DNA of 64,000 nucleotides, from NCBI RefSeq assembly GCF_900104385.1, contig NZ_FNJA01000004.1:372001-436000 (forward strand), read 5' to 3'. The notes beneath the pieces were generated by a model, which saw only the letters and a list, made by a program, of their open reading frames with translations, ran no database searches and had not been told where the DNA came from. The translations under genes were made by a program, and so were the position numbers. Every line of letters starts with the position of its first letter. Position 1 is the stretch's first letter. This document shows, one piece after another, positions 1-64,000 of this stretch. This stretch comes from Rhodoferax sp. OV413. GTDB taxonomy: Bacteria > Pseudomonadota > Gammaproteobacteria > Burkholderiales > Burkholderiaceae_C.

Positions 1-666
1 AAATGCATCGGCATACCGGGAGGCCGCGACCATCGCATGGCGTCCTCCATTGGACGTGCCGGCGATGTAGGAGCGATCGGGGGCCTTGCCATACGCTTCT
101 TTGACCAAGGCTTTGGCCATGGGTGTAAGCGTGCCTACAGCGGTGTAGCCGTAGTCCAGACGGGCCTGTGGGTCCAAACCAAAAAGCGGATTCTGCGCAG
201 AGGAATGGCCGGCGTCGGAGCTGATGATGGCAAAGCCCATCTGCAACCCATTGCGCAGCAGTCCACCGCTGCCGATCGCAGAGCCACCATCTGCAACGGC
301 AACATTGCCATCGGTACCACCGTTGGCCTGGTACAAGAATCGCCCGCTCCAGTCCTTCGGTAAACGCATCTGAAAGCCGATGGCGTAGTTCTGGCCATCG
401 ACCGCGCTGATGCGCTCGTTCATGCGCCCTACCACCAGGCAGTGCTCGCCGACAGGCTGACCGGCGTTGGAGAGTGTGCCCGCAGCGACTACGCTGGCTG
501 ACGCGATCGTCGTTCTGGCAAAGCTGAAACCGCTGAGCGTTGCGCAGTTGGCGATAGTGGCCGGCTGGGCCGCCGCAAGTTGCGGCAGGGTATCGTTGTC
601 GCTGCCGCCGCAAGCTGCAAGGCCAAAGCTGCTGAGGAGAATGGGTAAGAAGAATTTAGCTGTCAT
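1..666 (-). CDS. Tannase/feruloyl-esterase-like lipoprotein (3' part cut by window edge)
   Basis: This reading frame is open from the ATG at 666 to the window edge, so only the first 222 residues are visible. It begins with a lipoprotein signal peptide whose lipobox is LAAC followed by GGSDND. Near the visible end is GTSNGGRHAM, the nucleophile elbow (G-x-S-x-G-G-R) of the tannase/feruloyl esterase family of alpha/beta hydrolases. These enzymes cleave esters of aromatic acids in the periplasm or outside the cell. It follows the porin by 25 bp on the same strand and is probably the last visible gene of the catabolic operon. The family call is good; the actual ester substrate cannot be told. 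Confidence 0.8.
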   Translation of the reverse strand, partial: MTAKFFLPILLSSFGLAACGGSDNDTLPQLAAAQPATIANCATLSGFSFARTTIASASVVAAGTLSNAGQPVGEHCLVVGRMNERISAVDGQNYAIGFQMRLPKDWSGRFLYQANGGTDGNVAVADGGSAIGSGGLLRNGLQMGFAIISSDAGHSSAQNPLFGLDPQARLDYGYTAVGTLTPMAKALVKEAYGKAPDRSYIAGTSNGGRHAMVAASRYADAF

Positions 667-691
667 GGGATGTCTTTCGCTGTGCCGGATT

Positions 692-1762
692 TCAGAAGCT
701 GTGACGAATGCCCAGATCCAGGCCGGTCCAGGTGGCGTTGGCCACGCCCGTGACCCCACCACCCGTCAATGCGGCACCGTTGCGGTTTTGCAGCCGCGAG
801 TAGGTGGAATAGACCGCCGTGCGCTTGGACAGGTTGTAGACATAACCCGCGGCCATCTGGTTGGCACTGCGCCCGCTGGCCGAGTTGTCCTTGACGCGTG
901 AGTAGGAGATGGGGATGTACCCAAGCCCCAAGTTGATCTGGGTGCCCAGCATCCATCCATGGGATCGGTTCGGTGCAGCGACCACCTCCTTGTCGTCGCG
1001 AAACACCAATGCCATGGCTTTGACGGCGCCGAACTGGTAGCTCGCGCCCGCACTGCTCGTGGTGACATCGCCACTGTTCAAGTTGGTCACGCCGTGGGAG
1101 ACAGCAAAGCTCACACTGTCTTGCGCGTAACCCAGGCGAATACCGGCATATTTGCCGTCCTTGCGGGTGGCCGGCGTAGCGGCGGTATTTTCCGCAAAAG
1201 CGTACATGGCCTGGCCATAAAAGCCATTCAAACCAGGCAGAACGTAGCCAAGGCTATTGGAGGCACGAACCGCCGTCTGCACCGTGGACACCCGTGTCAA
1301 AGCCCCTTGCGCCACGTTGTTGACCGACCCCGCGCCGGCGCTGCCGAACGGATCGAAGGCGCTATGGTTCCAGTAGGTAGGAACAAAATCACGGCCCAGC
1401 CTAAGCTCGCCCCAGGTCTTGGACAGCAGGCTCACCGTAGCACGGCGGTTGAAGGTCAGCCCGCCGCCGCCCGTCGTCGTCAGGTTGTCGGTACTGGTCA
1501 GCGCACCGGCACCTGTGTCCATGTTCAGGCCAGCGTCCAATACGAAGCCCGCCGACAGCCCATCACCCAGATCTTCCGTGCCCCGAAACCCGATGCGGCT
1601 GAACTGGTGGCCACCCACGCCGTTCAGACGATGCATGCTGGCGCCGCCCTGCTGGGCACGCTGTAAGGTGACATCCAGAATGCCGAACACGGTGAGGGAC
1701 GTTTGGGCATGGGCGGCGCCTGCGGCAACAAGGGTCAAGGCAGTGGCAAGTTTTTTCTTCAT
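692..1762 (-). CDS. Gram-negative porin, trimeric beta-barrel type
   Basis: The protein has 356 residues, a 20-residue signal peptide ending AHA, a first strand of the SLTVFGILD type, many short amphipathic strands, and a C-terminal phenylalanine (RHSF) that acts as the outer-membrane assembly signal. It is the usual size for Burkholderiales general porins (Porin_4 family). The ATG is preceded by a clear GGAGACC ribosome site. Lying between the nitroreductase and the esterase-like gene of a catabolic operon, it probably admits the small acidic or aromatic substrate of that operon. The ligand itself is an inference. Confidence 0.92.
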   Translation of the reverse strand: MKKKLATALTLVAAGAAHAQTSLTVFGILDVTLQRAQQGGASMHRLNGVGGHQFSRIGFRGTEDLGDGLSAGFVLDAGLNMDTGAGALTSTDNLTTTGGGGLTFNRRATVSLLSKTWGELRLGRDFVPTYWNHSAFDPFGSAGAGSVNNVAQGALTRVSTVQTAVRASNSLGYVLPGLNGFYGQAMYAFAENTAATPATRKDGKYAGIRLGYAQDSVSFAVSHGVTNLNSGDVTTSSAGASYQFGAVKAMALVFRDDKEVVAAPNRSHGWMLGTQINLGLGYIPISYSRVKDNSASGRSANQMAAGYVYNLSKRTAVYSTYSRLQNRNGAALTGGGVTGVANATWTGLDLGIRHSF

Positions 1763-1845
1763 GGTGGTCTCCGTTGTAAATTTTTTAGGCGTGACTGCAC
1801 GGGCGCAGCGCGGGAGCTGCGTCTTCTTTGGTAGTGCGAGGGGTT

Positions 1846-1870
1846 TAGGTCCGAACGCTGTGCGGACCTA
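1846..1870. other. Inverted repeat between nitroreductase and porin genes
   Basis: TAGGTCCG (1846-1853) and CGGACCTA (1863-1870) form a perfect 8-bp stem with a 9-base loop. It lies in the 141-bp gap upstream of the porin gene. There is no run of T on either side, so it is a weak terminator candidate. It could be an attenuator or an operator that sets porin expression apart from the genes upstream. Confidence 0.4.
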
Positions 1871-1903
1871 GGGGTTCAAGCCGAAAGAGGCCTGTGTTCG
1901 ATG

Positions 1904-2479
1904 TCAGAGAATCTGGGCAACCTCATCGAAGCCCAGCCTCGGGCCCCGCGGATGGTTGCCCGCTGGGTCACCAAAACCCAGGTTCACGAGGAAGTTGGTT
2001 TTGTACCGCCCGTCCGGGAAGAACTCGGCATCGACCCGGGCGGCATCGAAGCCGCTCATGGGTCCGGCATCCAGCCCCAGCAGACGGGCGGCCACGATCA
2101 GGTAGCCACCTTGCAGCGCGCTGTTGCGAAACGCCGTGGCCTGCGCCAGCACAGCGTTGTTCTCGAACATCGGCTTGGCGTTGACCGCTGGAAACTGCTG
2201 TGGAAGCTGGTCGTAGAACCGCGAATCCTGCGCCACCACCACAGTCACAGGCGCATGCAGAGTCTTCTCCAGATTGCCGGCAGAGAGGGCGGGTGCCAGC
2301 CGCTTCTTGGCTTCTGCGGAGCGCAGAAAGAGAAAGCGACCCGGCTGGCTGTTCATGGATGTGGGACCCCACTTCAAGGTGTCGTACAGCTGGCGCAGCA
2401 ATGCATCGCTGACTTCGCGTGGCTGAAAGGCGTTGAAGGTGCGTGCCTGCAGAAAGGCGCGGTCAAGGGCTTCGGTCAT
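1904..2479 (-). CDS. Nitroreductase-family flavoprotein (RutE/malonic semialdehyde reductase-like)
   Basis: This 191-residue protein matches the FMN-dependent nitroreductase fold of the RutE/YdfN subgroup: RTFNAFQ near the start, the WGPTSMNSQPGRF segment that contacts FMN, and the C-terminal LVNLGFGDP motif. RutE reduces malonic semialdehyde to 3-hydroxypropionate in pyrimidine breakdown, but no other rut gene is present. A role in reducing an aldehyde, enone or quinone in this operon is therefore an inference. It lies 70 bp downstream of the tautomerase gene and 141 bp upstream of the porin gene on the same strand. Family confidence is high, substrate unknown. Confidence 0.85.
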   Translation of the reverse strand: MTEALDRAFLQARTFNAFQPREVSDALLRQLYDTLKWGPTSMNSQPGRFLFLRSAEAKKRLAPALSAGNLEKTLHAPVTVVVAQDSRFYDQLPQQFPAVNAKPMFENNAVLAQATAFRNSALQGGYLIVAARLLGLDAGPMSGFDAARVDAEFFPDGRYKTNFLVNLGFGDPAGNHPRGPRLGFDEVAQIL

Positions 2480-2549
2480 GGTGGTAGAGCTTGGGTCAAG
2501 CGTAGGAAGGTGGTGGAAGGAATTCAGCGCAGTCCGTCGTGCAGCTGTG

Positions 2550-2774
2550 TCACTTTGGTTGCTCCCTGGCCGGTGGGCGGGCTTGCTCGGTGGTCAGCGG
2601 CTTTCCGCCCACCCCCCACAGGCCGCTGCGCACCTCGACGATGGCGCAACGCGTCATCGGGCGCATACCCTCGCCGCCTACACGCACTACGGCCTCGGCC
2701 AGCTCGGCGATGAGTTGCTGTTTCTGGTCGTCGTCGAGGACACCCTCGATGATCTTGACATTAATGAATGGCAT
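2550..2774 (-). CDS. 4-oxalocrotonate tautomerase family protein
   Basis: The 74-residue protein starts Met-Pro-Phe-Ile-Asn-Val-Lys-Ile. After removal of Met, Pro becomes the N-terminal catalytic base of the tautomerase superfamily. The length is typical (about 60-75 residues), and the middle carries the usual helix with DDQKQQLIAELAEAVV. These enzymes interconvert enol and keto forms of 2-oxo acids from ring cleavage. Its presence with a VOC protein, an FAH-family hydrolase and an aldehyde dehydrogenase suggests meta-cleavage-like chemistry. The start is preceded by AAGGAAAACC. Directly upstream is a hexamer repeat that may affect expression. Confidence 0.85.
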   Translation of the reverse strand: MPFINVKIIEGVLDDDQKQQLIAELAEAVVRVGGEGMRPMTRCAIVEVRSGLWGVGGKPLTTEQARPPAREQPK

Positions 2775-2784
2775 GGTTTTCCTT

Positions 2785-2814
2785 GGTTGTGGTTGTGGTT
2801 GTGGTTGTGGCTGT
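2785..2814. repeat. Hexanucleotide tandem repeat GGTTGT x4 plus one variant unit
   Basis: Four perfect GGTTGT units are followed by GGCTGT in the 51-bp gap between the aldehyde dehydrogenase stop and the tautomerase start. On the coding strand the repeat ends just before the AAGGA ribosome site of the tautomerase gene. Tracts like this change length by strand slippage, so it could tune expression. That effect is an inference. Confidence 0.8.
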
Positions 2815-2825
2815 GCCGTGCAGCT

Positions 2826-4265
2826 TCAAGCCGCGGTGTAAGCCGTCTTCACGGTGGTGTAGAACTCTGCGGCGTACCGGCCCTGCTCGCGTGGCCCATG
2901 GCTTGAAGCCTTGCGGCCACCGAACGGCACGTGGTAATCCACCCCCGCAGTAGCTACGTTGACCATCACCATGCCTGCCTGCGCATGCCGCTTGAAGTGC
3001 GATGCGTGCTTCAAACTGGTGGTGCAGATGCCGCTGGACAGCCCAAACTGCGTGTCGTTGGCAACGGCCAGCGCTTCGGCGTAATCACGCACACGGATCA
3101 CGTTGGCTACCGGGCCAAACACTTCTTCGCGGCTGATACGCATCGTGTTGTGGGTTTCGGTAAACAAGGTGGGCAGCAGGTAATGACCGGGATGCCCCTG
3201 CGCGTCGCTGGGTCTGGCCTCGCCTCCGAAGGCCAGATGCGCGCCTTCCGCCCGGGCCGATGCGATGTAGTCCAGGTCGATGCGCAGTTGAACCTCGTCC
3301 ACCACCGGGCCGATATCGGTGCCCACACTGCGGGCATCCGCCACCGTCAGGCTTTGCAGACGCTTGACCACGGCCGCCACGAAGCGGTCATGGATCGCGT
3401 CGGTGACGATCAAACGGCTGGCGGCGGTACAGCGCTGCCCTGTCGAATAAAAAGCACTCTGCACAGCGCAGTGCACCGCCACCTCCAGGTCGGCGTCGTC
3501 CAGCACGACCAGCGGGTTCTTACCGCCCATCTCCAGCTGCATCTTGGTGCCGCGCGTGCTGGCCGCCGCCGCCAGCCGCTGCCCCGTTGCGGCCGAGCCG
3601 GTGAAAGTAACCGCCGCGACGCGCGGGTCTTCGGTGAGCGCAGGGCCCACGACAGCCCCACGCCCCATGACGAGGTTGAACACCCCTGCCGGCAGGCCGC
3701 TGTTCGCCAGGACCTCGGCCAGTGCCCAGGCAGAGCCAGGCACCAGCTCGGCCGGCTTGAAGACCACCGTGTTGCCGTAGGCCAGCGCCGGTGCAATCTT
3801 CCACGCCGGAATGGCGATGGGAAAATTCCACGGCGTGATGGCCGTGACCACGCCAATGGGCTCTCGCGTGACCTCGACGCCCACACCGGGCCGTACCGAG
3901 CTCACCGCATCTCCGGTCAAACGCAACGCCTCGCCCGCAAAAAACTTGAAGATCTGGCCCGCCCGTGCCACTTCGCCGGTAGCCTCGGGCAAGGTCTTGC
4001 CTTCTTCCCGCGCAAGCAGGTCCCCTAGCTCGGCACGGCGCGCCAGCAAGGTGGTGCCGACGGCATCCAACACATCGAAGCGCTGCTGCGGCGTGCTGTG
4101 GCTCCAGGATTCAAAGGCCTGGCTGGCCGCATCGACCGCCTGCCGTGCCTGCGCGGGGTCGGCCTGCGCGTACTCCCCGACGATGTCACGCGTATCGGAT
4201 GGATTTACATTGACGGCGACACCCGCGCCTGCAAGCCACTGGCCGCCGATGAGGTTGGCGTGCAT
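2826..4265 (-). CDS. NAD(P)-dependent aldehyde dehydrogenase
   Basis: From the ATG at 4265 the protein has 479 residues, standard for the ALDH superfamily. Visible motifs are the cofactor-site ITPWNFP, FTGSAATG, the catalytic glutamate E245 in LEMGGKNP, and the catalytic cysteine C279 in GQRCTAASR. It resembles the semialdehyde dehydrogenase group (2,5-dioxovalerate/succinate-semialdehyde-like), which oxidises small carboxylic semialdehydes. A longer frame reaches 4307, but 4265 is preferred because it gives the normal N-terminus (HANLIGGQW) and overlaps the upstream VOC stop as TGATG, indicating translational coupling. It is part of the LysR-linked catabolic operon. Confidence 0.93.
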   Translation of the reverse strand: MHANLIGGQWLAGAGVAVNVNPSDTRDIVGEYAQADPAQARQAVDAASQAFESWSHSTPQQRFDVLDAVGTTLLARRAELGDLLAREEGKTLPEATGEVARAGQIFKFFAGEALRLTGDAVSSVRPGVGVEVTREPIGVVTAITPWNFPIAIPAWKIAPALAYGNTVVFKPAELVPGSAWALAEVLANSGLPAGVFNLVMGRGAVVGPALTEDPRVAAVTFTGSAATGQRLAAAASTRGTKMQLEMGGKNPLVVLDDADLEVAVHCAVQSAFYSTGQRCTAASRLIVTDAIHDRFVAAVVKRLQSLTVADARSVGTDIGPVVDEVQLRIDLDYIASARAEGAHLAFGGEARPSDAQGHPGHYLLPTLFTETHNTMRISREEVFGPVANVIRVRDYAEALAVANDTQFGLSSGICTTSLKHASHFKRHAQAGMVMVNVATAGVDYHVPFGGRKASSHGPREQGRYAAEFYTTVKTAYTAA

Positions 4266-4813
4266 CAGTCGCGCCCTGCACCGCGTTCGCGGAATTGGGC
4301 CTGCCATTGGTCCAGCGGCAGGTAGCTGGGGTCGTCACGCACCATACGCTCGGTTTCGGCCAGCAACTCGGCTTCGCTGCGCGACAGGTCCAGGGGCGTG
4401 CCGTAAGGCTGGTTCACGTAGAACGGCGTGTCCATATACACCTCGACGCGGTTCCCCTCCGGATCGAAGTAGTACAAGGACCAGGCGTTGCCATGGTTCA
4501 TAGGCCGCAATTCGTAGGCACCTTTGGCTTCGGCAATGTCGCGGTTGCGCCTAAGCTCCTCCACGTCCGGCACCAGGAAGGACATTTGCATCACCGTACT
4601 CACCTTGGCTTCAGGCGGGCGCCCTGCCGACAGCACCAGTTGGTGGTGTTGGTCTTCGGTGGCACTCATGAACACCAGCCGGTTGCCGAAGTTCTTGCCG
4701 ATACCTTCGTCGGTAATCGTCAGCCGAAACACCGAGGTGTAGAAGTCCACCATGCGGTCCAGGTCGAAGACATAGATCCCGAAATGGGCGGGAGTGGGTC
4801 GTAGTACTTTCAT
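4265..4813 (-). CDS. VOC-family protein (glyoxalase/extradiol dioxygenase fold)
   Basis: The 182-residue protein has the vicinal-oxygen-chelate pattern: an early HFGIYVFDLDRMVDFY strand-helix, a middle DQHHQLVL with a candidate metal histidine, and NRVEVYMDTP with the late metal-ligand glutamate after YYFDPEGN. It resembles single-unit BphC/catechol-dioxygenase-like proteins, but the family also includes isomerases and epimerases. It starts 3 bp after the Bug gene stop and shares one base with the aldehyde dehydrogenase start, so the three are one transcript. Ring cleavage or glyoxalase-type chemistry on the operon substrate is possible; the reaction is not determined. Confidence 0.85.
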   Translation of the reverse strand: MKVLRPTPAHFGIYVFDLDRMVDFYTSVFRLTITDEGIGKNFGNRLVFMSATEDQHHQLVLSAGRPPEAKVSTVMQMSFLVPDVEELRRNRDIAEAKGAYELRPMNHGNAWSLYYFDPEGNRVEVYMDTPFYVNQPYGTPLDLSRSEAELLAETERMVRDDPSYLPLDQWQAQFRERGAGRD

Positions 4814-4816
4814 GTT

Positions 4817-5791
4817 CTATTCCTTTGAAATTTTTGCGTCAGCGACCAGTTGCACCCAGCGTTTGACATCGGCGTCGATGCGGGCCCGCAGTTCGTCCGG
4901 GGTGGCGGTGCTGGTCTCGCCGCCCGTGGTTTCCTCGATCCTCGCGCGTATGTCGGGGCGGGCCAGCACGGCGTTCACCTCGGTGTTCAAGCGTTTGACT
5001 ACCGATGCGGGTGTGCCTGCGGGGGCCAAAAGGGCCGTCCATGACTTCACCTCGTAACGGGGAACACCCTGTTCGGCCACGGTGGGCACGTCGGGCAGGC
5101 CCGGCCAGCGGGTACTGCCGCTGGTGCCCAGCGCACGCAGCTTGCCCGCCTTGATATGGCTCACCGCAGCGGTAGGGGCCAGCACGACAAAATCAACCTC
5201 GGCGCCCAGCACTGCGCTGACCGCGGCACTTTCGCCCTTGTAAGGAATATGGTTCATCTGCACACCCGCCATCTGCGCCATTAGCGCACCGCTGAGGTGC
5301 TGGCCTGTCCCGATGCCGGCGGACCCGTAGGTCACCATTCCCGGCTTGGCACTGGCTGCGGCCAGCAGGTCTTTGATGGTGTGAAATTTGCCCTGTGCAT
5401 TCACAACGATCAGAAACGGAAATGTGCTGACTGCCGCCACGGGCTGAAACGACTTGACGGCGTCATAGGGCAGCTTTCCGTACATAGCCGGCGAAATAGC
5501 ATGTCCCCCGGTGGCCAGCAGCAAGGTGTAACCATCGGGCTTGGCCTTGGCTACGGTATCGGCAGCCAGCACCCCACCGGCTCCGGGCTTGGGCTCCACA
5601 ATGATCGGCTGCCCCAGGGGCTTGCTCAACTCGGCACCCAGCAGCCGCGCCACCGTGTCCGCATTGCCGCCTGGGCCGAAGCCGTGCAGCACGCGGATCA
5701 CCTGGGCGGGATAGGTTTCTGCATGTGCCACTGCGGCACAGAGTACGGCTGCAGCCGATGCGGCCAGGGCAGTCCGTCTTGCGATGTTCAT
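4817..5791 (-). CDS. Bug-family (TctC-like) periplasmic substrate-binding protein
   Basis: From the ATG at 5791 the protein has 324 residues with a signal peptide ending AHA-ETYPAQ. The family hallmarks are visible: VLHGFGPGGNADTVAR, the PKPGAGG loop that binds carboxylate groups, and YGSAGIGTGQHL. Bug proteins are very abundant in Burkholderiales and capture carboxylates in the periplasm; most lack adjacent TctA/TctB membrane genes, as here. An upstream in-frame start (5845) is rejected because 5791 has a good GGAGACAAATCC ribosome site and gives a proper signal peptide. It probably binds the operon's acid substrate. Confidence 0.92.
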   Translation of the reverse strand: MNIARRTALAASAAAVLCAAVAHAETYPAQVIRVLHGFGPGGNADTVARLLGAELSKPLGQPIIVEPKPGAGGVLAADTVAKAKPDGYTLLLATGGHAISPAMYGKLPYDAVKSFQPVAAVSTFPFLIVVNAQGKFHTIKDLLAAASAKPGMVTYGSAGIGTGQHLSGALMAQMAGVQMNHIPYKGESAAVSAVLGAEVDFVVLAPTAAVSHIKAGKLRALGTSGSTRWPGLPDVPTVAEQGVPRYEVKSWTALLAPAGTPASVVKRLNTEVNAVLARPDIRARIEETTGGETSTATPDELRARIDADVKRWVQLVADAKISKE

Positions 5792-5878
5792 GGATTTGTC
5801 TCCGTTGACCGCTGAACGCGGTTCGATGTGGTGTGTCAGGGGCAAAGCGTCAAATGGGCATAGCCAAGCAGCCGTAAT

Positions 5879-6742
5879 TCATGCGGCCTGCGCAATAGGG
5901 TTGCGCAGCACGCCGATGCCTTCGATCTCGACCTCGACCACGTCGCCGGGCACCATGAAACGCGGGGGTTTCTTGCTCCAGCCTACGCCCCCGGGTGTGC
6001 CGGTCACGATCACATCTCCAGGCACCAAAGTGAAGATCGTCGACGCGTATTCGATCTGCTGGGCTACCGAGAAGATCATGTCCGCCGTGGTGGTGGACTG
6101 CACCAGTTCACCGTTGAGCCGGGTGGTCAGTTTCAGGGCGCGGTCGGGAGCGATTTCGTCGGTGGTCACCAGCCAGGGACCAAAAGCGCCTGTGGCTTCA
6201 AAATTCTTGCCTGCACAGATGGCTTTCGCGTGGAACTGCCACTCGCGGATGCTGGCGTCGTTATAGACCGAGTAGCCAGCGATGTATTCGTGTGCCTGGG
6301 CGGCCGGGATGTTGCGCCCCTCTTTGCCAATCACCACGGCGAGCTCACCCTCCCAGTCGAGAGACTGCGAAACATGCGGGCGCAGGATGGGCTGTCCATG
6401 TGCGACTTGAGAGCGCCACACCCGCAAGAAGATGGGCGGAAAAGCCGAGAGCTCACGGTCCAGTCCTGCGGCCACCACTTCGCGGTGGTGGTCGTGGTAG
6501 TTGCGTATCGCGCACACGATTTTTTCGGGCTGCGGAATCACCGGCAAGTAGCGGATGGCGTCCAGCGGAATGTCTGCCAGAACCGAAGCGGCATCCTGCG
6601 CCACGGCCGACAGCCGGCCTGCCGCAATATAGGACTGCAGCGTTGGGTACTGCGGGTAGGCGCGGCCCAGGTCGGCCACGTGATGGCCCTGCACCACGCC
6701 CCAGCTGGCACGGCCACCATGTTCAAAAGAAAGAAGTTTCAT
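5879..6742 (-). CDS. Fumarylacetoacetate hydrolase (FAH) family protein
   Basis: The 287-residue protein has the FAH fold, with a short N-terminal domain (KLLSFEHGGRASWGVV) and the catalytic domain carrying LDWEGELAVVIGKEGRNI, the YNDASIREWQ segment and PGDVIVTGTPGGVG. Conserved acidic residues in these motifs bind the divalent metal. Family members hydrolyse C-C bonds in 2,4-dioxo acids, decarboxylate oxaloacetate-like acids, or hydrate 2-oxopent-4-enoates. It starts 24 bp after the CoA-transferase stop and precedes the Bug gene by 87 bp. In this operon it may process the product of ring opening. Confidence 0.9.
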   Translation of the reverse strand: MKLLSFEHGGRASWGVVQGHHVADLGRAYPQYPTLQSYIAAGRLSAVAQDAASVLADIPLDAIRYLPVIPQPEKIVCAIRNYHDHHREVVAAGLDRELSAFPPIFLRVWRSQVAHGQPILRPHVSQSLDWEGELAVVIGKEGRNIPAAQAHEYIAGYSVYNDASIREWQFHAKAICAGKNFEATGAFGPWLVTTDEIAPDRALKLTTRLNGELVQSTTTADMIFSVAQQIEYASTIFTLVPGDVIVTGTPGGVGWSKKPPRFMVPGDVVEVEIEGIGVLRNPIAQAA

Positions 6743-6766
6743 TGCGTAGTTTCCAAGTAGGTGAAT

Positions 6767-7957
6767 TCAAAGAGCGCCCCGGGCCAGACCGGCCAGAACT
6801 TCGGAGGTATCGGCACCCAGTACGGGCGGGCCGCGCCGGTACTGCACCGGCGTTTTGGACAGCCGCAACGGACTGGCCACCGTGGGCACGGTGCCGGCCG
6901 CCGCGTGCGGTATGTCGACATGCAGGCCCCGTGCACGCACCTGCGCATCGGCGAAAACCTGTTCAAGATCATTGATCGGACCACACGGCACGTTGGCACG
7001 CTCCAGCAACGCAATCCATTCGGCGGTGGTGCGCTGTACCGTCAACTGGCGCAGCAGCGGCACCAGCAGCAGGCGGTGCTCAACCCGCGCAGCATTGGTC
7101 GCAAAACGCGGATCTGTAGACCATTGCGGCTGCCCGGAAGCACCGCAGAACGAGGCGAACTGCGAGTCGTTACCAACCGCCAGAATCATGTCGCCATCGG
7201 CTGTGGGAAAAGCCTCGTAGGGCACGATGCTGGGATGTGAATTGCCCAGGCGGCGCGGCGGGGTGCCGGTGACCAAGTAGTTCAATGCCTGGTTGGCCAG
7301 GCACGACACCTGCACATCCAGAAGCGCCAGGTCGATATGCTGGCCTTCGCCGGAACGTTCGCGCCATGCCAATGCGGCCAGAATGCCCGAGACCGCGTGC
7401 AAGCCCGTCAACACATCGGTCAACGCCACCCCGACCTTGACCGGTCCTGCGCCTTCGCTGCCTTCAGGAAAGCCCGTAAGGCTCATCAGACCGCCCAGCC
7501 CCTGCACCATGAAGTCGTAGCCTGGCCGCGGCGCGTAGGGCCCCGTCTGGCCAAAACCGGTGATGGAGCAGTACACCAGGCGAGGATGGATACGGGACAG
7601 ACTTTCATAGTCCAGGCCGTATTTCTTCAGCCCTCCGACCTTGAAGTTCTCGATCAGCACATCGCAACTTGCCACCAGTTCGAGCAACCGCGCCTGCCCG
7701 TCAGCGGTAGCCATGTCCAGCACCACAGACTTCTTGTTCCGGTTGGCACACAGAAAGTACGCCGACTCGACGGGCTGGCCCGCTGCATCGGTGACAAATG
7801 GCGGACCCCAGGCACGGGTGTCGTCGCCTTTCCCGGGTTGCTCTATCTTGATGACCTCGGCACCCAGATCGCCCAGCATCTGGCTGGCCCACGGCCCGGC
7901 AAGTACACGGGAGAGGTCCAGTACGCGGATGTGCGAGAGTGCGCCTTCGTTTGGCAT
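6767..7957 (-). CDS. Family III (CaiB/BaiF) CoA-transferase
   Basis: From the ATG at 7957 the protein has 396 residues, normal for the family. It begins with LSHIRVLDLSRVLAGPWA, contains NRNKKS and the GYDFMVQGLGG motif with the expected catalytic aspartate, and ends with the RGLHVD segment. Such enzymes move CoA between carboxylic acids in the cytosol, here probably to activate the imported acid. An upstream in-frame start at 8008 gives an Arg/Pro-rich leader unlike the family. It is the first gene of the minus-strand operon and is read divergently from the LysR gene. Confidence 0.92.
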   Translation of the reverse strand: MPNEGALSHIRVLDLSRVLAGPWASQMLGDLGAEVIKIEQPGKGDDTRAWGPPFVTDAAGQPVESAYFLCANRNKKSVVLDMATADGQARLLELVASCDVLIENFKVGGLKKYGLDYESLSRIHPRLVYCSITGFGQTGPYAPRPGYDFMVQGLGGLMSLTGFPEGSEGAGPVKVGVALTDVLTGLHAVSGILAALAWRERSGEGQHIDLALLDVQVSCLANQALNYLVTGTPPRRLGNSHPSIVPYEAFPTADGDMILAVGNDSQFASFCGASGQPQWSTDPRFATNAARVEHRLLLVPLLRQLTVQRTTAEWIALLERANVPCGPINDLEQVFADAQVRARGLHVDIPHAAAGTVPTVASPLRLSKTPVQYRRGPPVLGADTSEVLAGLARGAL

Positions 7958-8265
7958 GGCCACTTTTCCAGTCAACCGGCCGGGCGGCAAGATGGCGCAG
8001 CGCCGCAAAAGCAGGTACGGCGGGCGCTGGCGTGGGCAGCCTCATGGCCAGAGCATGGGGATAAATGCTGCGTTTCAAAAACGCTGACCTCGGTTAATTT
8101 CATTTGCTCTCCTGTTCTCCACCAAGCCAACTAGTGCAGTAGTTTCAGAACTCGTGCACTGCGATGGCTAGAATTTAAAGCCATTGCCCCTGTCCAACAA
8201 ACGTTTTGTTCTCATAGTCCTGTGCATAAAATTCAGTTCTTGAGAAACTTCAAAAAGCTTTTTCC
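7958..8265. promoter_or_regulatory. Divergent promoter region of the catabolic operon and LysR gene
   Basis: This 308-bp region separates the CoA-transferase start from the divergent LysR start and holds no convincing gene. It is more AT-rich near 8100-8265. AGTGCA (8133-8138) and TGCACT (8155-8160) form a spaced inverted repeat, and there is a second near-palindrome around AGTTCTTGAGAAAC close to the LysR start. LysR-type regulators usually bind such dyads between divergent genes. The exact sites are inferred. Confidence 0.5.
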
Positions 8266-9183
8266 ATGAGACGCAAGATTCCCAGCGCCGCGGCACTCAC
8301 CGCTTTTGAAGCTTCCGCCCGACATGGCAGCTATACCGAGGCGGCGCGTGAACTGGCGCTGACACAAAGCGCTGTGTGCAGGCAGGTGGGCGGGCTGGAG
8401 TCGTTTCTGGGCGTCAAATTATTCCGCCGCGCCAAGCACGGCATGGTGCTCACGGAAGCTGGCACGGCCTACTGCCGGTTCATCACCAAACAGCTGGACG
8501 ACTTGGAACGTGGCACCTTGGACCTGATGGCCCGCCAGGGCCGCGGCGGCACACTGGAACTGGGCGTGGTGCCGACCTTCGGCACGCGCTGGCTGTTGCC
8601 CCGACTGCCAGCCTTCGGCCGCCAGCAACCGGACGTCACCGTCAACCTCTCCAGCCGCACCCGCCCTTTTGCTTTTGAAGACTCGGGCATCGACGCGGCC
8701 ATCTACACCGGGGACGGCAATTGGCCGGGCGCGGCGACGACTTTCCTGATGGCCGAAAGCATGGTTCCGGTCTGTAGTCCTGCGCTGATCGCACCCGGCA
8801 CACAGTTGGATCCGGCCGCACTGGCACGCCTACCCTTGCTGCAGCAAAGTACGCGGCCCTATGCCTGGCGCCAGTGGTTCGACTCCGTGGGGTACTCGAT
8901 CAACCATGCTTTGGTGGGCCAACGTTACGAACTCTTCTCGATGTCATTGGAGGCGGCACGCGCCGGGCTGGGCGTGGCCCTGGTGCCGGAATACGATCTG
9001 GGGGATGACGTGGTATCCGGCCGCTTGGTGATCCCGGTCGACCACGCCTGCCCGAGCGACCGGGCCTACTACTTTGCGTGCCCGGAGCAGCAAAGCGAGG
9101 ACGCCGTGACGGCGGCCTTTAGAACCTGGCTGGTAGAACAGACACGGTCCATGCGAGAGGACGCCCCCACTCGCCAAGGTTGA
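8266..9183 (+). CDS. LysR-type transcriptional regulator (GcvA-like subgroup)
   Basis: The 305-residue protein has the LysR N-terminal winged helix: RRKIPSAAALTAFEASARHGS, then AARELALTQSAVCRQVGGLE as the HTH (about residues 18-60), followed by the long linker helix and a periplasmic-binding-like effector domain. The PSAAALTAFEA opening is typical of the GcvA/AmpR branch. It is divergent from the catabolic operon and is its likely activator, sensing a pathway intermediate. No strong ribosome site is visible before the ATG, so low expression is likely. It is followed by a hairpin and a dispersed repeat. Confidence 0.92.
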   Translation: MRRKIPSAAALTAFEASARHGSYTEAARELALTQSAVCRQVGGLESFLGVKLFRRAKHGMVLTEAGTAYCRFITKQLDDLERGTLDLMARQGRGGTLELGVVPTFGTRWLLPRLPAFGRQQPDVTVNLSSRTRPFAFEDSGIDAAIYTGDGNWPGAATTFLMAESMVPVCSPALIAPGTQLDPAALARLPLLQQSTRPYAWRQWFDSVGYSINHALVGQRYELFSMSLEAARAGLGVALVPEYDLGDDVVSGRLVIPVDHACPSDRAYYFACPEQQSEDAVTAAFRTWLVEQTRSMREDAPTRQG

Positions 9184-9187
9184 AGCA

Positions 9188-9223
9188 GGGGTCTCAGCCA
9201 ACGCCGCTCATGCCGCAGACCCC
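9188..9223. terminator. Possible terminator hairpin after the LysR gene
   Basis: GGGGTCT (9188-9194) pairs with AGACCCC (9217-9223) across a 22-base loop, four bases after the LysR stop. There is no T-run, so intrinsic termination is uncertain. The LysR gene and the OmpA gene converge on this spacer. Confidence 0.35.
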
Positions 9224-9264
9224 CGGCAGGGCTGCTTATGCGCCTGCCATGGAACTACTGATAC

Positions 9265-9322
9265 GCTATTTTTCTTATAGCAGCTTGCGCAGGCACCATA
9301 AGCGCCAGCGGGCTGAAATGTT
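9265..9322. repeat. Dispersed palindromic repeat, copy 1
   Basis: The sequence TATAGCAGCTTGCGCAGG, then 8 bases, then AAGCGCCAGCGGGCTG has the ATAGC-x-TGCGC ... GCGCCAGCG core shared with copies at 11715, 26961, 28921, 31664, 53912 and 58634. It is AT-rich at both ends and lies between two converging genes. It does not encode a protein and is probably a REP/MITE-like element. Confidence 0.7.
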
Positions 9323-9328
9323 TAAAAC

Positions 9329-10240
9329 TTAGCGCTGCTGCGTCTTGCCACTTTCGTCCGACAGCACGATCTCCACGCGCCGGTTCAGCTGGCGGTTGGA
9401 TGCCGTGTCGTTGGCGGCCACCGGGTAGGCTTCGCCGTAGCCGCGGATGGCGATGCGGTCGCGGCCCACACCCATGTCTTGCAAGGCGTTGCGCACGGCG
9501 CCGGCACGGCGGTCCGATAACTCCTGGTTGTAGCCAGAGGCGCCGGTGCTGTCGGTAAAGCCTTCGACCAGCACCTTGCGCTGCGGGTTCTGCTGCAACA
9601 CGTCGGCCAGCTTTTGCGCGGTGCGCATGCCGTCCGGCGTCAGGCGTGCCTGGTCGGTGCCGAACAGCACGTCGCCCAAGGTGATGACCATGCCGCGCTC
9701 GGTTTTCTTGGCGGCCAGGTCGGCGAGCTGGGCTTCAAGCTGCGCGTTGCGGGTCTGGGCTTCGGCGGCGATGCGGCGGGCTTCGTCGGTCTTGCGCTGG
9801 GCGTCGGCGGCATCGCCCTGGGCGACCAGTGCGTTCTGCTGGGCCGCAATCGCATTGGCCTTGGCCTGGTCGGCTTCATTCGAGCGTTGCTGCAGGCGCA
9901 GTGCGTCGCTTTCCTTACCGGCCTTCTGCACATCGGCTTCAGCGGCCTTCTGGTTGGCAGCCTCCTGCGCTAGCGCGATCTTCTGCTTGGCCAGGTAGGC
10001 CAGTTGGTCGACCTTTTCCGGCTTGTCCTTGTGGTCGGCGGAGGCATTGGCCTGGGCCAGCGCATCGCCGGCCTGCTTGAGCTCCAGCGGGGCGTAGCGG
10101 TTGACATCGGGATTGGCCTGGGCCATCTGGTAGTCGCTGCGGGTTTGCTCCAGCAGGCTGGTGCTGGTGGGCATGGAACTGCAAGCGCCCAGCAGTACAG
10201 CAAGGGCCAGGGCGACGGGGGTGGCGTAAAGTTTTTTCAT
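9329..10240 (-). CDS. OmpA-family lipoprotein with N-terminal DUF4398 domain
   Basis: The 303-residue protein starts with a lipoprotein signal (lipobox LGAC-SSMP). A DUF4398-like region follows (about residues 30-100), then a long Ala/Gln/Glu-rich coiled coil (100-180). The C-terminal OmpA domain (190-300) has TDSTGASGYNQELSDRRA and the NRRVEIVL end. OmpA domains bind peptidoglycan, so this is probably an outer-membrane-anchored wall tether. The gene directly upstream on the same strand (10259-10630) encodes a stand-alone DUF4398 lipoprotein, consistent with duplication. The pair forms a short operon with 18 bp between them. Confidence 0.93.
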   Translation of the reverse strand: MKKLYATPVALALAVLLGACSSMPTSTSLLEQTRSDYQMAQANPDVNRYAPLELKQAGDALAQANASADHKDKPEKVDQLAYLAKQKIALAQEAANQKAAEADVQKAGKESDALRLQQRSNEADQAKANAIAAQQNALVAQGDAADAQRKTDEARRIAAEAQTRNAQLEAQLADLAAKKTERGMVITLGDVLFGTDQARLTPDGMRTAQKLADVLQQNPQRKVLVEGFTDSTGASGYNQELSDRRAGAVRNALQDMGVGRDRIAIRGYGEAYPVAANDTASNRQLNRRVEIVLSDESGKTQQR

Positions 10241-10258
10241 GGTGTTCTTTCTTTAGAT

Positions 10259-10630
10259 TTATTTGCTGGCGCGGTCGAGTTCTTCGCGCAGAACGCGCAC
10301 GCTGTCTTGCATCGCATCGGCCGCGGCCTGGGACTTGGCCGAGTTGGCCTTGCCCTGGGCCAGCTTGGCGTCGGCCTGGGCCTGGTTCGCCAGCACGGCG
10401 GCCAGCTTGTAGTCCTTGTTGGCCATGGCCTTCTGGGCGGCGGCCATCTTTTCGCGGGCCGAAGCCATTTCCAACGGAGCGAATTCAGCCCCGCCGGCAC
10501 CGGCCGCGCTGTCCACCGCGGCTTTGGATACCGCGACATCGGCGGTGGCCGGGGTTTTCATGCTGCTGCAGCCGACCAGCAATGCCAGGGCGGCAGCGGT
10601 CACGGCCAAAGGCCAGGTGTTTTTTGTCAT
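10259..10630 (-). CDS. DUF4398 lipoprotein
   Basis: The 123-residue protein has a lipoprotein signal (LLVGC-SSMK) and one DUF4398 domain rich in Ala, Lys and Asp with the typical FAPLEMASAREKMAAAQKAM stretch. DUF4398 is a helical envelope domain often paired with OmpA-like proteins in beta- and gammaproteobacteria; its molecular role is unknown. It lies between the transglutaminase gene (24 bp upstream) and the OmpA-like gene on the same strand, and probably acts with the latter at the outer membrane. Confidence 0.88.
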   Translation of the reverse strand: MTKNTWPLAVTAAALALLVGCSSMKTPATADVAVSKAAVDSAAGAGGAEFAPLEMASAREKMAAAQKAMANKDYKLAAVLANQAQADAKLAQGKANSAKSQAAADAMQDSVRVLREELDRASK

Positions 10631-10654
10631 AAAGATCTCCAGTGGAAAAAGAAT

Positions 10655-11566
10655 TCAGAAGGCCTGCGCCTGGCCGTCGGTCGACAGGCCATGCGGTACG
10701 TGCTGCGGCAAGACCAGCTTGCCGAGCGCATTGGGTATGGCTTCGATATGCACCACGGGCGCGCTGCTGGTCACGCCGCCAAACATGGTGGCAAAGGCCG
10801 AGTCGGCTGCGTCGCGGCCTATGCCCAGGCGTACAAAGCCCATGGGGATGGCCACGCCGGAGGCGTCAAAGATGTACCAGCGATCGCCCAGGAAGACCTC
10901 CACATAGGCGTGGAAGTCGGTCGGGCCCAGCGCCGGGTCGGCGCCGTAGTCGATGCCGGTAGTGAAGCGGGCCGGGATGTTGACGGCGCGGCACAGCGCA
11001 ATCATCAGATGCGCAAAGTCGCGGCACACGCCGACCCGGTCCACCAGGGTGTCGATGGCGGTGGTGTTGCCATCGGACGAGTTGGACTGAAAGTTGACCC
11101 GGCTGGTCACCCAGTCGTGGATGGCCTGCACCCGGCTATAGCCTGGGGGCAGTTCGCCAAATTCATTGAGGGCCAGACGGTGCAAACGGTCCGACGGGCA
11201 GTAGCGGCTGGGGTACAGGTATTGCAGCACCTCGCCCGGCAGGTCGGCCACGCCGACCTCGGGAATGTTCTCGGGCAGCGCGGTGAAATGACTGAGATCC
11301 ACCGTCGCTTCGTAGTGCACGCTTAAAGGGCCGGTGGCCGCAGTCAGCCGCAGGTAGCGGGTCTGCGTCACCGGGTCGGTGTACAGCGCATGGGGCACGG
11401 GCTGGCTGATCTTCAGCGCCTCGGACACCACGGTCTGGTGGGCAGTTTTGGCGGCGTGGATGTTGAACACAAAATCACAGGCAGGCGCTGTGATGTGGTA
11501 ATCGAGGTCGATCGAAAATTGGAGCCGCAGCGTAGGCGGCTTGGTAGAGGTCGGGGTGTTTTTCAT
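10655..11566 (-). CDS. Transglutaminase-like cysteine peptidase-fold protein
   Basis: The preferred ATG at 11566 gives 303 residues. The transglutaminase-like core has the Cys-His-Asp triad in VGVCRDFAHLM, TDFHAYVEVFL and WYIFDASG. An N-terminal beta domain (LQFSIDLDYHI) of the bacterial transglutaminase group precedes it. No signal peptide is evident from this start. The frame stays open up to 11671, but that extension is Arg/Gly-rich and does not look like protein. Such proteins are often peptidases or amidases; the substrate is unknown. A GTAGGAC half-site lies 74 bp upstream. Confidence 0.88.
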   Translation of the reverse strand: MKNTPTSTKPPTLRLQFSIDLDYHITAPACDFVFNIHAAKTAHQTVVSEALKISQPVPHALYTDPVTQTRYLRLTAATGPLSVHYEATVDLSHFTALPENIPEVGVADLPGEVLQYLYPSRYCPSDRLHRLALNEFGELPPGYSRVQAIHDWVTSRVNFQSNSSDGNTTAIDTLVDRVGVCRDFAHLMIALCRAVNIPARFTTGIDYGADPALGPTDFHAYVEVFLGDRWYIFDASGVAIPMGFVRLGIGRDAADSAFATMFGGVTSSAPVVHIEAIPNALGKLVLPQHVPHGLSTDGQAQAF

Positions 11567-11639
11567 GGCAATGCGGTGGTGTAAGGCCAGTCTAGGTAGA
11601 ACCCCACGCCCCCATAAGCGGACAGCAACGCGGCCCGCG

Positions 11640-11646
11640 GTAGGAC
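11640..11646 (-). promoter_or_regulatory. GTCCTAC half-site upstream of the transglutaminase gene
   Basis: GTAGGAC on the plus strand reads GTCCTAC in the direction of the transglutaminase gene, 74 bp before its start. The same heptamer recurs in the gaps next to other envelope/stress genes in this window. The CTGTCGG partner half is not clear here, so this copy is weak by itself. Confidence 0.35.
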
Positions 11647-11714
11647 AAGCACAGCCCCCGACCAGGGCCATGCGCCTACAGGGTTTACATCCGATGGCCC
11701 CATCCAGCCACGCT

Positions 11715-11762
11715 CTAATTTCTATAGCTATCCGCGCTTATAAGATCTGTGCCAGCGGCACA
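11715..11762. repeat. Dispersed palindromic repeat, copy 2
   Basis: TTTCTATAGCTATCCGCGCTTATAAGATCTGTGCCAGCGG matches the ATAGC ... CGC ... GCCAGCG pattern of the repeat family, though it has diverged. It lies downstream of the BON gene, just beyond that gene's terminator. Confidence 0.55.
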
Positions 11763-11770
11763 AAACGCAT

Positions 11771-11805
11771 AAAAAAAGCCACCCGAGGAACAAACCAGGG
11801 GTGGC
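11771..11805 (-). terminator. Rho-independent terminator of the BON gene
   Basis: GCCACCC (11778-11784) pairs with GGGTGGC (11799-11805). The preceding plus-strand A7 run becomes a U-tract on the minus strand. It lies 24 bp after the stop of the minus-strand BON gene at 11829. Confidence 0.75.
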
Positions 11806-11828
11806 GGATGGAGCAGAAACGCCAGAGG

Positions 11829-12407
11829 CTATTTCTTGATGGTCATTTCGTTGCTGACGCTATGCACGTCTTCCGTGGCACGGGCGACCTGCACGGCGCG
11901 TTCGATCTGCTCCTGGTTATCAACAAAACCGCTGAGCTGGACTTCACCCTTGCGCGTCACCACACCGATGTCCAGGCTTTTGATGCTGGCATCGGCCAGC
12001 AGCGCAGCCTTGACACGGCCGGTCACGATGCCGTCGTCAACCTTGTTGCCTACGGTGGTGTCCGCTACCTTCAGGCTGAGCTTGTTGTCTATGCTTTTCA
12101 CGCCCGACACCCCATGCACGATGGACGTGGCGCGCTCGATCTGCGCCTGGTTTTCTACAAAGCCGCTGAGCTGCACTTCGCCCTTGCGGGTTTCAACCTT
12201 GAAGTCCAGGCTCTTCACATCGGGGTCGGCCAGCAGTGCAGACTTGACGCTGGCGGTGACGACCGTGTCGTCGATCTCGGTACCGACGGTGGTGCCCGGG
12301 GCAGCGGCGCCAGTGGCATCCACCTGCTTGCTACAGCCCACAACGGACAAGGCCAACACGGCGGCAAAAATAATTCCCACCGAGCGGGATTCAAAATGGT
12401 TTGTCAT
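11829..12407 (-). CDS. Two-BON-domain lipoprotein (OsmY-like)
   Basis: The 192-residue protein has a lipoprotein signal (LSVVGC-SKQVD) and two tandem BON domains (about residues 42-110 and 117-190). Each shows the DD-x-V/I-T-x-x-V-K-x-A-L-L-A-D start and a RKGEVQLSGFV strand. BON domains bind phospholipid and are common in osmotic- and envelope-stress proteins such as OsmY. The two halves are clearly similar, indicating an internal duplication. It lies 55 bp downstream of the glycine-zipper gene on the same strand and has its own terminator. Confidence 0.92.
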   Translation of the reverse strand: MTNHFESRSVGIIFAAVLALSVVGCSKQVDATGAAAPGTTVGTEIDDTVVTASVKSALLADPDVKSLDFKVETRKGEVQLSGFVENQAQIERATSIVHGVSGVKSIDNKLSLKVADTTVGNKVDDGIVTGRVKAALLADASIKSLDIGVVTRKGEVQLSGFVDNQEQIERAVQVARATEDVHSVSNEMTIKK

Positions 12408-12462
12408 AAATACATCCTCCTTACCAACATGCGCACGGGGGCAAGCCCCCGGCGCTGACTGC

Positions 12463-12681
12463 TTACTTCCGCTTGACGACTTCGTTGCCGATCACACCGC
12501 CGACAGCCGCACCGGCCGCTGTACCCAGCACACCGCCGCCGACGGCTGCACCGGCAACACCGCCAATTGCGGCGCCGGTGGCGATACCCTTTTCTTGCCG
12601 GGTCATGCCAGCACAGCCGCTCAGAATGACCAGGGCAGCTGCTGCCAAAGCGCTAGCTGCATAGTGACGTGTGGTTTTCAT
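12463..12681 (-). CDS. Small glycine-zipper lipoprotein
   Basis: The 72-residue protein has a lipoprotein signal (VILSGC-AGMT), then a glycine-zipper segment (residues 34-66) with G-x3-G spacing in GAAIGGVAGAAVGGGVLG, and a basic end (EVVKRK). It resembles OsmB/SlyB-type small lipoproteins induced by osmotic or envelope stress. Only 31 bp separate it from the Cys-repeat gene upstream, so they may be cotranscribed. Function beyond envelope association is not known. Confidence 0.85.
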   Translation of the reverse strand: MKTTRHYAASALAAAALVILSGCAGMTRQEKGIATGAAIGGVAGAAVGGGVLGTAAGAAVGGVIGNEVVKRK

Positions 12682-12712
12682 AATGCTTCCTTGTTGTGGG
12701 AGAGATCAAAAA

Positions 12713-13264
12713 TCAAGATTTACCGAACTTGACCTTGGCTGCGCTCACGCAGCTGGTCTTTGCATCACCGGCCAGGGTGTCGCACTTCTGCACGGCCACC
12801 TTGTAGTCGGCATCGCGTTTTTCTTCAGCGTTCTCGGTCTTGGCTTCGCCAATTTGCTTGGCGGTGCGGGCATCGGCCAGGGCCTTGGTCTCGGCGGCCT
12901 TGGCTTCCTTCACGCAGACAGACTTGTCGTTGCCGGCCTTGTCGTCGCACTTCTCTTTGGCAACCGCATAGTCGGCTTTGGCCTTGGTTTCCAGGGCCTT
13001 GGTGTGGTCGGCTGGCTTGCCGGAATGGGCCGCCTTCAGCTCGGCAGAGGCGATCTTTTCCTTGCCCTTAGCCTCTTCCATACACACGTCCTTGGCGTTA
13101 TCGGCCAGCGATCCACAAGCCGCCTTGTCGGTCTTGTAATCTGCGCTGATACGGGTCTTGCCCACTTCGTATTCATCCTTGGACATGGTGGCCGCCTGGG
13201 ACACCGAGGCCAGCATCACGGCAGCGACGAGGGCAGAGGTTTTGAGATTGAAAAACATGTTCAT
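12713..13264 (-). CDS. Secreted protein with three Cys-x10-Cys repeats, family unknown
   Basis: The preferred ATG at 13264 has an AAGGAT ribosome site and gives 183 residues with a signal peptide ending SQA-ATMSK. The mature part is Ala/Lys/Asp-rich and helical. Three times it shows a module of about 25 residues with cysteines ten residues apart: C-GSLADNAKDV-C, C-DDKAGNDKSV-C and C-DTLAGDAKTS-C, each followed by an EAK/AAK helix. Periplasmic disulphides in helical hairpins are likely. I do not recognise a named family. Its promoter block is closely related to that of the crystallin gene upstream, which suggests shared control. Confidence 0.8.
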   Translation of the reverse strand: MNMFFNLKTSALVAAVMLASVSQAATMSKDEYEVGKTRISADYKTDKAACGSLADNAKDVCMEEAKGKEKIASAELKAAHSGKPADHTKALETKAKADYAVAKEKCDDKAGNDKSVCVKEAKAAETKALADARTAKQIGEAKTENAEEKRDADYKVAVQKCDTLAGDAKTSCVSAAKVKFGKS

Positions 13265-13297
13265 AGAAATCCTTTTTTTCGGTAAATGGGATAGCTG

Positions 13298-13365
13298 CAG
13301 TGTGCGTGGCCGTGCCCGCAACGCACAGCAGACAGTGCCGCCAATTGCCGTAGTAGATGTCCTAC
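13298..13365 (-). promoter_or_regulatory. Upstream element A, shared with the crystallin gene
   Basis: This 68-bp stretch aligns without gaps to 14289-14356, upstream of the crystallin gene. Shared blocks are CAGTGTGCG, CAGCAGAC, GTAGT and TGTCCTAC; over the distal 40 bp, 30 positions are identical. It starts 33 bp upstream of the 13264 start codon, so it probably holds the promoter and an operator. The GTCCTAC heptamer is at 13359-13365. Confidence 0.55.
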
Positions 13366-13387
13366 GCGAGCGGATCGGGACACCCAA

Positions 13388-13410
13388 CAAAAACGGCCCC
13401 GAAGGGCCGT
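13388..13410 (-). terminator. Rho-independent terminator of the crystallin-domain gene
   Basis: ACGGCCC (13393-13399), loop CGAA, and GGGCCGT (13404-13410) form a tight hairpin. The preceding plus-strand A-run gives a U-tract on the minus strand. It lies 20 bp after the minus-strand stop at 13431. Confidence 0.8.
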
Positions 13411-13430
13411 CTGAAACTGCGTAGGCAGGC

Positions 13431-14231
13431 TTATGCGCGGGGTTCGCCGCGGCGGTTCACTGTGACAGTGCGTCCGGGTGGCGTGGTCATCTGGATGCGA
13501 TGCTCCTGGCCGCGGAAGTTGTAGGTCACGTCCCAGTACTCAGGGCGGGTAGACGCCGGCTCGGTGGCGCAGCGCTGCACGTCCTGGGTGATGGGCTGGC
13601 CATTGCGGCCTACATTGGCACCGACGGCGGCGCCGGCAACCGCACCACCCGCAGTGGCGATGTCCTGGCCGCGCCCACCACCGACCTGGTGGCCCAACAC
13701 GCCGCCCAGCAAGGCGCCCACCACAGCACCGCCGATGTTGGCATTACCGCGGCTTTGCACTTCTTCCTTCTCCATCCAGCAGCGCTGTTGGGGCGTGCCC
13801 AACACAGCGCGTACCGATGTCACATCGGCTTCGAACAGGCGCTCGTTATTACGGCGGCGGTTGTCGTAGACCGGCATGGGCGGCGGCGCATAGCGGTTGT
13901 CATCCACCCTGGCATTGCGGTCTACCGTGCGCACCGACGACACGCGGTCGTTCAAGCCCATGGCGCTCAATGAAGGGTAACGCCCGGCGCGCAACACAAC
14001 GCAGCGGCCGCGGAACTGCGAGTCCTCACAGACCTCCTGGCGCTCGCCAAACACGATCACCGACGACGCGCGGTCGTTGAAACCCGAGCGGTCAAAGTTG
14101 CGGACTTCGTTTTGGGTGGTGAAGGACCGTCCTTCAAAATTGTCGTTCTCGTAAAAAGTGACCTGGGCGGCTACCTGGGCCGCGACTGCCATGGCACTGA
14201 TGGCGAGTGTGGTCTTGAATATATTTTTCAT
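13431..14231 (-). CDS. Beta/gamma-crystallin-domain protein with glycine zipper
   Basis: The 266-residue exported protein has a signal peptide ending QVAAQ. Two crystallin-type Greek-key motifs follow: VTFYENDNFEGRSFT and EVCEDSQFRGRCVVLRAGRYPSL, each closing with a NDRASSV/NDRVSSV strand (residues 23-105). A linker leads to a glycine-zipper segment (about 165-210) and a C-terminal YWDVTYNFRGQEH strand region. Microbial crystallins often bind calcium and stabilise envelope or spore structures. The combination with a glycine zipper suggests an envelope protein. It belongs to the stress cluster and is read divergently from the response-regulator genes. Confidence 0.85.
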   Translation of the reverse strand: MKNIFKTTLAISAMAVAAQVAAQVTFYENDNFEGRSFTTQNEVRNFDRSGFNDRASSVIVFGERQEVCEDSQFRGRCVVLRAGRYPSLSAMGLNDRVSSVRTVDRNARVDDNRYAPPPMPVYDNRRRNNERLFEADVTSVRAVLGTPQQRCWMEKEEVQSRGNANIGGAVVGALLGGVLGHQVGGGRGQDIATAGGAVAGAAVGANVGRNGQPITQDVQRCATEPASTRPEYWDVTYNFRGQEHRIQMTTPPGRTVTVNRRGEPRA

Positions 14232-14288
14232 ACGTGTCTCCTATGGAGTGGCGGAGCCCGCCGAGACGGTGGACCCCTAAGGTAGCCA

Positions 14289-14386
14289 CAGTGTGCGGTG
14301 GGGCCATGGCAGCCACCAGCAGACGGCACCGCGGGCTGCGGTAGTTGCTGTCCTACACGGGGCGCACTGTAGGACAATTCCGACAG
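14289..14386 (-). promoter_or_regulatory. Upstream element B with inverted GTCCTAC sites and bipartite motif
   Basis: This lies inside the 320-bp gap between the crystallin gene (minus) and the receiver gene (plus), which holds no other gene. 14289-14356 aligns gaplessly with element A. GTCCTAC (14350-14356) and GTAGGAC (14369-14375) are inverted copies, flanked to make TGTCCTAC...GTAGGACA. The second copy continues AATT-CCGACAG (14376-14386), so it reads CTGTCGG-N4-GTCCTAC on the minus strand. This is the best candidate operator in the cluster. Confidence 0.55.
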
Positions 14387-14551
14387 GCGACTGCGCCTAT
14401 GCCCGATGGATTTGTGCCCGCTTTCGATGCACACTTGTGCCAAATCTAGTGTTTAACACCTCAAGTAGAGCGCATTGTTTGCACGCAATACACTCTACCA
14501 ACACAGGGCGGAGCCGCCGGCTCTGGACTCTCAGGAATTAGTGCCGCGCAC

Positions 14552-14962
14552 ATGCCCCAGCTCAAAACCTATATCGTTGAAGACAGCCCGGTGATCCGAG
14601 AAAGCCTGATCGCCACGCTGGAAGAGCTCGTGCCGGTGGCGGTCATCGGCACCGCCGAAGACGAACTCAGCGCGGTGCAATGGCTGACCCGTCCGAGCAA
14701 CCATGTCGACTTGGTGATCGTCGATATTTTCTTGAAAGCCGGCTCCGGCCTGGGCGTGTTGCGTGCAGCACATGGACTGCTGCCACCGCGCAAGCTGGTG
14801 GTACTGAGCAATTACGCCACCAAGGACATGCGGCGCAAATGCCTGGACCTGGGAGCCGACCGGGTGTTTGACAAATCCAACGAGATTGATGCGCTGATCG
14901 ACTACTGCGGCCAGCTGGCCGACGGCCACTCGGGCAACACCGCTTCCGGTGCGCTGGCCTGA
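14552..14962 (+). CDS. Stand-alone response-regulator receiver protein
   Basis: The 136-residue protein is a single CheY-like receiver: an acidic pair near the start (VEDSP), a phospho-acceptor Asp in VDLVIVDIFLKAG, the conserved Ser in LVVLSNYA and the Lys in VFDKSNE. There is no output domain, so it must act through protein contacts, as in phosphorelay or kinase-feedback proteins. It converges on the NarL-type regulator gene (17 bp between stops), whose own kinase lies beyond. A link to that kinase is a reasonable inference. Confidence 0.9.
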   Translation: MPQLKTYIVEDSPVIRESLIATLEELVPVAVIGTAEDELSAVQWLTRPSNHVDLVIVDIFLKAGSGLGVLRAAHGLLPPRKLVVLSNYATKDMRRKCLDLGADRVFDKSNEIDALIDYCGQLADGHSGNTASGALA

Positions 14963-14979
14963 GCGCGGGGCCGTGCGGC

Positions 14980-15612
14980 CTACTGGATCAAGCCGTTTTT
15001 CAGCGCGTAATAGGTCAGGTCGCTGTTCGACTCCAACTGCATCTTTTCCATCACCCGGGTGCGGTACGTGCTGACGGTCTTAACGCTGAGCGACATGCTC
15101 ACCGCCATATGGCCTATGGTTTCGCCCTTGGCCAGCCGCAGGAAGACCTGCAGCTCGCGTTCAGAAAGCTGTTCATGAGGGGGTTTCTCGCCCCCACCGC
15201 CCAAGCCATCGGCCAGACGTTCGGCCATGCCGGGCGTGATGTACTTGCGCCCTCTGCAGACCGTACGGATGGCCTTGACGATGTCCTCGGGATCGCAGTC
15301 CTTGTTCAAGTAGCCGCTGGCGCCCTGGCGCAGCAAGGTGGTGGCGTAATGCTCTTCGGCAAAGCCGCTGAGTATCAGCACCGGCAGATCAGGCGCACGG
15401 GCCTTGATGGCCACCAGTGCGTCAACACCGCTGTGGTCGGGCATGGAGATATCCATGATCATCACGTCGATTTCGCCTTTGCGGACAATGTCCAGCGCCT
15501 CGCGGCCGTTGGTGGCTTCGGCCACCACCGCGAAGTCGATCTGGTCGGCAAAAAACTGGCGCAATCCAGCGCGGACCATGGCGTGGTCGTCAACAATAGC
15601 AATTCGGATCAT
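14980..15612 (-). CDS. NarL/FixJ-family response regulator
   Basis: From the ATG at 15612 the protein has 210 residues. The receiver (1-120) has the VDDH acidic pair, the phospho-acceptor in VMIMDISMPDHSG and LSGFAEEHYA. The C-terminal LuxR-type HTH (about 145-205) shows LSERELQVFLRLAKGETIGHMA and SLSVKTVSTYRTRV. It is read divergently from the CHASE3 kinase gene with about 56 bp between start codons, so kinase and regulator form a two-component pair. Proteins of this group bind short inverted heptamers; the GTCCTAC motif nearby is a candidate target, not shown. Confidence 0.92.
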   Translation of the reverse strand: MIRIAIVDDHAMVRAGLRQFFADQIDFAVVAEATNGREALDIVRKGEIDVMIMDISMPDHSGVDALVAIKARAPDLPVLILSGFAEEHYATTLLRQGASGYLNKDCDPEDIVKAIRTVCRGRKYITPGMAERLADGLGGGGEKPPHEQLSERELQVFLRLAKGETIGHMAVSMSLSVKTVSTYRTRVMEKMQLESNSDLTYYALKNGLIQ

Positions 15613-15668
15613 GGTATTTGGCGGAACATTCTGCAGCATGTTCCCACACTTTCGGTTGAAGGCTGAAG

Positions 15669-17042
15669 ATGAACTTTATCAACGTTGTCAAACGCAACCG
15701 TATCGTATTTGTACTGGCCTGCACTGCGGCACTCTCGATTGTGCTGATCAGTGAGGGTTCCTACCTCCAGTCGGTCGCAATACTCGACAAATTGGGCAGC
15801 ATGGGACAGGCCCGCACAACGATACAAAGCCTCACAAAAAATATTCTGGACGCCGAAACCGGCCAGCGCGGCTACCTGGTCACCAACCGCAAAGAATACC
15901 GCGAACCTTACGACGCCGCACTGCAGAAAATCAACGAGTCACTGCAGTTTCTGGACGTCTACTACCGGGGCCAACGCCTGCCCACCGATGTGCTGGGGAA
16001 GCTGCACAACGTGACAGACACGCGTTTGTCCGAGCTGGCTTTGACCATCAAGATGCACGACGAAGGCAAGGACGATGCGGTCAAGGACATTGTCATGTCT
16101 GATATCGGCAAAGAGCAGATGGACACCATCCGCAAGCTCACCGACGAACTGCTCGAATACGAGACCCAGAACGTCAACAAGGGCCGCAGCGAAATCTACG
16201 GCATGCTGATGTTCAACCGCGGTGGGGTAGCTGCGCTCACGGCTCTCAGCCTGCTGGCCTTGTTCATGTACTTCCGCCAGATCTTTTTGTTCCGGGAGCA
16301 GCAGCTAGAAATACAGCGCATGGTGCAGGTCGAACGCGACCGGCTGGAGGTGGAAGTGGTCCAGCGCACGGCCCAGCTCACCGAACTCACCCACCACCTG
16401 CAAACCGCCCGTGAGGACGAACGCCACCGCCTGGCGCGCAATCTGCACGACGATCTGGGCGCGCTGCTGACCTCGGCCAAGCTCGATGCAGCCCGCATCC
16501 GATCGCGGTTGGGCGGCACGGCGCCGGAAGCCCTGGAGTTGCTGACGCACTTGGTGGGCACACTCAACTCCGGCATCGCGCTCGGACGGCGCATCATTGA
16601 AGACCTGCGCCCCTCTGCACTGAGCAACCTGGGCTTGGTCTCCACGCTGGAAATTCTGGCGCGCGAGTTCGCCGACCAATCCACCGTGCAAGTGCATTGC
16701 TCGCTGGAGCCGGTCGAGCTCAAAACCACCGCCGAACTGATGGTCTACCGCCTGGTGCAAGAGGCCATAACCAATATCACAAAATACGCCAAGGCCCAGA
16801 ATGTCTGGGTCACACTGGGCACGCGCGATGGCCAGGTGGAGGTATCAGTGCGCGACGACGGTGTGGGTTTTGACACCAGCGCCAAACCCCAATCGGCTTA
16901 CGGGCTGGTGGGCATGCGCTTTCGGGTCGAGGCCGAAGGTGGCGTGCTGACCATGGTGTCTGGCCCCGGTCGCGGCACCTTGATCCAGGCCCGGCTGCCG
17001 ATTTCGGTAGCCATCCCCGCGGCCACCGAGTCCAGCACCTGA
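15669..17042 (+). CDS. CHASE3-domain sensor histidine kinase (HisKA_3 type)
   Basis: The 457-residue membrane kinase has a first transmembrane helix (about 11-33), a periplasmic CHASE3 domain (35-180) with [12 protein letters not shown], a second helix (about 183-205) and a coiled coil. The HisKA_3 dimerisation domain has [18 protein letters not shown] with the phospho-acceptor near H260, and the HATPase has the N-box [14 protein letters not shown] and G-boxes VRDDGVGF and GLVGMRFRV. This architecture pairs with NarL-type regulators such as the divergent gene. CHASE3 ligands are mostly unknown. Confidence 0.93.
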
Positions 17043-17071
17043 AATCCACCCGGCCGCGCCATGCGGCCGGT

Positions 17072-17089
17072 CTGTCGGCGCAGTCCTAC
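17072..17089 (+). promoter_or_regulatory. Bipartite motif CTGTCGG-CGCA-GTCCTAC upstream of DUF1328 gene
   Basis: CTGTCGG (17072-17078) and GTCCTAC (17083-17089) are separated by four bases. The same arrangement occurs at 26276-26293 and, inverted, at 14369-14386. It lies 149 bp before the DUF1328 start, in the gap after the kinase gene. An operator role is inferred from recurrence only. Confidence 0.45.
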
Positions 17090-17238
17090 GCCGGCTGTGG
17101 TGCTCTCCCGACAAGGCTACGGCAAAGCTGCCTATCGCCATTCCATGCGCCAAGGCAGACACTGGATCCATCGCAACCAAAGGCTTGCGAGACCCAGAAA
17201 CCAAGGATGGCATGCCATCCGCCAAGCAAGGAAATACC

Positions 17239-17403
17239 ATGTTGCACTACGCCGTCGTCTTCTTCGTCATCGCTTTGATCGCCGCACTGTTCGGCTTCAC
17301 TGGTATTGCTGCCAGCGCGGTGGGCATTGCCAAGATCCTGTTCATTGTGTTCGCCGTTCTGGCCGTCGCCAGCTTTCTGTTCGGCCTCATCAAGAAGAGC
17401 TAG
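17239..17403 (+). CDS. DUF1328 small membrane protein
   Basis: From the ATG at 17239 (ribosome site AAGGAAATACC) the protein has 54 residues, the normal family length. Two hydrophobic helices are visible: [17 protein letters not shown], and a second ending [12 protein letters not shown]1328 proteins (YtjA-like) are short inner-membrane proteins often found beside stress genes in proteobacteria; their role is unknown. The next genes, DUF883 and YqjE-like, are also membrane stress proteins. A bipartite GTCCTAC motif lies upstream. Confidence 0.88.
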
Positions 17404-17451
17404 GCCAGCCTGCTGGCCCCACCGATCCCAACCACTCTCAAAGGAATACCC

Positions 17452-17832
17452 ATGTTAGACAACCAACTTGAACAACCAACCAACAAGCTTGCCGACCAGG
17501 CCGCCGCAACGGCCGACAGCGTCATCAAGTCCACCCAACGCGTGGCCAATGACACGCTGGACCATCTGGCGAACACAGTTCACGGCCTGCGTGCCCAGGC
17601 TGCACCGTTGCTGAACCGCGCCAGCGAACAAGCCAGTGCACTGCTGCAGCAAAGCAAGGAAGCCGTGCAGGACAGCTCGGCCAAGGTCAAGGCCCAGGCG
17701 CAACGCGCTTCCGATTCGACCCTGAATTACATCAAGGATGAACCCGTCAAGGCCGTACTGATTGCCGCCGTGATCGGTGCCGGTCTCGCTGCCCTGGTGC
17801 ACCTTGCAGGCCGTTCGCGTGATGACATCTAA
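17452..17832 (+). CDS. ElaB/YqjD/DUF883-family membrane-anchored protein
   Basis: The 126-residue protein is a long helical, Ala/Gln-rich domain (residues 1-95) followed by one C-terminal membrane helix (KAVLIAAVIGAGLAALVHLAG) and a short charged tail. This is the ElaB/YqjD layout. In Escherichia coli YqjD is an inner-membrane, ribosome-associated protein induced in stationary phase. It lies 48 bp after the DUF1328 gene and 29 bp before the YqjE-like gene, matching the yqjD-yqjE order. Start has an AAAGGAATACC ribosome site. Confidence 0.88.
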   Translation: MLDNQLEQPTNKLADQAAATADSVIKSTQRVANDTLDHLANTVHGLRAQAAPLLNRASEQASALLQQSKEAVQDSSAKVKAQAQRASDSTLNYIKDEPVKAVLIAAVIGAGLAALVHLAGRSRDDI

Positions 17833-17861
17833 AGCCCTGGCGTAGCCGCAGATCGCGCGCC

Positions 17862-18245
17862 ATGGTGCCTCCCCTGCTTCGCCTGATAGCGACCCAGCCG
17901 CAGCTGCTACTGAATCATGCCGAGGCCTATGCCGAGCTGCTGTCCGAGGAACTCGGCCAGGCGACCGGGCGCTGGAAACAGCGCACCGTGTTGCTCAGCG
18001 TAGCCCTGGTTTGCATCGCCATCTCGGCAGTGCTCGCAGGGGTGGCTCTCATGCTATGGGCCACAACGCCCATGGCGGATATCCATTCCCTGTGGGCTTT
18101 GCTGCTGGCGCCCATACTGCCATTGGCGCTTGCGGTGTGTTGCCTGATTGCCGCCCGCAGCTCTGCCAACACCAGCAGCTTTGACAATGTGCGACAGCAA
18201 ATCAAGAGCGATATGGCTATGTTGCGCGAGGTAGGCACACTGTGA
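17862..18245 (+). CDS. YqjE-like (phage-holin superfamily III) membrane protein
   Basis: The 127-residue protein has an amphipathic N-terminal region (LLNHAEAYAELLSEELGQATGRWK) and two membrane helices (about 42-68 and 76-98). It matches the YqjE/DUF1469 family, named after holins but chromosomally encoded and linked to stress or cell-envelope clusters. It follows the DUF883 gene and overlaps the next gene by 4 bp. The position in a yqjD-yqjE-like operon supports the call; the molecular function is unknown. Confidence 0.82.
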   Translation: MVPPLLRLIATQPQLLLNHAEAYAELLSEELGQATGRWKQRTVLLSVALVCIAISAVLAGVALMLWATTPMADIHSLWALLLAPILPLALAVCCLIAARSSANTSSFDNVRQQIKSDMAMLREVGTL

Positions 18246-18784
18246 ATACTTCGTCTACTGCCTTGCTGGAGCTGCCCACACCCACAGCCGTTGAACGCCT
18301 GGATGTATCGCGCGCCTTGCTGCGCCAAGCCCTCCTCAAGGGGACGCACACGCCTCCACCCAGATCAGGGGTAGACGCAGCCAGCCCCTCATCTGCTTGG
18401 ATGGATAGTCTGCGCTCCATTCCTCTAGCCAATGTATTGTTCGAAGCGATTAGCAGCTGGTGGACCCAGCATCCGCTGCGCATCGCCTGCATTCTTGCCG
18501 CCGACACCACCAAAGCCATCGTGCAGCCCGTGGCCCGGCGCAACCCGCTGGGTGTGGCATTGGGTGCCTTAGTACTGGGCGGCCTGCTGGTCTGGGGCCG
18601 ACCATGGCGCTGGATACTCAAACCGGCGCTGTTTGCAGGGTTGAGCACACAGTTGCTATCCAAAGGCATTGCCCATCTGCCCCTGCAGTCCTGGATGAGC
18701 ACACTGGTGACGGCTTTGCAAGCGCGCAAGCCAGAACCTGCGCCGCCAGCGCAACCGCAGGCAAACCGCCCTCCTACCCGCTAG
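18242..18784 (+). CDS. Uncharacterised membrane protein in the yqjDE-like operon
   Basis: The 180-residue protein starts with GTG inside a GTGA overlap with the YqjE-like gene, so it is translationally coupled. Residues 1-90 are polar, with two short hydrophobic stretches around 60-85. A stronger hydrophobic segment lies at about 99-120 (NPLGVALGALVLGGLLVWG), and the tail is Pro/Ala-rich. In enterobacteria a small yqjK follows yqjE, but this protein is larger and no clear similarity to YqjK is visible. Treat it as a family-unknown partner of the YqjD/YqjE-like proteins. Confidence 0.75.
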   Translation: MNTSSTALLELPTPTAVERLDVSRALLRQALLKGTHTPPPRSGVDAASPSSAWMDSLRSIPLANVLFEAISSWWTQHPLRIACILAADTTKAIVQPVARRNPLGVALGALVLGGLLVWGRPWRWILKPALFAGLSTQLLSKGIAHLPLQSWMSTLVTALQARKPEPAPPAQPQANRPPTR

Positions 18785-18809
18785 TTCGCCCCGTGGCATG
18801 CCTGCACCG

Positions 18810-19214
18810 TCAGGCCTTGCCACGGCCCAACACCAGCTTGCCGGCGGTGGCAGCCGCAGCACTCAGCAAGCTGCCCCACAGAATATCCAGCAGCGACAAG
18901 CCTAGGGGCCAGCCTCGCAAAGTCGCGAGGTTCGATAGGTCGTAGGTAGCATAAGCCACGCACCCGAAAAACGCGGCCGCCAGCGCCGTGCTGCGCCAGC
19001 CGGGCTGGGCCGCATAGGGCGCTACGGTAAACACCAGCAAACCCGCGGCATACACCAGGTAGAACGCCGCAGCCGCTGCAAAATTGGGCTGAGCTGACAT
19101 CAAATGCCCAATGCCCTGCTGGTACAGCGGCATGGCAATCACACCCAACCACAGCCCATCCAGCAGCAGCAACACCACGATGGTGGCCAGGTAGGCAGCC
19201 AGGTACTTCTTCAT
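18810..19214 (-). CDS. DUF2177 four-helix inner-membrane protein
   Basis: From the ATG at 19214 the protein has 134 residues and four hydrophobic helices. It begins KKYLAAYLATIVVLLLLDGL, includes WLGVIAMPLYQQGIGHLM and ends with a GWPLGLSLLDILWG segment, all characteristic of DUF2177. No function is established. It starts 17 bp after the stop of the cardiolipin-synthase-like gene on the same strand, so the two may be cotranscribed. The longer frame upstream overlaps that gene and is not preferred. Confidence 0.85.
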   Translation of the reverse strand: MKKYLAAYLATIVVLLLLDGLWLGVIAMPLYQQGIGHLMSAQPNFAAAAAFYLVYAAGLLVFTVAPYAAQPGWRSTALAAAFFGCVAYATYDLSNLATLRGWPLGLSLLDILWGSLLSAAAATAGKLVLGRGKA

Positions 19215-19231
19215 TACGGACATCTGCACGG

Positions 19232-20620
19232 CTACAGCCAGTACTCCCAGGCCCGCGAGAAAATCTCCTTCAGCCGCTGGTCGATCGGGCGGCACAGCCA
19301 CTGCTCCAGCGTCACTTCGTCAGAGGCCGCCAGATCCTTGGCGAACATGGCCTGCACCTGGCTACCAAACTCGGCGCCCAGCACTACGGCATTCAGCTCC
19401 TGGTTGTGCAAGAAGCTGCGCCAATCCAAGTTGGTCGACCCCACGGTCGCCCATACGCCGTCGATCAGCGCAGTCTTGGAATGCAGTATCACACCGCGCC
19501 GCTGGTAGATCTTGACGCCCGCGCGCAGCAGCCGCTCGTAGTAGCCGCGCCCCGCATGGAACACCAGCCAGGAATCGGTCTGGCTTGGCAGTATTAGGCG
19601 CACATCCACGCCACGCCGGGCCGCGGCCTCCAGCGCCTCCAGCAACTGCGGGTCGGGGGCAAAGTAGGCATTGGTCAGGCTCACACTGGTCTCGGCACTG
19701 CCAATCGCCGACAGCAGCGTGGCGTAGATGTGGCTGAAGGGTTCACCCGGCGCGCTGCCAATCGCCCGCACCACCTGGTTGCCCGCGCGTGTGGGCGTTG
19801 GAAAGTAATTCTTGGCGGCCAGCGGTGGGCCTTTTTGCTGCACCCAGGTGGCAATGAACAGCTTCTGGAACTCGGCCACCACCGGGCCACTGAGTTGCAA
19901 ATCGGTGTCGCGCCAGGCCAGGCGGTTTTCATCGGGCGGCTGGGTGCTGCGCCTGCGCGAGCCTCCCGAGTACACACTGCTGATGTTGATGCCGCCCAGG
20001 AACGCCGTGCGTCCGTCCACCACCAGCAGCTTGCGGTGGTCGCGCTGGTTCAGCTCCCAGCTGGTGCGCGCCAGCAAAGGGTTCACCGGATTGAACTCCA
20101 GCACCTGGATGCCGCTGTCTACCAGCCGCTGGAAAAAGGCCGCCGGCGTGCCCAGCGTGCCTACGCTGTCGCGTATCAGGTTGACCTGCACGCCTTGCTG
20201 CTGCTTGGCGATCAGCACCTCAGCGAAGCGCTGGCCCACCTCATCGTCCTCCAGGATGTAGGTCTCCATGTTGATGTGGTCTTGCGCGGCCTCGATGGCG
20301 GCGAACATGGCACGGTAGGTGGCGGGGCCATCCTGCAGCAACACCACCGCATTGCCTGCCGTCAACGGGCTGCCGACAATCGCTTCTTCCAGCGCCAGGT
20401 GGCGGTCAAAAATATTGGTTTCGGTGCCGCTGCTGCGGAGGCCGTCCAGAATCGCCTTGCTGCGCGCCGCAGATAGCGGCCCATGCGCACCCTCCAGCTG
20501 CGGAGGTGGCCCGCGCCGTTGCGCCAGGTCGGGGGTGATCCGCGGCAGGCTGCTACAGCCCGCCAGAAATACAAGGCCTAGGGCCAGGGCATAGCGCACA
20601 CATTGATTCAGCATGCGCAT
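19232..20620 (-). CDS. Phospholipase-D family lipoprotein, cardiolipin synthase-like
   Basis: The 462-residue protein has a lipoprotein-type signal (LVFLAGC-SSLP) and two HKD catalytic motifs: HRKLLVVDGRTAFLGG near residue 195 and HSKTALIDGVWATVGS near residue 380. These form the single active site of PLD enzymes. The layout resembles ClsC-type cardiolipin synthases, which condense phosphatidylglycerol with a second phospholipid, but periplasmic nucleases share the fold. The neighbouring PQQ-type dehydrogenase gene ends 11 bp upstream on the same strand. Membrane-lipid remodelling fits the envelope-stress setting. Confidence 0.88.
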   Translation of the reverse strand: MRMLNQCVRYALALGLVFLAGCSSLPRITPDLAQRRGPPPQLEGAHGPLSAARSKAILDGLRSSGTETNIFDRHLALEEAIVGSPLTAGNAVVLLQDGPATYRAMFAAIEAAQDHINMETYILEDDEVGQRFAEVLIAKQQQGVQVNLIRDSVGTLGTPAAFFQRLVDSGIQVLEFNPVNPLLARTSWELNQRDHRKLLVVDGRTAFLGGINISSVYSGGSRRRSTQPPDENRLAWRDTDLQLSGPVVAEFQKLFIATWVQQKGPPLAAKNYFPTPTRAGNQVVRAIGSAPGEPFSHIYATLLSAIGSAETSVSLTNAYFAPDPQLLEALEAAARRGVDVRLILPSQTDSWLVFHAGRGYYERLLRAGVKIYQRRGVILHSKTALIDGVWATVGSTNLDWRSFLHNQELNAVVLGAEFGSQVQAMFAKDLAASDEVTLEQWLCRPIDQRLKEIFSRAWEYWL

Positions 20621-20631
20621 AGGCTACCGCC

Positions 20632-21951
<1,320 letters not shown>

Positions 21952-21953
21952 GG

Positions 21954-22112
21954 CTATATCCGTCCCATCAGCAACAGCACCACGATGATGACCAGCACCA
22001 GGCCGATACCCCCGGTGGGCCCGTAACCCCAGCTGCTGCTGTGCGGCCAGGTCGGCAACACACCGATCAGCATCAACACCAAAACAATCAGCAAAATAGT
22101 TCCTATGCCCAT
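21954..22112 (-). CDS. DUF3309 small membrane protein
   Basis: The 52-residue protein reads [20 protein letters not shown], then [16 protein letters not shown], then a second hydrophobic helix ending LLMGRI. This helix - WPxSxxWGYxPxGG - helix pattern is the signature of DUF3309, a widespread proteobacterial family of unknown role. It ends 2 bp before the start of the PQQ-type dehydrogenase gene. No strong ribosome site is visible before the ATG. Confidence 0.85.
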
Positions 22113-22208
22113 GGCGTACTCCTAGTGGTTATAAAAATCGGCGCCTATCGCCCTGCATGCAATTTAGACGCCGGCCCGGCATCCATCGGTGCGATACCGC
22201 ACATAGGA

Positions 22209-22664
22209 TCAGGCCAAATCGGTGCGGGTCTGCGCCAATGCGGTTCGTGCGTCGAACAGATCCAGCGCCATACGCTGCTGCACGCTCCAAGCCTGGTTGT
22301 GTGTGGCGCGCAGTTGCTCCAAGGCTTGCAGGCAATCCAGCACACATGCGCCCAAGGCTTCGACCAATCCTGGCCGTTGTTGCGCAGAGGCCACGGCACC
22401 ACGCAGCCGGTCGGTCACGGCACCAAACAGCAAGTCCCAGTCCTCCATGGCCACCCCGGGCAAAGGCAAGGACTGCTGCTTGCGCACCATCGGCGTGACG
22501 CGGGCCGAGTCTTCCTTGCCTGGGGGGCGGAACACCTGCGCATGACCGGCTTGCGCCGGTGGACGCAGCCGGGCCGGCGATGGCGTGTAAAAACGGTACA
22601 CCTTGGGCGTCGTGGGGTTCAGGCCATGGGCCACAGGGAGGCATGTCGGCGCAGATCGGGGCAT
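22209..22664 (-). CDS. Hypothetical protein
   Basis: From the ATG at 22664 the protein has 151 residues. The first half is Pro/Arg-rich and low in complexity. The second half begins EDWDLLFGAVTDRLR, is helical and Ala/Leu/Gln-rich, and looks like a genuine folded domain of about 85 residues. No signal peptide or membrane helix is clear, and I do not recognise the family. A later start near the MVRKQQ segment is possible. It is read divergently from the Crp/Fnr gene with about 180 bp between start codons. Confidence 0.55.
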   Translation of the reverse strand: MPRSAPTCLPVAHGLNPTTPKVYRFYTPSPARLRPPAQAGHAQVFRPPGKEDSARVTPMVRKQQSLPLPGVAMEDWDLLFGAVTDRLRGAVASAQQRPGLVEALGACVLDCLQALEQLRATHNQAWSVQQRMALDLFDARTALAQTRTDLA

Positions 22665-22842
22665 GTCAACAGTCTCGCTAAAAAGAAGGCGAAAACAGCC
22701 CATGCCCAGAGTTGCCAGGAGATAAGATCCCAGGCAGCTGCAACAGGCGGGGCATAAGCCTGCAATGTACGGGTGCCCTCCCCCCACAGTTGTGTCAAAA
22801 GACACAAGCGTCAAGCCACTAGAACCACGAGAAAGGCCAGCC

Positions 22843-23580
22843 ATGACCGAAGTTCGCTGCAGCGCCTGCCCGCTGCGGCCACTGCCCTTGTTCCTGCGCA
22901 ACGACGACGATGAAGTGGCCATCGTGCAGTCCCTGAAGCGACGCGAGATGCAGATGGGCCCGGGCGAAACCCTGATCCACGAAGGGCAGACCGACGCCCC
23001 GCTGTACACGCTGCTGGAAGGCTGGGCCTTTCGCTACAAGACCTTGAGCGACGGCCGTAGGCAGATCCTCACCTTCCTGCTAGCCGGCGACTTCATTGGC
23101 GTGCAGCAAAAAATGGGCGACGCCGCGGCCCACGGCGTGATGACCCTGACCGATACCCGCTTCTGCGTGTTCCAGCGCGACTCCTTGTGGGAGTTGCACC
23201 GCCAGTCACCCGCCATGGGATTCAACATCACTTGGCTGACCGCGCACGAGGAATCGCTGGTGGACGACACCCTGCTGTCGGTAGGCCGGCGCAGCGCCGA
23301 GGAGCGCATCGCCACGCTGCTGATCCTGCTGTTCAAGCGGGCCGCTGCACTGCAAGACGATGGCGGTGCGGCCGGCGTGCCGTTTCCGCTGACCCAGCAG
23401 CACATTGCCGACGGCCTGGGCCTGTCGCTGGTGCACACCAACAAAACCCTGCGCAAGCTGGAACGGCGGGGCCTGCACCACATCGAAGACGGCCGGCTCT
23501 GGCTGCGCGACGTGAAGACGCTGGTCCGCCTGGCCGACCTATACGGCGACGGCCGGCCACCGCAGCGCCCGCTGGTCTAG
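22843..23580 (+). CDS. Crp/Fnr-family transcriptional regulator
   Basis: The preferred ATG at 22843 gives 245 residues. The cyclic-nucleotide-binding fold (about 20-145) has GETLIHEGQTDAPLYTLLEGWAFRYK and ILTFLLAGDFIG. The C-terminal Crp HTH (about 170-235) has PLTQQHIADGLGLSLVHTNKTLRKLE. It carries an N-terminal CSAC pair, but the third clustered cysteine of classical FNR is missing, so a [4Fe-4S] oxygen sensor cannot be assumed. The fold resembles FixK/FNR-branch regulators. It is divergent from a hypothetical gene; its targets are unknown. Confidence 0.9.
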   Translation: MTEVRCSACPLRPLPLFLRNDDDEVAIVQSLKRREMQMGPGETLIHEGQTDAPLYTLLEGWAFRYKTLSDGRRQILTFLLAGDFIGVQQKMGDAAAHGVMTLTDTRFCVFQRDSLWELHRQSPAMGFNITWLTAHEESLVDDTLLSVGRRSAEERIATLLILLFKRAAALQDDGGAAGVPFPLTQQHIADGLGLSLVHTNKTLRKLERRGLHHIEDGRLWLRDVKTLVRLADLYGDGRPPQRPLV

Positions 23581-23584
23581 CCGC

Positions 23585-25678
23585 TTATTTTTTGACAGCC
23601 GGGGGCCGGGTGGCGGCCACCGCTGCCACGCGCTGTTTCAGGCCCTGGCAGCCGACTGCATCGCGCTCGGCTTCCTTGTTGTCGCCGATGTCGATGAACG
23701 GGATCAGCGCCGCAAACGGATTGACCAGGCCCAGCAAGACCGCAGCCGCTACCTTGGCGCCCAGCGGGCCTTTCTCCAGCGAGGTTTGTGGATCGCTGAA
23801 AGTGCCGCGCACCCGCAGCGGCGTACGCAGGGTAAGCGGGCTGAAGTCCTTGGGCACGACCACCGCCCGCAAGTCCATCTCCTCGGTCGCCAGCGACAGC
23901 GAACCATCCACCCAGACCGCCGAGTCCGCGGTATCCACCACCATCGCCCGCGGTCGGAACACGCCGCCGGCCACCGCCAGATCGGCCACCGCGCACTGCA
24001 CCGGCAAGGCATCGTCGCCCTTGATCAGCATGCCTAGGCTCTCGGCCAGGTCGATGCCGGCCAGCTCCACCCCCAGGTGCGATACCGCGCCGTCGCGCAA
24101 CTCGGTGCGGAACTGCCCTTTCAGGCTGGCCAGAATTTCAGCGGTAGAACGGCCCTGCCCGGTCAATACTGCACGGCCCTGCAGCTTGCCCGCCACATAC
24201 GGCGGCAAGCCCTTGGCTCGGGTCTGCTGCAGCCATTGCTCCAGCCGCACGCCATCCCAGCGCAGATCGGCATTCCACAAGGCGGTGGCGGCCCGGCCGT
24301 CCAGCGTCAGGTCGCCGCGCAGCTGCCCCTGGGCGGTGCGCGCCACCAGGTCGCGCAGGGTGAGCACGCCACCTACCAATTGCAAGTGCAGGCTCAGCGG
24401 TTTCAAGGGCTGTAGCAGCTTGGTGTTCAGATCGACTTCGCCGATGTCGATCAGCACATTCGCGTCCATCGCCCGCATGGCCGGAAGATCGAATGGCCGG
24501 TCGGGCAAGACCCTGCCCTTGCCGCGGGCCTTGACTTGCAGCGGCTCGGCCGTGTCGGCCGTAGCCGCGGGCGTGGTACCGACCACCGGCCCCAGGTCGG
24601 CCAGCAGCAAGCGGTTGCCGCCCAGCCGGCCCGACAGCAGGGGCGTGCTGCGCCCCGCATCGTAAGTAAAAGCCCCCTTCAGGCGGCTCGCGCCGACGGT
24701 GGCATCGTCCACCACCACCTGCCAGGTATTGCCCTGCTTGACCAGACTGCCCTCGCTGCGAAAAGCTGCGGTTGTCGGTAGCGTGACGCCCACCGGGTCA
24801 CCCACGGCGGCCAGCGAAGGGCCTTTGATGCTGAAGCGACCAGCAAACGTGTCGGACTGCAGCACATCCTTGGCGCTGCCCTTGAAGACCAACTGCGCGC
24901 GGCCCACGGTGGCATCGAGTGCCAGCGCCACCGGCAAGGCCTGGGTATCGTCGGTCTCGGTCGACGGCAAGACTGCCGTGGTGGCCAGCATGATCTTCAA
25001 CGGCTGGTTGCGGTAACGGCCATCGGCCTGCACCTTCAGCACGCTGGTCGGTACCTGCGTATGTGAGCCCACCGCATCGCCCGGAGCCAGCTGCGCCAGC
25101 GAAATAGTGGCTTGCAGGTCGGCGCCCAGTGGCGCGTCCTTGTAGCGCACCACCCCGTCGTTCACCAGCAACTGGCCAAACAGCGGCAAGCGGGTGCGCT
25201 CAGTGGGCGTATCGGATGCTGGCTTGGACCCAAACTGCCATGAGGCGCGGCCGTCGGCCTGGCGCTCCAGGTTGCCGTCCAGGGTACGGGCCTGCAAGCT
25301 CTCGATACGCACCGGCTGGCCGCGGTAAGCGCGCCACAGGTCCACATAACGCAGCTCCAGTGCCACCCCCTGGGCCACCAGCATGTGGGGCGTGGTGCTC
25401 CAGGTGGGCGCGGCAATTTCCAGCCGCGGCGTGGTCAGCCGCAGCCCGCCCAGAAAGCGCACCTGGAAGCCGGGTGCATCTGGCGTTTGCGGGCTGGCGG
25501 CGGAATCAATGGTGATGCGGCGGTCCAACGCGCTGGACAAAGCGTTTTGCAATGGCGCCGCCAGAAACGGCCAGCCCAGCCATTCGCCAATGCCGCCGGC
25601 CACCAGCACGCCAAGCAATACGGCGCCAGCGGTGCGCCAGCGGCGGCGGCGGGTGGTGGGCATGGCCAATGGCTTCAT
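23585..25678 (-). CDS. AsmA-family envelope protein
   Basis: The 697-residue protein has one N-terminal membrane helix (about 12-35) and a long periplasmic beta-rich region. The AsmA signature appears at the front (GWPFLAAPLQNALSSALDRRITIDS, read in parts) and the AsmA C-terminal domain near the end (VELAGIDLAESLGMLIKGDD, FSDPQTSLEKGPLG). AsmA-like proteins form long grooves that move phospholipid between the inner and outer membranes. It overlaps the upstream flavin split-barrel gene by 4 bp (ATGA), so they are coupled. It converges with the Crp/Fnr gene, 4 bp apart. Confidence 0.9.
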   Translation of the reverse strand: MKPLAMPTTRRRRWRTAGAVLLGVLVAGGIGEWLGWPFLAAPLQNALSSALDRRITIDSAASPQTPDAPGFQVRFLGGLRLTTPRLEIAAPTWSTTPHMLVAQGVALELRYVDLWRAYRGQPVRIESLQARTLDGNLERQADGRASWQFGSKPASDTPTERTRLPLFGQLLVNDGVVRYKDAPLGADLQATISLAQLAPGDAVGSHTQVPTSVLKVQADGRYRNQPLKIMLATTAVLPSTETDDTQALPVALALDATVGRAQLVFKGSAKDVLQSDTFAGRFSIKGPSLAAVGDPVGVTLPTTAAFRSEGSLVKQGNTWQVVVDDATVGASRLKGAFTYDAGRSTPLLSGRLGGNRLLLADLGPVVGTTPAATADTAEPLQVKARGKGRVLPDRPFDLPAMRAMDANVLIDIGEVDLNTKLLQPLKPLSLHLQLVGGVLTLRDLVARTAQGQLRGDLTLDGRAATALWNADLRWDGVRLEQWLQQTRAKGLPPYVAGKLQGRAVLTGQGRSTAEILASLKGQFRTELRDGAVSHLGVELAGIDLAESLGMLIKGDDALPVQCAVADLAVAGGVFRPRAMVVDTADSAVWVDGSLSLATEEMDLRAVVVPKDFSPLTLRTPLRVRGTFSDPQTSLEKGPLGAKVAAAVLLGLVNPFAALIPFIDIGDNKEAERDAVGCQGLKQRVAAVAATRPPAVKK

Positions 25679-26199
25679 ACGGGCTGCGGGTAGCGGGCCG
25701 GCTCGGACAAATCGGTCAGCACCGCGTGCTCACCCAGGGCCAGGGGCTTGCCCGCCACCGCCGAGGCAGCCATGGCAAACATGCGCACCATGCGGCTGTG
25801 CGGCGCATCCCAGTACTCGGCCTCATGCGGCACGATCTTCAGCAGGCCCAGGTGGGTGGACTCCACGCCATCGGGAAACCAGGGCCGGGCCATGGGGGTC
25901 CACAGGCGCTCGATGCGCTCGGCATCGGTATGGATCTCGCCATGGCCGGAAATCGACACATAGGTGCTGTGTGGCACATCGCCAAATGCCAGGTTCAGCA
26001 CCTGCAGATGTTCAACTTTTTCGGACCGCAGGTCGGTGAAGAACCACAGCGCACCGGTCTCGTCCATCTCCAGCGGCACCATGGGCTGGCTCACCAGCGC
26101 GCCATGGGTGTCAAACGTGGTCAGCATGGCGATGGTCATTGGTTCCAGCAATTGGCACAGCTGCGCCAACTCGGCGGTGGGTTGGGTTTCGGTTTTCAT
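25675..26199 (-). CDS. Pyridoxamine-phosphate-oxidase-fold general stress protein
   Basis: From the ATG at 26199 (ribosome site GGAGCTACCC) the protein has 174 residues. It is an FMN-binding split barrel of the general-stress type (GSP26/YdaG-like): MLTTFDTHGALVSQPMVPLE, LWFFTDLRSEKVEHL, YVSISGHGEIH and WFPDGVESTHLGLLKI are the family strands. These proteins bind FMN or FAD and may detoxify radicals; the exact reaction is unknown. It is coupled by overlap to the AsmA gene, and a bipartite GTCCTAC motif lies 77-94 bp upstream. Confidence 0.9.
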   Translation of the reverse strand: MKTETQPTAELAQLCQLLEPMTIAMLTTFDTHGALVSQPMVPLEMDETGALWFFTDLRSEKVEHLQVLNLAFGDVPHSTYVSISGHGEIHTDAERIERLWTPMARPWFPDGVESTHLGLLKIVPHEAEYWDAPHSRMVRMFAMAASAVAGKPLALGEHAVLTDLSEPARYPQPV

Positions 26200-26275
26200 G
26201 GGTAGCTCCAGAACGGGTAAGCGGCCATCATGGAGCTCAAGCAGGATACGCGCCATCGGTGGCAACCGGCTTTGT

Positions 26276-26293
26276 CTGTCGGCCGCGTCCTAC
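26276..26293 (+). promoter_or_regulatory. Bipartite motif CTGTCGG-CCGC-GTCCTAC upstream of the stress flavoprotein
   Basis: CTGTCGG (26276-26282) and GTCCTAC (26287-26293) have the same four-base spacing as the copy at 17072-17089. It lies in the 137-bp gap upstream of the minus-strand flavin split-barrel gene. Its orientation is opposite to that gene, as expected if it is a protein-binding site and not a core promoter. Confidence 0.45.
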
Positions 26294-26336
26294 AACGTTT
26301 CTACAGGGTGCGGAGCGATTCTGGCAGGCAGATCAG

Positions 26337-26864
26337 TCAGCCGTTGGCCACAAAGCGGTCGGCCCGGGCCGCATCCAGCACGCCTGCCGCATCGCAGCCC
26401 AGCTGGTCCGCTGGCGTGGCGCCGTGCAACCAGGCATTCGGCTCGGTAAACCACTCGGCCAGCTCCCATGCGCTGTACACGCCCGCCAGCTCGGCCAGCA
26501 CCGGCCGCAGCTGCGGCAGCGGGTGCATATCGGTGGGATCGAACTGGAACAAGGGCATCCAGCTGTCGGTATGCCAATCAAAACTCAGCACATCGCGCTG
26601 CACCACCCAGCGCGCCAGGGTGGCGACATCGGGCCCGCCGCGGCGCACAAACAGCGCCAGCACCTCCTGGGCGCGCGCCAGTCCGCCGCTGCTGCGGTAG
26701 GCGTTCATCAGCGCCACAAACTGCTGGTCGTCCTGCCAGCCGGCCGTGCTGCGGGGCGCAGCATGGCCGGCCCAGGTCATCTGCCGCAGGATGGCGCCGG
26801 CCATGGAGAGCCCGGGCAACTGCATGGCGAACGGGGGGACAGAGGGCGGCACGAGCTGCTGCAT
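26337..26864 (-). CDS. Protein with MbcA/ParS/Xre-type toxin-binding C-terminus (tentative)
   Basis: The 175-residue protein starts after a good GGAGATACCC ribosome site. The N-terminal half is helical with AGWQDDQQFVALMNAYRSSGGL. The C-terminal half has FDPTDMHPLPQLRPVLAELAG followed by WELAEWFTEPNAWLHGATPADQL, which resembles the DUF2384 antitoxin domain (W...PN.WL.G..P.DLL). That domain is normally in antitoxins beside a RES-domain toxin, but no such toxin gene is adjacent. It may be a solitary regulator or a relic. Family call is tentative. Confidence 0.55.
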   Translation of the reverse strand: MQQLVPPSVPPFAMQLPGLSMAGAILRQMTWAGHAAPRSTAGWQDDQQFVALMNAYRSSGGLARAQEVLALFVRRGGPDVATLARWVVQRDVLSFDWHTDSWMPLFQFDPTDMHPLPQLRPVLAELAGVYSAWELAEWFTEPNAWLHGATPADQLGCDAAGVLDAARADRFVANG

Positions 26865-26960
26865 GGGTATCTCCGCGAGAAAACCAAAGCCACACCTTAG
26901 TGAGCGCGCTGCAACGCGGTCTGTGCGCTAGCCCACATAAGGCTGGAGCTGTGGCAGCTA

Positions 26961-27006
26961 TTCATTCATTTTTAATAGCAGCTTGCGCAGTTGCAGCATG
27001 CGCAAA
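26961..27006. repeat. Dispersed palindromic repeat, copy 3
   Basis: TTTTTAATAGCAGCTTGCGCAGTTGCAGCATGCGCAAAA matches the ATAGCAGCTTGCGCAG core; the TTGCGC and GCGCAA arms pair. It lies in the 271-bp gap between two divergent genes, the rest of which I read as promoter sequence for the cyclase gene. Confidence 0.65.
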
Positions 27007-27135
27007 ACCCCGATTTCTCTTAAAAATTCATACGCCGAAAAATGAGCGCAACGGCAGCAGACTCGGGTACAGTCTGGTTTAAAACCGGTGTGAGACAAAA
27101 CACGTCCCTCAGACGCCCAGCGAGACGACAGCGCT

Positions 27136-28914
27136 ATGGACCAACAACCGCCACCTTTTGAGCCCAGCGCAGCTGCGGCCAGCGCACTACCGGTGTTGCG
27201 CGCCGTGGCCGAAACCCTCGACAGCCTGGGCATAGGTACCTGCGTGTTCGACGAGACCGACCACGCCCTGGTGTGGAACCGCACCTTCCTCAAACTGTTT
27301 CCCGAACATGCGTCCCACATCCACGTGGGCGAACCCTACCAGGCCAATCTGCGCCGCTTCTACCAGAACCGCCTGGCCGCCGGCGAACTGGCGGCCATGG
27401 AGCGCTACGTGGTCGACGGCCTGGCCCGGCACCGCAACCAGCAACGCCCGTTCGCCTTTGAGCACCTGGGCGTGCGGCTGTGGGCGGCCTCGCTGCCACT
27501 GCCCAAGGTGGGGCGCATCCGCATCTGGCAGGTGCGCACGCCGATTGCCGGGCCGCAGGGCGCACAAATCCTCAGCGCCCTGGGGGCCACGCCGATCAAG
27601 GACGGCGCCCTGTTTGAACACGTGGCCGACGGCGTGATGGTCACCGGCGCCGACGACCGGATCGACTGGGTCAACCCGTCCTTCGTGCTGATGTACGACC
27701 TGCCGGACCGCGACGCGGCGCTGGGCCGGCAGTTCGAATGGGCCTACCGCACCGCCTGGCAGGGCCAGATCACCGACGGCGGCGCACTCTTCGAATCCGG
27801 CCTGGCCACCCTGGCCGATGGCCTGCACTTCACCGGCGCGCCGTTCGAGCTGCCGCTGCCGCGCGACCGCTGGAGCCGCGTCATCGCCCAGCGCAGCCCC
27901 GATGGCAAGGGCTATTTCGCCCACGTGGACATCAGCGCGCTCAAGCACCAGCAGCGGCTGCTGCAGGCGGCCGAGCGCCGGGCCCGCGAGAGCGAAGCCA
28001 TCCTGAAGGACAAGTCGGCCCTGCTGGAAGCCACGCTGCAGCGCATGGAGCAAGGCGTGCTGATGGTCAACGCCGAGCGCATCGTCGAGGTCTGCAACCG
28101 CCGGGCCCGCGAGCTGCTGGACCTGCCCCAGGAGCTGATGGACCGGCGCCCCACGGTAGACGAAGTATTTGCCTACCAGGAAGCCCACGGCGAATTCGCC
28201 CACACGCCGCCACAAACCCTGTCGCTGGTCCGCGCGGTCGACGGACTGCACCGGCCCCATGGTTACGACCGCAAACGCCCGAACGGCCGGGTCATTGAGG
28301 TGCACAGCGTGCCGGTCGAAGGCGGCGGCATGCTGCGCACCTATACCGACATCACCGAACGCCGGCTGGCCGAGGAACGCATCCGCCACGTGGCCAGCCA
28401 CGACGGCCTGACATCGCTGGTCAACCGCGAAGCCTTCCTGGAAAGCCTGGCCAGCACGGTGCAGACCGCGCACGCCGTGGGCGTGGGCTTTGCCGTGCAC
28501 TTCATCGACATCGACCGCTTCAAACCCATCAACGACCGCTTTGGCCACGCCGTGGGCGACAAGGTGCTGGCGCTGCTGGCCGACCGGATGCGCCGCATCG
28601 CCCGCGACGGCGACCTGGTGGCCCGCATGGGCGGCGACGAGTTCGCCGTGCTGCAGTACCCGGTAGAGCAGCGTGACCGCGCGCTGGGCCTGGCCTACCG
28701 GCTGCTCGAAGGCATCAGCCAGCCTATGGAGATCGAGTCGCACAGCCTGCAGGTCGGCGCCTCCATCGGCATCGCGCTGTACCCGGAAGCCGGCAGCGAC
28801 GCCGATACCTTGCTGCGCAATGCCGACGCCGCCATGTACGCCGCCAAGGCCGCCGGGCGCGACTGCGTGCAGGTCTACGACAGCGGTAGCGAGCTCGACC
28901 CGGACCCGGATTAA
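27136..28914 (+). CDS. PAS-domain diguanylate cyclase
   Basis: The 592-residue cytosolic protein has three PAS-like modules: one opening LDSLGIGTCVFDETDHALVWN (PAS_7 type), one at about 155-270, and one after a coiled coil (295-420). A GGDEF domain (430-585) follows. The active site is intact (RMGGDEFAV, GGDEF beginning near residue 499), and an RxxD inhibitory site (RDGD) lies five residues before it, so product inhibition is expected. It makes cyclic di-GMP in response to a redox or ligand signal that the PAS modules sense. No membrane segment is visible. Confidence 0.93.
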   Translation: MDQQPPPFEPSAAAASALPVLRAVAETLDSLGIGTCVFDETDHALVWNRTFLKLFPEHASHIHVGEPYQANLRRFYQNRLAAGELAAMERYVVDGLARHRNQQRPFAFEHLGVRLWAASLPLPKVGRIRIWQVRTPIAGPQGAQILSALGATPIKDGALFEHVADGVMVTGADDRIDWVNPSFVLMYDLPDRDAALGRQFEWAYRTAWQGQITDGGALFESGLATLADGLHFTGAPFELPLPRDRWSRVIAQRSPDGKGYFAHVDISALKHQQRLLQAAERRARESEAILKDKSALLEATLQRMEQGVLMVNAERIVEVCNRRARELLDLPQELMDRRPTVDEVFAYQEAHGEFAHTPPQTLSLVRAVDGLHRPHGYDRKRPNGRVIEVHSVPVEGGGMLRTYTDITERRLAEERIRHVASHDGLTSLVNREAFLESLASTVQTAHAVGVGFAVHFIDIDRFKPINDRFGHAVGDKVLALLADRMRRIARDGDLVARMGGDEFAVLQYPVEQRDRALGLAYRLLEGISQPMEIESHSLQVGASIGIALYPEAGSDADTLLRNADAAMYAAKAAGRDCVQVYDSGSELDPDPD

Positions 28915-28920
28915 TCCTGA

Positions 28921-28965
28921 TTTGATAGCAGCTGGCGCAGCTTGGATAAGCGCCAGCGGCGTTAT
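28921..28965. repeat. Dispersed palindromic repeat, copy 4
   Basis: GCTGGCGC (28931-28938) pairs with GCGCCAGC across 11 bases within TTTGATAGCAGCTGGCGC...AAGCGCCAGCGGC. It lies directly after the cyclase stop, where the hairpin could also stabilise the mRNA 3' end or slow transcription. Confidence 0.7.
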
Positions 28966-29070
28966 TCACCCTGATTTGCGCAAATGTGCGCCAGCGCACC
29001 GACGGGCCAACGCCTGCCGTTTTATGGTGACTCCATGCCGACGCCATCGCCCTCGGCCACAGGAGACACT

Positions 29071-29343
29071 ATGCCCGTCCACTCCCGCAAACCCGCCCCC
29101 GCCGTCCAGCCTGCCGTCAAATCGGTTGACACCAGCGCGCCGCGCCGCAAAGGCTCAGCACCCGACAGCCCGCCTCCCGATACCCACCCCAAGCTGCCGC
29201 ACGAGCGCGACCAGTCGGTGGACGCCACCGACGGCACGCCGAGTGTGGAAGTCGAACAGGCCTACCGCGATGTCAGCCGCGGCCTGCAAGACACCGACCG
29301 CGGCCCCGAAGCCGACCGCACCTACAAAAAGCTCCAGCGCTAA
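29071..29343 (+). CDS. Small hydrophilic protein upstream of catalase
   Basis: From the ATG at 29071, with a strong AGGAGACACT ribosome site, the protein has 90 residues. It is Pro-, Asp- and Lys-rich and probably mostly disordered, with a short helical C-terminus (VEVEQAYRDVSRGLQDTDRGPEADRTYKKL). There is no signal peptide. Its stop lies 15 bp before the catalase ATG, so the two are probably cotranscribed. I do not recognise a named family; a stress-related role is suggested only by position. Confidence 0.72.
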   Translation: MPVHSRKPAPAVQPAVKSVDTSAPRRKGSAPDSPPPDTHPKLPHERDQSVDATDGTPSVEVEQAYRDVSRGLQDTDRGPEADRTYKKLQR

Positions 29344-29358
29344 ACCCAAGGCTTGACC

Positions 29359-31602
<2,244 letters not shown>

Positions 31603-31663
31603 GCCCCAGGCGCTCTGCAGGGCCGACGCGGGTCAGGCGGGAGCATCACGGTAAAAATTTAGA

Positions 31664-31715
31664 TAAAAACTGCCTCTAGCGCATATTCCACCTGCGCTGG
31701 CAGCTATATTTTTAG
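31664..31715. repeat. Dispersed palindromic repeat, copy 5
   Basis: TAGCGCATATTCCACCTGCGCTGGCAGCTATATTTTTAG carries the family core in reverse orientation (AGCGCA ... TGCGCT, then GGCAGCTAT). A 27-base stretch of it is matched at 22 positions by the segment inside the glucan synthase gene at 40927-40953. It lies between the catalase and CheB/CheR genes. Confidence 0.7.
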
Positions 31716-31801
31716 GAGTTTTTTTACTTTGACGCATCCAGGGACTACACTGAAGTTCGCTGAAGCGCCCGCCTGACTCTTCGTCGCAACAGGAGAGAAG
31801 C

Positions 31802-34800
31802 ATGGCAAGCAAGGGACCCGGCTCCAAAAAGAGCCCCAGCACCGCAGCGGCACCGCCCGCCCCCACGCCCACAAACTCGCAGTTCCCCATCGTCGGTATT
31901 GGTGCGTCGGCCGGCGGGCTGGCGGCGTTCGAAGCCTTTTTCTCCGGCATGCCCGACCACAAGGACCCGGGCATGGCCTTTGTGCTGGTGCAGCACCTGG
32001 CGCCCGACCACAGCAGCCTGCTGACCGAGCTGATGCAGCGCCACACCCGCATGCAGGTGGTCGAGGTCACCGACGGCATGCTGGTACAAATCAATTGCGC
32101 CTACATCATTCCGCCGAACCGCGACATGGCCTTTTTGAACGGTGCGCTGCACCTGCTGGAGCCGAGCGCGCCGCGCGGCCACCGGCTGCCGATCGACTTT
32201 TTGTTCCGCTCGCTGGCGCAGGACCAACGCGAGCGGGCCATCGGCATCGTGCTGTCGGGCACCGGCAGCGACGGCACCCTGGGCCTGCGCGCCATCAAGG
32301 ACGAAGGCGGCATGGCCATGGTGCAGAACCCGGCCTCCGCCGAATACGACGGCATGCCGCGCAGCAGCCTGGCCACCGGCCTGGTGGACTACGAGCTGCC
32401 CCCCGCAGAAATGCCCGCCCAGCTGATGGCCTATGTGGCCCACGCCTTTGGCCGGCCGCCCCGGGCGGTGACCACGACCAGCGCACCGCAGACCGAAAAC
32501 GCCTTGAAAAAAATCTTCATCCTGCTGCGCACCCATACCAGCCACGACTTTTCGCAGTACAAGCCCAGCACCATCTACCGGCGCATCGAGCGGCGCATGG
32601 CGGTGCACCAGATCGACGCGCTGGACGATTACGTCAAGTTCCTGCAGCACACCACGGCCGAGGTGGACGCGCTGTTCAACGACCTGCTGATAGGCGTGAC
32701 CAACTTCTTCCGTGACCCCGAGGCTTTCGAGGTGCTGGAGACCCAGGTTGTACCCAAGCTGTTTGAGGGCAAGCCCGCCGGTGCCGTGGTGCGCGCCTGG
32801 TCGGCCGGCTGCTCCACCGGCGAAGAGGCCTATTCCATTGCCATCCTGCTGCAGGAGCGGCTGGAGGCCTTGAAGCTCAGCTACAAGGTGCAGGTGTTTG
32901 CCACCGATATCGACAGCCGCGCGATTGCTACGGCCCGCGCCGGCCTGTACCCAGCCAGCATTGCCGAAGACATCACGCCCGAGCGGCTGGCCCGCTTCTT
33001 CACCGCCGAGCCCGATGGCAGCGCCTACCGGGTGCACAAGAGCATCCGCGACATGCTGGTGTTCTCCGAGCACAACCTGGTGAAAGACCCGCCGTTTTCC
33101 AAGCTCGACCTGATCAGCTGCCGCAATCTGCTGATCTACATGGGCTCGGACCTGCAGAAGAAGGTGATGGCCTTGTTCCACTACGCGCTGCTGCCGGGCG
33201 GCATGCTGTTTCTGGGCAGCTCGGAAACCGTGGGCGAGCTGGGCGATGTGTTTGCCGTGCTGGACCGCAAGGCCAAGGCCTACCAGCGCAAGGAAGACTT
33301 CCAGGGGGCGCAGCGTGCCGCGCTGGGCCGGTTCCTGCCACCCGCTGCCATCAAGGATGTGACCCTGCCACCCGCCTCGGGCAAGCTGCCGACGCCGCTG
33401 AAACTGTCGCTGCGCGCACTGACCGAGCAGACCCTGCTGCTGCAGCTGGCCCCGGTGGCCGCGCTGGTCAACGCCCAGGGCGACATCCTCTACCTGCATG
33501 GCCGCACCGGCATGTTCCTGGAGCCCGCGCCCGGCGAGGCCGGCATCAACAACATCGTGAAGATGGCACGCGAAGGCCTGCGCCGCGAGCTGACCACCGC
33601 GCTGCACAAGGCCGCCAACAGCAAGGAACGGGTGCAGACCGCCAACCTGCGGGTCAAGACCAATGGGCATTTCACCCCGGTCAATCTGACGGTCTGCCCG
33701 GTGGACACTGGCCCACCGTCGGCACTCGAGTCACCGCTGTACCTGGTGGTGCTGGAAGAAGCCCCGGCGCAGGAGGCGCCCGCACAGGCGCTGCCGCTGC
33801 TGTCGGCCAGCAACCACACCCAAGATACGCAGGCGCAGATCGCCGAGCTGAACGAGGAGCTGCAGGCCAAAGAGGAGTACCTGCACGCCGCCAACGAGGA
33901 GCTGGAAACCTCGAACGAAGAGCTCAAGTCGTCGAACGAGGAGATGCAGTCCATCAACGAGGAACTGCAGTCCACCAACGAAGAGCTGGAAACCTCCAAG
34001 GAAGAGCTGCAGTCCATCAACGAAGAGCTGGCCACCGTCAACACCGAGCTGCAAACCAAGGTGACCGACCTGTCGCGCGCGAATAACGACATGAACAACC
34101 TGCTGGCAGGCACCGGCATTGGCACCATCTTTCTGGACCACGCACTGCACATCCTGCGCTTCACCCCGGCGGTGACGCAAATCATCCACCTGATCCTCAG
34201 CGATGTGGGGCGCCCGGTGGGCCATATCGCATCGAACCTGGTGGGCTACGACCGGCTGGTGGCCGATGTGCAGCAGGTGCTGGTCAGCCTGCAAGCCCAC
34301 GAGATCGACGTGCAGACGATTGACCGCAAGCACTACACCATGCGCATCCTGCCCTACCGCACGCAGGACAACGTGGTGGAGGGCGTGGTGATCACCTTTG
34401 TCGACATTACCGAGATGGTGCGCACCCGCGAGGCCCTGCGCACGGCCAATGAACAGCTGCGCCTGGCGGTGGTGGTACGCGATGCCTTCGACGCCATCAC
34501 AGTGCAGGACCTGAACGGCAGCATCCTGGCCTGGAACCCTGGCGCGGTGCGGATGTACGGCTGGAGCGAAACCGAAGCGCTGGCCATGAATGTCAGTGCC
34601 CGCATCCCGGCCGCCCAACATGGCAGCGCGCTGGCCCGGGTGCAGCAGCTGAGCCAGGCACAGACGCTGGAGCCCTATCTGACCCAGCGCCTGGCCAAGG
34701 ATGGCTCGGTGCTCGAAGTGTCTTTAACTTCCACGGCCTTGCTGAACGCCAGCGGCCAGGTCTACGCAATTGCCACGACCGAACGGGCAAAAGAGGTCGA

Positions 34801-34831
34801 AACCGGTCAGCAAAATGGAGGTGGACTATGA
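31802..34831 (+). CDS. CheB-CheR fusion protein with coiled coil and PAS domains
   Basis: The 1009-residue cytosolic protein has a CheB-type methylesterase domain (about 20-210) with triad motifs GASAGG, LVQHLAPDH and SGTGSDGTLG. A CheR methyltransferase (about 235-490) follows with NFFRDPEAFE, WSAGCSTGEEAYS, FATDIDSRA and LISCRNLLIY. Next is a striking Glu/Asn coiled coil with repeated SxNEELxS units (about 675-765), then two PAS domains. There is no receiver and no kinase domain. No chemoreceptor, CheA or CheW gene is nearby, so its targets may lie outside chemotaxis. It overlaps the next PAS gene by 4 bp. Confidence 0.93.
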   Translation: MASKGPGSKKSPSTAAAPPAPTPTNSQFPIVGIGASAGGLAAFEAFFSGMPDHKDPGMAFVLVQHLAPDHSSLLTELMQRHTRMQVVEVTDGMLVQINCAYIIPPNRDMAFLNGALHLLEPSAPRGHRLPIDFLFRSLAQDQRERAIGIVLSGTGSDGTLGLRAIKDEGGMAMVQNPASAEYDGMPRSSLATGLVDYELPPAEMPAQLMAYVAHAFGRPPRAVTTTSAPQTENALKKIFILLRTHTSHDFSQYKPSTIYRRIERRMAVHQIDALDDYVKFLQHTTAEVDALFNDLLIGVTNFFRDPEAFEVLETQVVPKLFEGKPAGAVVRAWSAGCSTGEEAYSIAILLQERLEALKLSYKVQVFATDIDSRAIATARAGLYPASIAEDITPERLARFFTAEPDGSAYRVHKSIRDMLVFSEHNLVKDPPFSKLDLISCRNLLIYMGSDLQKKVMALFHYALLPGGMLFLGSSETVGELGDVFAVLDRKAKAYQRKEDFQGAQRAALGRFLPPAAIKDVTLPPASGKLPTPLKLSLRALTEQTLLLQLAPVAALVNAQGDILYLHGRTGMFLEPAPGEAGINNIVKMAREGLRRELTTALHKAANSKERVQTANLRVKTNGHFTPVNLTVCPVDTGPPSALESPLYLVVLEEAPAQEAPAQALPLLSASNHTQDTQAQIAELNEELQAKEEYLHAANEELETSNEELKSSNEEMQSINEELQSTNEELETSKEELQSINEELATVNTELQTKVTDLSRANNDMNNLLAGTGIGTIFLDHALHILRFTPAVTQIIHLILSDVGRPVGHIASNLVGYDRLVADVQQVLVSLQAHEIDVQTIDRKHYTMRILPYRTQDNVVEGVVITFVDITEMVRTREALRTANEQLRLAVVVRDAFDAITVQDLNGSILAWNPGAVRMYGWSETEALAMNVSARIPAAQHGSALARVQQLSQAQTLEPYLTQRLAKDGSVLEVSLTSTALLNASGQVYAIATTERAKEVETGQQNGGGL

Positions 34832-35502
34832 ACCCCAACAGCAAAAACGAAGACAGCGCCCCCAAGCCTGAAAAGGCGGCAGAGGACTTGCGCCAGCGCG
34901 CCGAAGACCTCGCGCAGAACGCGCTGCCAGGCCTGCAGCACAGCCCGCATGCGATGTCGCTGGAGGCCATGCGCAAAACCCTGCATGAGCTGCAGGTACA
35001 CCAGATCGAACTGGAGATGCAGAACGACGAGCTGCGGCGTACCCAGGAGCTGCTGGATGTGGCGCGGGCCCGCTACTTCGACCTGTACGACCTGGCGCCG
35101 GTGGGCTATTGCACGGTGGACGCACATGGCCTGGTGCTGGAGGCGAATATCGCCGCCGCCAAGCTGCTGGGTGTGGCACGCAGTGCGCTGGTGGGACAGC
35201 GCATCAGCCGCTTCATCGTCAAGAACCACCAGGACAGTTATTACATGTGCCGCAAGCAGCTGTTCGAGTCCGGCATGCCGCAGACCTGCGAGCTGCAAAT
35301 GAGCCGCAGCGACGACAGCCACTGCTGGGTCGCGCTGACCACCCGCGCCGGCCATGACGACCTGGGTGCTGCGCTGCAGCACATGGTTCTGTACGATGTG
35401 AGCGAGTCCAAGATCATGGCGGCTGCCATGCGCGAGAGCGAAGCCCGCTACCGTGCGCTGGTGGAGCAGCTACCGCCCGCAGCCAACAAGCCCAAGGTCT
35501 GA
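34828..35502 (+). CDS. PAS-domain protein, apparently cut short
   Basis: The 224-residue protein starts in an ATGA overlap with the CheB/CheR gene. It has an acidic N-terminus, an LHELQVHQIELEMQNDELRR coiled coil, and one complete PAS domain (about 88-205) with YFDLYDLAPVGYCTVD. The last residues, ESEARYRALVEQLPPAANKP, match the opening of a second PAS domain and then stop. In relatives with this layout a second PAS and a histidine kinase or GGDEF domain would follow. A 3' truncation is therefore likely; alternatively it is a short sensor that works with the fusion protein. Confidence 0.8.
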   Translation: MNPNSKNEDSAPKPEKAAEDLRQRAEDLAQNALPGLQHSPHAMSLEAMRKTLHELQVHQIELEMQNDELRRTQELLDVARARYFDLYDLAPVGYCTVDAHGLVLEANIAAAKLLGVARSALVGQRISRFIVKNHQDSYYMCRKQLFESGMPQTCELQMSRSDDSHCWVALTTRAGHDDLGAALQHMVLYDVSESKIMAAAMRESEARYRALVEQLPPAANKPKV

Positions 35503-35524
35503 AACCTTGAACCCGTACTGACAT

Positions 35525-36262
35525 TCAGGCCGCCAGGGCCAGGGGCGCAGGCAGCAGCCGGTCGTGCTCTTTCTTGGTGACCGCATAGCACTCGCAGCTG
35601 CGCTTTTCCAGCTGCAGACGGTCAAGCACCATGATGTGGCCGCGCTGGTAGCGGATGACGCCCGCCAGCTGCAGCTTGTGGGCGGCGCAGGTCACACCCT
35701 CGCGGCGCACCCCCAGCAGGCTGGCGGCCAGCTCTTGCGTCATATCCAGTTCGTCGGACCCTACCCGGTCCAGCCCCAGCAGCAGGCGGCGGCACAACTG
35801 TTGGTCTATGGAGTGGTAGCGGTTGCACACCGCCGTCTGGGCCATTTGCGCCATCAGCGATTGGGTGTAGCGCAGCAGCATCTGCAGCACCGGGCCGCCT
35901 TGCAGCATGGCGCTCTTGATCCACGAGGCGCGCAGCCGGTAGCCCTCGCCAGCGCTTTGCACCACCGCCTGGTTCGGGGTGGCGCCGCCGCCCATGAACA
36001 GCGATATGCCCACCACGCCTTCGTTGCCCACCACGGCAATCTCCGATGACGCGCCCTCCTGCGTGCCGTACACCAGAGAGACGATGGCCGTGGTCGGAAA
36101 CACCGCGTACACAGGTGCTTGCCCCGCATCGCACAGCACCTGGCCCAGGCTGAGATCGACCAGCTCCAGGTAAGGCTCCCAACGTGCCAGTTCGGCCGCC
36201 GGCAAGGCCGCCAGCAAGCGGTTTTGTTGCGGATCTGGGCTGAGGTGGGGCAGGATGTGCAT
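35525..36262 (-). CDS. Crp/Fnr-family regulator, second copy
   Basis: The 245-residue protein has an N-terminal cNMP-like sensing domain (QNRLLAALPAAELARWEPYLELVDL, then IVSLVYGTQEGASSEIAVVGNEG) and a C-terminal HTH with LDMTQELAASLLGVRREGVTCAAHKLQ. There is no N-terminal cysteine cluster. The wording LLAALP...W.PYL.LV.L is typical of the short Crp/Fnr subgroup common in Burkholderiales, for which the ligand is unknown. It converges on the PAS gene (22 bp apart) and is divergent from the small gene ahead of the glucan synthase gene. It may regulate that operon, by position only. Confidence 0.9.
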   Translation of the reverse strand: MHILPHLSPDPQQNRLLAALPAAELARWEPYLELVDLSLGQVLCDAGQAPVYAVFPTTAIVSLVYGTQEGASSEIAVVGNEGVVGISLFMGGGATPNQAVVQSAGEGYRLRASWIKSAMLQGGPVLQMLLRYTQSLMAQMAQTAVCNRYHSIDQQLCRRLLLGLDRVGSDELDMTQELAASLLGVRREGVTCAAHKLQLAGVIRYQRGHIMVLDRLQLEKRSCECYAVTKKEHDRLLPAPLALAA

Positions 36263-36552
36263 ACGGTTCTCACAGTGTTAGGGACTGCCCTATGGTCGGC
36301 GCCGGACGCCGAGTCCGGTATCGGCGGCGACCCGTTTCGACTGCCAGACCTGTCCTACAACCACGTGATAGGCCTGCGCCATAGCCATTGCTACCTGAAT
36401 AGCCGCCGTCCTACCCCGCGAGCGGCGCCCTGTCCGACAGACTTACACGCCAGCCCGACCTAGGATGCTTACACGGGGTTACTGCTTCAGGCAGCACCCT
36501 GTAATACTTTATTCATAACGCGGCTTTATGCCGTGCGGCAGGAGAAAACCCG
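36263..36552. promoter_or_regulatory. Divergent control region upstream of the glucan synthase operon
   Basis: This 290-bp gap holds no gene. It has CTGCCAG-ACCT-GTCCTAC (36341-36358), a second GTCCTAC at 36408-36414, and the palindrome CTGTCCGACAG (36430-36440). A TAGGG-ACTG-CCCTA dyad lies at 36279-36292 near the Crp/Fnr start. The first site matches the bipartite motif seen at 17072 and 26276 at 12 of 14 fixed positions. Core promoter elements are not clear to me. Confidence 0.45.
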
Positions 36553-36807
36553 ATGCGCAACAAAATTATTCCGACCGCCTTTGCAGCTCCCAGCTGGAGC
36601 ACATCGTCGTTTGGCGATGCCACCGGAACCTCCCCCATGGAGCTGGCGGCGCTGAGCGACCATCTGAGCCTGTGCCAAGGTGCGAACGGGCGCCTGACCT
36701 ATTTGCAATATGCGGGAGAAATACTGCACCGCTTTGTGGCTACCCGCTTTGTCACCACCCTGGCATTGGCGACTCTGGTGATCGGCGCCGGACTGCTGGC
36801 GCTGTAA
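36553..36807 (+). CDS. Small membrane protein ahead of the glucan synthase gene
   Basis: The 84-residue protein has a polar N-terminus (PTAFAAPSWSTSSFGDATGT), a helical middle (ELAALSDHLSLCQGANGRLTYL) and one C-terminal membrane helix (FVTTLALATLVIGAGLLAL). A GGAGAAAACCCG ribosome site precedes the start. It ends 3 bp before the glucan synthase ATG, so the two are cotranscribed and coupled. I do not recognise a family. A role in assembling or regulating the large membrane enzyme is possible but unproven. Confidence 0.7.
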   Translation: MRNKIIPTAFAAPSWSTSSFGDATGTSPMELAALSDHLSLCQGANGRLTYLQYAGEILHRFVATRFVTTLALATLVIGAGLLAL

Positions 36808-36810
36808 GGG

Positions 36811-39800
36811 ATGGCTACATCCGAGCTGCTGCACCTGGTTCCCCGCGCCCCCCAGGCCCTGCGCGAGATTCTGGACGGTGCCCGCGGCCCGGTACAGCCC
36901 CCGATCCGGTCGGAAATCTTCGGCCTGCAACGCTTTGCGCAACATGGCCGCAGCCTGGGTGAAACCCACCGTGCGGCCCGGCCCTCCATTGGCGCGGCCC
37001 GCTTCTTCCCGCATCTGCGCAGCAATATCGCCACGCTGCGCGAAGCCCACCGCTACATCGGCCTGCAGGCCGCCACAGGCTACGACGTCAGCCCGGCGGC
37101 CGAATGGCTGCTGGACAACTTCCACCTGATCGAAGCCCAGCTGGAAGAAATCCACGCCGGGCTGCCGCGCAGCTACTTCCGCGCCCTGCCGGTGCTGCAA
37201 GACGAGCCGCTGGCCGGCCTGCCGCGGGTCTACGGCATTGCCTGGGCCTTTGTGGCGCATACCGATGGCGCTTTTTCCGAGCCGCTGCTGGAACAGTTTC
37301 TCAGCGCCTACCAGGAGACCCGCGAGCTCAACCTGGCCGAACTTTGGGCCCTGCCCACCACCTTGCGCGTGCTGCTGGTGGAAAACCTGCGCCGCCTGGC
37401 CGAACGCGTGGCCACCAACAAGGCTGCCCGCGAGGTGGCCAATCTGTGCTGCGACAACCTGAGCACATACAGCCTGGAGTCGCTGGACCAGTTGCTGGCC
37501 CTGATGAACCAGCGCGGCGTGGGCCGCATGTTCCTGACCCGCATGGCGCTGCGCCTGCAGGACAGCCGCGTACCGGTGGATGCACGCTACACCGCCTGGA
37601 TGCAGGCCGCCCTGCCCGACTTTGCTGCGGCCCAAACCCAGCAGAATGCCGACCAGGCCGCAGACAACCTGAGCGTGAGCAATGCCGTGAAGTCGCTGCG
37701 CGCCATCGGCGACGCCGACTGGCCCGACATGGTGGCCCGTACCAGCGTGCTGATGCAGCACATGCTGACCTCCAAAGTTTTTGAAGCCGAACACCCGAGC
37801 ACCCGCGACCAGACCCTGCACGGCATCGAACGCCTGGCCCGGCGCAGCGGCCACAGCGAAGCCGCAGTGGCGCAAACCCTGCTCGGCCTGATGCATGCCG
37901 ATGCCGGCGACCAGGGCGTGGCCAGCCACTGGCTGCGCGGCCCGGGCCGGCCGGCCCTGGTCAATGCCCTGGGCCTGCATGAAAACCCCTTATTGCTGCT
38001 GTGGCGGGCCCGCAAGCGCCGCGCCGCGCTGCCGGTCTACCTGGGCGCACTGCTGTTCGGCAGCATAGGCTTGGTAGCCTGGATGCTGCCGCACCACACC
38101 GCGGGCGGGCCTATGCTCTGGCTGGCCGCCGCGCTGATGCTGTTCCCTGCCTCCGAGGCGGTGGTGGCGGTCATCAACCGGCTGATCAGCGAGTCGGTGC
38201 GCCCCCAGCATCTGCCCCGCCTGGGCTTGCTGGACGGCATACCTCCCGCACACCGGGTGCTGGTGGTGGTGCCGGCCATGCTGACCGACACCGCATCCAC
38301 CCAGGCGCTCGCGCACCGCCTGCATCTGCACCATATTGCCAACCCCGAGCCCTACGCCCAGTTCGCCGTGCTCAGCGACTGGAGCGATGCGGACAGCCAA
38401 CACACGCCCGAAGACGACGCCCTGCTGGCCACCGCCAGCGCGCAGATCGACGCGCTCAACCTGCGCTACCCCAGCGGCCCAGGGCAACCGCAGCGCTTCA
38501 TCATGCTGCACCGGGAGCGGACTTTCAGCGATACCGAGCAGCGCTGGATAGGCTGGGAGCGCAAACGCGGCAAGCTGGAGCAGCTGGTACAGGCCCTGGC
38601 CACGGGCGAGCACAGCGCCTTTCTAGACCTGGGAGAGAACTCGCGCATCGCCACGCCTACGCCCTACATCGTTACGCTGGACAGCGACACCCAGCTACCA
38701 CCCGGCCGCCTGCGCGAGCTGGTCGGCGTGGCCGCCCATCCGCACAACCAGCCGCAGCTGGACGCCAGCGGCCGCCGCGTAGTACGCGGCTACGGCATCC
38801 TGCAGCCGCATGTGGCGACCCCGCTGCCCGCGCGCAAAGAGGTCACGCTATACCACTGGCTGTTTGCCGGCCAGTGCGGCATCGACCCCTACAGCGCCGC
38901 CAGCTCCGAGGTCTACCAAGACTTGTTTTCCGAAGGCACCTTCACCGGCAAGGGCCTGCTGAATGTGCAGGCCATGCACGCCGTGCTGTCGGGCCAGCTG
39001 CCCGAAGGCCAGGTGCTGAGCCACGATCTGCTCGAAGGCTCGCTGGCGCGCTGCGCGGCGGTGACCGACATCACGGTGATCGAAGACGCGCCATTCCACG
39101 CCGATGTGGCGGCCTCCCGCGTACACCGCTGGACCCGCGGCGACTGGCAGCTGCTGCCCATCCTGCTGCGCCCCGGCCGCTATCCGCTGCGTGCCATCAA
39201 CCGCTGGAAGATGTTCGACAACCTGCGCCGCTCGTTGGTCGCGCCGATGTCGCTGGCCTTGCTGGTGTTCAGCCTGTGCAGCAGCGTTCTGTCGCCCTGG
39301 GCCGCGCTGGTGCTGGTGCTGGCTGCGTTCTCCGCCGGGCCGCTGATGGGCGCGGTGGCGGGCTTTTCGCCCAGCCGCGACGACCTGGCCAAGCGCCATT
39401 TCTACCGCCAGGCCGGCGCCGACATGGCGCGTACCCTGTGGGCCGGGCTCTGGCATCTGGCGCAGCTGCTGGTGCAGGCGCTGCTGGCAGTAGACGCGGT
39501 GACGCGGGCGCTGTACCGCATGCTGGTTAGCCACCGGCACCTGCTGCAATGGACCACGGCCGCCGCCGCCCAGGCCCAGGCCAAGACCCATCTGCCCGCC
39601 CTGCTGCGCGCGCACTGGAGCCTGCCGGTGGTGGGCTTGCTGCTGCTGGCGGCCTTGCTGTACCTGGGCACACCGCACCCGGTGCTGGCCAGCGTGCTGT
39701 GCCTGCTGTGGGCGGCATCGCCGGTCTGGACCTGGTGGGCCAGCCGTAGGCACCGGGCGCATGACGGCCCCATCGTACCGGCCGACAAGCTGGCGCTGCT

Positions 39801-42800
39801 GGAAGGGATTGCACGCGACACCTGGCGCTGGTTCGAGCGCTGCATCTCGCCGCAAGACAACTACCTGCCACCCGACAATTTGCAGGTTCAGCCCTACGAC
39901 ATCGTGGCGCACCGCACCTCGCCGACCAATATCGGCCTGTACCTGCTGAGCGTGGCCTGCGCCCGGCAATTCGGCTGGATCGGCACGCAAGACCTGCTGA
40001 CCCGGCTGGAGGCGACCTTGGCCACACTAGGCCGCATGCAGCGCCACCGCGGCCACTTCTACAACTGGTACGACACCGAGACCTGCGCGCCGCTGCTGCC
40101 GCTGTATGTCTCCACGGTGGACAGCGGCAATCTTTGCGGCCATCTGCTGGCGGCTGCCCAGGCCTGCCAGGAACTGGCTGCCGCGCCCTACGACACCACC
40201 GCAGCACGCCGCGCCATCCGCGCAGCCCGCGAGCGCCTGACCCCGTTGCTGGCGGCCCGCAGCAGCCTGCCCGCCGAACAGCGGGCCCAGCTGCGCTGGC
40301 GACTGGCCGATCTGCGCGCCACCCGCCGCTCGGCTGCGGCAGATACCCAAGCCCAGGCCGCGCTGATGACAGCCACCACGGCGCAGCGCCTGCTCAGCCT
40401 GGCGCAGGCCTTCGAAGCCCTGGCCTGGGAGGCCGACTTCCGCTTCCTGTACCACCGCAAGCGGCATCTGCTGCACATCGGCTACCGGGTGGCCGAGCAG
40501 CAGCTGGACGCGGGCTTCTACGATTTGCTGGCCTCCGAATCACGGCTGACCAGCCTGCTGGCAATTGCCAAGGGCGATGTGCCGGTGCGCCACTGGGCCT
40601 CGCTGGGCCGGCCGTTTTTTGCAACAGGCGCGGATGCCGGCCTGCGCTCCTGGTCGGGCTCGATGTTCGAATACCTGATGCCCACCCTGGTGCTGGTCGA
40701 GCCGCCGGGCAGCGTGCTGCAACAGGCCTGCCGTGCCGCGCTGCAGGAGCAGATGGACTACGCCAAGGCGCACAAGGTGCCCTGGGGGATTTCCGAATCG
40801 GCATACGCCGGGCAAGACCACACGCTGGCCTACCAGTACGCGCCGCAAGGCGTGCCGCGGCTGGCGCTGCGCCGCACGCCGGCCGACGAGCTGGTCATCG
40901 CCCCCTATGCTACCGGACTTGCAACGCAGGTATCACCTGCACTGGCAGCTACAAACTTTATAGCACTTGAAAAATTCAAGGCTTATGGGCGCTACGGCTT
41001 CATCGAGGCGCTGGACTTCACCCCCGCACGGCAGGCCGACGGCGACGCGTTCACGCTGGTAGAAACCTATATGGCGCACCACCAGGGCATGAGCCTGGTG
41101 GCGCTGGCCAATGTGCTGCTCGACGGCCCAGCGCAGCGCTGGGGCATGGCGAATGCGCACATCGAAGCCGTGGCCTCGTTGCTGCACGAGCGCGCGCCGC
41201 GCGAGGTGTCGGTGCTCAGCGCCCCGCCGGTGGGGCCACCGCCGCAGAGCATGCAACACCGGGCCCCCGGTTTGCTGCGCGACGTGGTGCCTGGCGGTAC
41301 CGCCGTGGAGCCCACGCATCTGCTGTCCAACGGGCGCTACCACGTGGCCTTGCGGGCCAACGGCGCCGGCTGGAGCCGCTGGGGCAATACCGGGATCACC
41401 CGCTGGCGCGACGACGCGCTGCGCGACGCCTACGGCAGCTTCTTCTACCTGCGCTGGGCCCAGCAGCCGCAGCTGGTGTCCACCACCCAGCACCCGGCAC
41501 CCGACCCGGCCGCCCACTACCACAGCACCTACCATGCCGACCGTGTCTGCTTCGACGCCGAATGGCCGTCGGTGCAGGTGCACACCACGGTCTGGGTCAG
41601 CCCCGAGGACGACATCGAGTTCCGCAAAGTGGAGCTGCGCAATATGGGCGACCAGACGCTGGAGATCGAGCTGATTTCGGCCTTTGAAGTGACCTTGTCC
41701 GACCCGCGGGCCGACGAATCCCACCCGGCCTTCGCCAACCTGTTTGTGCGTGCCACCTGGCAAGCCGAGGACCAGGCTTTGCTGTTCGAACGCAAGCCCC
41801 GCCTGCCTACCGAGCAAGGCATGCAGGCCGCGCACTTTCTGGTCGATACCGGCCCGCAGGTGCAAGGCGTGCGCATCCAAACCGACCGCCAGTTGTGGCT
41901 GGGCCGCAACCAGACCAGCAGCCAGCCGCTGGCATCCTTCGACGCCCTGCCCGAGCCCGGCACGCCGCTGGACACCGGCCTTGACCCGGTCTGCGCGATG
42001 GCGGTCAAGCTGCTGATTCCGCCGCAGGGCAAGGCCTGGCTGACCTTTGCTACCGCCGCATCGAACCACGACGCCACCCTGCAAGCCGTGATCGACAAAT
42101 ACCGCCAGCCCAGCCACGTCAAGCGGGCATCGCTGATGTCGGCCACGCTGACCGGCATCCGCCTGCGCACCGTCGGCCTGAACCCGGAAAACTTTGCCGC
42201 CATCCAGACGCTGACCAGCGCCCTGGTGCTGAGCCTGAGCCGCCCGCAGACCCAGACGGCAGCGGTCAGCGACAAACGTCTGCTGTGGCGCTTCGGCATC
42301 TCGGGCGACCGGCCTATCCTGCTGGTCAGCATCGGCGCCATGGAGGGCATGGGTCTGCTGCGGGCCTTGGCCCAGGGGTTGCGCCAATGGTCCTGGGGCG
42401 GCGTGGGCTGCGACTTGGTGGTGATCAATTCCGAGCCGGCCTCGTACCTGATGTCTGTGCAGCGCGAGGTGGGCATCCTGCGCGACCGCCATCTGTCCGA
42501 GCGCGGCCCAGAATCCGTGCCCACCACCATGTACCTGTTGCGGGTCGAAGAGCTGTCGCCCGACGAGCTCAGCACCCTGCATGCCCAGGCCCGGGTCCGC
42601 CTGCAGGCCGATGGGCGGCCGCTGCTGCACCATGTGCAGGCCTGGACTACGCTGCACGAGCAAGCCCAAGAGGCGCGGCAAGCCCTGTCCACCCAGGAAG
42701 TGCCACTGCTGCCCCGGCCCAGCGGCCCCGTGTCCGCACCTGCGGGCCTGTTCCAGCCGAACGGCGAATTCCGCTTCAACGTAAGTCCGCAGCTGCGCAC

Positions 42801-45162
42801 CACCCGGCCCTGGACCAATGTGCTGGCCAACCCCGGTTTTGGCGCGCACATCACCGAAGCCGGTGGCGGCTACAGCTGGGGGCGCAACAGCCGTATGAAC
42901 CAACTCACGGCCTGGTCCAACGACCCGGTGGGCGACACCCCGTCGGAATGGTTTCTGCTGCAGGACTGCAAGACGCTGGAGGTCTGGAGCGTGGCCCCGA
43001 ATGCCTGGGGCGATCCACTGGCCCAGTACCACGTGTCGCACTGCCAGGGCAGTACCAGCATCCGGCACCGGCGCGGCGATGTCGACGTCAGCGCCACCTG
43101 GTGCGTGGACGCCGACACCGCGGTCAAGCAGGTGCGGCTGTACATCATCAACCGCGGCCACCGCAATCTGCAGCTGCGCGTCATCGGCATGGCCGAATGG
43201 ATGATGGGCGCCAACCGCAGCGACCGCAGCAGCGTGCAGACCGCCGCACTGCAGCAGGACCGCTTCACCGCCCTGCTCTGCACCCAGCGCGAGCGCGCGG
43301 CAGGCTTTGGCGAAGGCACGGCTTTCCTGGCCCTGACCCAGCCCAGCGACGACTGGACCTGCGACCGCCGCGAGTGCTTTGACGCCCGCGGCCGGCTGGT
43401 GGTGCCCGACCATTTTGGCCACACCAGCGGTGCCGGCCTCGACCCCTGCGCGGCGATCTCCACGCAAATGACACTGGCCGCCGGCGACACCGCCGAGCGG
43501 GTGTTCCTGCTGGGCTATGCCGACAACCCGCTGCTGGCCGCGCGCCTGCTGGCCGATGCCACCGCCCTGCCCGCCAGCAAGCGGCTGGAAGCGGTGCACC
43601 AGCGCTGGACCCAGTTGCTGGGCGCTACCAGCGTGCAGACACCGGACCCGCTGTTCGACGCCATGGTCAACCACTGGCTGATGTACCAGACCGTGGCCTG
43701 CCGCCTGTGGGCCAAAGCCGGCTTCTACCAGGCCGGCGGCGCCACCGGCTTCCGCGACCAGCTGCAGGATTCGATGGCGCTGGCCTGGGCCGCACCCGAC
43801 ATGCTGCGCCAGCAAATCATGGTCTGCGCTTCGCGGCAGTTTGCCGAAGGCGATGTGCAGCACTGGTGGCACGCCCCTACCGGTGCCGGCGTGCGCACCC
43901 ATTTCTCGGACGATCTGCTGTGGTTGCCGCATGCCTGCGCGCACTATGTGCGCAGCACCGGCGACACCAGTTTGCTGGATGAACCCGTGCCCTTCCTGGA
44001 AGGCGCGGCCATTCCCGCCGGTGCAGAAGATGCGTACTACACGCCGGGGACCAGCGCCGAAATGGCCTCGGTCTACGAGCATGCAGCCCGCACCATAGAC
44101 CGCAGCCTGGCGGTCGGCGTACACGGCCTGCCATTGATGGGCAGCGGCGACTGGAACGACGGCATGAACCGCGTGGGGATCGAAGGGCGCGGCGAATCGG
44201 TGTGGCTGGGCTGGTTCATGTGCCAGCTGGTGGCCGACTTTGCACCGCTAGCCCAGGCCCGCGGCGACACCGCACGCGCCCAGGCCTGGGAGCAGGCCGC
44301 CGAGGGCTGGAAGCAGGCGCTGATGGGCCCGGCCTGGGACGGCCAGTGGTTCAAGCGTGCCTTCTTTGACGACGGTCAGGCGCTAGGCTCACATGCCAAT
44401 CCCGAGGCCAAGATCGACCTGATCGCCCAGGCCTGGGCGGTGCTATCCAAGACCGCACCGGTGGCCTCGCAGCGCATGGCGCTGGCGGCGGTAGAAGAAC
44501 ATTTGATCGACCCGGCGGCCGGGCTCATCAAGCTGCTGGACCCACCGCTGGCCCAGGCCGTGCCCAGCGCCGGCTACATCCAGGCCTACCCGCCGGGCGT
44601 GCGCGAAAACGGTGGCCAATACTCGCATGCCGGTGTCTGGGCGCTGATGGCGCAGGCCGAGTTTGCCAGGCAGCAGCCTGCATCCAGCGAAGCCCCAGAC
44701 ACCGCCTACCGCTACTTCACCTACCTGAATCCGGCGCACCGGGCCAACAACCCCGCGCAGGCGGCGGTCTACGGCATCGAACCCTATGTGATGGCCGGCG
44801 ATGTCTACACCCAGCCGCCCTATGTAGGACGCGGCGGCTGGAGCTGGTACACAGGCTCGGCGGCCTGGATGCACCGTGCGGCCATCGAGTCGATCTTTGG
44901 CCTGGAGCAAGGCGCCCACACGCTGAGCTTCACACCTTGCCTGCCATCGCATTGGCCGCAGGCCGAGCTGACGCTGCGCCGCGGCGAGCGCAGCATGCGA
45001 TTCATCCTGGTTCGCGGCAACGCAGAAGCGCCGCTGGCGCAGGGTGCGTCGGTCCAGGCCCAGCTGCTGCTGCCGGGCCAGCCCCTGGCCTGGTCGGAGC
45101 TGCCGGTGCAGAGCTGTTTCGTAATTCCCCTGAACGGCGCCTCCGATGAAAAAACCCACTGA
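36811..45162 (+). CDS. ndvB: Cyclic beta-1,2-glucan synthase
   Basis: The 2783-residue protein is the size of NdvB/Cgs enzymes. In order it has an N-terminal region; membrane helices near 410-450; the GT84 glycosyltransferase with the UDP-glucose-binding DSD of IVTLDSDTQLPPGRL (near residue 625) and HRWTRGDWQ; further membrane helices to about 985; a glucoamylase-like domain; and two C-terminal carbohydrate-binding/GH94 phosphorylase parts with MGSGDWNDGMNRVG (catalytic Asp near 2448). It makes cyclic osmoprotectant glucans of the periplasm from UDP-glucose and trims their length. The last 17 bp overlap the DUF1003 gene. No NdvA exporter gene is in this window. Residues near 1372-1388 coincide with a dispersed-repeat-like sequence. 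Confidence 0.94.
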   Translation: MATSELLHLVPRAPQALREILDGARGPVQPPIRSEIFGLQRFAQHGRSLGETHRAARPSIGAARFFPHLRSNIATLREAHRYIGLQAATGYDVSPAAEWLLDNFHLIEAQLEEIHAGLPRSYFRALPVLQDEPLAGLPRVYGIAWAFVAHTDGAFSEPLLEQFLSAYQETRELNLAELWALPTTLRVLLVENLRRLAERVATNKAAREVANLCCDNLSTYSLESLDQLLALMNQRGVGRMFLTRMALRLQDSRVPVDARYTAWMQAALPDFAAAQTQQNADQAADNLSVSNAVKSLRAIGDADWPDMVARTSVLMQHMLTSKVFEAEHPSTRDQTLHGIERLARRSGHSEAAVAQTLLGLMHADAGDQGVASHWLRGPGRPALVNALGLHENPLLLLWRARKRRAALPVYLGALLFGSIGLVAWMLPHHTAGGPMLWLAAALMLFPASEAVVAVINRLISESVRPQHLPRLGLLDGIPPAHRVLVVVPAMLTDTASTQALAHRLHLHHIANPEPYAQFAVLSDWSDADSQHTPEDDALLATASAQIDALNLRYPSGPGQPQRFIMLHRERTFSDTEQRWIGWERKRGKLEQLVQALATGEHSAFLDLGENSRIATPTPYIVTLDSDTQLPPGRLRELVGVAAHPHNQPQLDASGRRVVRGYGILQPHVATPLPARKEVTLYHWLFAGQCGIDPYSAASSEVYQDLFSEGTFTGKGLLNVQAMHAVLSGQLPEGQVLSHDLLEGSLARCAAVTDITVIEDAPFHADVAASRVHRWTRGDWQLLPILLRPGRYPLRAINRWKMFDNLRRSLVAPMSLALLVFSLCSSVLSPWAALVLVLAAFSAGPLMGAVAGFSPSRDDLAKRHFYRQAGADMARTLWAGLWHLAQLLVQALLAVDAVTRALYRMLVSHRHLLQWTTAAAAQAQAKTHLPALLRAHWSLPVVGLLLLAALLYLGTPHPVLASVLCLLWAASPVWTWWASRRHRAHDGPIVPADKLALLEGIARDTWRWFERCISPQDNYLPPDNLQVQPYDIVAHRTSPTNIGLYLLSVACARQFGWIGTQDLLTRLEATLATLGRMQRHRGHFYNWYDTETCAPLLPLYVSTVDSGNLCGHLLAAAQACQELAAAPYDTTAARRAIRAARERLTPLLAARSSLPAEQRAQLRWRLADLRATRRSAAADTQAQAALMTATTAQRLLSLAQAFEALAWEADFRFLYHRKRHLLHIGYRVAEQQLDAGFYDLLASESRLTSLLAIAKGDVPVRHWASLGRPFFATGADAGLRSWSGSMFEYLMPTLVLVEPPGSVLQQACRAALQEQMDYAKAHKVPWGISESAYAGQDHTLAYQYAPQGVPRLALRRTPADELVIAPYATGLATQVSPALAATNFIALEKFKAYGRYGFIEALDFTPARQADGDAFTLVETYMAHHQGMSLVALANVLLDGPAQRWGMANAHIEAVASLLHERAPREVSVLSAPPVGPPPQSMQHRAPGLLRDVVPGGTAVEPTHLLSNGRYHVALRANGAGWSRWGNTGITRWRDDALRDAYGSFFYLRWAQQPQLVSTTQHPAPDPAAHYHSTYHADRVCFDAEWPSVQVHTTVWVSPEDDIEFRKVELRNMGDQTLEIELISAFEVTLSDPRADESHPAFANLFVRATWQAEDQALLFERKPRLPTEQGMQAAHFLVDTGPQVQGVRIQTDRQLWLGRNQTSSQPLASFDALPEPGTPLDTGLDPVCAMAVKLLIPPQGKAWLTFATAASNHDATLQAVIDKYRQPSHVKRASLMSATLTGIRLRTVGLNPENFAAIQTLTSALVLSLSRPQTQTAAVSDKRLLWRFGISGDRPILLVSIGAMEGMGLLRALAQGLRQWSWGGVGCDLVVINSEPASYLMSVQREVGILRDRHLSERGPESVPTTMYLLRVEELSPDELSTLHAQARVRLQADGRPLLHHVQAWTTLHEQAQEARQALSTQEVPLLPRPSGPVSAPAGLFQPNGEFRFNVSPQLRTTRPWTNVLANPGFGAHITEAGGGYSWGRNSRMNQLTAWSNDPVGDTPSEWFLLQDCKTLEVWSVAPNAWGDPLAQYHVSHCQGSTSIRHRRGDVDVSATWCVDADTAVKQVRLYIINRGHRNLQLRVIGMAEWMMGANRSDRSSVQTAALQQDRFTALLCTQRERAAGFGEGTAFLALTQPSDDWTCDRRECFDARGRLVVPDHFGHTSGAGLDPCAAISTQMTLAAGDTAERVFLLGYADNPLLAARLLADATALPASKRLEAVHQRWTQLLGATSVQTPDPLFDAMVNHWLMYQTVACRLWAKAGFYQAGGATGFRDQLQDSMALAWAAPDMLRQQIMVCASRQFAEGDVQHWWHAPTGAGVRTHFSDDLLWLPHACAHYVRSTGDTSLLDEPVPFLEGAAIPAGAEDAYYTPGTSAEMASVYEHAARTIDRSLAVGVHGLPLMGSGDWNDGMNRVGIEGRGESVWLGWFMCQLVADFAPLAQARGDTARAQAWEQAAEGWKQALMGPAWDGQWFKRAFFDDGQALGSHANPEAKIDLIAQAWAVLSKTAPVASQRMALAAVEEHLIDPAAGLIKLLDPPLAQAVPSAGYIQAYPPGVRENGGQYSHAGVWALMAQAEFARQQPASSEAPDTAYRYFTYLNPAHRANNPAQAAVYGIEPYVMAGDVYTQPPYVGRGGWSWYTGSAAWMHRAAIESIFGLEQGAHTLSFTPCLPSHWPQAELTLRRGERSMRFILVRGNAEAPLAQGASVQAQLLLPGQPLAWSELPVQSCFVIPLNGASDEKTH
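40921..40970. repeat. Repeat-family-like segment inside the glucan synthase coding sequence
   Basis: This AT-richer stretch contains CGCAGGTATCACCTGCACTGGCAGCTA, 22 of 27 positions identical to the copy in the catalase-CheB/CheR spacer. GCAGGT and ACCTGC form a small palindrome within it. It reads in frame as TQVSPALAATNFIALEKF, in a part where relatives usually read along the lines of ALMVDPQAALANLQRLA, so the length seems unchanged. Confidence 0.5.
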
Positions 45163-45721
45163 CGCCGCCGAGAAGCTGCTGGGCCTGCGCTACGAGGCGA
45201 TGGACGCGCGCACCCAGAAAGTGGCGCGCCATCTGGCCGGGCGCAAGCACATCGCGCGCAACACCGCCACCGATCTGGACGCCGACGATTCACTGGGCGC
45301 AAGAGCCGCCGATGCGGTGGCCAGCTTTGGCGGATCGTGGACCTTCATCCTGCTGTTCGCCGCCACCCTGGTGGTCTGGATAGCCACGAACGTACTGCTG
45401 CTGGCGCGCTATGACGCGGTGTTTGACCCCTACCCGTTCATTTTGCTGAACCTGTTTTTGTCGATGCTGGCCGCGGTGCAGGCGCCGATCATCCTTATGT
45501 CGCAGAACCGGCAGGCGGTGAAGGACAGGCTGCATGCCGAGCACGACTACGAGGTCAACCTCAAGGCCGAACTGGAGATCATGCTGCTGCATGAGAAGCT
45601 GGACCAGCTGCGCGAGAACCAGTGGAGCGAGCTACTGGAAATCCAGAAACAGCAACTGGATCTGCTGGCCCACCTGATCGACAAGAACTCGGCTGCACCC
45701 GCCACGCCGACCCAGCCTTAG
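45146..45721 (+). CDS. DUF1003 membrane protein
   Basis: The 191-residue protein has the DUF1003 core with two membrane helices (about 64-86 and 98-120): SFGGSWTFILLFAATLVVWI, then DPYPFILLNLFLSMLAAVQAPII followed by MSQNRQAVKDR. A cytosolic coiled coil (LEIMLLHEKLDQLRE) comes after. The family is widespread and uncharacterised. The start lies 17 bp inside the end of the glucan synthase gene, so expression is coupled. It may report on or stabilise the inner membrane under osmotic stress; that is inference. Confidence 0.88.
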   Translation: MKKPTDAAEKLLGLRYEAMDARTQKVARHLAGRKHIARNTATDLDADDSLGARAADAVASFGGSWTFILLFAATLVVWIATNVLLLARYDAVFDPYPFILLNLFLSMLAAVQAPIILMSQNRQAVKDRLHAEHDYEVNLKAELEIMLLHEKLDQLRENQWSELLEIQKQQLDLLAHLIDKNSAAPATPTQP

Positions 45722-45743
45722 CCCACAAAGGCGCGCGGCATCC

Positions 45744-45782
45744 TCCTACACGTCGTAGCGGCGGATGCCGATGCCTTCCTAC
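45744..45782 (+). promoter_or_regulatory. Tandem TCCTAC sites upstream of the ferritin-like gene
   Basis: TCCTAC occurs at 45744-45749 and 45777-45782, each preceded at the proper distance by a partial CTGTCGG-like half (CGCGCGG and ATGCCGA). They lie 77-115 bp before the ferritin-like start. They are weaker matches to the bipartite motif seen elsewhere in the window. Confidence 0.35.
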
Positions 45783-45858
45783 AGCCCCCGGTTTTAAAGT
45801 TCAGTCATCGGTTTGTTGCACCCCCGCAGCAGTTGAACCGGATAACCAAGGAACCCCG

Positions 45859-46431
45859 ATGGTCGCTAACAACACAAGCAATAACGTTACGCAAATGCCT
45901 ACCGCTGAAGGCGAACGCATGGTATTGAATGAAGCGGCACTGGGTGCTGCGCGCCGCAGCCTGGACCAGGGCGCCGTGACGCCCAGCTCCGGCCCCTGGC
46001 GCGAAGACATCATCAAGCTGTTGAACGACTCGCTGGCCACCGAACTGGTTTGCGTGCTGCGCTACAAGCGCCATTACTACACCGCCGATGGCGTGCACTC
46101 CGTCGGTATCGCCGATGAGTTTCTGGTGCATGCCAACGAAGAGTCGGCCCATGCCGACCGGCTGGCCCAGCGCATTGTGCAGTTGGGTGGCGAACCGGAT
46201 TTTTCTCCCGACACGCTGACCCAGCGCAGCCATGCGGCTTACGACGATTCGAAAGATCTGAAAGAAATGATCAAGGCCAACCTGGTGGCGGAACGTGTCG
46301 CCATCGAAGCCTACAGCCAGATGATCGTGCTGATCGGCGACAAGGATTCGACCACCCGCCGTTTACTGGAAGACATCTTGAGCGACGAGCAAGAACATGC
46401 TGACGAGCTCAAGGATTGGCTGGCTGCCTGA
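45859..46431 (+). CDS. Ferritin-like (bacterioferritin-type) protein
   Basis: From the ATG at 45859 (AAGGAACCCCG ribosome site) the protein has 190 residues. After a polar tail of about 50 residues comes a four-helix ferritin fold with iron-ligand patterns ATELVCVLRYKRHYY, HANEESAHADRLAQRI, AERVAIEAYSQM and SDEQEHADEL (E...ExxH repeated). The length and motifs fit bacterioferritin/Dps-like iron-storage proteins that oxidise Fe(II) and limit peroxide damage. The heme-binding methionine of true bacterioferritin is not certain. It begins a run of stress genes with BON and CsbD. Confidence 0.9.
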   Translation: MVANNTSNNVTQMPTAEGERMVLNEAALGAARRSLDQGAVTPSSGPWREDIIKLLNDSLATELVCVLRYKRHYYTADGVHSVGIADEFLVHANEESAHADRLAQRIVQLGGEPDFSPDTLTQRSHAAYDDSKDLKEMIKANLVAERVAIEAYSQMIVLIGDKDSTTRRLLEDILSDEQEHADELKDWLAA

Positions 46432-46508
46432 CCTCGCGTTTCGCCCATGGATGGTGGGGCCTATCACCATCTATTGATTCCCTTTTTTCTTACCAACTGG
46501 AGCTAAAA

Positions 46509-46829
46509 ATGAAACTGACTATCCGTAACACCCTCGCCGCTACCGTAACCGCTGTAGCACTGCTGACCATCACCGGCTGTGCCGTGACCCGTGGCCAGGA
46601 AACCGTAGGCGCCTACGTCGACGACACCGCCATCACCACCAGCGTGAAGGCCCGCTTCGTTGACAACAAGGAAGTTGATGCATCGGCCATCAGCGTTGAA
46701 ACCCTGAACGGTACCGTGATGTTGTCCGGTTTTGCCAAGAGCCTGCGCGAAAAGGGCACGGCTGAAAGCATCACCCGCAACGTCAAGGGCGTGAAGGCCG
46801 TGAAGAACGAAATCGCCATCCGTCCTTAA
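46509..46829 (+). CDS. Single-BON-domain lipoprotein
   Basis: From the ATG at 46509 (GGAGCTAAAA ribosome site) the protein has 106 residues with a lipobox (LTITGC-AVTR) and one BON domain (about 38-105): YVDDTAITTSVKARFVDN, NGTVMLSGFAKS and VKGVKAVKNEIAI. It is a short OsmY-like phospholipid-binding envelope protein. It is paralogous to the two-BON protein at 11829 but is a separate, single-domain copy. It sits 77 bp after the ferritin-like gene and 42 bp before the CsbD gene. Confidence 0.9.
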   Translation: MKLTIRNTLAATVTAVALLTITGCAVTRGQETVGAYVDDTAITTSVKARFVDNKEVDASAISVETLNGTVMLSGFAKSLREKGTAESITRNVKGVKAVKNEIAIRP

Positions 46830-46871
46830 ACCGGACACCTGATTTTTCAACCGCAAGTAAAGGAGATTTGC

Positions 46872-47090
46872 ATGAACTGGGACACTATCAAAGGCAACTG
46901 GAAACAAGCCACAGGTAAAGTCAAAGAGCAGTGGGGCAAGCTGACCGATGACGACCTCGACGTCATCGCCGGCAAGCGCGACCAGCTCGCAGGCAAGATC
47001 CAGGAGCGCTACGGTATTGCCAAAGACGAAGCTGAAAAACAGCTGTCCGACTGGGAAAAGAATTCCAAATCAGACACCTGGTTTAAATAA
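46872..47090 (+). CDS. CsbD-family stress protein
   Basis: The 72-residue protein has the CsbD pattern: MNWDTIKGNWKQATGKVKEQ, WGKLTDDDLDVIAGKRDQL, and a C-terminal helix with GIAKDEAEKQLSDWEK. It is soluble and highly charged. CsbD proteins (YjbJ in Escherichia coli) are among the most abundant general-stress proteins, with no known biochemical role. A good AAGGAGATTTGC ribosome site precedes it, and a strong terminator follows 20 bp after the stop. Confidence 0.95.
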   Translation: MNWDTIKGNWKQATGKVKEQWGKLTDDDLDVIAGKRDQLAGKIQERYGIAKDEAEKQLSDWEKNSKSDTWFK

Positions 47091-47110
47091 GCCCGCTTCG
47101 CCTAGCTAAG

Positions 47111-47144
47111 AATGCCCCGCCCGTCGCAAGATGGGCGGGGCATT
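47111..47144. terminator. Bidirectional terminator between csbD-like and transporter operon
   Basis: AATGCCCCGCCC (47111-47122) pairs perfectly with GGGCGGGGCATT (47133-47144) around a 10-base loop. The two operons converge here, so the hairpin probably serves both strands, though the T-runs are short. Confidence 0.75.
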
Positions 47145-48089
47145 TCAACGTGCGATGCGCGCAGCCTGGCGGATTGCATCCAGACTCACCCGGCCCTGCG
47201 GTGCGCCTTGGGCATCGACCACCTGTGCGTCGCCCGTGCCCGCATCCAGCATGGCCGACAGCGCATCGCGCAGCGGCGTTGCGGCCAGCAGCTGGGGGGC
47301 GTCCACGGCCGCCAGTCCGTCTTGGGTGTAGGCGCCCACCGTCAACAACGATAGACGCTTCAACGAGCGGTCGCCGCCAACAAAAGCCTGCACAAAGGCA
47401 TCGGCGGGTTGCGCCAGGATGCGTTCGGGCGTGTCGTACTGCACTACCTTGCCGGCGCGCAAGATGGCAATGCGCGTACCCATGCGTATGGCTTCATCGA
47501 TGTCGTGGGTCACAAACACAATGGTCTTGCCCAGCTCGCGCAAGATGCGCAAGAACTCGTCTTGTAGGCTCGCGCGGGTGATCGGATCGATGGCACCAAA
47601 CGGCTCGTCCATCAGCATCACCGGCGGGTCAGCCGCCAGTGCGCGGGCCACGCCAACGCGCTGCTTCTGCCCACCCGACAACTCGCGCGGATAGCGATTA
47701 CGGTACTGGCCGGGTTCCATGTGCACCAAGGCCAGCAGTTCGTCTACCCGCTTGGCAATCCGCGCCGCATCCCATCCCAGCATCCTGGGCACTGTGGCCA
47801 CGTTCTCGCCAATGGTCATGTGCGGGAACAGGCCGACTTGCTGGATCACATAGCCGATAGAGCGGCGCAGCTCCACCGCGTCGATCTGCATCACGTCGCG
47901 GCCACCGACTTCGATGCGGCCGCTGTCGGGCTCGACCATGCGGTTGATCATGCGCATGGTGGTGGTCTTGCCGCAGCCCGAAGGGCCGATCAGCACACAG
48001 ATCTCACCGGTCTGCACGGTCAGGGACAAGCGGTCTACCGCATACTGGCCGCTGCTGAATTGCTTGGTAAGGCCTTCAAGTGTGATCAT
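47145..48089 (-). CDS. Quaternary-amine ABC transporter ATP-binding protein (OpuCA-like)
   Basis: From the ATG at 48089 the protein has 314 residues. ABC motifs are intact: Walker A GPSGCGKTT, signature LSGGQKQRVGVARAL, Walker B VMLMDEPFGAID, and the switch histidine in FVTHDIDEA. A C-terminal region of about 60 residues resembles a CBS module (LRDALSAMLDAG, AQGAPQGRV), as in osmoregulated betaine transporters. It overlaps the upstream permease by 4 bp and is the last gene of the five-gene operon that contains the MIO-less lyase. It powers uptake of the betaine-like ligand. Confidence 0.94.
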   Translation of the reverse strand: MITLEGLTKQFSSGQYAVDRLSLTVQTGEICVLIGPSGCGKTTTMRMINRMVEPDSGRIEVGGRDVMQIDAVELRRSIGYVIQQVGLFPHMTIGENVATVPRMLGWDAARIAKRVDELLALVHMEPGQYRNRYPRELSGGQKQRVGVARALAADPPVMLMDEPFGAIDPITRASLQDEFLRILRELGKTIVFVTHDIDEAIRMGTRIAILRAGKVVQYDTPERILAQPADAFVQAFVGGDRSLKRLSLLTVGAYTQDGLAAVDAPQLLAATPLRDALSAMLDAGTGDAQVVDAQGAPQGRVSLDAIRQAARIAR

Positions 48090-48730
48090 GGTGCGCGAAG
48101 CCCTTGGGGAGTCATGCGGCGCTGCAAGGCGCCAAAAAGAAAGTCGCTGGCCAGCGCCAGCAAGGCTACCGGCACGGCACCCACCAGCAGCTGCGGCACC
48201 GCCATCATGGCAACGCCGGCGGTAATGAAGTCGCCCAGCCCGCCGCCGCCGATGAAAGCCGCCAGCACCGCGCCCGAGATCACCTGCACCGCGCCCGTGC
48301 GCAGGCCGGCAAAGATTACCGGCAGCGCCATCGGCAGCTCTACCTGCCACAGCAAGGCGGAGCGCGTCATGCCCATGCCGATGGCGGCGTCCACCACATC
48401 CGCATCCACGCCGCGCATGGCGGTGATGGTGTGCGTGACGATGGGCGGCAAGGCGATCAGGGTCAGGGCAAACAAGGCCGGCGCAAAGCCGGTGCCCAGC
48501 AGCGGCATGACCAGCGCCAGCACCGCCAGCGACGGCAGGGTGCGCGCCACATTGGCGATGTTCACCACCGCCAGCGACCAGTTGCTGCGCCGCGCCACGG
48601 CAATCCCGGCGGGGATGCTGATGGCGGCCGCCAGAAACAGGGCCGAAGCCGACAGCGTGATATGCACCCACAGCGCCCGGGAGAACTGGGCGGGGTGGGC
48701 AAGCAGGTAGTTCCAGGTATCGGCAAGCAT
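48086..48730 (-). CDS. ABC transporter permease (OpuCB/D-like), second
   Basis: The start chosen at 48730 has an AGGA ribosome site six bases upstream; the ATG two codons earlier is too close to that site. The protein has 214 residues with about five membrane helices and the ABC-permease loop GVDADVVDAAIGMGMTRSALLWQVELP. It resembles OpuCD/YehY-type permeases of quaternary-amine transporters. It begins 16 bp after the first permease stop and overlaps the ATPase gene. The two permeases are homologous and would form a heterodimer. Confidence 0.92.
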   Translation of the reverse strand: MLADTWNYLLAHPAQFSRALWVHITLSASALFLAAAISIPAGIAVARRSNWSLAVVNIANVARTLPSLAVLALVMPLLGTGFAPALFALTLIALPPIVTHTITAMRGVDADVVDAAIGMGMTRSALLWQVELPMALPVIFAGLRTGAVQVISGAVLAAFIGGGGLGDFITAGVAMMAVPQLLVGAVPVALLALASDFLFGALQRRMTPQGLRAP

Positions 48731-48746
48731 GGGCATTCCTAGGGCA

Positions 48747-49370
48747 TCAGGCCGCGTGGCCGGCTTTGAGGCGGCGCTCGACCCAGGCCAGCAGCAGGTC
48801 GACGGCCACCGCCAGCGCGCAGGCGGTGAGCGCACCGGCCCAAATCTTGGCCGGGTGGTCGCTGGCGATGCCGTTGAAGATCAGCGTGCCCAAGCCGCCG
48901 GCGTTGACATAGGCCGCCACCACGGTGACGCTGATCACCGTCACGGCCGATACGCGCAGACCGGCCACGATCAGCGGCAAGGCCAGCGGCAGCTCGATCT
49001 GGCGCAGGATCTGGCGCGGGGCCATGCCCATGCCGCGTGCCGCGTCTATCACCTCGGCAGGCACTTCGCGGATGCCGGTGGCCACGCTGCGGATCAGAAT
49101 CATCAGCGAAAACGCCACCATGGTAATGATGGCGTTGCTGCGGCCCAGCCCCACCAACGGAATCAAAAAGGCCAGAAAAGCCAGGGTGGGAATGGTGTAC
49201 AGAAACCCCGACACCGTCATCACCACCCCATACAACCGGGCACGCCGGGCCGCCAGCACGCCGATGGCCAGCGACAAGGCAAAGGCGATCACCAGGGCGG
49301 TGAAAGAGATCGCAATATGCTCCCACAGGGCATACAGCACATCGGGCCAGTTACGCAGAAACCATTTCAT
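48747..49370 (-). CDS. ABC transporter permease (OpuCB/D-like), first
   Basis: The 207-residue protein has five to six membrane helices (WPDVLYALWEHIAISFTALVI, then VSGFLYTIPTLAFLAFLIPL) and the coupling loop EVPAEVIDAARGMGMAPRQILRQIELP. The YTIPTLA and AYVNAGGLGTLIF segments are typical of the glycine betaine/choline/carnitine family. It starts 7 bp after the lyase-like gene stop. With the second permease, the ATPase and the binding protein it completes a type I importer. Confidence 0.93.
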   Translation of the reverse strand: MKWFLRNWPDVLYALWEHIAISFTALVIAFALSLAIGVLAARRARLYGVVMTVSGFLYTIPTLAFLAFLIPLVGLGRSNAIITMVAFSLMILIRSVATGIREVPAEVIDAARGMGMAPRQILRQIELPLALPLIVAGLRVSAVTVISVTVVAAYVNAGGLGTLIFNGIASDHPAKIWAGALTACALAVAVDLLLAWVERRLKAGHAA

Positions 49371-49377
49371 GGCAATG

Positions 49378-50901
49378 TCACGCGGCCTTGGCTAGGGATA
49401 AGTTGAATAGGTTGAAATGGCCCGCGGCCACCGCCTCATAAACGCTGTCGATGTCCGGACCCAATGGCCGGTCTTCGTCCAGCACCGGCACGATGGCCCG
49501 CAGCCGGGTATAGGCCGCCAATGCGCCCTCGCCCATCTCGGCCGTGGCTGTGCCGCGCAGGTCTACCGCCTGGGCTGCGACGAGCAGCTCGATGGCGATC
49601 AGGTAGTGCACGCGCTGCAGCAGCTCGCCCAGCTTATCCACCACGGTCCAGGCCATGCAGGCATGGTCTTCCAGGCCCTCGGAGATGGGGATGAAGTCCA
49701 GCGAAGCCGGGTTGGCGCGCAGGCGGATCTCGGACCACAGCGCGGTCAGCGTCTTCTGCACCGCGGCAAAGCCGGAATGCGCAGGGCCATGCCGGGTCAG
49801 CTGCAATGGCAGATCGGTCAGCGCGGGCGACATGAAGCGCAGGCAGCGCGCCACCGCCATGCTCGAGGTCTGCGCCAGCGCCAGCGCGCAGGCATCGACC
49901 GCCAGCGCCAGGGCCGGCAAATGGAAGTTGCCGTTGGACAGCATCAGGCCCTCGTCGGCCAGCACCAGCGGGCTGTCGGCCGCACTGTTCAATTCGACTT
50001 CGACCTGGGCCCGGGCCGACTGCACCATGCCCAGCGCCGCACCATGCACCTGGGCCACGACCCGCATCGACACCGGGTCCTGCACCCGGCGGGCCGCCCC
50101 CGGCAGCCACAGCGCGCTGCCCTGCAGCAGACTGCGCAACTGGCTCGCCACCTCGATCTGGCCTGTGGCTGGCCGGGCCGCCACGGCCGTGGCGTGCAGC
50201 GGTGACAGATTGGCCCGAAAGCCTTCAAAACCCAGCGCAATCGCCGCCAGCCAGCTGTGCAGCGCCGCACTCACATCGTGCAGCACCAGGGCTGCCCGCG
50301 CCGTGGTGGCGGCATTCGCGCTGATTAACGCCAGGCCGTCCTTGGCGCCCAGTACCGCCGGCTGCAGGCCGGCGCGTTGCAAGGCTATCGTGCCCGGCAG
50401 CACATCGCCCTGACATTCGGCCTGGCCCTCGCCGAACAAGGGCAAGGCCAGGTGCGACAGCTGGGGTAGATCGGCCACGCTGATGGACCCCATACGGGGC
50501 ACCTGCGGATGGACCTGGTGGTTGAGCAAGTCGATACAGGCGTCCAGCACCGCTGGCGATATGCCCGAGCCACCCCGCGCCAGGCCGGCAATCCGGGCGA
50601 ACTGCATGGCGCGCACGGTGGCAGTATCCCAGACCGGCCCCACGCCGACCGCCCGGGCCCGCACGGCACGGCGCTGGTAGGCTTCTAGATCACCATCGGC
50701 CAGCACCGCGCCGGTGTTCGCGCCCAGGGCCGAGTTCAGGCCGTAGACCGGCTGGCCCGATGCGGCCAGGCGCTCGACCACCTGGCGCGCGGCCACCACC
50801 CGGGCCCGCGCGCCCGCGGCCAGTGCCACCGGCTCGCGTCCGCGCGCGACCCGTACCAGGTCATCGATGCCCAGCCACTGTTCGCCAACCTCGCATGCCA
50901 T
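49378..50901 (-). CDS. HAL/PAL-fold lyase lacking the MIO triad; candidate ergothionase-type trimethylammonia-lyase
   Basis: The 507-residue protein has the histidine ammonia-lyase length and fold (VYGLNSALGANTG, GEGQAECQG, QDPVSMR, NGNFHLP, EGLEDHACM). The loop that normally reads GSVGASGDLAPL reads GSISVADLPQL here, so the Ala-Ser-Gly triad that cyclises into MIO is absent. Further differences from HutH are R83 for His, S194 for Asn, and V277 for Tyr. Y53, Q274, R280 and E411 are kept, and K383 appears where HutH has a hydrophobic residue. MIO is needed to expel ammonia. Ergothionase, a HAL-superfamily enzyme without MIO, expels trimethylamine from ergothioneine. Its place between the binding protein and permeases of a betaine-type transporter supports a trimethylammonium substrate. 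Function is inferred. Confidence 0.75.
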   Translation of the reverse strand: MACEVGEQWLGIDDLVRVARGREPVALAAGARARVVAARQVVERLAASGQPVYGLNSALGANTGAVLADGDLEAYQRRAVRARAVGVGPVWDTATVRAMQFARIAGLARGGSGISPAVLDACIDLLNHQVHPQVPRMGSISVADLPQLSHLALPLFGEGQAECQGDVLPGTIALQRAGLQPAVLGAKDGLALISANAATTARAALVLHDVSAALHSWLAAIALGFEGFRANLSPLHATAVAARPATGQIEVASQLRSLLQGSALWLPGAARRVQDPVSMRVVAQVHGAALGMVQSARAQVEVELNSAADSPLVLADEGLMLSNGNFHLPALALAVDACALALAQTSSMAVARCLRFMSPALTDLPLQLTRHGPAHSGFAAVQKTLTALWSEIRLRANPASLDFIPISEGLEDHACMAWTVVDKLGELLQRVHYLIAIELLVAAQAVDLRGTATAEMGEGALAAYTRLRAIVPVLDEDRPLGPDIDSVYEAVAAGHFNLFNLSLAKAA

Positions 50902-50908
50902 GGCCGAC

Positions 50909-51790
50909 TTACTTGACCAGGCCCTTGGCCTTCAGGAAGTCGTGGGCCACGTCCTTGGGTTCGAGCTTTTCGCCGTCGACCTGGTAGTTCATCTGGGCCA
51001 TGCTGGTTTCGTCCAGCAGCGCGCTCACGCGGTTCAGCACTTCGCCTACCTTGGGGTTGGCGTCCAGCGCTTCGCGGCGGATCACCGGCACCACGTAATA
51101 CGGCGGCCACAGGCTCTTGTCGTCGCGCAGGCGCTTGAGCTTCATGGCGCTGATCAGGCCGTCGGTGGCATAGCCGTTGACGACCTGGATCTGGTCGTTC
51201 TTCAGCGCCTGGTAGCGCAGGCCGATGGCCATTTGCAGGTCTTCGCCGAACACCATGTCGTACTTGGCTTTCAGGCCAGGCAGGCCGTCCTTGCGGTCAC
51301 GGAACTCGGGGCCGGCGCCGATCTTCAGCTCCTTGGCCACCTTGGTCAGGTCGGACAGGGTTTCCAGCTTGTACTTCTGCGCGGTCTCAGGCCGCACCAC
51401 CATCACATAGCCGTTGTTCAGGTTCGACTGATTGAGCAGCACAAAGCCCATCTTGGCGTAAGCGTCCTTGACCTTGTCGTACACCGCCTTGGGGTCGGTC
51501 ATGGGCTCGGCCTTCAACACCGCCAGCAGCATGGTGCCGGTGTACTCGGGGTAGAAGTCGATCTGCTTCTCCTCCATGGCTTTTTGCGCGATCAGCGTGC
51601 CGCCCAGGTTGAGCTTCTTCTCAGTCTTGATGCCCGCGGCCTCCAAGGCCTGGGCGTAGATTTCCGCCAGCACAAACTGTTCGGTGAAGTTCTTCGAGCC
51701 CACGCGCAGCGCCTGCTGGGCCTGGGACGCGAGCGGCAGCACGGCGGCCAGCGCCCATGCAGAGACAGCCAAAAGTTTCTTCAATCGCAT
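50909..51790 (-). CDS. Quaternary-amine ABC transporter substrate-binding protein (OpuCC/EgtU-like)
   Basis: The 293-residue protein has a signal peptide ending SQAQQ and the type-II binding-protein fold of the OpuAC/OpuCC family: RVGSKNFTEQFVLAEIYAQ, DFYPEYTGTMLLA, GAGPEFRDRKDGLPGL and NGYATDGLISA. These proteins bind betaines, choline, carnitine or, in some lineages, ergothioneine in a pocket of aromatic residues. It is the first gene of the operon, followed after 7 bp by the lyase-like gene, so the captured ligand is probably what the lyase cleaves. A TTGTATATACAA palindrome lies 93 bp before its start. Confidence 0.92.
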   Translation of the reverse strand: MRLKKLLAVSAWALAAVLPLASQAQQALRVGSKNFTEQFVLAEIYAQALEAAGIKTEKKLNLGGTLIAQKAMEEKQIDFYPEYTGTMLLAVLKAEPMTDPKAVYDKVKDAYAKMGFVLLNQSNLNNGYVMVVRPETAQKYKLETLSDLTKVAKELKIGAGPEFRDRKDGLPGLKAKYDMVFGEDLQMAIGLRYQALKNDQIQVVNGYATDGLISAMKLKRLRDDKSLWPPYYVVPVIRREALDANPKVGEVLNRVSALLDETSMAQMNYQVDGEKLEPKDVAHDFLKAKGLVK

Positions 51791-51866
51791 GGTGAACTCC
51801 AGAAAAAAATGAGAACAGAAAAAACGCGAATCCTACCGACACATCCAGCCAATCTGGCCTCGTCTT

Positions 51867-51894
51867 AAGTTGAAAAATCAACTTGTATATACAA
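51867..51894 (-). promoter_or_regulatory. Operator-like palindromes upstream of the transporter-lyase operon
   Basis: AAGTTGA-AAAA-TCAACTT (51867-51884) overlaps the perfect 12-bp palindrome TTGTATATACAA (51883-51894). TGTA-N2-TACA dyads are the kind of site bound by GntR-family HutC regulators of histidine use. A close match (TGTATAGACA) lies before the cyclodeaminase gene. No GntR gene is in the window, so the regulator would act from elsewhere. Confidence 0.55.
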
Positions 51895-51970
51895 CATCAT
51901 GATAAGCACGCAAGCAGAGTTCATGCCAAATTCAGCACCGCAGCGCCAAACACCGGGTCGCCGCGATGGC

Positions 51971-52984
51971 CTAGCGGAAGCGCAGGCGCTGGCCCAGGCC
52001 CAGGCGCTGGGCTTTTTCCAGCATGAAGGCGCCCAGTGCAATGTCGGACAGCGACAGCCCGCGGTGCCAGAACAGATTGGTCTCCTCGTCGCTTTCGCGG
52101 CCCGGCTTCAGCCCGGCGACGATCTGGCCGAGTTCTGCATGCAGAGTCTGCTCCGACAACTTGCCCGCGTCTACATGGGCGCGCAGCGCGCCCAGCGGCC
52201 CGGCCTTGGCCTGGCCCCAGTCGTCCATCACCATCTTGTCCATGATGTCGGTCAGCGACAGCTCGACCGCGCTCATGGTGCCGTAGGGAATCACACAAGC
52301 GCCCGGCTTGATCCACTCGGTCTTCAGCAGGGGCTCGGGCTTTTCCAGGCGCGAGGCCTCGACCACGATGTCGGCGCCGCGCACGCAGGATTCCCAGTCG
52401 GTGGTGACGGTGATCTTCTTGCCCAGGTCTTTTTCCAGCTTGGCAGCAAACGCGTTGCGGCTCTCAGGCCGGCGCGAATGCACGCGGATCTCGTCGAAGT
52501 CGTAGATCGAATCCAGCAGCCGCACATTCCAGTACGAGGTGCCACGCGCGCCGATGTGGCCCAGGATCTTCGAGTTCTTGCGCGCCAGGTGCTTGGCGCC
52601 CAGGGCGGTGATGGCGCCGGTGCGCATATCGGTCAGGTCCGAGGCATCGATGATGGCGATAGGCGAGCCGTTCTTGGGGTCGAACAAATTCAGCACCGCC
52701 AGCTCGGACGGCAGGCCGATCTCGTAGTTGCGGTAGAAGTCGCCCACCACCTTCACCCCGGCAAGGCCCATGGGGCGGATGTAGCCGCGCAACACATTGA
52801 AGTGGCCGGGGTAATCCTTCTCGGGCACCAGATGCATGCGCGGCTCGATGGTGGTTTGCTGGTTGCCCTGGGCATGCAAGGCCTGCTCCACGGCGGCCAG
52901 GATTTCCGCATCTGTCAGGGCCAGGGCCTGCACGTCGGGATGGTTCAGATAGGTCAGGTAAATTTCGGCGGTGCTATCGGACAT
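51971..52984 (-). CDS. Ornithine cyclodeaminase/mu-crystallin family protein
   Basis: From the ATG at 52984 the protein has 337 residues. It has the family N-terminal dimerisation part (LTDAEILAAVEQAL, then PRMHLVPE and GVKVVGDFY) and the NAD(P)-binding Rossmann part with LGHIGARGTSYWNVR, VHSRRPESR and ADIVVEASR. Members act as ornithine cyclodeaminase, alanine dehydrogenase or cyclic-imine reductases. It is upstream of the transporter-lyase operon on the same strand, 180 bp away, and has a similar TGTA..ACA operator-like site. It may handle an amino-acid or imine product of the same pathway, but that is inference. Confidence 0.9.
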   Translation of the reverse strand: MSDSTAEIYLTYLNHPDVQALALTDAEILAAVEQALHAQGNQQTTIEPRMHLVPEKDYPGHFNVLRGYIRPMGLAGVKVVGDFYRNYEIGLPSELAVLNLFDPKNGSPIAIIDASDLTDMRTGAITALGAKHLARKNSKILGHIGARGTSYWNVRLLDSIYDFDEIRVHSRRPESRNAFAAKLEKDLGKKITVTTDWESCVRGADIVVEASRLEKPEPLLKTEWIKPGACVIPYGTMSAVELSLTDIMDKMVMDDWGQAKAGPLGALRAHVDAGKLSEQTLHAELGQIVAGLKPGRESDEETNLFWHRGLSLSDIALGAFMLEKAQRLGLGQRLRFR

Positions 52985-53051
52985 GGGGAGGGGCTTTCCA
53001 GATCGGGCGGTGGGTGCTGGGCCGTGCACGGACGGGCCGCGCAAATCATAG

Positions 53052-53063
53052 CTGTATAGACAA
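53052..53063 (-). promoter_or_regulatory. Second TGTA..ACA operator-like site
   Basis: CTGTATAGACAA matches the palindrome at 51883-51894 at 10 of 12 positions (TGTATAGACA against TGTATATACA). It lies 68 bp before the cyclodeaminase start codon. The shared site suggests one regulator for both transcripts. Confidence 0.45.
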
Positions 53064-53140
53064 CCAGAATCAACGCCGCTGGCCCGGCGTAGGGCCGCCC
53101 CCTAAAATCCCGGCTCTTCCACCTGCCTTACTGAGCCCCC

Positions 53141-53911
53141 ATGCAACTTGCTACCTGGAACGTCAACTCCCTCACCGTGCGCCTGCCCCAAGTCCTGGAC
53201 TGGCTGGCCGCCAACCCGGTCGATGTGCTGGTGCTGCAGGAAACCAAGATGACCGACGACAAATTTCCGCACGCGGCCTTTGCCGCCGCCGGTTACCAGG
53301 CGCAGTGGTTCGGCCAGAAGACCTATAACGGCGTGGCCTTGCTCAGCAAGACCGAAGCCACCGAGGTGGTGAAGAACATCCCCGGCTTCAGCGACGAGCT
53401 GGCCCGGGTGATCACCGGCACGGTGAACGGCGTGCGCGTGATCGGCGCCTACTTCCCCAACGGCCAGGCGCCGGGCACCGAGAAGTTTGAGTACAAGATG
53501 TACTGGCTGAAAGCCCTGCGCGACTGGATCAAGACCGAGCTGCTGACCTACCCGCAACTGGTGCTGATGGGCGACTACAACATCACCTTCGACGACCTGG
53601 ACGTATGGGACCCGGTGGGCCTGAAGGACACCATCCACTGCACCGACGAAGAGCGCTACCACCTGCAAGCCCTGGTGGCGCTGGGCCTGACCGACACGCA
53701 CCGCATGTTCCCCCAGCCGGACAAATGCTATTCGTGGTGGGACTACCGCGACTTCGGCTTCCGCCGCAACCGCGGCATGCGCATCGACCACATCCTGGTC
53801 AGCCCGGCCTTGAAGCCGCTGGTGACGGCCTGCGTGATCGACACGCTGCCGCGCAAGAACGAGCGGCCCAGCGACCATGCGCCGGTCGTCATCACCCTCG
53901 GATCACTATAG
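53141..53911 (+). CDS. xthA: Exodeoxyribonuclease III
   Basis: The 256-residue protein matches ExoIII/AP endonuclease throughout: ATWNVNSLTVRLPQVL, LQETKMTD with the metal-binding glutamate, GVALLSK, GAYFPNGQ, LMGDYNIT with the catalytic Asp-Asn pair, CYSWWDYRDFGFRRNRG and RIDHILVSP, ending RPSDHAPVV with the catalytic histidine. It cuts DNA at abasic sites and trims 3' ends during base excision repair. It has its own promoter region divergent from the cyclodeaminase gene. A dispersed repeat follows the stop immediately. Confidence 0.95.
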   Translation: MQLATWNVNSLTVRLPQVLDWLAANPVDVLVLQETKMTDDKFPHAAFAAAGYQAQWFGQKTYNGVALLSKTEATEVVKNIPGFSDELARVITGTVNGVRVIGAYFPNGQAPGTEKFEYKMYWLKALRDWIKTELLTYPQLVLMGDYNITFDDLDVWDPVGLKDTIHCTDEERYHLQALVALGLTDTHRMFPQPDKCYSWWDYRDFGFRRNRGMRIDHILVSPALKPLVTACVIDTLPRKNERPSDHAPVVITLGSL

Positions 53912-53967
53912 TTTTAATAGCTGGTTGCGCAGCTACTCCCTGCGCTAGCGGCCTATTTTTTATAAAT
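53912..53967. repeat. Dispersed palindromic repeat, copy 6
   Basis: TTTTAATAGCTGGTTGCGCAGCTACTCCCTGCGCTAGCGGCCTATTTTTT lies between the xthA stop and the next start codon. TGCGC repeats and the AATAG/CTATT ends pair loosely. It ends about 8 bp before the CoA-transferase ATG, leaving no usual ribosome-site sequence there. Confidence 0.7.
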
Positions 53968-53974
53968 TTCAGCC

Positions 53975-55171
53975 ATGAGCACACCGCAGGCCCTGCAAGG
54001 CGTCAAAGTCATAGAAATGGGCCAGCTGATCGCCGGACCGTTTGCCGCCAAGACCCTCGGCGACTTTGGCGCCGATGTCATCAAAATCGAACCTCCCGGT
54101 AGTGGCGACCCGCTGCGCAACTGGCGCATGGTGCAGAACGGTACCTCGGTCTGGTGGCAGGTGCAGTCGCGCAACAAGCGCTCCATCGCGCTGAACCTGC
54201 GCAGCGCTGAGGGCCAGGACATCGCCCGCAAACTGATCGCCGAAGCCGATGTGCTGGTGGAGAACTTCCGCCCCGGCACGCTGGAAGCCTGGGGCCTGGG
54301 TTGGGACGCACTGCATGCGCTGAATCCCGGTCTGGTGATGCTGCGCATCAGCGGCTACGGCCAAACCGGCCCGTACCGCGACCGGCCCGGCTTCGGCGTG
54401 GTGGGCGAGGCCATGGGCGGGCTGCGCCACTTGACCGGCGAACCGGGCCGCGTGCCGGTGCGCGTTGGCGTGTCGATTGGCGACACGCTGGCCGCACTGC
54501 ATGGATGCATCGGCGTGCTGGCCGCCCTGCACCACCGCAAGGCCAACGGTGGCCTGGGCCAGATGGTCGACGTGGCGCTGCACGAGGCGGTGTTCAATGT
54601 GATGGAAAGCCTGATCCCCGAGTACAGCGCGTTCGGCGCGGTGCGCGAGCCGGCCGGTAGCGCCCTGCCCGGCATCACGCCCAGCAATGCCTACCACTGC
54701 ACCGACGGCTGCGTGCTGGTGGCCGGCAATGGCGACAGCATCTTCAAGCGCCTGATGCTGGCCATAGACCGGCCCGATCTGGCTAACGCGCCGGACCTGG
54801 CGGTGAACGCCGGGCGCAACCAGCGCGCCGCCGAGCTGGATGCCGCCATCGGCAGTTGGACGGCCAGCCATACGGTCGAGGAAGTCATCACCACCCTGCT
54901 GGCCGCCGACGTGCCGGTGGGCCGCGTCTACACCGCCAAAGACATTGCCGAAGACCCGCACTACCGCGCGCGCGACATGCTGCTGCAGCAGACCACGCGC
55001 GATGGCGATACCCTGGAAGTGCCGGGCATCGTGCCCAAGCTGTCGGCCACGCCCGGCGCGATCCGCAGCGCGGCGCCGCACCTGGGCGGCGACACCGACG
55101 CGGTGCTGCGCGGCATGGGCTTGACCGATGTGCAGATCGCCACGCTGCGCGCGCAGGGCGTGGTGGCCTGA
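53975..55171 (+). CDS. Family III (CaiB/BaiF) CoA-transferase, second copy
   Basis: The 398-residue protein has the family start (GVKVIEMGQLIAGPFAAKTLGDFGA), the QSRNKRSIALNL segment and MLRISGYGQTGPYRDRPGF. Where the first copy has GYDFMVQ with the catalytic aspartate, this one reads GFGVVGEAMGGL, so a glycine replaces Asp and a glutamate lies three residues on. This wording is common in one subgroup, so it may be a different catalytic arrangement, not a dead enzyme. The ATG has no clear ribosome site because a repeat ends just ahead of it. The substrate acid is unknown. Confidence 0.88.
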   Translation: MSTPQALQGVKVIEMGQLIAGPFAAKTLGDFGADVIKIEPPGSGDPLRNWRMVQNGTSVWWQVQSRNKRSIALNLRSAEGQDIARKLIAEADVLVENFRPGTLEAWGLGWDALHALNPGLVMLRISGYGQTGPYRDRPGFGVVGEAMGGLRHLTGEPGRVPVRVGVSIGDTLAALHGCIGVLAALHHRKANGGLGQMVDVALHEAVFNVMESLIPEYSAFGAVREPAGSALPGITPSNAYHCTDGCVLVAGNGDSIFKRLMLAIDRPDLANAPDLAVNAGRNQRAAELDAAIGSWTASHTVEEVITTLLAADVPVGRVYTAKDIAEDPHYRARDMLLQQTTRDGDTLEVPGIVPKLSATPGAIRSAAPHLGGDTDAVLRGMGLTDVQIATLRAQGVVA

Positions 55172-55219
55172 GCCACAGCGCCACAGCAGTACCACGTCGT
55201 AAGCAGAAAACGCAGGCGC

Positions 55220-55254
55220 AAAAAAACGGAGGCTGAATGGCTTCAGCCTCCGTT
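55220..55254 (-). terminator. Strong terminator after the Ala/Lys-rich protein gene
   Basis: AACGGAGGCTGAA (55225-55237), loop TGGC, and TTCAGCCTCCGTT (55242-55254) form a perfect 13-bp stem. The plus-strand A-run at 55220-55226 gives a U-tract on the minus strand. It sits 20 bp after the stop of the gene at 55274 and may also stop the converging CoA-transferase transcript. Confidence 0.85.
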
Positions 55255-55273
55255 CTTCAACTACGCACCGGGT

Positions 55274-55531
55274 TTATTTGGCGGCGGAGGCAGCGGGAGC
55301 TGCTGGCGTAGCGGGGGTCGCTGGAGTGGCGGCAGCCTTGTCTACCTTCTTGGCGGCGGGCTTTTTGGCCACATGCTTTTTCACCGGTGTCTTGGCGTGC
55401 GATGCAGCATCTGCGGGTGCAGCGGCCGCAGGCGCGGCAGCGTCTTTGGTGGCAGCAGGTGCCTGGGCAAACGAAGCTGCGGCCAGGGTGGAAATCAGGG
55501 CAGCGACGAAAAGAGACTTGATCGTGGTCAT
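55274..55531 (-). CDS. Ala/Pro/Lys-rich exported protein
   Basis: From the ATG at 55531 (AAGGATTATTTGCC ahead) the protein has 85 residues with a signal peptide ending ASFAQ. The mature part is low-complexity: Ala/Pro runs, a KTPVKKHVAKKPAAKK basic block like histone-H1 tails, then APATP repeats. It is probably disordered in the periplasm. Similar short proteins are common in Burkholderiales without known function. It is a single gene with its own terminator. Confidence 0.75.
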   Translation of the reverse strand: MTTIKSLFVAALISTLAAASFAQAPAATKDAAAPAAAAPADAASHAKTPVKKHVAKKPAAKKVDKAAATPATPATPAAPAASAAK

Positions 55532-55758
55532 GGCAAATAATCCTTGTTGGCAACAGTCGCAGTGGGCTCCGACTTCGTCGAGCAAGTCCGATACATATTC
55601 AGACCTGTACCCACAACGCCTGCTGGAATTGCGCGTTGACCATCTATACATTTCTTTATACAAATGCAGCCCAACAGGCCTGCAGCGCAGGTTATTCCTG
55701 CACAGCCTGCTATCAAAACAATAACAAGCCGCACTATGCGGCGCAGCGACGTGAAGGT

Positions 55759-58428
55759 CTAGGCGGCCTTCACCTCGTCTATAGAAGCCGGCTGCACACT
55801 GGCCCGCACAAAGGCTTCAAACGCGTCCACCGGCACCGGCCGGCTGAACAGATAACCCTGGTAGACATGGCAGTGGCAGCGTGCCAAAAAGTCTTTTTGC
55901 GCCTCGGTTTCCACGCCTTCGGCCAGCACCTCCAGGCCCAGGTTGTGCGCGAGTCCGACGACGGTGCGCACGATGGCCGCATCGCTGGGGTCGACCAGCA
56001 CATCGCGCACAAACGACTGGTCAATCTTCAGCTCGTCCAAGGGCAACCGCTTGAGGTAGGACAGCGATGAATAGCCGGTGCCGAAATCGTCCAGCGCAAA
56101 GCGGATGCCGTGCGCGCCCAGGGCCGCCATCTTCTCCACCATGTCGTCCAGGTTGTCGGCCAGCATGCTTTCGGTCAGCTCCAGCTTGAGCCGCCGCGGA
56201 TTGGCGCCGCTGCTGTGCAGCAGGGCCAGCACGCCGCTGGCAAAGTCCGGGTCGCGGAACTGGCGGGCGCTGACGTTCACCGCCAGCACCAACCGGCCCA
56301 GCACCGGGTCCTGGGCCCAGGCCACCAACTGGGCACAGGCGGTCTGCAGCACCCAGCGGCCCAGGGGCAGGATGTGGCCGGTCTCCTCGGCCAGCGGGAT
56401 GAAGTGCACCGGCGGCACCATGCCGCGCGTGGGGTGCGGCCAGCGCAGCAAGGCCTCGGCCCCGGTGACCCGGCCTTGCGCGTCCACCTGCGGCTGGTAG
56501 TGCAGCAGGAACTGGCCGAGCGCCAGGCCTTGGCGCAGGTCGGCCTCCAGCCCGGCGCGCGCATTCACCACGGCCTGCATCGCCGGGTCGAAGAAGCGCA
56601 GGCCGTCGCGTCCCTCGGCCTTGGCCTGGTACATGGCCATGTCGGCCTGCTTGAGCAGCTCTTCGGCCGGCGTGCCCTGGCCGCTGTACATGGCGATGCC
56701 GACGCTGGCCGTGCTGTTGTAGTCCAGGTTGCCCAAGCGGTACGGCTGGTGCAGCTGGGCCACGATCTTCTCGCTCACGGCTTTCACATGCGCGGCCGCA
56801 TGGGCCGGTGCGGCGTCCAGGTCTTCCAGCACCACCAGGAACTCGTCGCCGCCGAGGCGGGCCACGGTATCGCGGTCGCGCACGCAGATCTGCAGGCGCT
56901 GCGCCACCTGCTGCAGCAGCAGATCGCCTTTTTCATGGCCCTGGGTGTCGTTCAGGGTTTTGAAGTGGTCCAGGTCGATGAACAGCAGCGCCCCGGTGCG
57001 CTTGTTGCGCTCGCTAGCGGCCAGTGCGCGCTGCAGCCGGTCCATCAGCAGGCGCCGGTTCGGCAAGTGGGTCAGCGGGTCGAAGAAGGCCAGCTGGCGG
57101 ATCTGCTCCTCGGCGGCCTTGCGCTGGGTGATATCGACCAAGGTGGCGATGTAGTGGCTGACCTCGCCCGCCTCGTCGTGCACCGCGTTGATGGTGACCC
57201 ACTGCGGAAACTCCTCGCCATTCTTGCGCCGGCTCCAGATCTCGCCCGCCCATTGGCCCTGGCTGCGCAAGGCCTGCTGCAGCAGCTGGAAGCTGGTGGC
57301 GCTGTCGGGCCCGGCCTGCAGCAGCGCCAGAGTCTGTCCCACGGCTTCAGCATCGGTATAGCCCATGCTCTGGGTGAAGGCCCGGTTGGCGCGCAGGATA
57401 ACCTGCTGCGGATCGGTCACCAGCATGCCTTCGCGGGATTCGAACGCGGTGGCGGCGATGCGCAGCTCGGCCTCGGCACGCACCCGGGCCGACAGATCGA
57501 TGTCGATGCAGAACATCTCCGCCGGCCGGCCGCGCGCCTGCACATAGGCGTGGCTGGAGAACACCGGCACCGGGCTGCCATCTTTGTGCAACAGCAGCAG
57601 CTCGCCGGCCGGAATCGCCTGGCGGGTGCGGAACATCTGCTCCATCGCCTGGCGCACGCCTTCGCGCATGTCCGGCGGGATGATCAGGTCGCGCAGATTG
57701 CGGCCCAGCGCTTCCTCGGCGCTGAAGCCGTACAGCTGCTCGGAGGCCTTGTTCCAGTAGCGGGTGGTGCCGTCGGGCGCATAGGCCTGGACCGACACGG
57801 CTGGAATGTCCTGCAGCAGGCTGCGAAAGCGCGCCTCGGACTCGCGCAGCGCCAGGTCGATGGCGTCGCGCCGCTGGCCCTCTTGCAGCACGCTGCCCAG
57901 CAACAAGGTGGCCGGCGTGAAGATCAGCACCAGAGACAAAGCCATGGGCGTCCACTGGGCGGCGGGGATGGGCTCGGGCAGCAAGGCCAGGCAAGCCAGG
58001 TGGATCCACTGCAGCAGCATGCCAAAAGCCAGCAGCGGCAGCGCGCCCAGGGTGGCCCAGCCGCGGGCCACAGCGGCCCGGTACAGCAGGCCCAGGGTGG
58101 TACAGGTTGCCGCCAAGGCCAGGCCCGCCAGCATGTCGGCGTGGCCCAGCCACAGGCTGTAGCCACCGGCCAACAGGGCCGCAATACCACCCACCAGCGG
58201 GCCGCCGAACAGGCCGGCAATGCCCAGCACCACCGAACGCCCGTCCAGGGCCACGCCGGGCATGTCGTTGAACGGGTCCATCATGCCCAGGATGCAGACG
58301 CCGCCGAACAGCAAACCGCTGGCCCACTGGCCGGCCCGCCGGTGTTCGGTCCACAGGCGTAGATGCAGGCATTGCAATACGCCCAGCACGAGCATCCAAG
58401 CCACGTCCTGGGCCAGGTGAAGCACCAT
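55759..58428 (-). CDS. Membrane GGDEF-EAL protein with 5TMR-LYT and PAS sensors
   Basis: The 889-residue protein has an N-terminal membrane domain of five to six helices resembling the LytS-type 5TMR sensor (GLFGGPLVGGIAALLAGGYS), and two PAS domains (about 195-315 and 320-440). GGDEF follows (about 445-610) with an intact RLGGDEFLV and an RxxD inhibitory site (RDRD) five residues before it. Last is EAL (about 625-875) with AEALLRW, NVSARQF, ELTESM, DDFGTGYSS, KIDQSF and EGVET. Both catalytic domains look competent, so it may make and break cyclic di-GMP under opposing signals. It is a single gene. Confidence 0.93.
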   Translation of the reverse strand: MVLHLAQDVAWMLVLGVLQCLHLRLWTEHRRAGQWASGLLFGGVCILGMMDPFNDMPGVALDGRSVVLGIAGLFGGPLVGGIAALLAGGYSLWLGHADMLAGLALAATCTTLGLLYRAAVARGWATLGALPLLAFGMLLQWIHLACLALLPEPIPAAQWTPMALSLVLIFTPATLLLGSVLQEGQRRDAIDLALRESEARFRSLLQDIPAVSVQAYAPDGTTRYWNKASEQLYGFSAEEALGRNLRDLIIPPDMREGVRQAMEQMFRTRQAIPAGELLLLHKDGSPVPVFSSHAYVQARGRPAEMFCIDIDLSARVRAEAELRIAATAFESREGMLVTDPQQVILRANRAFTQSMGYTDAEAVGQTLALLQAGPDSATSFQLLQQALRSQGQWAGEIWSRRKNGEEFPQWVTINAVHDEAGEVSHYIATLVDITQRKAAEEQIRQLAFFDPLTHLPNRRLLMDRLQRALAASERNKRTGALLFIDLDHFKTLNDTQGHEKGDLLLQQVAQRLQICVRDRDTVARLGGDEFLVVLEDLDAAPAHAAAHVKAVSEKIVAQLHQPYRLGNLDYNSTASVGIAMYSGQGTPAEELLKQADMAMYQAKAEGRDGLRFFDPAMQAVVNARAGLEADLRQGLALGQFLLHYQPQVDAQGRVTGAEALLRWPHPTRGMVPPVHFIPLAEETGHILPLGRWVLQTACAQLVAWAQDPVLGRLVLAVNVSARQFRDPDFASGVLALLHSSGANPRRLKLELTESMLADNLDDMVEKMAALGAHGIRFALDDFGTGYSSLSYLKRLPLDELKIDQSFVRDVLVDPSDAAIVRTVVGLAHNLGLEVLAEGVETEAQKDFLARCHCHVYQGYLFSRPVPVDAFEAFVRASVQPASIDEVKAA

Positions 58429-58594
58429 GGCGGACCCTCCCCGTGCGCCCCCTGGCAGCGGCCGTGCGGCCGGGCTACAGAGGTCAAGCTAAGGCGCAGT
58501 ACGCGCGGGCCAAGGGGGCTGGCTCAGCGTGTCGGGCACCTTTGTTACAACTCGGGATGACTTTAGTACGCTTTACGCGCGCCGGGCAAGAAAA

Positions 58595-58675
58595 TTTTCG
58601 CGCCGCAGTCGGGGCGCGAAAAAATCAAAAACAATAGCACCTCACGCTTATTGAATAAGCGCGAAGTGGCTATTT
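58595..58675 (-). terminator. Tandem hairpins after ntrC, one made by a dispersed repeat
   Basis: Read on the minus strand, the first hairpin (58634-58675) begins at the ntrC stop codon: AATAGC...CGCTTAT-TGA-ATAAGCG...GCTATT, followed by U-rich sequence. It is a member of the dispersed repeat family. A second hairpin (TTTTCGCGCC/GGCGCGAAAA, 58595-58622) follows. Together they should end the glnA-ntrBC transcript. Confidence 0.7.
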
Positions 58676-60207
58676 CATTCCAAACCCAGTTCCTGGATCT
58701 TGCGGGTGATGGTGTTGCGGCCTATGCCCAGCTTTTGCGCGGCCTCGATGCGCCGGCCGCGGGTGTTGTGCAAGGCGGTCAGGATCAGCTTGGACTCGAA
58801 ACGGCGCGACAAGATGTCCCACACGTCATGCCGGTCGTGGGCCAGCAGCTCCAGCGCCTCGGCCTCCAGGCCCAGCTCCCAGCCGCTGGCGGCCACCGGC
58901 GCCAGGCCGGCCACGGGAGACTCCAGGCTGGGGATCTTCAGCGTCGGTTCGTCTTCGGTGTCCAGCGTGGCTTCGAGCGGCAGCGCCGGCACGCCGGCAA
59001 TGCGGGTTGAGGTGGTGTGGCCCAGGCTGGCCGGCGGCACGGCCGCGCCCACGATCTCGGGCGGCAAGTCCTTGGGCTCGATCACCTGGGCCGGGGCCAT
59101 CACGGTCAGCCAGTGGCACAGGTTTTCCAGCTGGCGCACATTGCCGGGGAAGGAGAACAACGCAATCTGCGACAGTGCTGCATCGGAGATGCGCTTGGGC
59201 TCCACACCCAGCTGCTTGGCGCTTTGCTGCAGGAAGTGGCGGGTCAGCATGGGCACGTCTTCGACGCGCTCGCGCAGCGCGGGCAGGCGCAGGCGGATCA
59301 CGTTCAGGCGGTGGAACAAATCCTCGCGGAACACGCCGTCGCGCACGCGCTGCTCCAGGTCCTGGTGGGTGGCGGCAATCACCCGCACCTGCGCCTTGAC
59401 GGCGTTGTGCCCGCCAACACGGTAGAAATGGCCGTCGCTCAAGACGCGCAGCAAACGGGTCTGCAGGTCGAACGGCATGTCGCCAATTTCATCCAGAAAC
59501 AGCGTGCCGCCATCGGCCTGCTCGAAGCGGCCGCGGCGCATGGTTTGCGCGCCAGTGAAGGCGCCGCGCTCATGGCCGAACAGTTCGCTCTCCAGCAAGT
59601 CCTTGGGGATAGCGGCGGTGTTGATGGCCACGAACGGGCCGTTGGCGCGCGGCGAATGCTTGTGCAGCGCGCGGGCCACCAGCTCTTTGCCGGAGCCGGA
59701 TTCGCCGGTGATCATCACTGTCACATTGCTTTGGCTAAGCCGGCCGATGGCGCGGAACACGTCCTGCATGGCGGGGGCCTGGCCGAGCATTTCGGGCGCG
59801 GCGGCCATGCGCTCTTCGGCAACTTCTTCGCGCTGGCTTTCTTCGACTGCGCGGCGGATCAGCTCGACCGCTTTTGGCAGGTCAAACGGCTTGGGCAGGT
59901 ATTCGAAGGCGCCGCCCTGGAAGGCCGACACGGCGCTGTCCAGATCGGAGAAGGCGGTCATGATGATCACCGGCAGGCCGGGATGCAGCTCCTTGACCTT
60001 CTCCAGCAAATCGAGGCCGGAGCCGCCAGGCATGCGGATATCGCTGACCAGGATTTGCGGGCCGTCTTCGTCGGTGGCCTGTTCGAGTGCCAGCAGCACG
60101 TCACGCGGGTTGGTGAAGCTGCGGGTCGGCAAGTCTTCTCTGAGCAGCGCTTTTTCCAGCACAAAGCGGATGGATTGGTCGTCGTCTACTATCCAGATCG
60201 GCTTCAT
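58675..60207 (-). CDS. ntrC: Nitrogen regulator NtrC (NR-I), sigma-54 activator
   Basis: The ATG at 60207 (AGGTGA ahead) gives 510 residues. The receiver (1-120) has VDDDQ and the phospho-acceptor in LVSDIRMPGG. The AAA+ domain (about 150-385) has Walker A TGESGSGKE, the sigma-54 contact loop RGAFTGAQ and Walker B GTLFLDEIGD. A Fis-type HTH ends the protein (RIEAAQKLGIGRNTITRKI). Phosphorylated by NtrB at low nitrogen, it activates sigma-54 promoters such as that of glnA. It is the last gene of the set, 38 bp after ntrB. The insert before the HTH is longer than in enterobacteria. Confidence 0.96.
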   Translation of the reverse strand: MKPIWIVDDDQSIRFVLEKALLREDLPTRSFTNPRDVLLALEQATDEDGPQILVSDIRMPGGSGLDLLEKVKELHPGLPVIIMTAFSDLDSAVSAFQGGAFEYLPKPFDLPKAVELIRRAVEESQREEVAEERMAAAPEMLGQAPAMQDVFRAIGRLSQSNVTVMITGESGSGKELVARALHKHSPRANGPFVAINTAAIPKDLLESELFGHERGAFTGAQTMRRGRFEQADGGTLFLDEIGDMPFDLQTRLLRVLSDGHFYRVGGHNAVKAQVRVIAATHQDLEQRVRDGVFREDLFHRLNVIRLRLPALRERVEDVPMLTRHFLQQSAKQLGVEPKRISDAALSQIALFSFPGNVRQLENLCHWLTVMAPAQVIEPKDLPPEIVGAAVPPASLGHTTSTRIAGVPALPLEATLDTEDEPTLKIPSLESPVAGLAPVAASGWELGLEAEALELLAHDRHDVWDILSRRFESKLILTALHNTRGRRIEAAQKLGIGRNTITRKIQELGLE

Positions 60208-60245
60208 GTCGGGGGTCACCTCGGGTCAGGCTGCCTTGGTTTTTT

Positions 60246-61322
60246 TCAAGGCAGCGGTATCAATAATTTAAAGTCCGTGCGGCCCGGAACACTGTCACAT
60301 TCGATCAAGCCATGGTGTTGCTGGACAAAGGTTTGCGCCAATGTCAGCCCCAGCCCGGACCCGCCTTCCCTGCCCGACACCAGCGGGTAAAAAATACGGT
60401 CCTTGATCGACTCCGGTACACCCGGGCCGTTGTCGATGACATGCAATTCCAATGCCAATCGGTAGCGCTGCTTACCAAAGGTAACCTGGCGCGCAATCCG
60501 CGACAGAAAAGTGATCTGCGCATCGCCATCCGCAATGCGTTCGCTGAGGGCTTGGGTGGCGTTGTGGGCCACGTTCAGCACGGCCTGGATCAGCTGTTCG
60601 CGGTCGCCGCGAAACTCAGGAATCGACACGTCGTATTCGCGCTCGATCTTCAGGCCGCGCGGGAATTCGGCCAGGATCAGGGAGCGCACGCGCTCGCAGA
60701 TCTCGTGGATGTTCACATCGCCCACCACGTGGGGGCGGCGGTGCGGTGCCAGCAGCCTATCGACCAGGCTTTGCAGGCGATCGGCCTCGTGGATGATGAC
60801 CTGGGTGTATTCGATGAGTTCGCGCGACTCAATCTCCATCTCCAGCAACTGGGCTGCGCCGCGGATGCCGCCCAACGGATTCTTGATCTCGTGGGCCAGG
60901 TTGCGGATCAGCTCCTTGTTGGCCTGGGCCTGGTCGATCAGGCGCTCCTCGCGGTCCTGCTTGGCCTGCTGTTCCTGCGGCAGCAACTCGATGATGACCT
61001 CGCCCTGCCGCTCGGTCTGGGCCAGGATCACATGCACCGGCACCGGGTCGTGGTTCAGGCGCTTGAGCCAGGCGTCGTAGCGCAGGGCCGCAAACTCGTT
61101 GCTGCCCGCGCCTTCCAGCGCGTTCTGCAGAATCAGCGGCTCGGTGAAGCAGTCCGGGAAGTGCGAGCCTTCGATGGTGCGGCGCGAGGTGCCCAGGGCG
61201 TCTTCCAGCGCGGCATTGGCAAACAGCACCGCGCCATCGCTGCTCAGCACCGCCACCAGGGTGGCCAGCAAATCAAACGCCTGGAAGCGCGCGATGTAGG
61301 GATTGGGAGGGTTGTGCGGCAT
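60246..61322 (-). CDS. ntrB: Nitrogen sensor kinase NtrB (NR-II)
   Basis: The 358-residue cytosolic kinase has an N-terminal PAS domain (about 10-110, DLLATLVAVLSSDGAVLFAN). The HisKA domain has the phospho-acceptor in NLAHEIKNPLGGIRGAAQLLE (near residue 145), and the ATPase domain has AVLNVAHNATQAL, VIDNGPGVP and GREGGSGLGLTLA. It phosphorylates NtrC when PII signals nitrogen shortage and dephosphorylates it otherwise. It is followed by ntrC and preceded by a small secreted-protein gene, which separates it from glnA. Confidence 0.95.
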   Translation of the reverse strand: MPHNPPNPYIARFQAFDLLATLVAVLSSDGAVLFANAALEDALGTSRRTIEGSHFPDCFTEPLILQNALEGAGSNEFAALRYDAWLKRLNHDPVPVHVILAQTERQGEVIIELLPQEQQAKQDREERLIDQAQANKELIRNLAHEIKNPLGGIRGAAQLLEMEIESRELIEYTQVIIHEADRLQSLVDRLLAPHRRPHVVGDVNIHEICERVRSLILAEFPRGLKIEREYDVSIPEFRGDREQLIQAVLNVAHNATQALSERIADGDAQITFLSRIARQVTFGKQRYRLALELHVIDNGPGVPESIKDRIFYPLVSGREGGSGLGLTLAQTFVQQHHGLIECDSVPGRTDFKLLIPLP

Positions 61323-61352
61323 AGTCGATGCGAAACCTGTACGGCGTAGGGA

Positions 61353-61859
61353 TCAGGGGGTGGCGCGCGCCGGCGGCAAGCGGGCCAGTTCGCGCTTGAG
61401 GCCGGCGATATCGCTGTCGTTGCGGGCGATGCTGGCTTTCAGCTCGGCCACGCGGTCCAGGTACTTCTGGTAGTTGCGGGCTTCGCTGCCCTGCTTTTCG
61501 GGCTCGCCGCCGTTGTATTCCTTCAGCAGCTCGGCTTGCCGGGTTTCGGCTTTTTTCAGCTCTGATTCCAGGATCATGCGGGCGTCCGAGTCGCGCGCAC
61601 GCTGCTCCACGCCGTCACTGCGCGGGGCCGTGCCACTGTTCGTGGGCGCACGCACCGGGGCCGGGTTGGCACCATTGGGACGGGCGCCCTGGATCACACT
61701 GACATTGCCGCCTTCGACCAGCTTGCAGCCGCGGGCCTTGGCTTCCTTGGCGTCCTTCACGGCATTCGTGTACTCGTTGCCGCAGCGGTACACCGCAGCG
61801 TCCTGTGCAAACACGGTCGCAGCTGCAATTCCCAAAATCAGACCAGAAAGATATTTCAT
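61353..61859 (-). CDS. Small exported protein between glnA and ntrB
   Basis: From the ATG at 61859 the protein has 168 residues with a signal peptide ending VFAQ. A short cysteine-bearing segment (AVYRCGNEYTNAVKDAKEAKARGCKLVEGG) resembles DUF4124-type openings, followed by a Pro/Ala linker and a C-terminal coiled coil (LESELKKAETRQAELLKEY, LKASIARNDSDIAGLKRELA). The position between glnA and ntrB is, as I recall, common in Comamonadaceae, but the function is unknown. A longer upstream start lacks a signal peptide and is not preferred. Confidence 0.8.
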   Translation of the reverse strand: MKYLSGLILGIAAATVFAQDAAVYRCGNEYTNAVKDAKEAKARGCKLVEGGNVSVIQGARPNGANPAPVRAPTNSGTAPRSDGVEQRARDSDARMILESELKKAETRQAELLKEYNGGEPEKQGSEARNYQKYLDRVAELKASIARNDSDIAGLKRELARLPPARATP

Positions 61860-61944
61860 GCGTATCGGATAGGCCCTAGGGGCTTGAACAAATGGAATGA
61901 ACGCAACGGTACTCTGTTTCCACAGCATCTCATGGCCATAACGC

Positions 61945-61969
61945 AAAAAGGACGGCTTGCGCCGTCCTT
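61945..61969 (-). terminator. Rho-independent terminator of glnA
   Basis: AAGGACGGC (61948-61956), loop TTGC, and GCCGTCCTT (61961-61969) form a perfect stem. The plus-strand A-run at its left gives a U-tract on the minus strand. It lies about 50 bp after the glnA stop, so glnA and ntrBC are probably only partly cotranscribed. Confidence 0.8.
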
Positions 61970-62019
61970 GTGAGAGCTCTGGTGCAGCAGTAAGTGCAGT
62001 CCCAGAACTGTATCCGCTA

Positions 62020-63435
62020 TTACAGCGAATAGTACATGTCAAATTCCACCGGGTGGGTGGCCATGCGCAAGCGCGTGACTTCTTGCATCTTCAGGTCGAT
62101 GTAAGCGTCGATGTAAGCGTCGGTAAACACGCCGCCCTTGGTCAGGAACGCACGGTCTTGGTCCAGGCATTCGAGCGCTTGGTCCAGGCTGTGGCAGACG
62201 GTTGGGATCAGCTTGTCTTCTTCGGGTGGCAGATGGTACAGATCCTTGGTAGCGGCTTCGCCAGGATGGATCTTGTTTTCCACGCCATCCAGACCCGCCA
62301 TCAGCAGAGCCGAGAAGCCCAGGTAAGGGTTCATCAGTGGATCGGGGAAACGCGCTTCGACGCGGCGACCCTTGGGGTTTGCCACGAACGGAATGCGGAT
62401 CGAAGCCGAGCGGTTCTTGGCCGAGTAAGCCAGCTTCACCGGTGCTTCGTAGCCAGGAACCAGGCGCTTGTAGCTGTTGGTGCCGGGGTTGGTGATGGCG
62501 TTCAGGGCACGGGCGTGCTTGATGATGCCGCCGATGTAGAACAGCGCGTATTCCGACAGACCTGCATAGCCGTCGCCAGCAAACAGGTTCTTGCCGTCTT
62601 TCCAGACCGACTGGTGCACGTGCATACCGGAACCGTTGTCACCAACGATGGGCTTGGGCATGAAGGTCGCGGTCTTGCCGTAGGCATGGGCGACGTTCTG
62701 GATCACGTACTTTTGCAGTTGGACCCAGTCGGCGCGCTGGATCAGCGTGCTGAACTTGGTACCCAGTTCCATTTGGCCAGCGTTGGCCACTTCGTGGTGG
62801 TGCACTTCGACTGGGATGCCCAGGGATTCCAGCACCAGGCACATTTCCGAACGCATGTCCTGGAAGCTGTCGACCGGAGGCACGGGGAAGTAGCCGCCCT
62901 TGACTGCGGGACGGTGGCCGGTGTTGCCGTGTTCGTATTCCTTGCCGGTGTTCCAAGCCGCTTCTTCCGAATCGATCTTGGAGTAGCAGCCGGACATGTC
63001 GTTTTGCCAACGCACGCTGTCGAATACGAAGAATTCTGGTTCTGGTCCGAAGTAGGCAGTGTCGCCCAGGCCGGAGGCCTTCATGTAGGCTTCGGCGCGC
63101 TTGGCCAGCGAGCGGGGATCGCGCTCGTACGGCTTGCCGTCGGCTGGATCGACCACGTCGCAGGTAAGGATCATCGTCGTTTCTTCGAAGAACGGGTCGA
63201 TGTTGGCAGTGTTGGCATCGGGCATCAATTGCATGTCCGAAGCTTCAATACCCTTCCAGCCAGCGATCGAAGAACCGTCGAACGCGTGGCCCGATGTGAA
63301 CTTGTCTTCGTCGAAGTGCGAAACCGGCACGGTGACGTGCTGCTCCTTGCCGCGGGTATCGGTGAAGCGGAAGTCAACAAACTTGACTTCGCTTTCTTTC
63401 ACCATCTTCATCACGTCTGCGACGGTCTTTGCCAT
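62020..63435 (-). CDS. glnA: Glutamine synthetase, type I
   Basis: The ATG at 63435 (AGGAGATTCTTG ahead) gives 471 residues, standard for GSI-beta. Visible are the beta-grasp N-terminus, DGSSIAGW (latch), the metal and glutamate sites [33 protein letters not shown] and the [17 protein letters not shown] flap. The adenylylation loop [10 protein letters not shown] has the tyrosine modified by GlnE. It forms glutamine from glutamate, ammonia and ATP as a dodecamer. A sigma-54 promoter and NtrC sites lie directly upstream, and ntrBC follow downstream. Confidence 0.98.
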
Positions 63436-63494
63436 CAAGAATCTCCTGGTAGGGTTGGTTGCGTTGGACTGAAATTAATCAACTTTATGGGGAA

Positions 63495-63510
63495 TGCAGT
63501 TTCTGTGCCA
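63495..63510 (-). promoter_or_regulatory. Sigma-54 promoter of glnA
   Basis: On the minus strand this reads TGGCAC-AGAAA-CTGCA, matching the -24/-12 consensus TGGCAC-N5-TTGCA at 10 of 11 fixed bases, including the GG and GC doublets at the right spacing. It lies 60 bp before the glnA ATG. Confidence 0.8.
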
Positions 63511-63605
63511 TCCAGCGGCACGCCCGGCAACTGCCTCCACCCGCCTATTTTGCCTTGGCGGGCAGCGGTATTCTGCGCCAAACGTCCATCAGACCGGCAA
63601 CAGAA

Positions 63606-63648
63606 TGCACCAAACTCGAGCGCAATGAAATCGCATCAATTTGGTGCA
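63606..63648 (-). promoter_or_regulatory. NtrC-binding enhancer sites of glnA
   Basis: CGCATCAATTTGGTGCA (63632-63648) matches the NtrC dyad TGCACCA-N3-TGGTGCA at 12 of 14 positions. A second TGCACCA half-site begins at 63606. They lie about 110-150 bp upstream of the sigma-54 promoter, the normal enhancer distance, just after the stop of the CinA-like gene. Confidence 0.65.
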
Positions 63649-63649
63649 T

Positions 63650-64000
63650 TTATGTACGCACCAATTCGGGACCCAGCTGCGCGCCGAAACCCTGCAGGCC
63701 CTCCAGCAGCGCCGGGTAGGCATGGTCTATCTGCGCGGGCGTACCTTTGACACCCAGCTCGATATGCCGGCCAAACTCCGGGTGGTCGACGCTGGGCAGG
63801 CTGAACACCTTGACGCCGTCAAAGCGCTGCTCCAGCGCCTGCATCAGCGGGGTCAGCGCAGCCTCCATGGAGCCGAACACGATGACCGACTTCTCGACCC
63901 ATGCCGCGCGCTGGAACCACTGCGCATAGTGCTGGTCCAGCACCCACTCGACCATGGGCCAGGCCATGACCGGGAAACCGGGCACGAAATGCACATGCTG
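63650..64000 (-). CDS. CinA/MoaB-like molybdopterin-binding-fold protein (5' part beyond window)
   Basis: The frame runs in from the window edge, so only the last 116 residues are seen. They open with VHFVPGFPVMAWPMVEWVL, which matches the PGFPVMAWPM motif of the competence/damage-inducible protein A family (MoCF fold). The remainder is SMEAALTPLMQALEQRFDGVKVFSLPSV and a short C-terminal domain. Stand-alone members act on pyridine nucleotides or have unknown roles. The gene ends just upstream of the NtrC sites of glnA. Confidence 0.75.
   Translation of the reverse strand, partial: QHVHFVPGFPVMAWPMVEWVLDQHYAQWFQRAAWVEKSVIVFGSMEAALTPLMQALEQRFDGVKVFSLPSVDHPEFGRHIELGVKGTPAQIDHAYPALLEGLQGFGAQLGPELVRT

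Follow-up and report, generated by a model that had tools for sequence, protein, structure and literature searches.

The window, the whole 64,000-nucleotide stretch analysed from Rhodoferax sp. OV413, carries on its minus strand six genes in the order OCD-family reductase, binding protein, lyase, permease 1, permease 2 and ATPase (Table 1). From the binding protein on, the genes are spaced by 7-10 bases or overlap, and the OCD gene sits 180 bases further upstream. The preliminary description had placed the lyase in a betaine transporter operon, with an OpuC-type transporter encoded on both sides of it. The layout is as claimed, with the binding protein upstream of the lyase and the two permeases and the ATPase downstream; the operon is conserved and its binding protein is of the quaternary-ammonium type with cage residues, but the sixth gene, that of the OCD-family reductase, had been missed. 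Elsewhere in the window, an ORF of 2783 aa (36811-45162) resembles by eye a cyclic beta-glucan synthase of the NdvB type.

Table 1. Features of the lyase operon, in window coordinates
Feature	Position	Strand	Basis or remark
OCD/mu-crystallin-family reductase, proposed desulfonating reductase	51971..52984	-	PF02423, 182 bits; ATG at 52984; co-occurrence
OpuAC/ProX-type quaternary-ammonium substrate-binding protein, 293 aa	50909..51790	-	PF04069, 224 bits; cage residues
MIO-less HAL-fold lyase, R83/K383/E411 type	49378..50901	-	507 aa; PF00221, 452 bits; alignment; predicted fold
GSISVADLPQL, codons 138-148, replacing MIO-forming GSVGASGDLAPL	50458..50490	-	alignment
R83 codon (HutH and ergothionase 6s7j: His)	50653..50655	-	alignment
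K383 codon (ergothionase 6s7j: same; HutH: Val)	49753..49755	-	alignment
E411 codon (same in HutH and ergothionase)	49669..49671	-	alignment
ABC permease 1	48747..49370	-	PF00528
ABC permease 2	48086..48736	-	PF00528; start picked by eye from orthologues
ProV/OpuCA-type ATPase	47145..48089	-	TIGR01186, 331.8 bits (cut-off 326.6)
Weak promoter-like match upstream of the OCD gene	53045..53073	-	9 of 12; no better than chance

The lyase reading frame has no internal stop. Aligned to HutH of P. putida, it has GSISVA-DLPQL, one residue shorter, where HutH has its MIO segment GSVGASGDLAPL, and the corresponding segment of the Treponema denticola ergothionase (6s7j), SSIGEG-DITTL, is likewise shortened by one residue. 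The alignment and the predicted HAL fold agree with what had been read from the gene beforehand: the MIO triad is absent, R83, S194 and V277 stand where HutH has His, Asn and Tyr, and Y53, Q274, R280 and E411 are present. K383 had also been called new, which it is not, as 6s7j has Lys there (HutH has Val); nor are S194 and an aliphatic residue 277 new, 6s7j having S and L. Y53, S194, Q274, R280, K383 and E411 are common to the lyase and 6s7j, and R83 is the residue that separates them, being His in both 6s7j and HutH. The lyase is similar to HutH (1b8f, 1gkm) in fold and in much of the pocket, whereas HutH has ASG, H83, N195, Y280 and Val at the 383 position. It also falls short of the curated HutH cut-offs, that of TIGR01225 included (383 versus 539 bits and 397 versus 524). 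A HutH with an altered MIO was ruled out by the missing ASG and the presence of K383. The marks of an ergothionase that we found in the lyase are a predicted HAL fold without ASG, together with Lys 383, Glu 411 and Tyr 53, positions that we take to be among the published essential ergothionase residues. Elimination of trimethylamine by an ergothionase that lacks MIO was reportedly described by Maurer in 2019.

The best PDB sequence match of the lyase is 6s7j (289.5 bits, against 250.5 bits for HutH), and its predicted model (mean pLDDT 76, pTM 0.83; confidence is low across loops 139-145, 367-376 and 400-411 of the active site) also matches 6s7j first, at TM 0.89, and then HutH, at TM 0.85. 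As to the possibility raised earlier, that the closest homologues would be MIO-dependent lyases, the nearest solved structure by both sequence and predicted fold is the MIO-free ergothionase. The T. denticola enzyme (6s7j, 6s7q) shares the HAL fold, the lack of MIO and the shorter loop with the lyase, while the two differ at position 83, fall in separate clades and are 32-33% identical over the structural alignment.

ASG is absent, and R83, K383 and E411 are kept, in all 13 orthologues that cover these sites (L005-L017, 58-79% identity); a fourteenth, L018, is truncated before residue 83 and was left out of the site counts. In five comparisons, dN was 0.14-0.30 and dS 0.9-1.8, which indicates purifying selection. 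The earlier argument against simple decay therefore holds, given an intact reading frame, the same change in 13/13 orthologues and this selection, and the same 13 orthologues dispose of a sequencing error hiding ASG.

The main lyase tree was built from 53 rows with trait columns removed and is unrooted; L006, L007, L011, L020, L023, L030, L031, L049, L059, L061, L066 and L134 were left out of it as close copies or long branches. The window lyase falls in an R83 clade of 31 rows (support 93/90, not starred). 6s7j groups with four H83 relatives, L026, L027, L028 and L147 (99/94), apart from the R83 clade, and the lyase lies outside this clade of the characterised ergothionase in the 53-row tree. 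Lyases linked to thiourocanate hydratase form a group of their own (100/100), also apart from the R83 clade. The R83 clade is joined to HutH (99/96) and not to ergothionase, and because the tree is unrooted, a single origin of all MIO-less K383 lyases hinges on the root. A quick first tree of 59 rows gave the same R83, ergothionase and HutH groups. The ergothionase relative on Sinorhizobium meliloti pSymA (L028:7866-9506) has Ala where the others have K383. Most likely the gene encodes a trimethylamine lyase that works without MIO and belongs to a distinct R83 clade. The earlier suggestion of a lyase acting on a trimethylammonium amino acid thus survives in its general form, as the best reading of the gene, but not in its choice of ergothioneine as the best substrate.

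When 38 R83 rows, close copies among them, were set against 15 MIO rows and 8 MIO-less rows with H83, only positions 59, 83 and 111 proved particular to the R83 rows, position 83 by construction. On the unrooted tree residue 83 changes twice, the second time back to His in L132-L136. Two OCD-linked lyases have H83 instead of R83, one on the Polaromonas JS666 plasmid (L026) and one in Paraburkholderia (L147), so R83 is dispensable in the OCD setting. We take Ser82-His83 of HutH to be the counterpart of the superfamily's selectivity pair, an assignment that disagrees with the Phe mentioned next. In the accessible part of PMC8773403, His89 bonds the 4-hydroxyl of the substrate and HAL enzymes are given Phe at the His89 position; the accessible part of PMC9002059 ties substrate choice in the HAL superfamily to residues 137 and 138 and a His89Phe switch in the Rhodobacter tyrosine lyase. 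The H83 lyases L132-L136 form a subclade within the R83 clade with no OCD neighbour in the fetched stretches; their genomes also carry an R83 lyase and OCD, and the L132 gene lies, by eye, beside an aminotransferase and an aldehyde dehydrogenase.

The binding protein gene stands directly upstream of the lyase in 11 of 14 related loci, and the nearest solved structures to its product, after engineered sensors, are ProX and EgtUC. Its cage was mapped onto these proteins with an AfProX numbering that is partly our assumption. K33, Y83, T86, N126, Y128, R166, Y207 and Y231 were matched to the carboxylate and cage positions of ProX/EgtU by hand from the accessible text of PMC9732360. In an alignment of 26 rows, where the window appears twice, 25 or 26 rows keep each of seven of these residues; Y207 is kept in 18, with Ala in six and Phe in two. 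The same text ties a Gly/Phe pair of EgtU (G244 and F293, the latter a Tyr-to-Phe switch) to ergothioneine affinity. These two marks are absent from the 26 rows (the window again counted twice), all of which have F35 and Y83. By the G244/F293 marks, the protein looks like a betaine binder and not like an EgtU. The transporter resembles EgtU/OpuC-type systems in its OpuAC-type binding protein with an aromatic cage and in its permease and ATPase families; unlike in EgtU, the binding protein and permeases are separate genes. Sulfonated ergothioneine is not among the EgtU ligands tried, as far as the accessible text of PMC9732360 goes.

The OCD-family protein matched 14 curated families, none of them over the cut-off, including OCD/cyclodeaminase, and its best PDB relative is alanine dehydrogenase (1vll, 1omo). 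It retains a Lys and an Arg aligned with those of alanine dehydrogenase, and a GTMSA segment stands at what we take to be the position of the catalytic Asp, the identities of the catalytic residues being likewise our assumption. To relate this gene to the lyase, two even samples of 299 genomes (family) and 398 genomes (phylum) were searched with the window OCD protein by itself (E 1e-60) and with the lyase (E 1e-85), and the best 3 to 7 first-look candidates were scored per genome. OCD was found in 8/299 and 11/398 genomes, at identities of at least 66%, and the lyase in 6/299 and 9/398; one family-sample genome, G290, had passed the lyase threshold with a canonical HutH and was dropped, which leaves five. 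All genomes with an R83-clade lyase also have OCD (9/9 in the phylum sample, 5/5 in the family sample). Fisher values for this association overstate independence because the Rhodoferax genome is in both samples and six of the nine phylum-sample genomes belong to one genus, and the family-sample value still includes G290 among the lyase genomes.

Of 16 other OCD genomes, ten hold a MIO-less K383-type lyase within the stretch fetched around OCD, and two (G205, G261) have the lyase on another short contig. The remaining four (G020, G255, G158, G306) showed no such lyase at E 1e-40, a threshold that could miss distant lyases, which suggests that OCD has some use without the lyase; in three of them it lies next to urocanase in a hut operon. 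Across 39 OCD loci, a collection that mixes lyase-anchored and OCD-anchored finds, 30 have a K383-type MIO-less lyase (28 with R83, two with H83) and nine have none, L050 and L055 among the latter being on contigs too short to tell. Plasmid loci were chosen for diversity, with seven taken from 83 OCD records and 11 places from lyase searches that gave 855 and 857 records. Compared with the plasmid clusters L019, L020, L022 and L023 of Rhizobium, the window shows 70-72% identity for OCD and 45-47% for the lyase, OCD being the better conserved. Holders of the system include Polaromonas and relatives, Rhizobium, Azospirillum, Martelella and Streptomyces; the pairing reaches another phylum on a Streptomyces chartreusis plasmid (L145), where the binding protein, permease and ATPase genes are divergent from those of OCD and an R83 lyase. 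Separately, a Rhodococcus qingshengii plasmid (L144:8599-9795) has an OCD gene that seems to be truncated and matches residues 84-347 of the window protein at 86% identity. HutH, an SsuABC-like transporter and an IS21 helper gene lie nearby, and this copy is likely a recent transfer across phyla.

Neighbouring genes in relatives connect the system to histidine breakdown. A urocanase gene adjoins OCD in seven loci (L009, L049, L051, L052, L054, L141 and L147), and the only one tested with profiles, that of L009, is a canonical HutU (910 bits) below both thiourocanate-hydratase cut-offs. HutC adjoins the lyase in Rhizobium. The Rhodoferax genome has a single urocanase, which scores below the thiourocanate-hydratase cut-off and lies in a hut region on contig C22 (L065), with matches to HutU, HutI, HutG, HutF and HutH.

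Other neighbours are of a sulfur type. Genes of YeiH type occur in 12 of 64 annotated loci (L006, L007, L010, L011, L019, L020, L023, L026, L030, L031, L049 and L063), and another, in L027, is cut by the end of the stretch. The three proteins tested match PF03601, that of L006 lying under the NCBIfam YeiH cut-off, and sulfate export is their annotation. The one YeiH-type gene of the Rhodoferax genome is on another contig, away from the operon. In two rhizobial clusters (L029, L146) a pair of flavin monooxygenases adjoins OCD and the lyase; both members of the L029 pair match the NtaA/DmoA family, the score of one exceeding the cut-off and that of the other falling just short. A PhnD-like gene is present in 23 of the 39 OCD loci, often right after OCD, and is absent from the window operon; the Rhodoferax genome has only two 30% matches to it, elsewhere. 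Examples lie at L009:4436-5257, L012:6133-6978, L014:1459-2274 and L019:10479-11297, with PF12974 in those tested, and by eye the N-termini from L009, L012 and L014 have no obvious signal peptide, so the protein may be cytoplasmic.

Thiourocanate hydratase marks a different set of loci. No protein of the Rhodoferax genome exceeds the cut-off for this enzyme (best 666.8 bits versus 930), and five of the 398 phylum-sample genomes have one that does. Four of these five stretches contain an H83 lyase (L127-L130, in NF058530 neighbourhoods) and L131 has none; by BLAST to the reference set, none of the five contains OCD or an OpuC-type binding protein. The four lyases resemble the window enzyme in being MIO-less with K383 and E411 and differ from it in H83 and in these neighbours. 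In genome G544 the OCD/lyase and thiourocanate-hydratase systems occur together at separate places.

The reading that we prefer, and to which we give about an even chance, is that the operon serves to take up and break down a histidine betaine with a modified C2, ergothioneine sulfonate being the likeliest. The pairing of the R83 clade with OCD, which elsewhere adjoins urocanase, points to a C2-changed or desulfurised histidine betaine, and a sulfonate at C2 would account for R83, for an enzyme that transfers hydride, for entry at the urocanase step and for the sulfur-type neighbours in some relatives. Ergothioneine sulfonate would enter through the OpuC-type ABC transporter with its ProX-type binding protein. 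The lyase would then remove trimethylamine by acid/base elimination through Y53, K383, E411 and R280, residues common to ergothionase, to yield urocanate-2-sulfonate, with R83 pairing with the anionic sulfonate. MIO would not be needed because trimethylammonium is already a good leaving group. On chemical reasoning, the OCD-family enzyme would pass a hydride from NAD(P)H to C2 and expel sulfite to give urocanate, which urocanase and the other Hut enzymes, encoded elsewhere in the genome, would convert to glutamate, and in some relatives a YeiH-type exporter may remove the sulfite. The Hut enzymes for urocanate, which we would expect of an ergothioneine sulfonate route, are present in the Rhodoferax genome. 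Both ergothioneine sulfonate and hercynine occur in spent mushroom substrate, according to the accessible part of PMC12785439.

Several observations do not fit this sulfonate model. Neither the H83 lyases that accompany OCD in L026 and L147 nor the OCD genes of hut operons that lack such a lyase are accounted for, and the PhnD-like gene is given no role. YeiH genes, present in a minority of loci and missing from around the window operon, speak against the model, as do the joining of the R83 clade to HutH on the unrooted tree and the H83 subclade L132-L136, which has no OCD neighbour. In the literature on ergothioneine with OCD, sulfonate or urocanate/sulfite, as far as it was within reach (most subscription papers were not), we found no description of this gene set. 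In 2022, Yan, Huang and Zhang reportedly reconstituted an ergothioneine sulfonate catabolic pathway (ACS Catal.); judged by title alone, that pathway shares the proposed substrate, and the window operon may be a member of it. A broader proposal, which we hold tentatively and think somewhat more apt to fail than to hold, is that R83 lyases are a separate kind of trimethylamine lyase for C2-oxidised histidine betaines, coupled to cleavage of an aromatic carbon-sulfur bond by hydride on an OCD/mu-crystallin fold and feeding the histidine pathway. Reductive desulfonation would, to our knowledge, be new to that fold, unless the 2022 paper has it.

Were the substrate hercynine (trimethylhistidine), which the preliminary description also named, the lyase would yield urocanate directly for the Hut pathway. 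Such a product fits the canonical urocanase and the position in hut operons in relatives, and PMC12785439, in its accessible part, places hercynine in spent mushroom substrate. Nevertheless, we consider this unlikely, as it leaves unexplained the tight link to OCD and the YeiH and flavin-monooxygenase neighbours of some relatives, and an unmodified imidazole should not need the change from His to Arg at 83.

Ergothioneine itself, the substrate favoured in the preliminary description, would make the lyase a strict ergothionase that forms thiourocanate and trimethylamine. The nearest solved structure is an ergothionase by sequence and predicted fold, apart from position 83 the listed residues are identical or similar, EgtU is a member of the binding protein's family, and the OCD-linked lyases of L026 and L147 have H83 as ergothionase does. 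We nonetheless find this reading distinctly unlikely: the Rhodoferax genome lacks a thiourocanate hydratase over the cut-off, the lyases linked to this hydratase have H83 and group apart, the Gly and Phe of EgtU are replaced by F35 and Y83 in the binding protein, and we know of no step for the OCD-family reductase in the route from ergothioneine to thiourocanate.

A third alternative, an improbable one, is another aromatic or non-histidine betaine, such as that of tryptophan or tyrosine, with a product activated by CoA. Matches to CoA-transferase, SDR and MaoC-type hydratase in the Rhizobium-type loci L019, L020, L023, L030, L031 and L063 are in keeping with it, but Hut genes, HutC and urocanase among them, keep appearing in the clusters. 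In the stretches fetched from Polaromonas, Azospirillum (L021), Sinorhizobium B11 (L029) and Streptomyces (L145), BLAST to the reference set turned up neither a CoA-transferase nor a MaoC match. The lost MIO tripeptide might suggest a HAL paralogue that no longer catalyses a reaction and instead serves in structure or regulation, but this is very improbable given the conservation of K383, E411, Y53 and R280 in orthologues, the purifying selection and an ergothionase fold that works without MIO (PMC13405746, accessible part). For ergothionase, the same part of PMC13405746 states that it lacks MIO and lists Agrobacterium radiobacter among its sources, for which it cites Yan, Huang and Zhang 2022.

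If the sulfonate reading is right, several bacterial groups would have in common a route devoted to an oxidised fungal antioxidant, the residue at position 83 would help to separate the lyases, and an OCD-fold enzyme would gain a role in breaking carbon-sulfur bonds. Relatives are annotated as "histidine ammonia-lyase" or hutH, "glycine betaine binding protein" and "ornithine cyclodeaminase", and for this cluster those names are probably mistaken. Finally, the hut region of the Rhodoferax genome on contig C22 holds a second, different MIO-less HutH paralogue (L065:7157-8662), with GSVGYLTH in place of GSVGASGDL and Tyr at 383; the GSVGYLTH motif was also seen in L064, and a similar one, GSVGYIVH, in L139.
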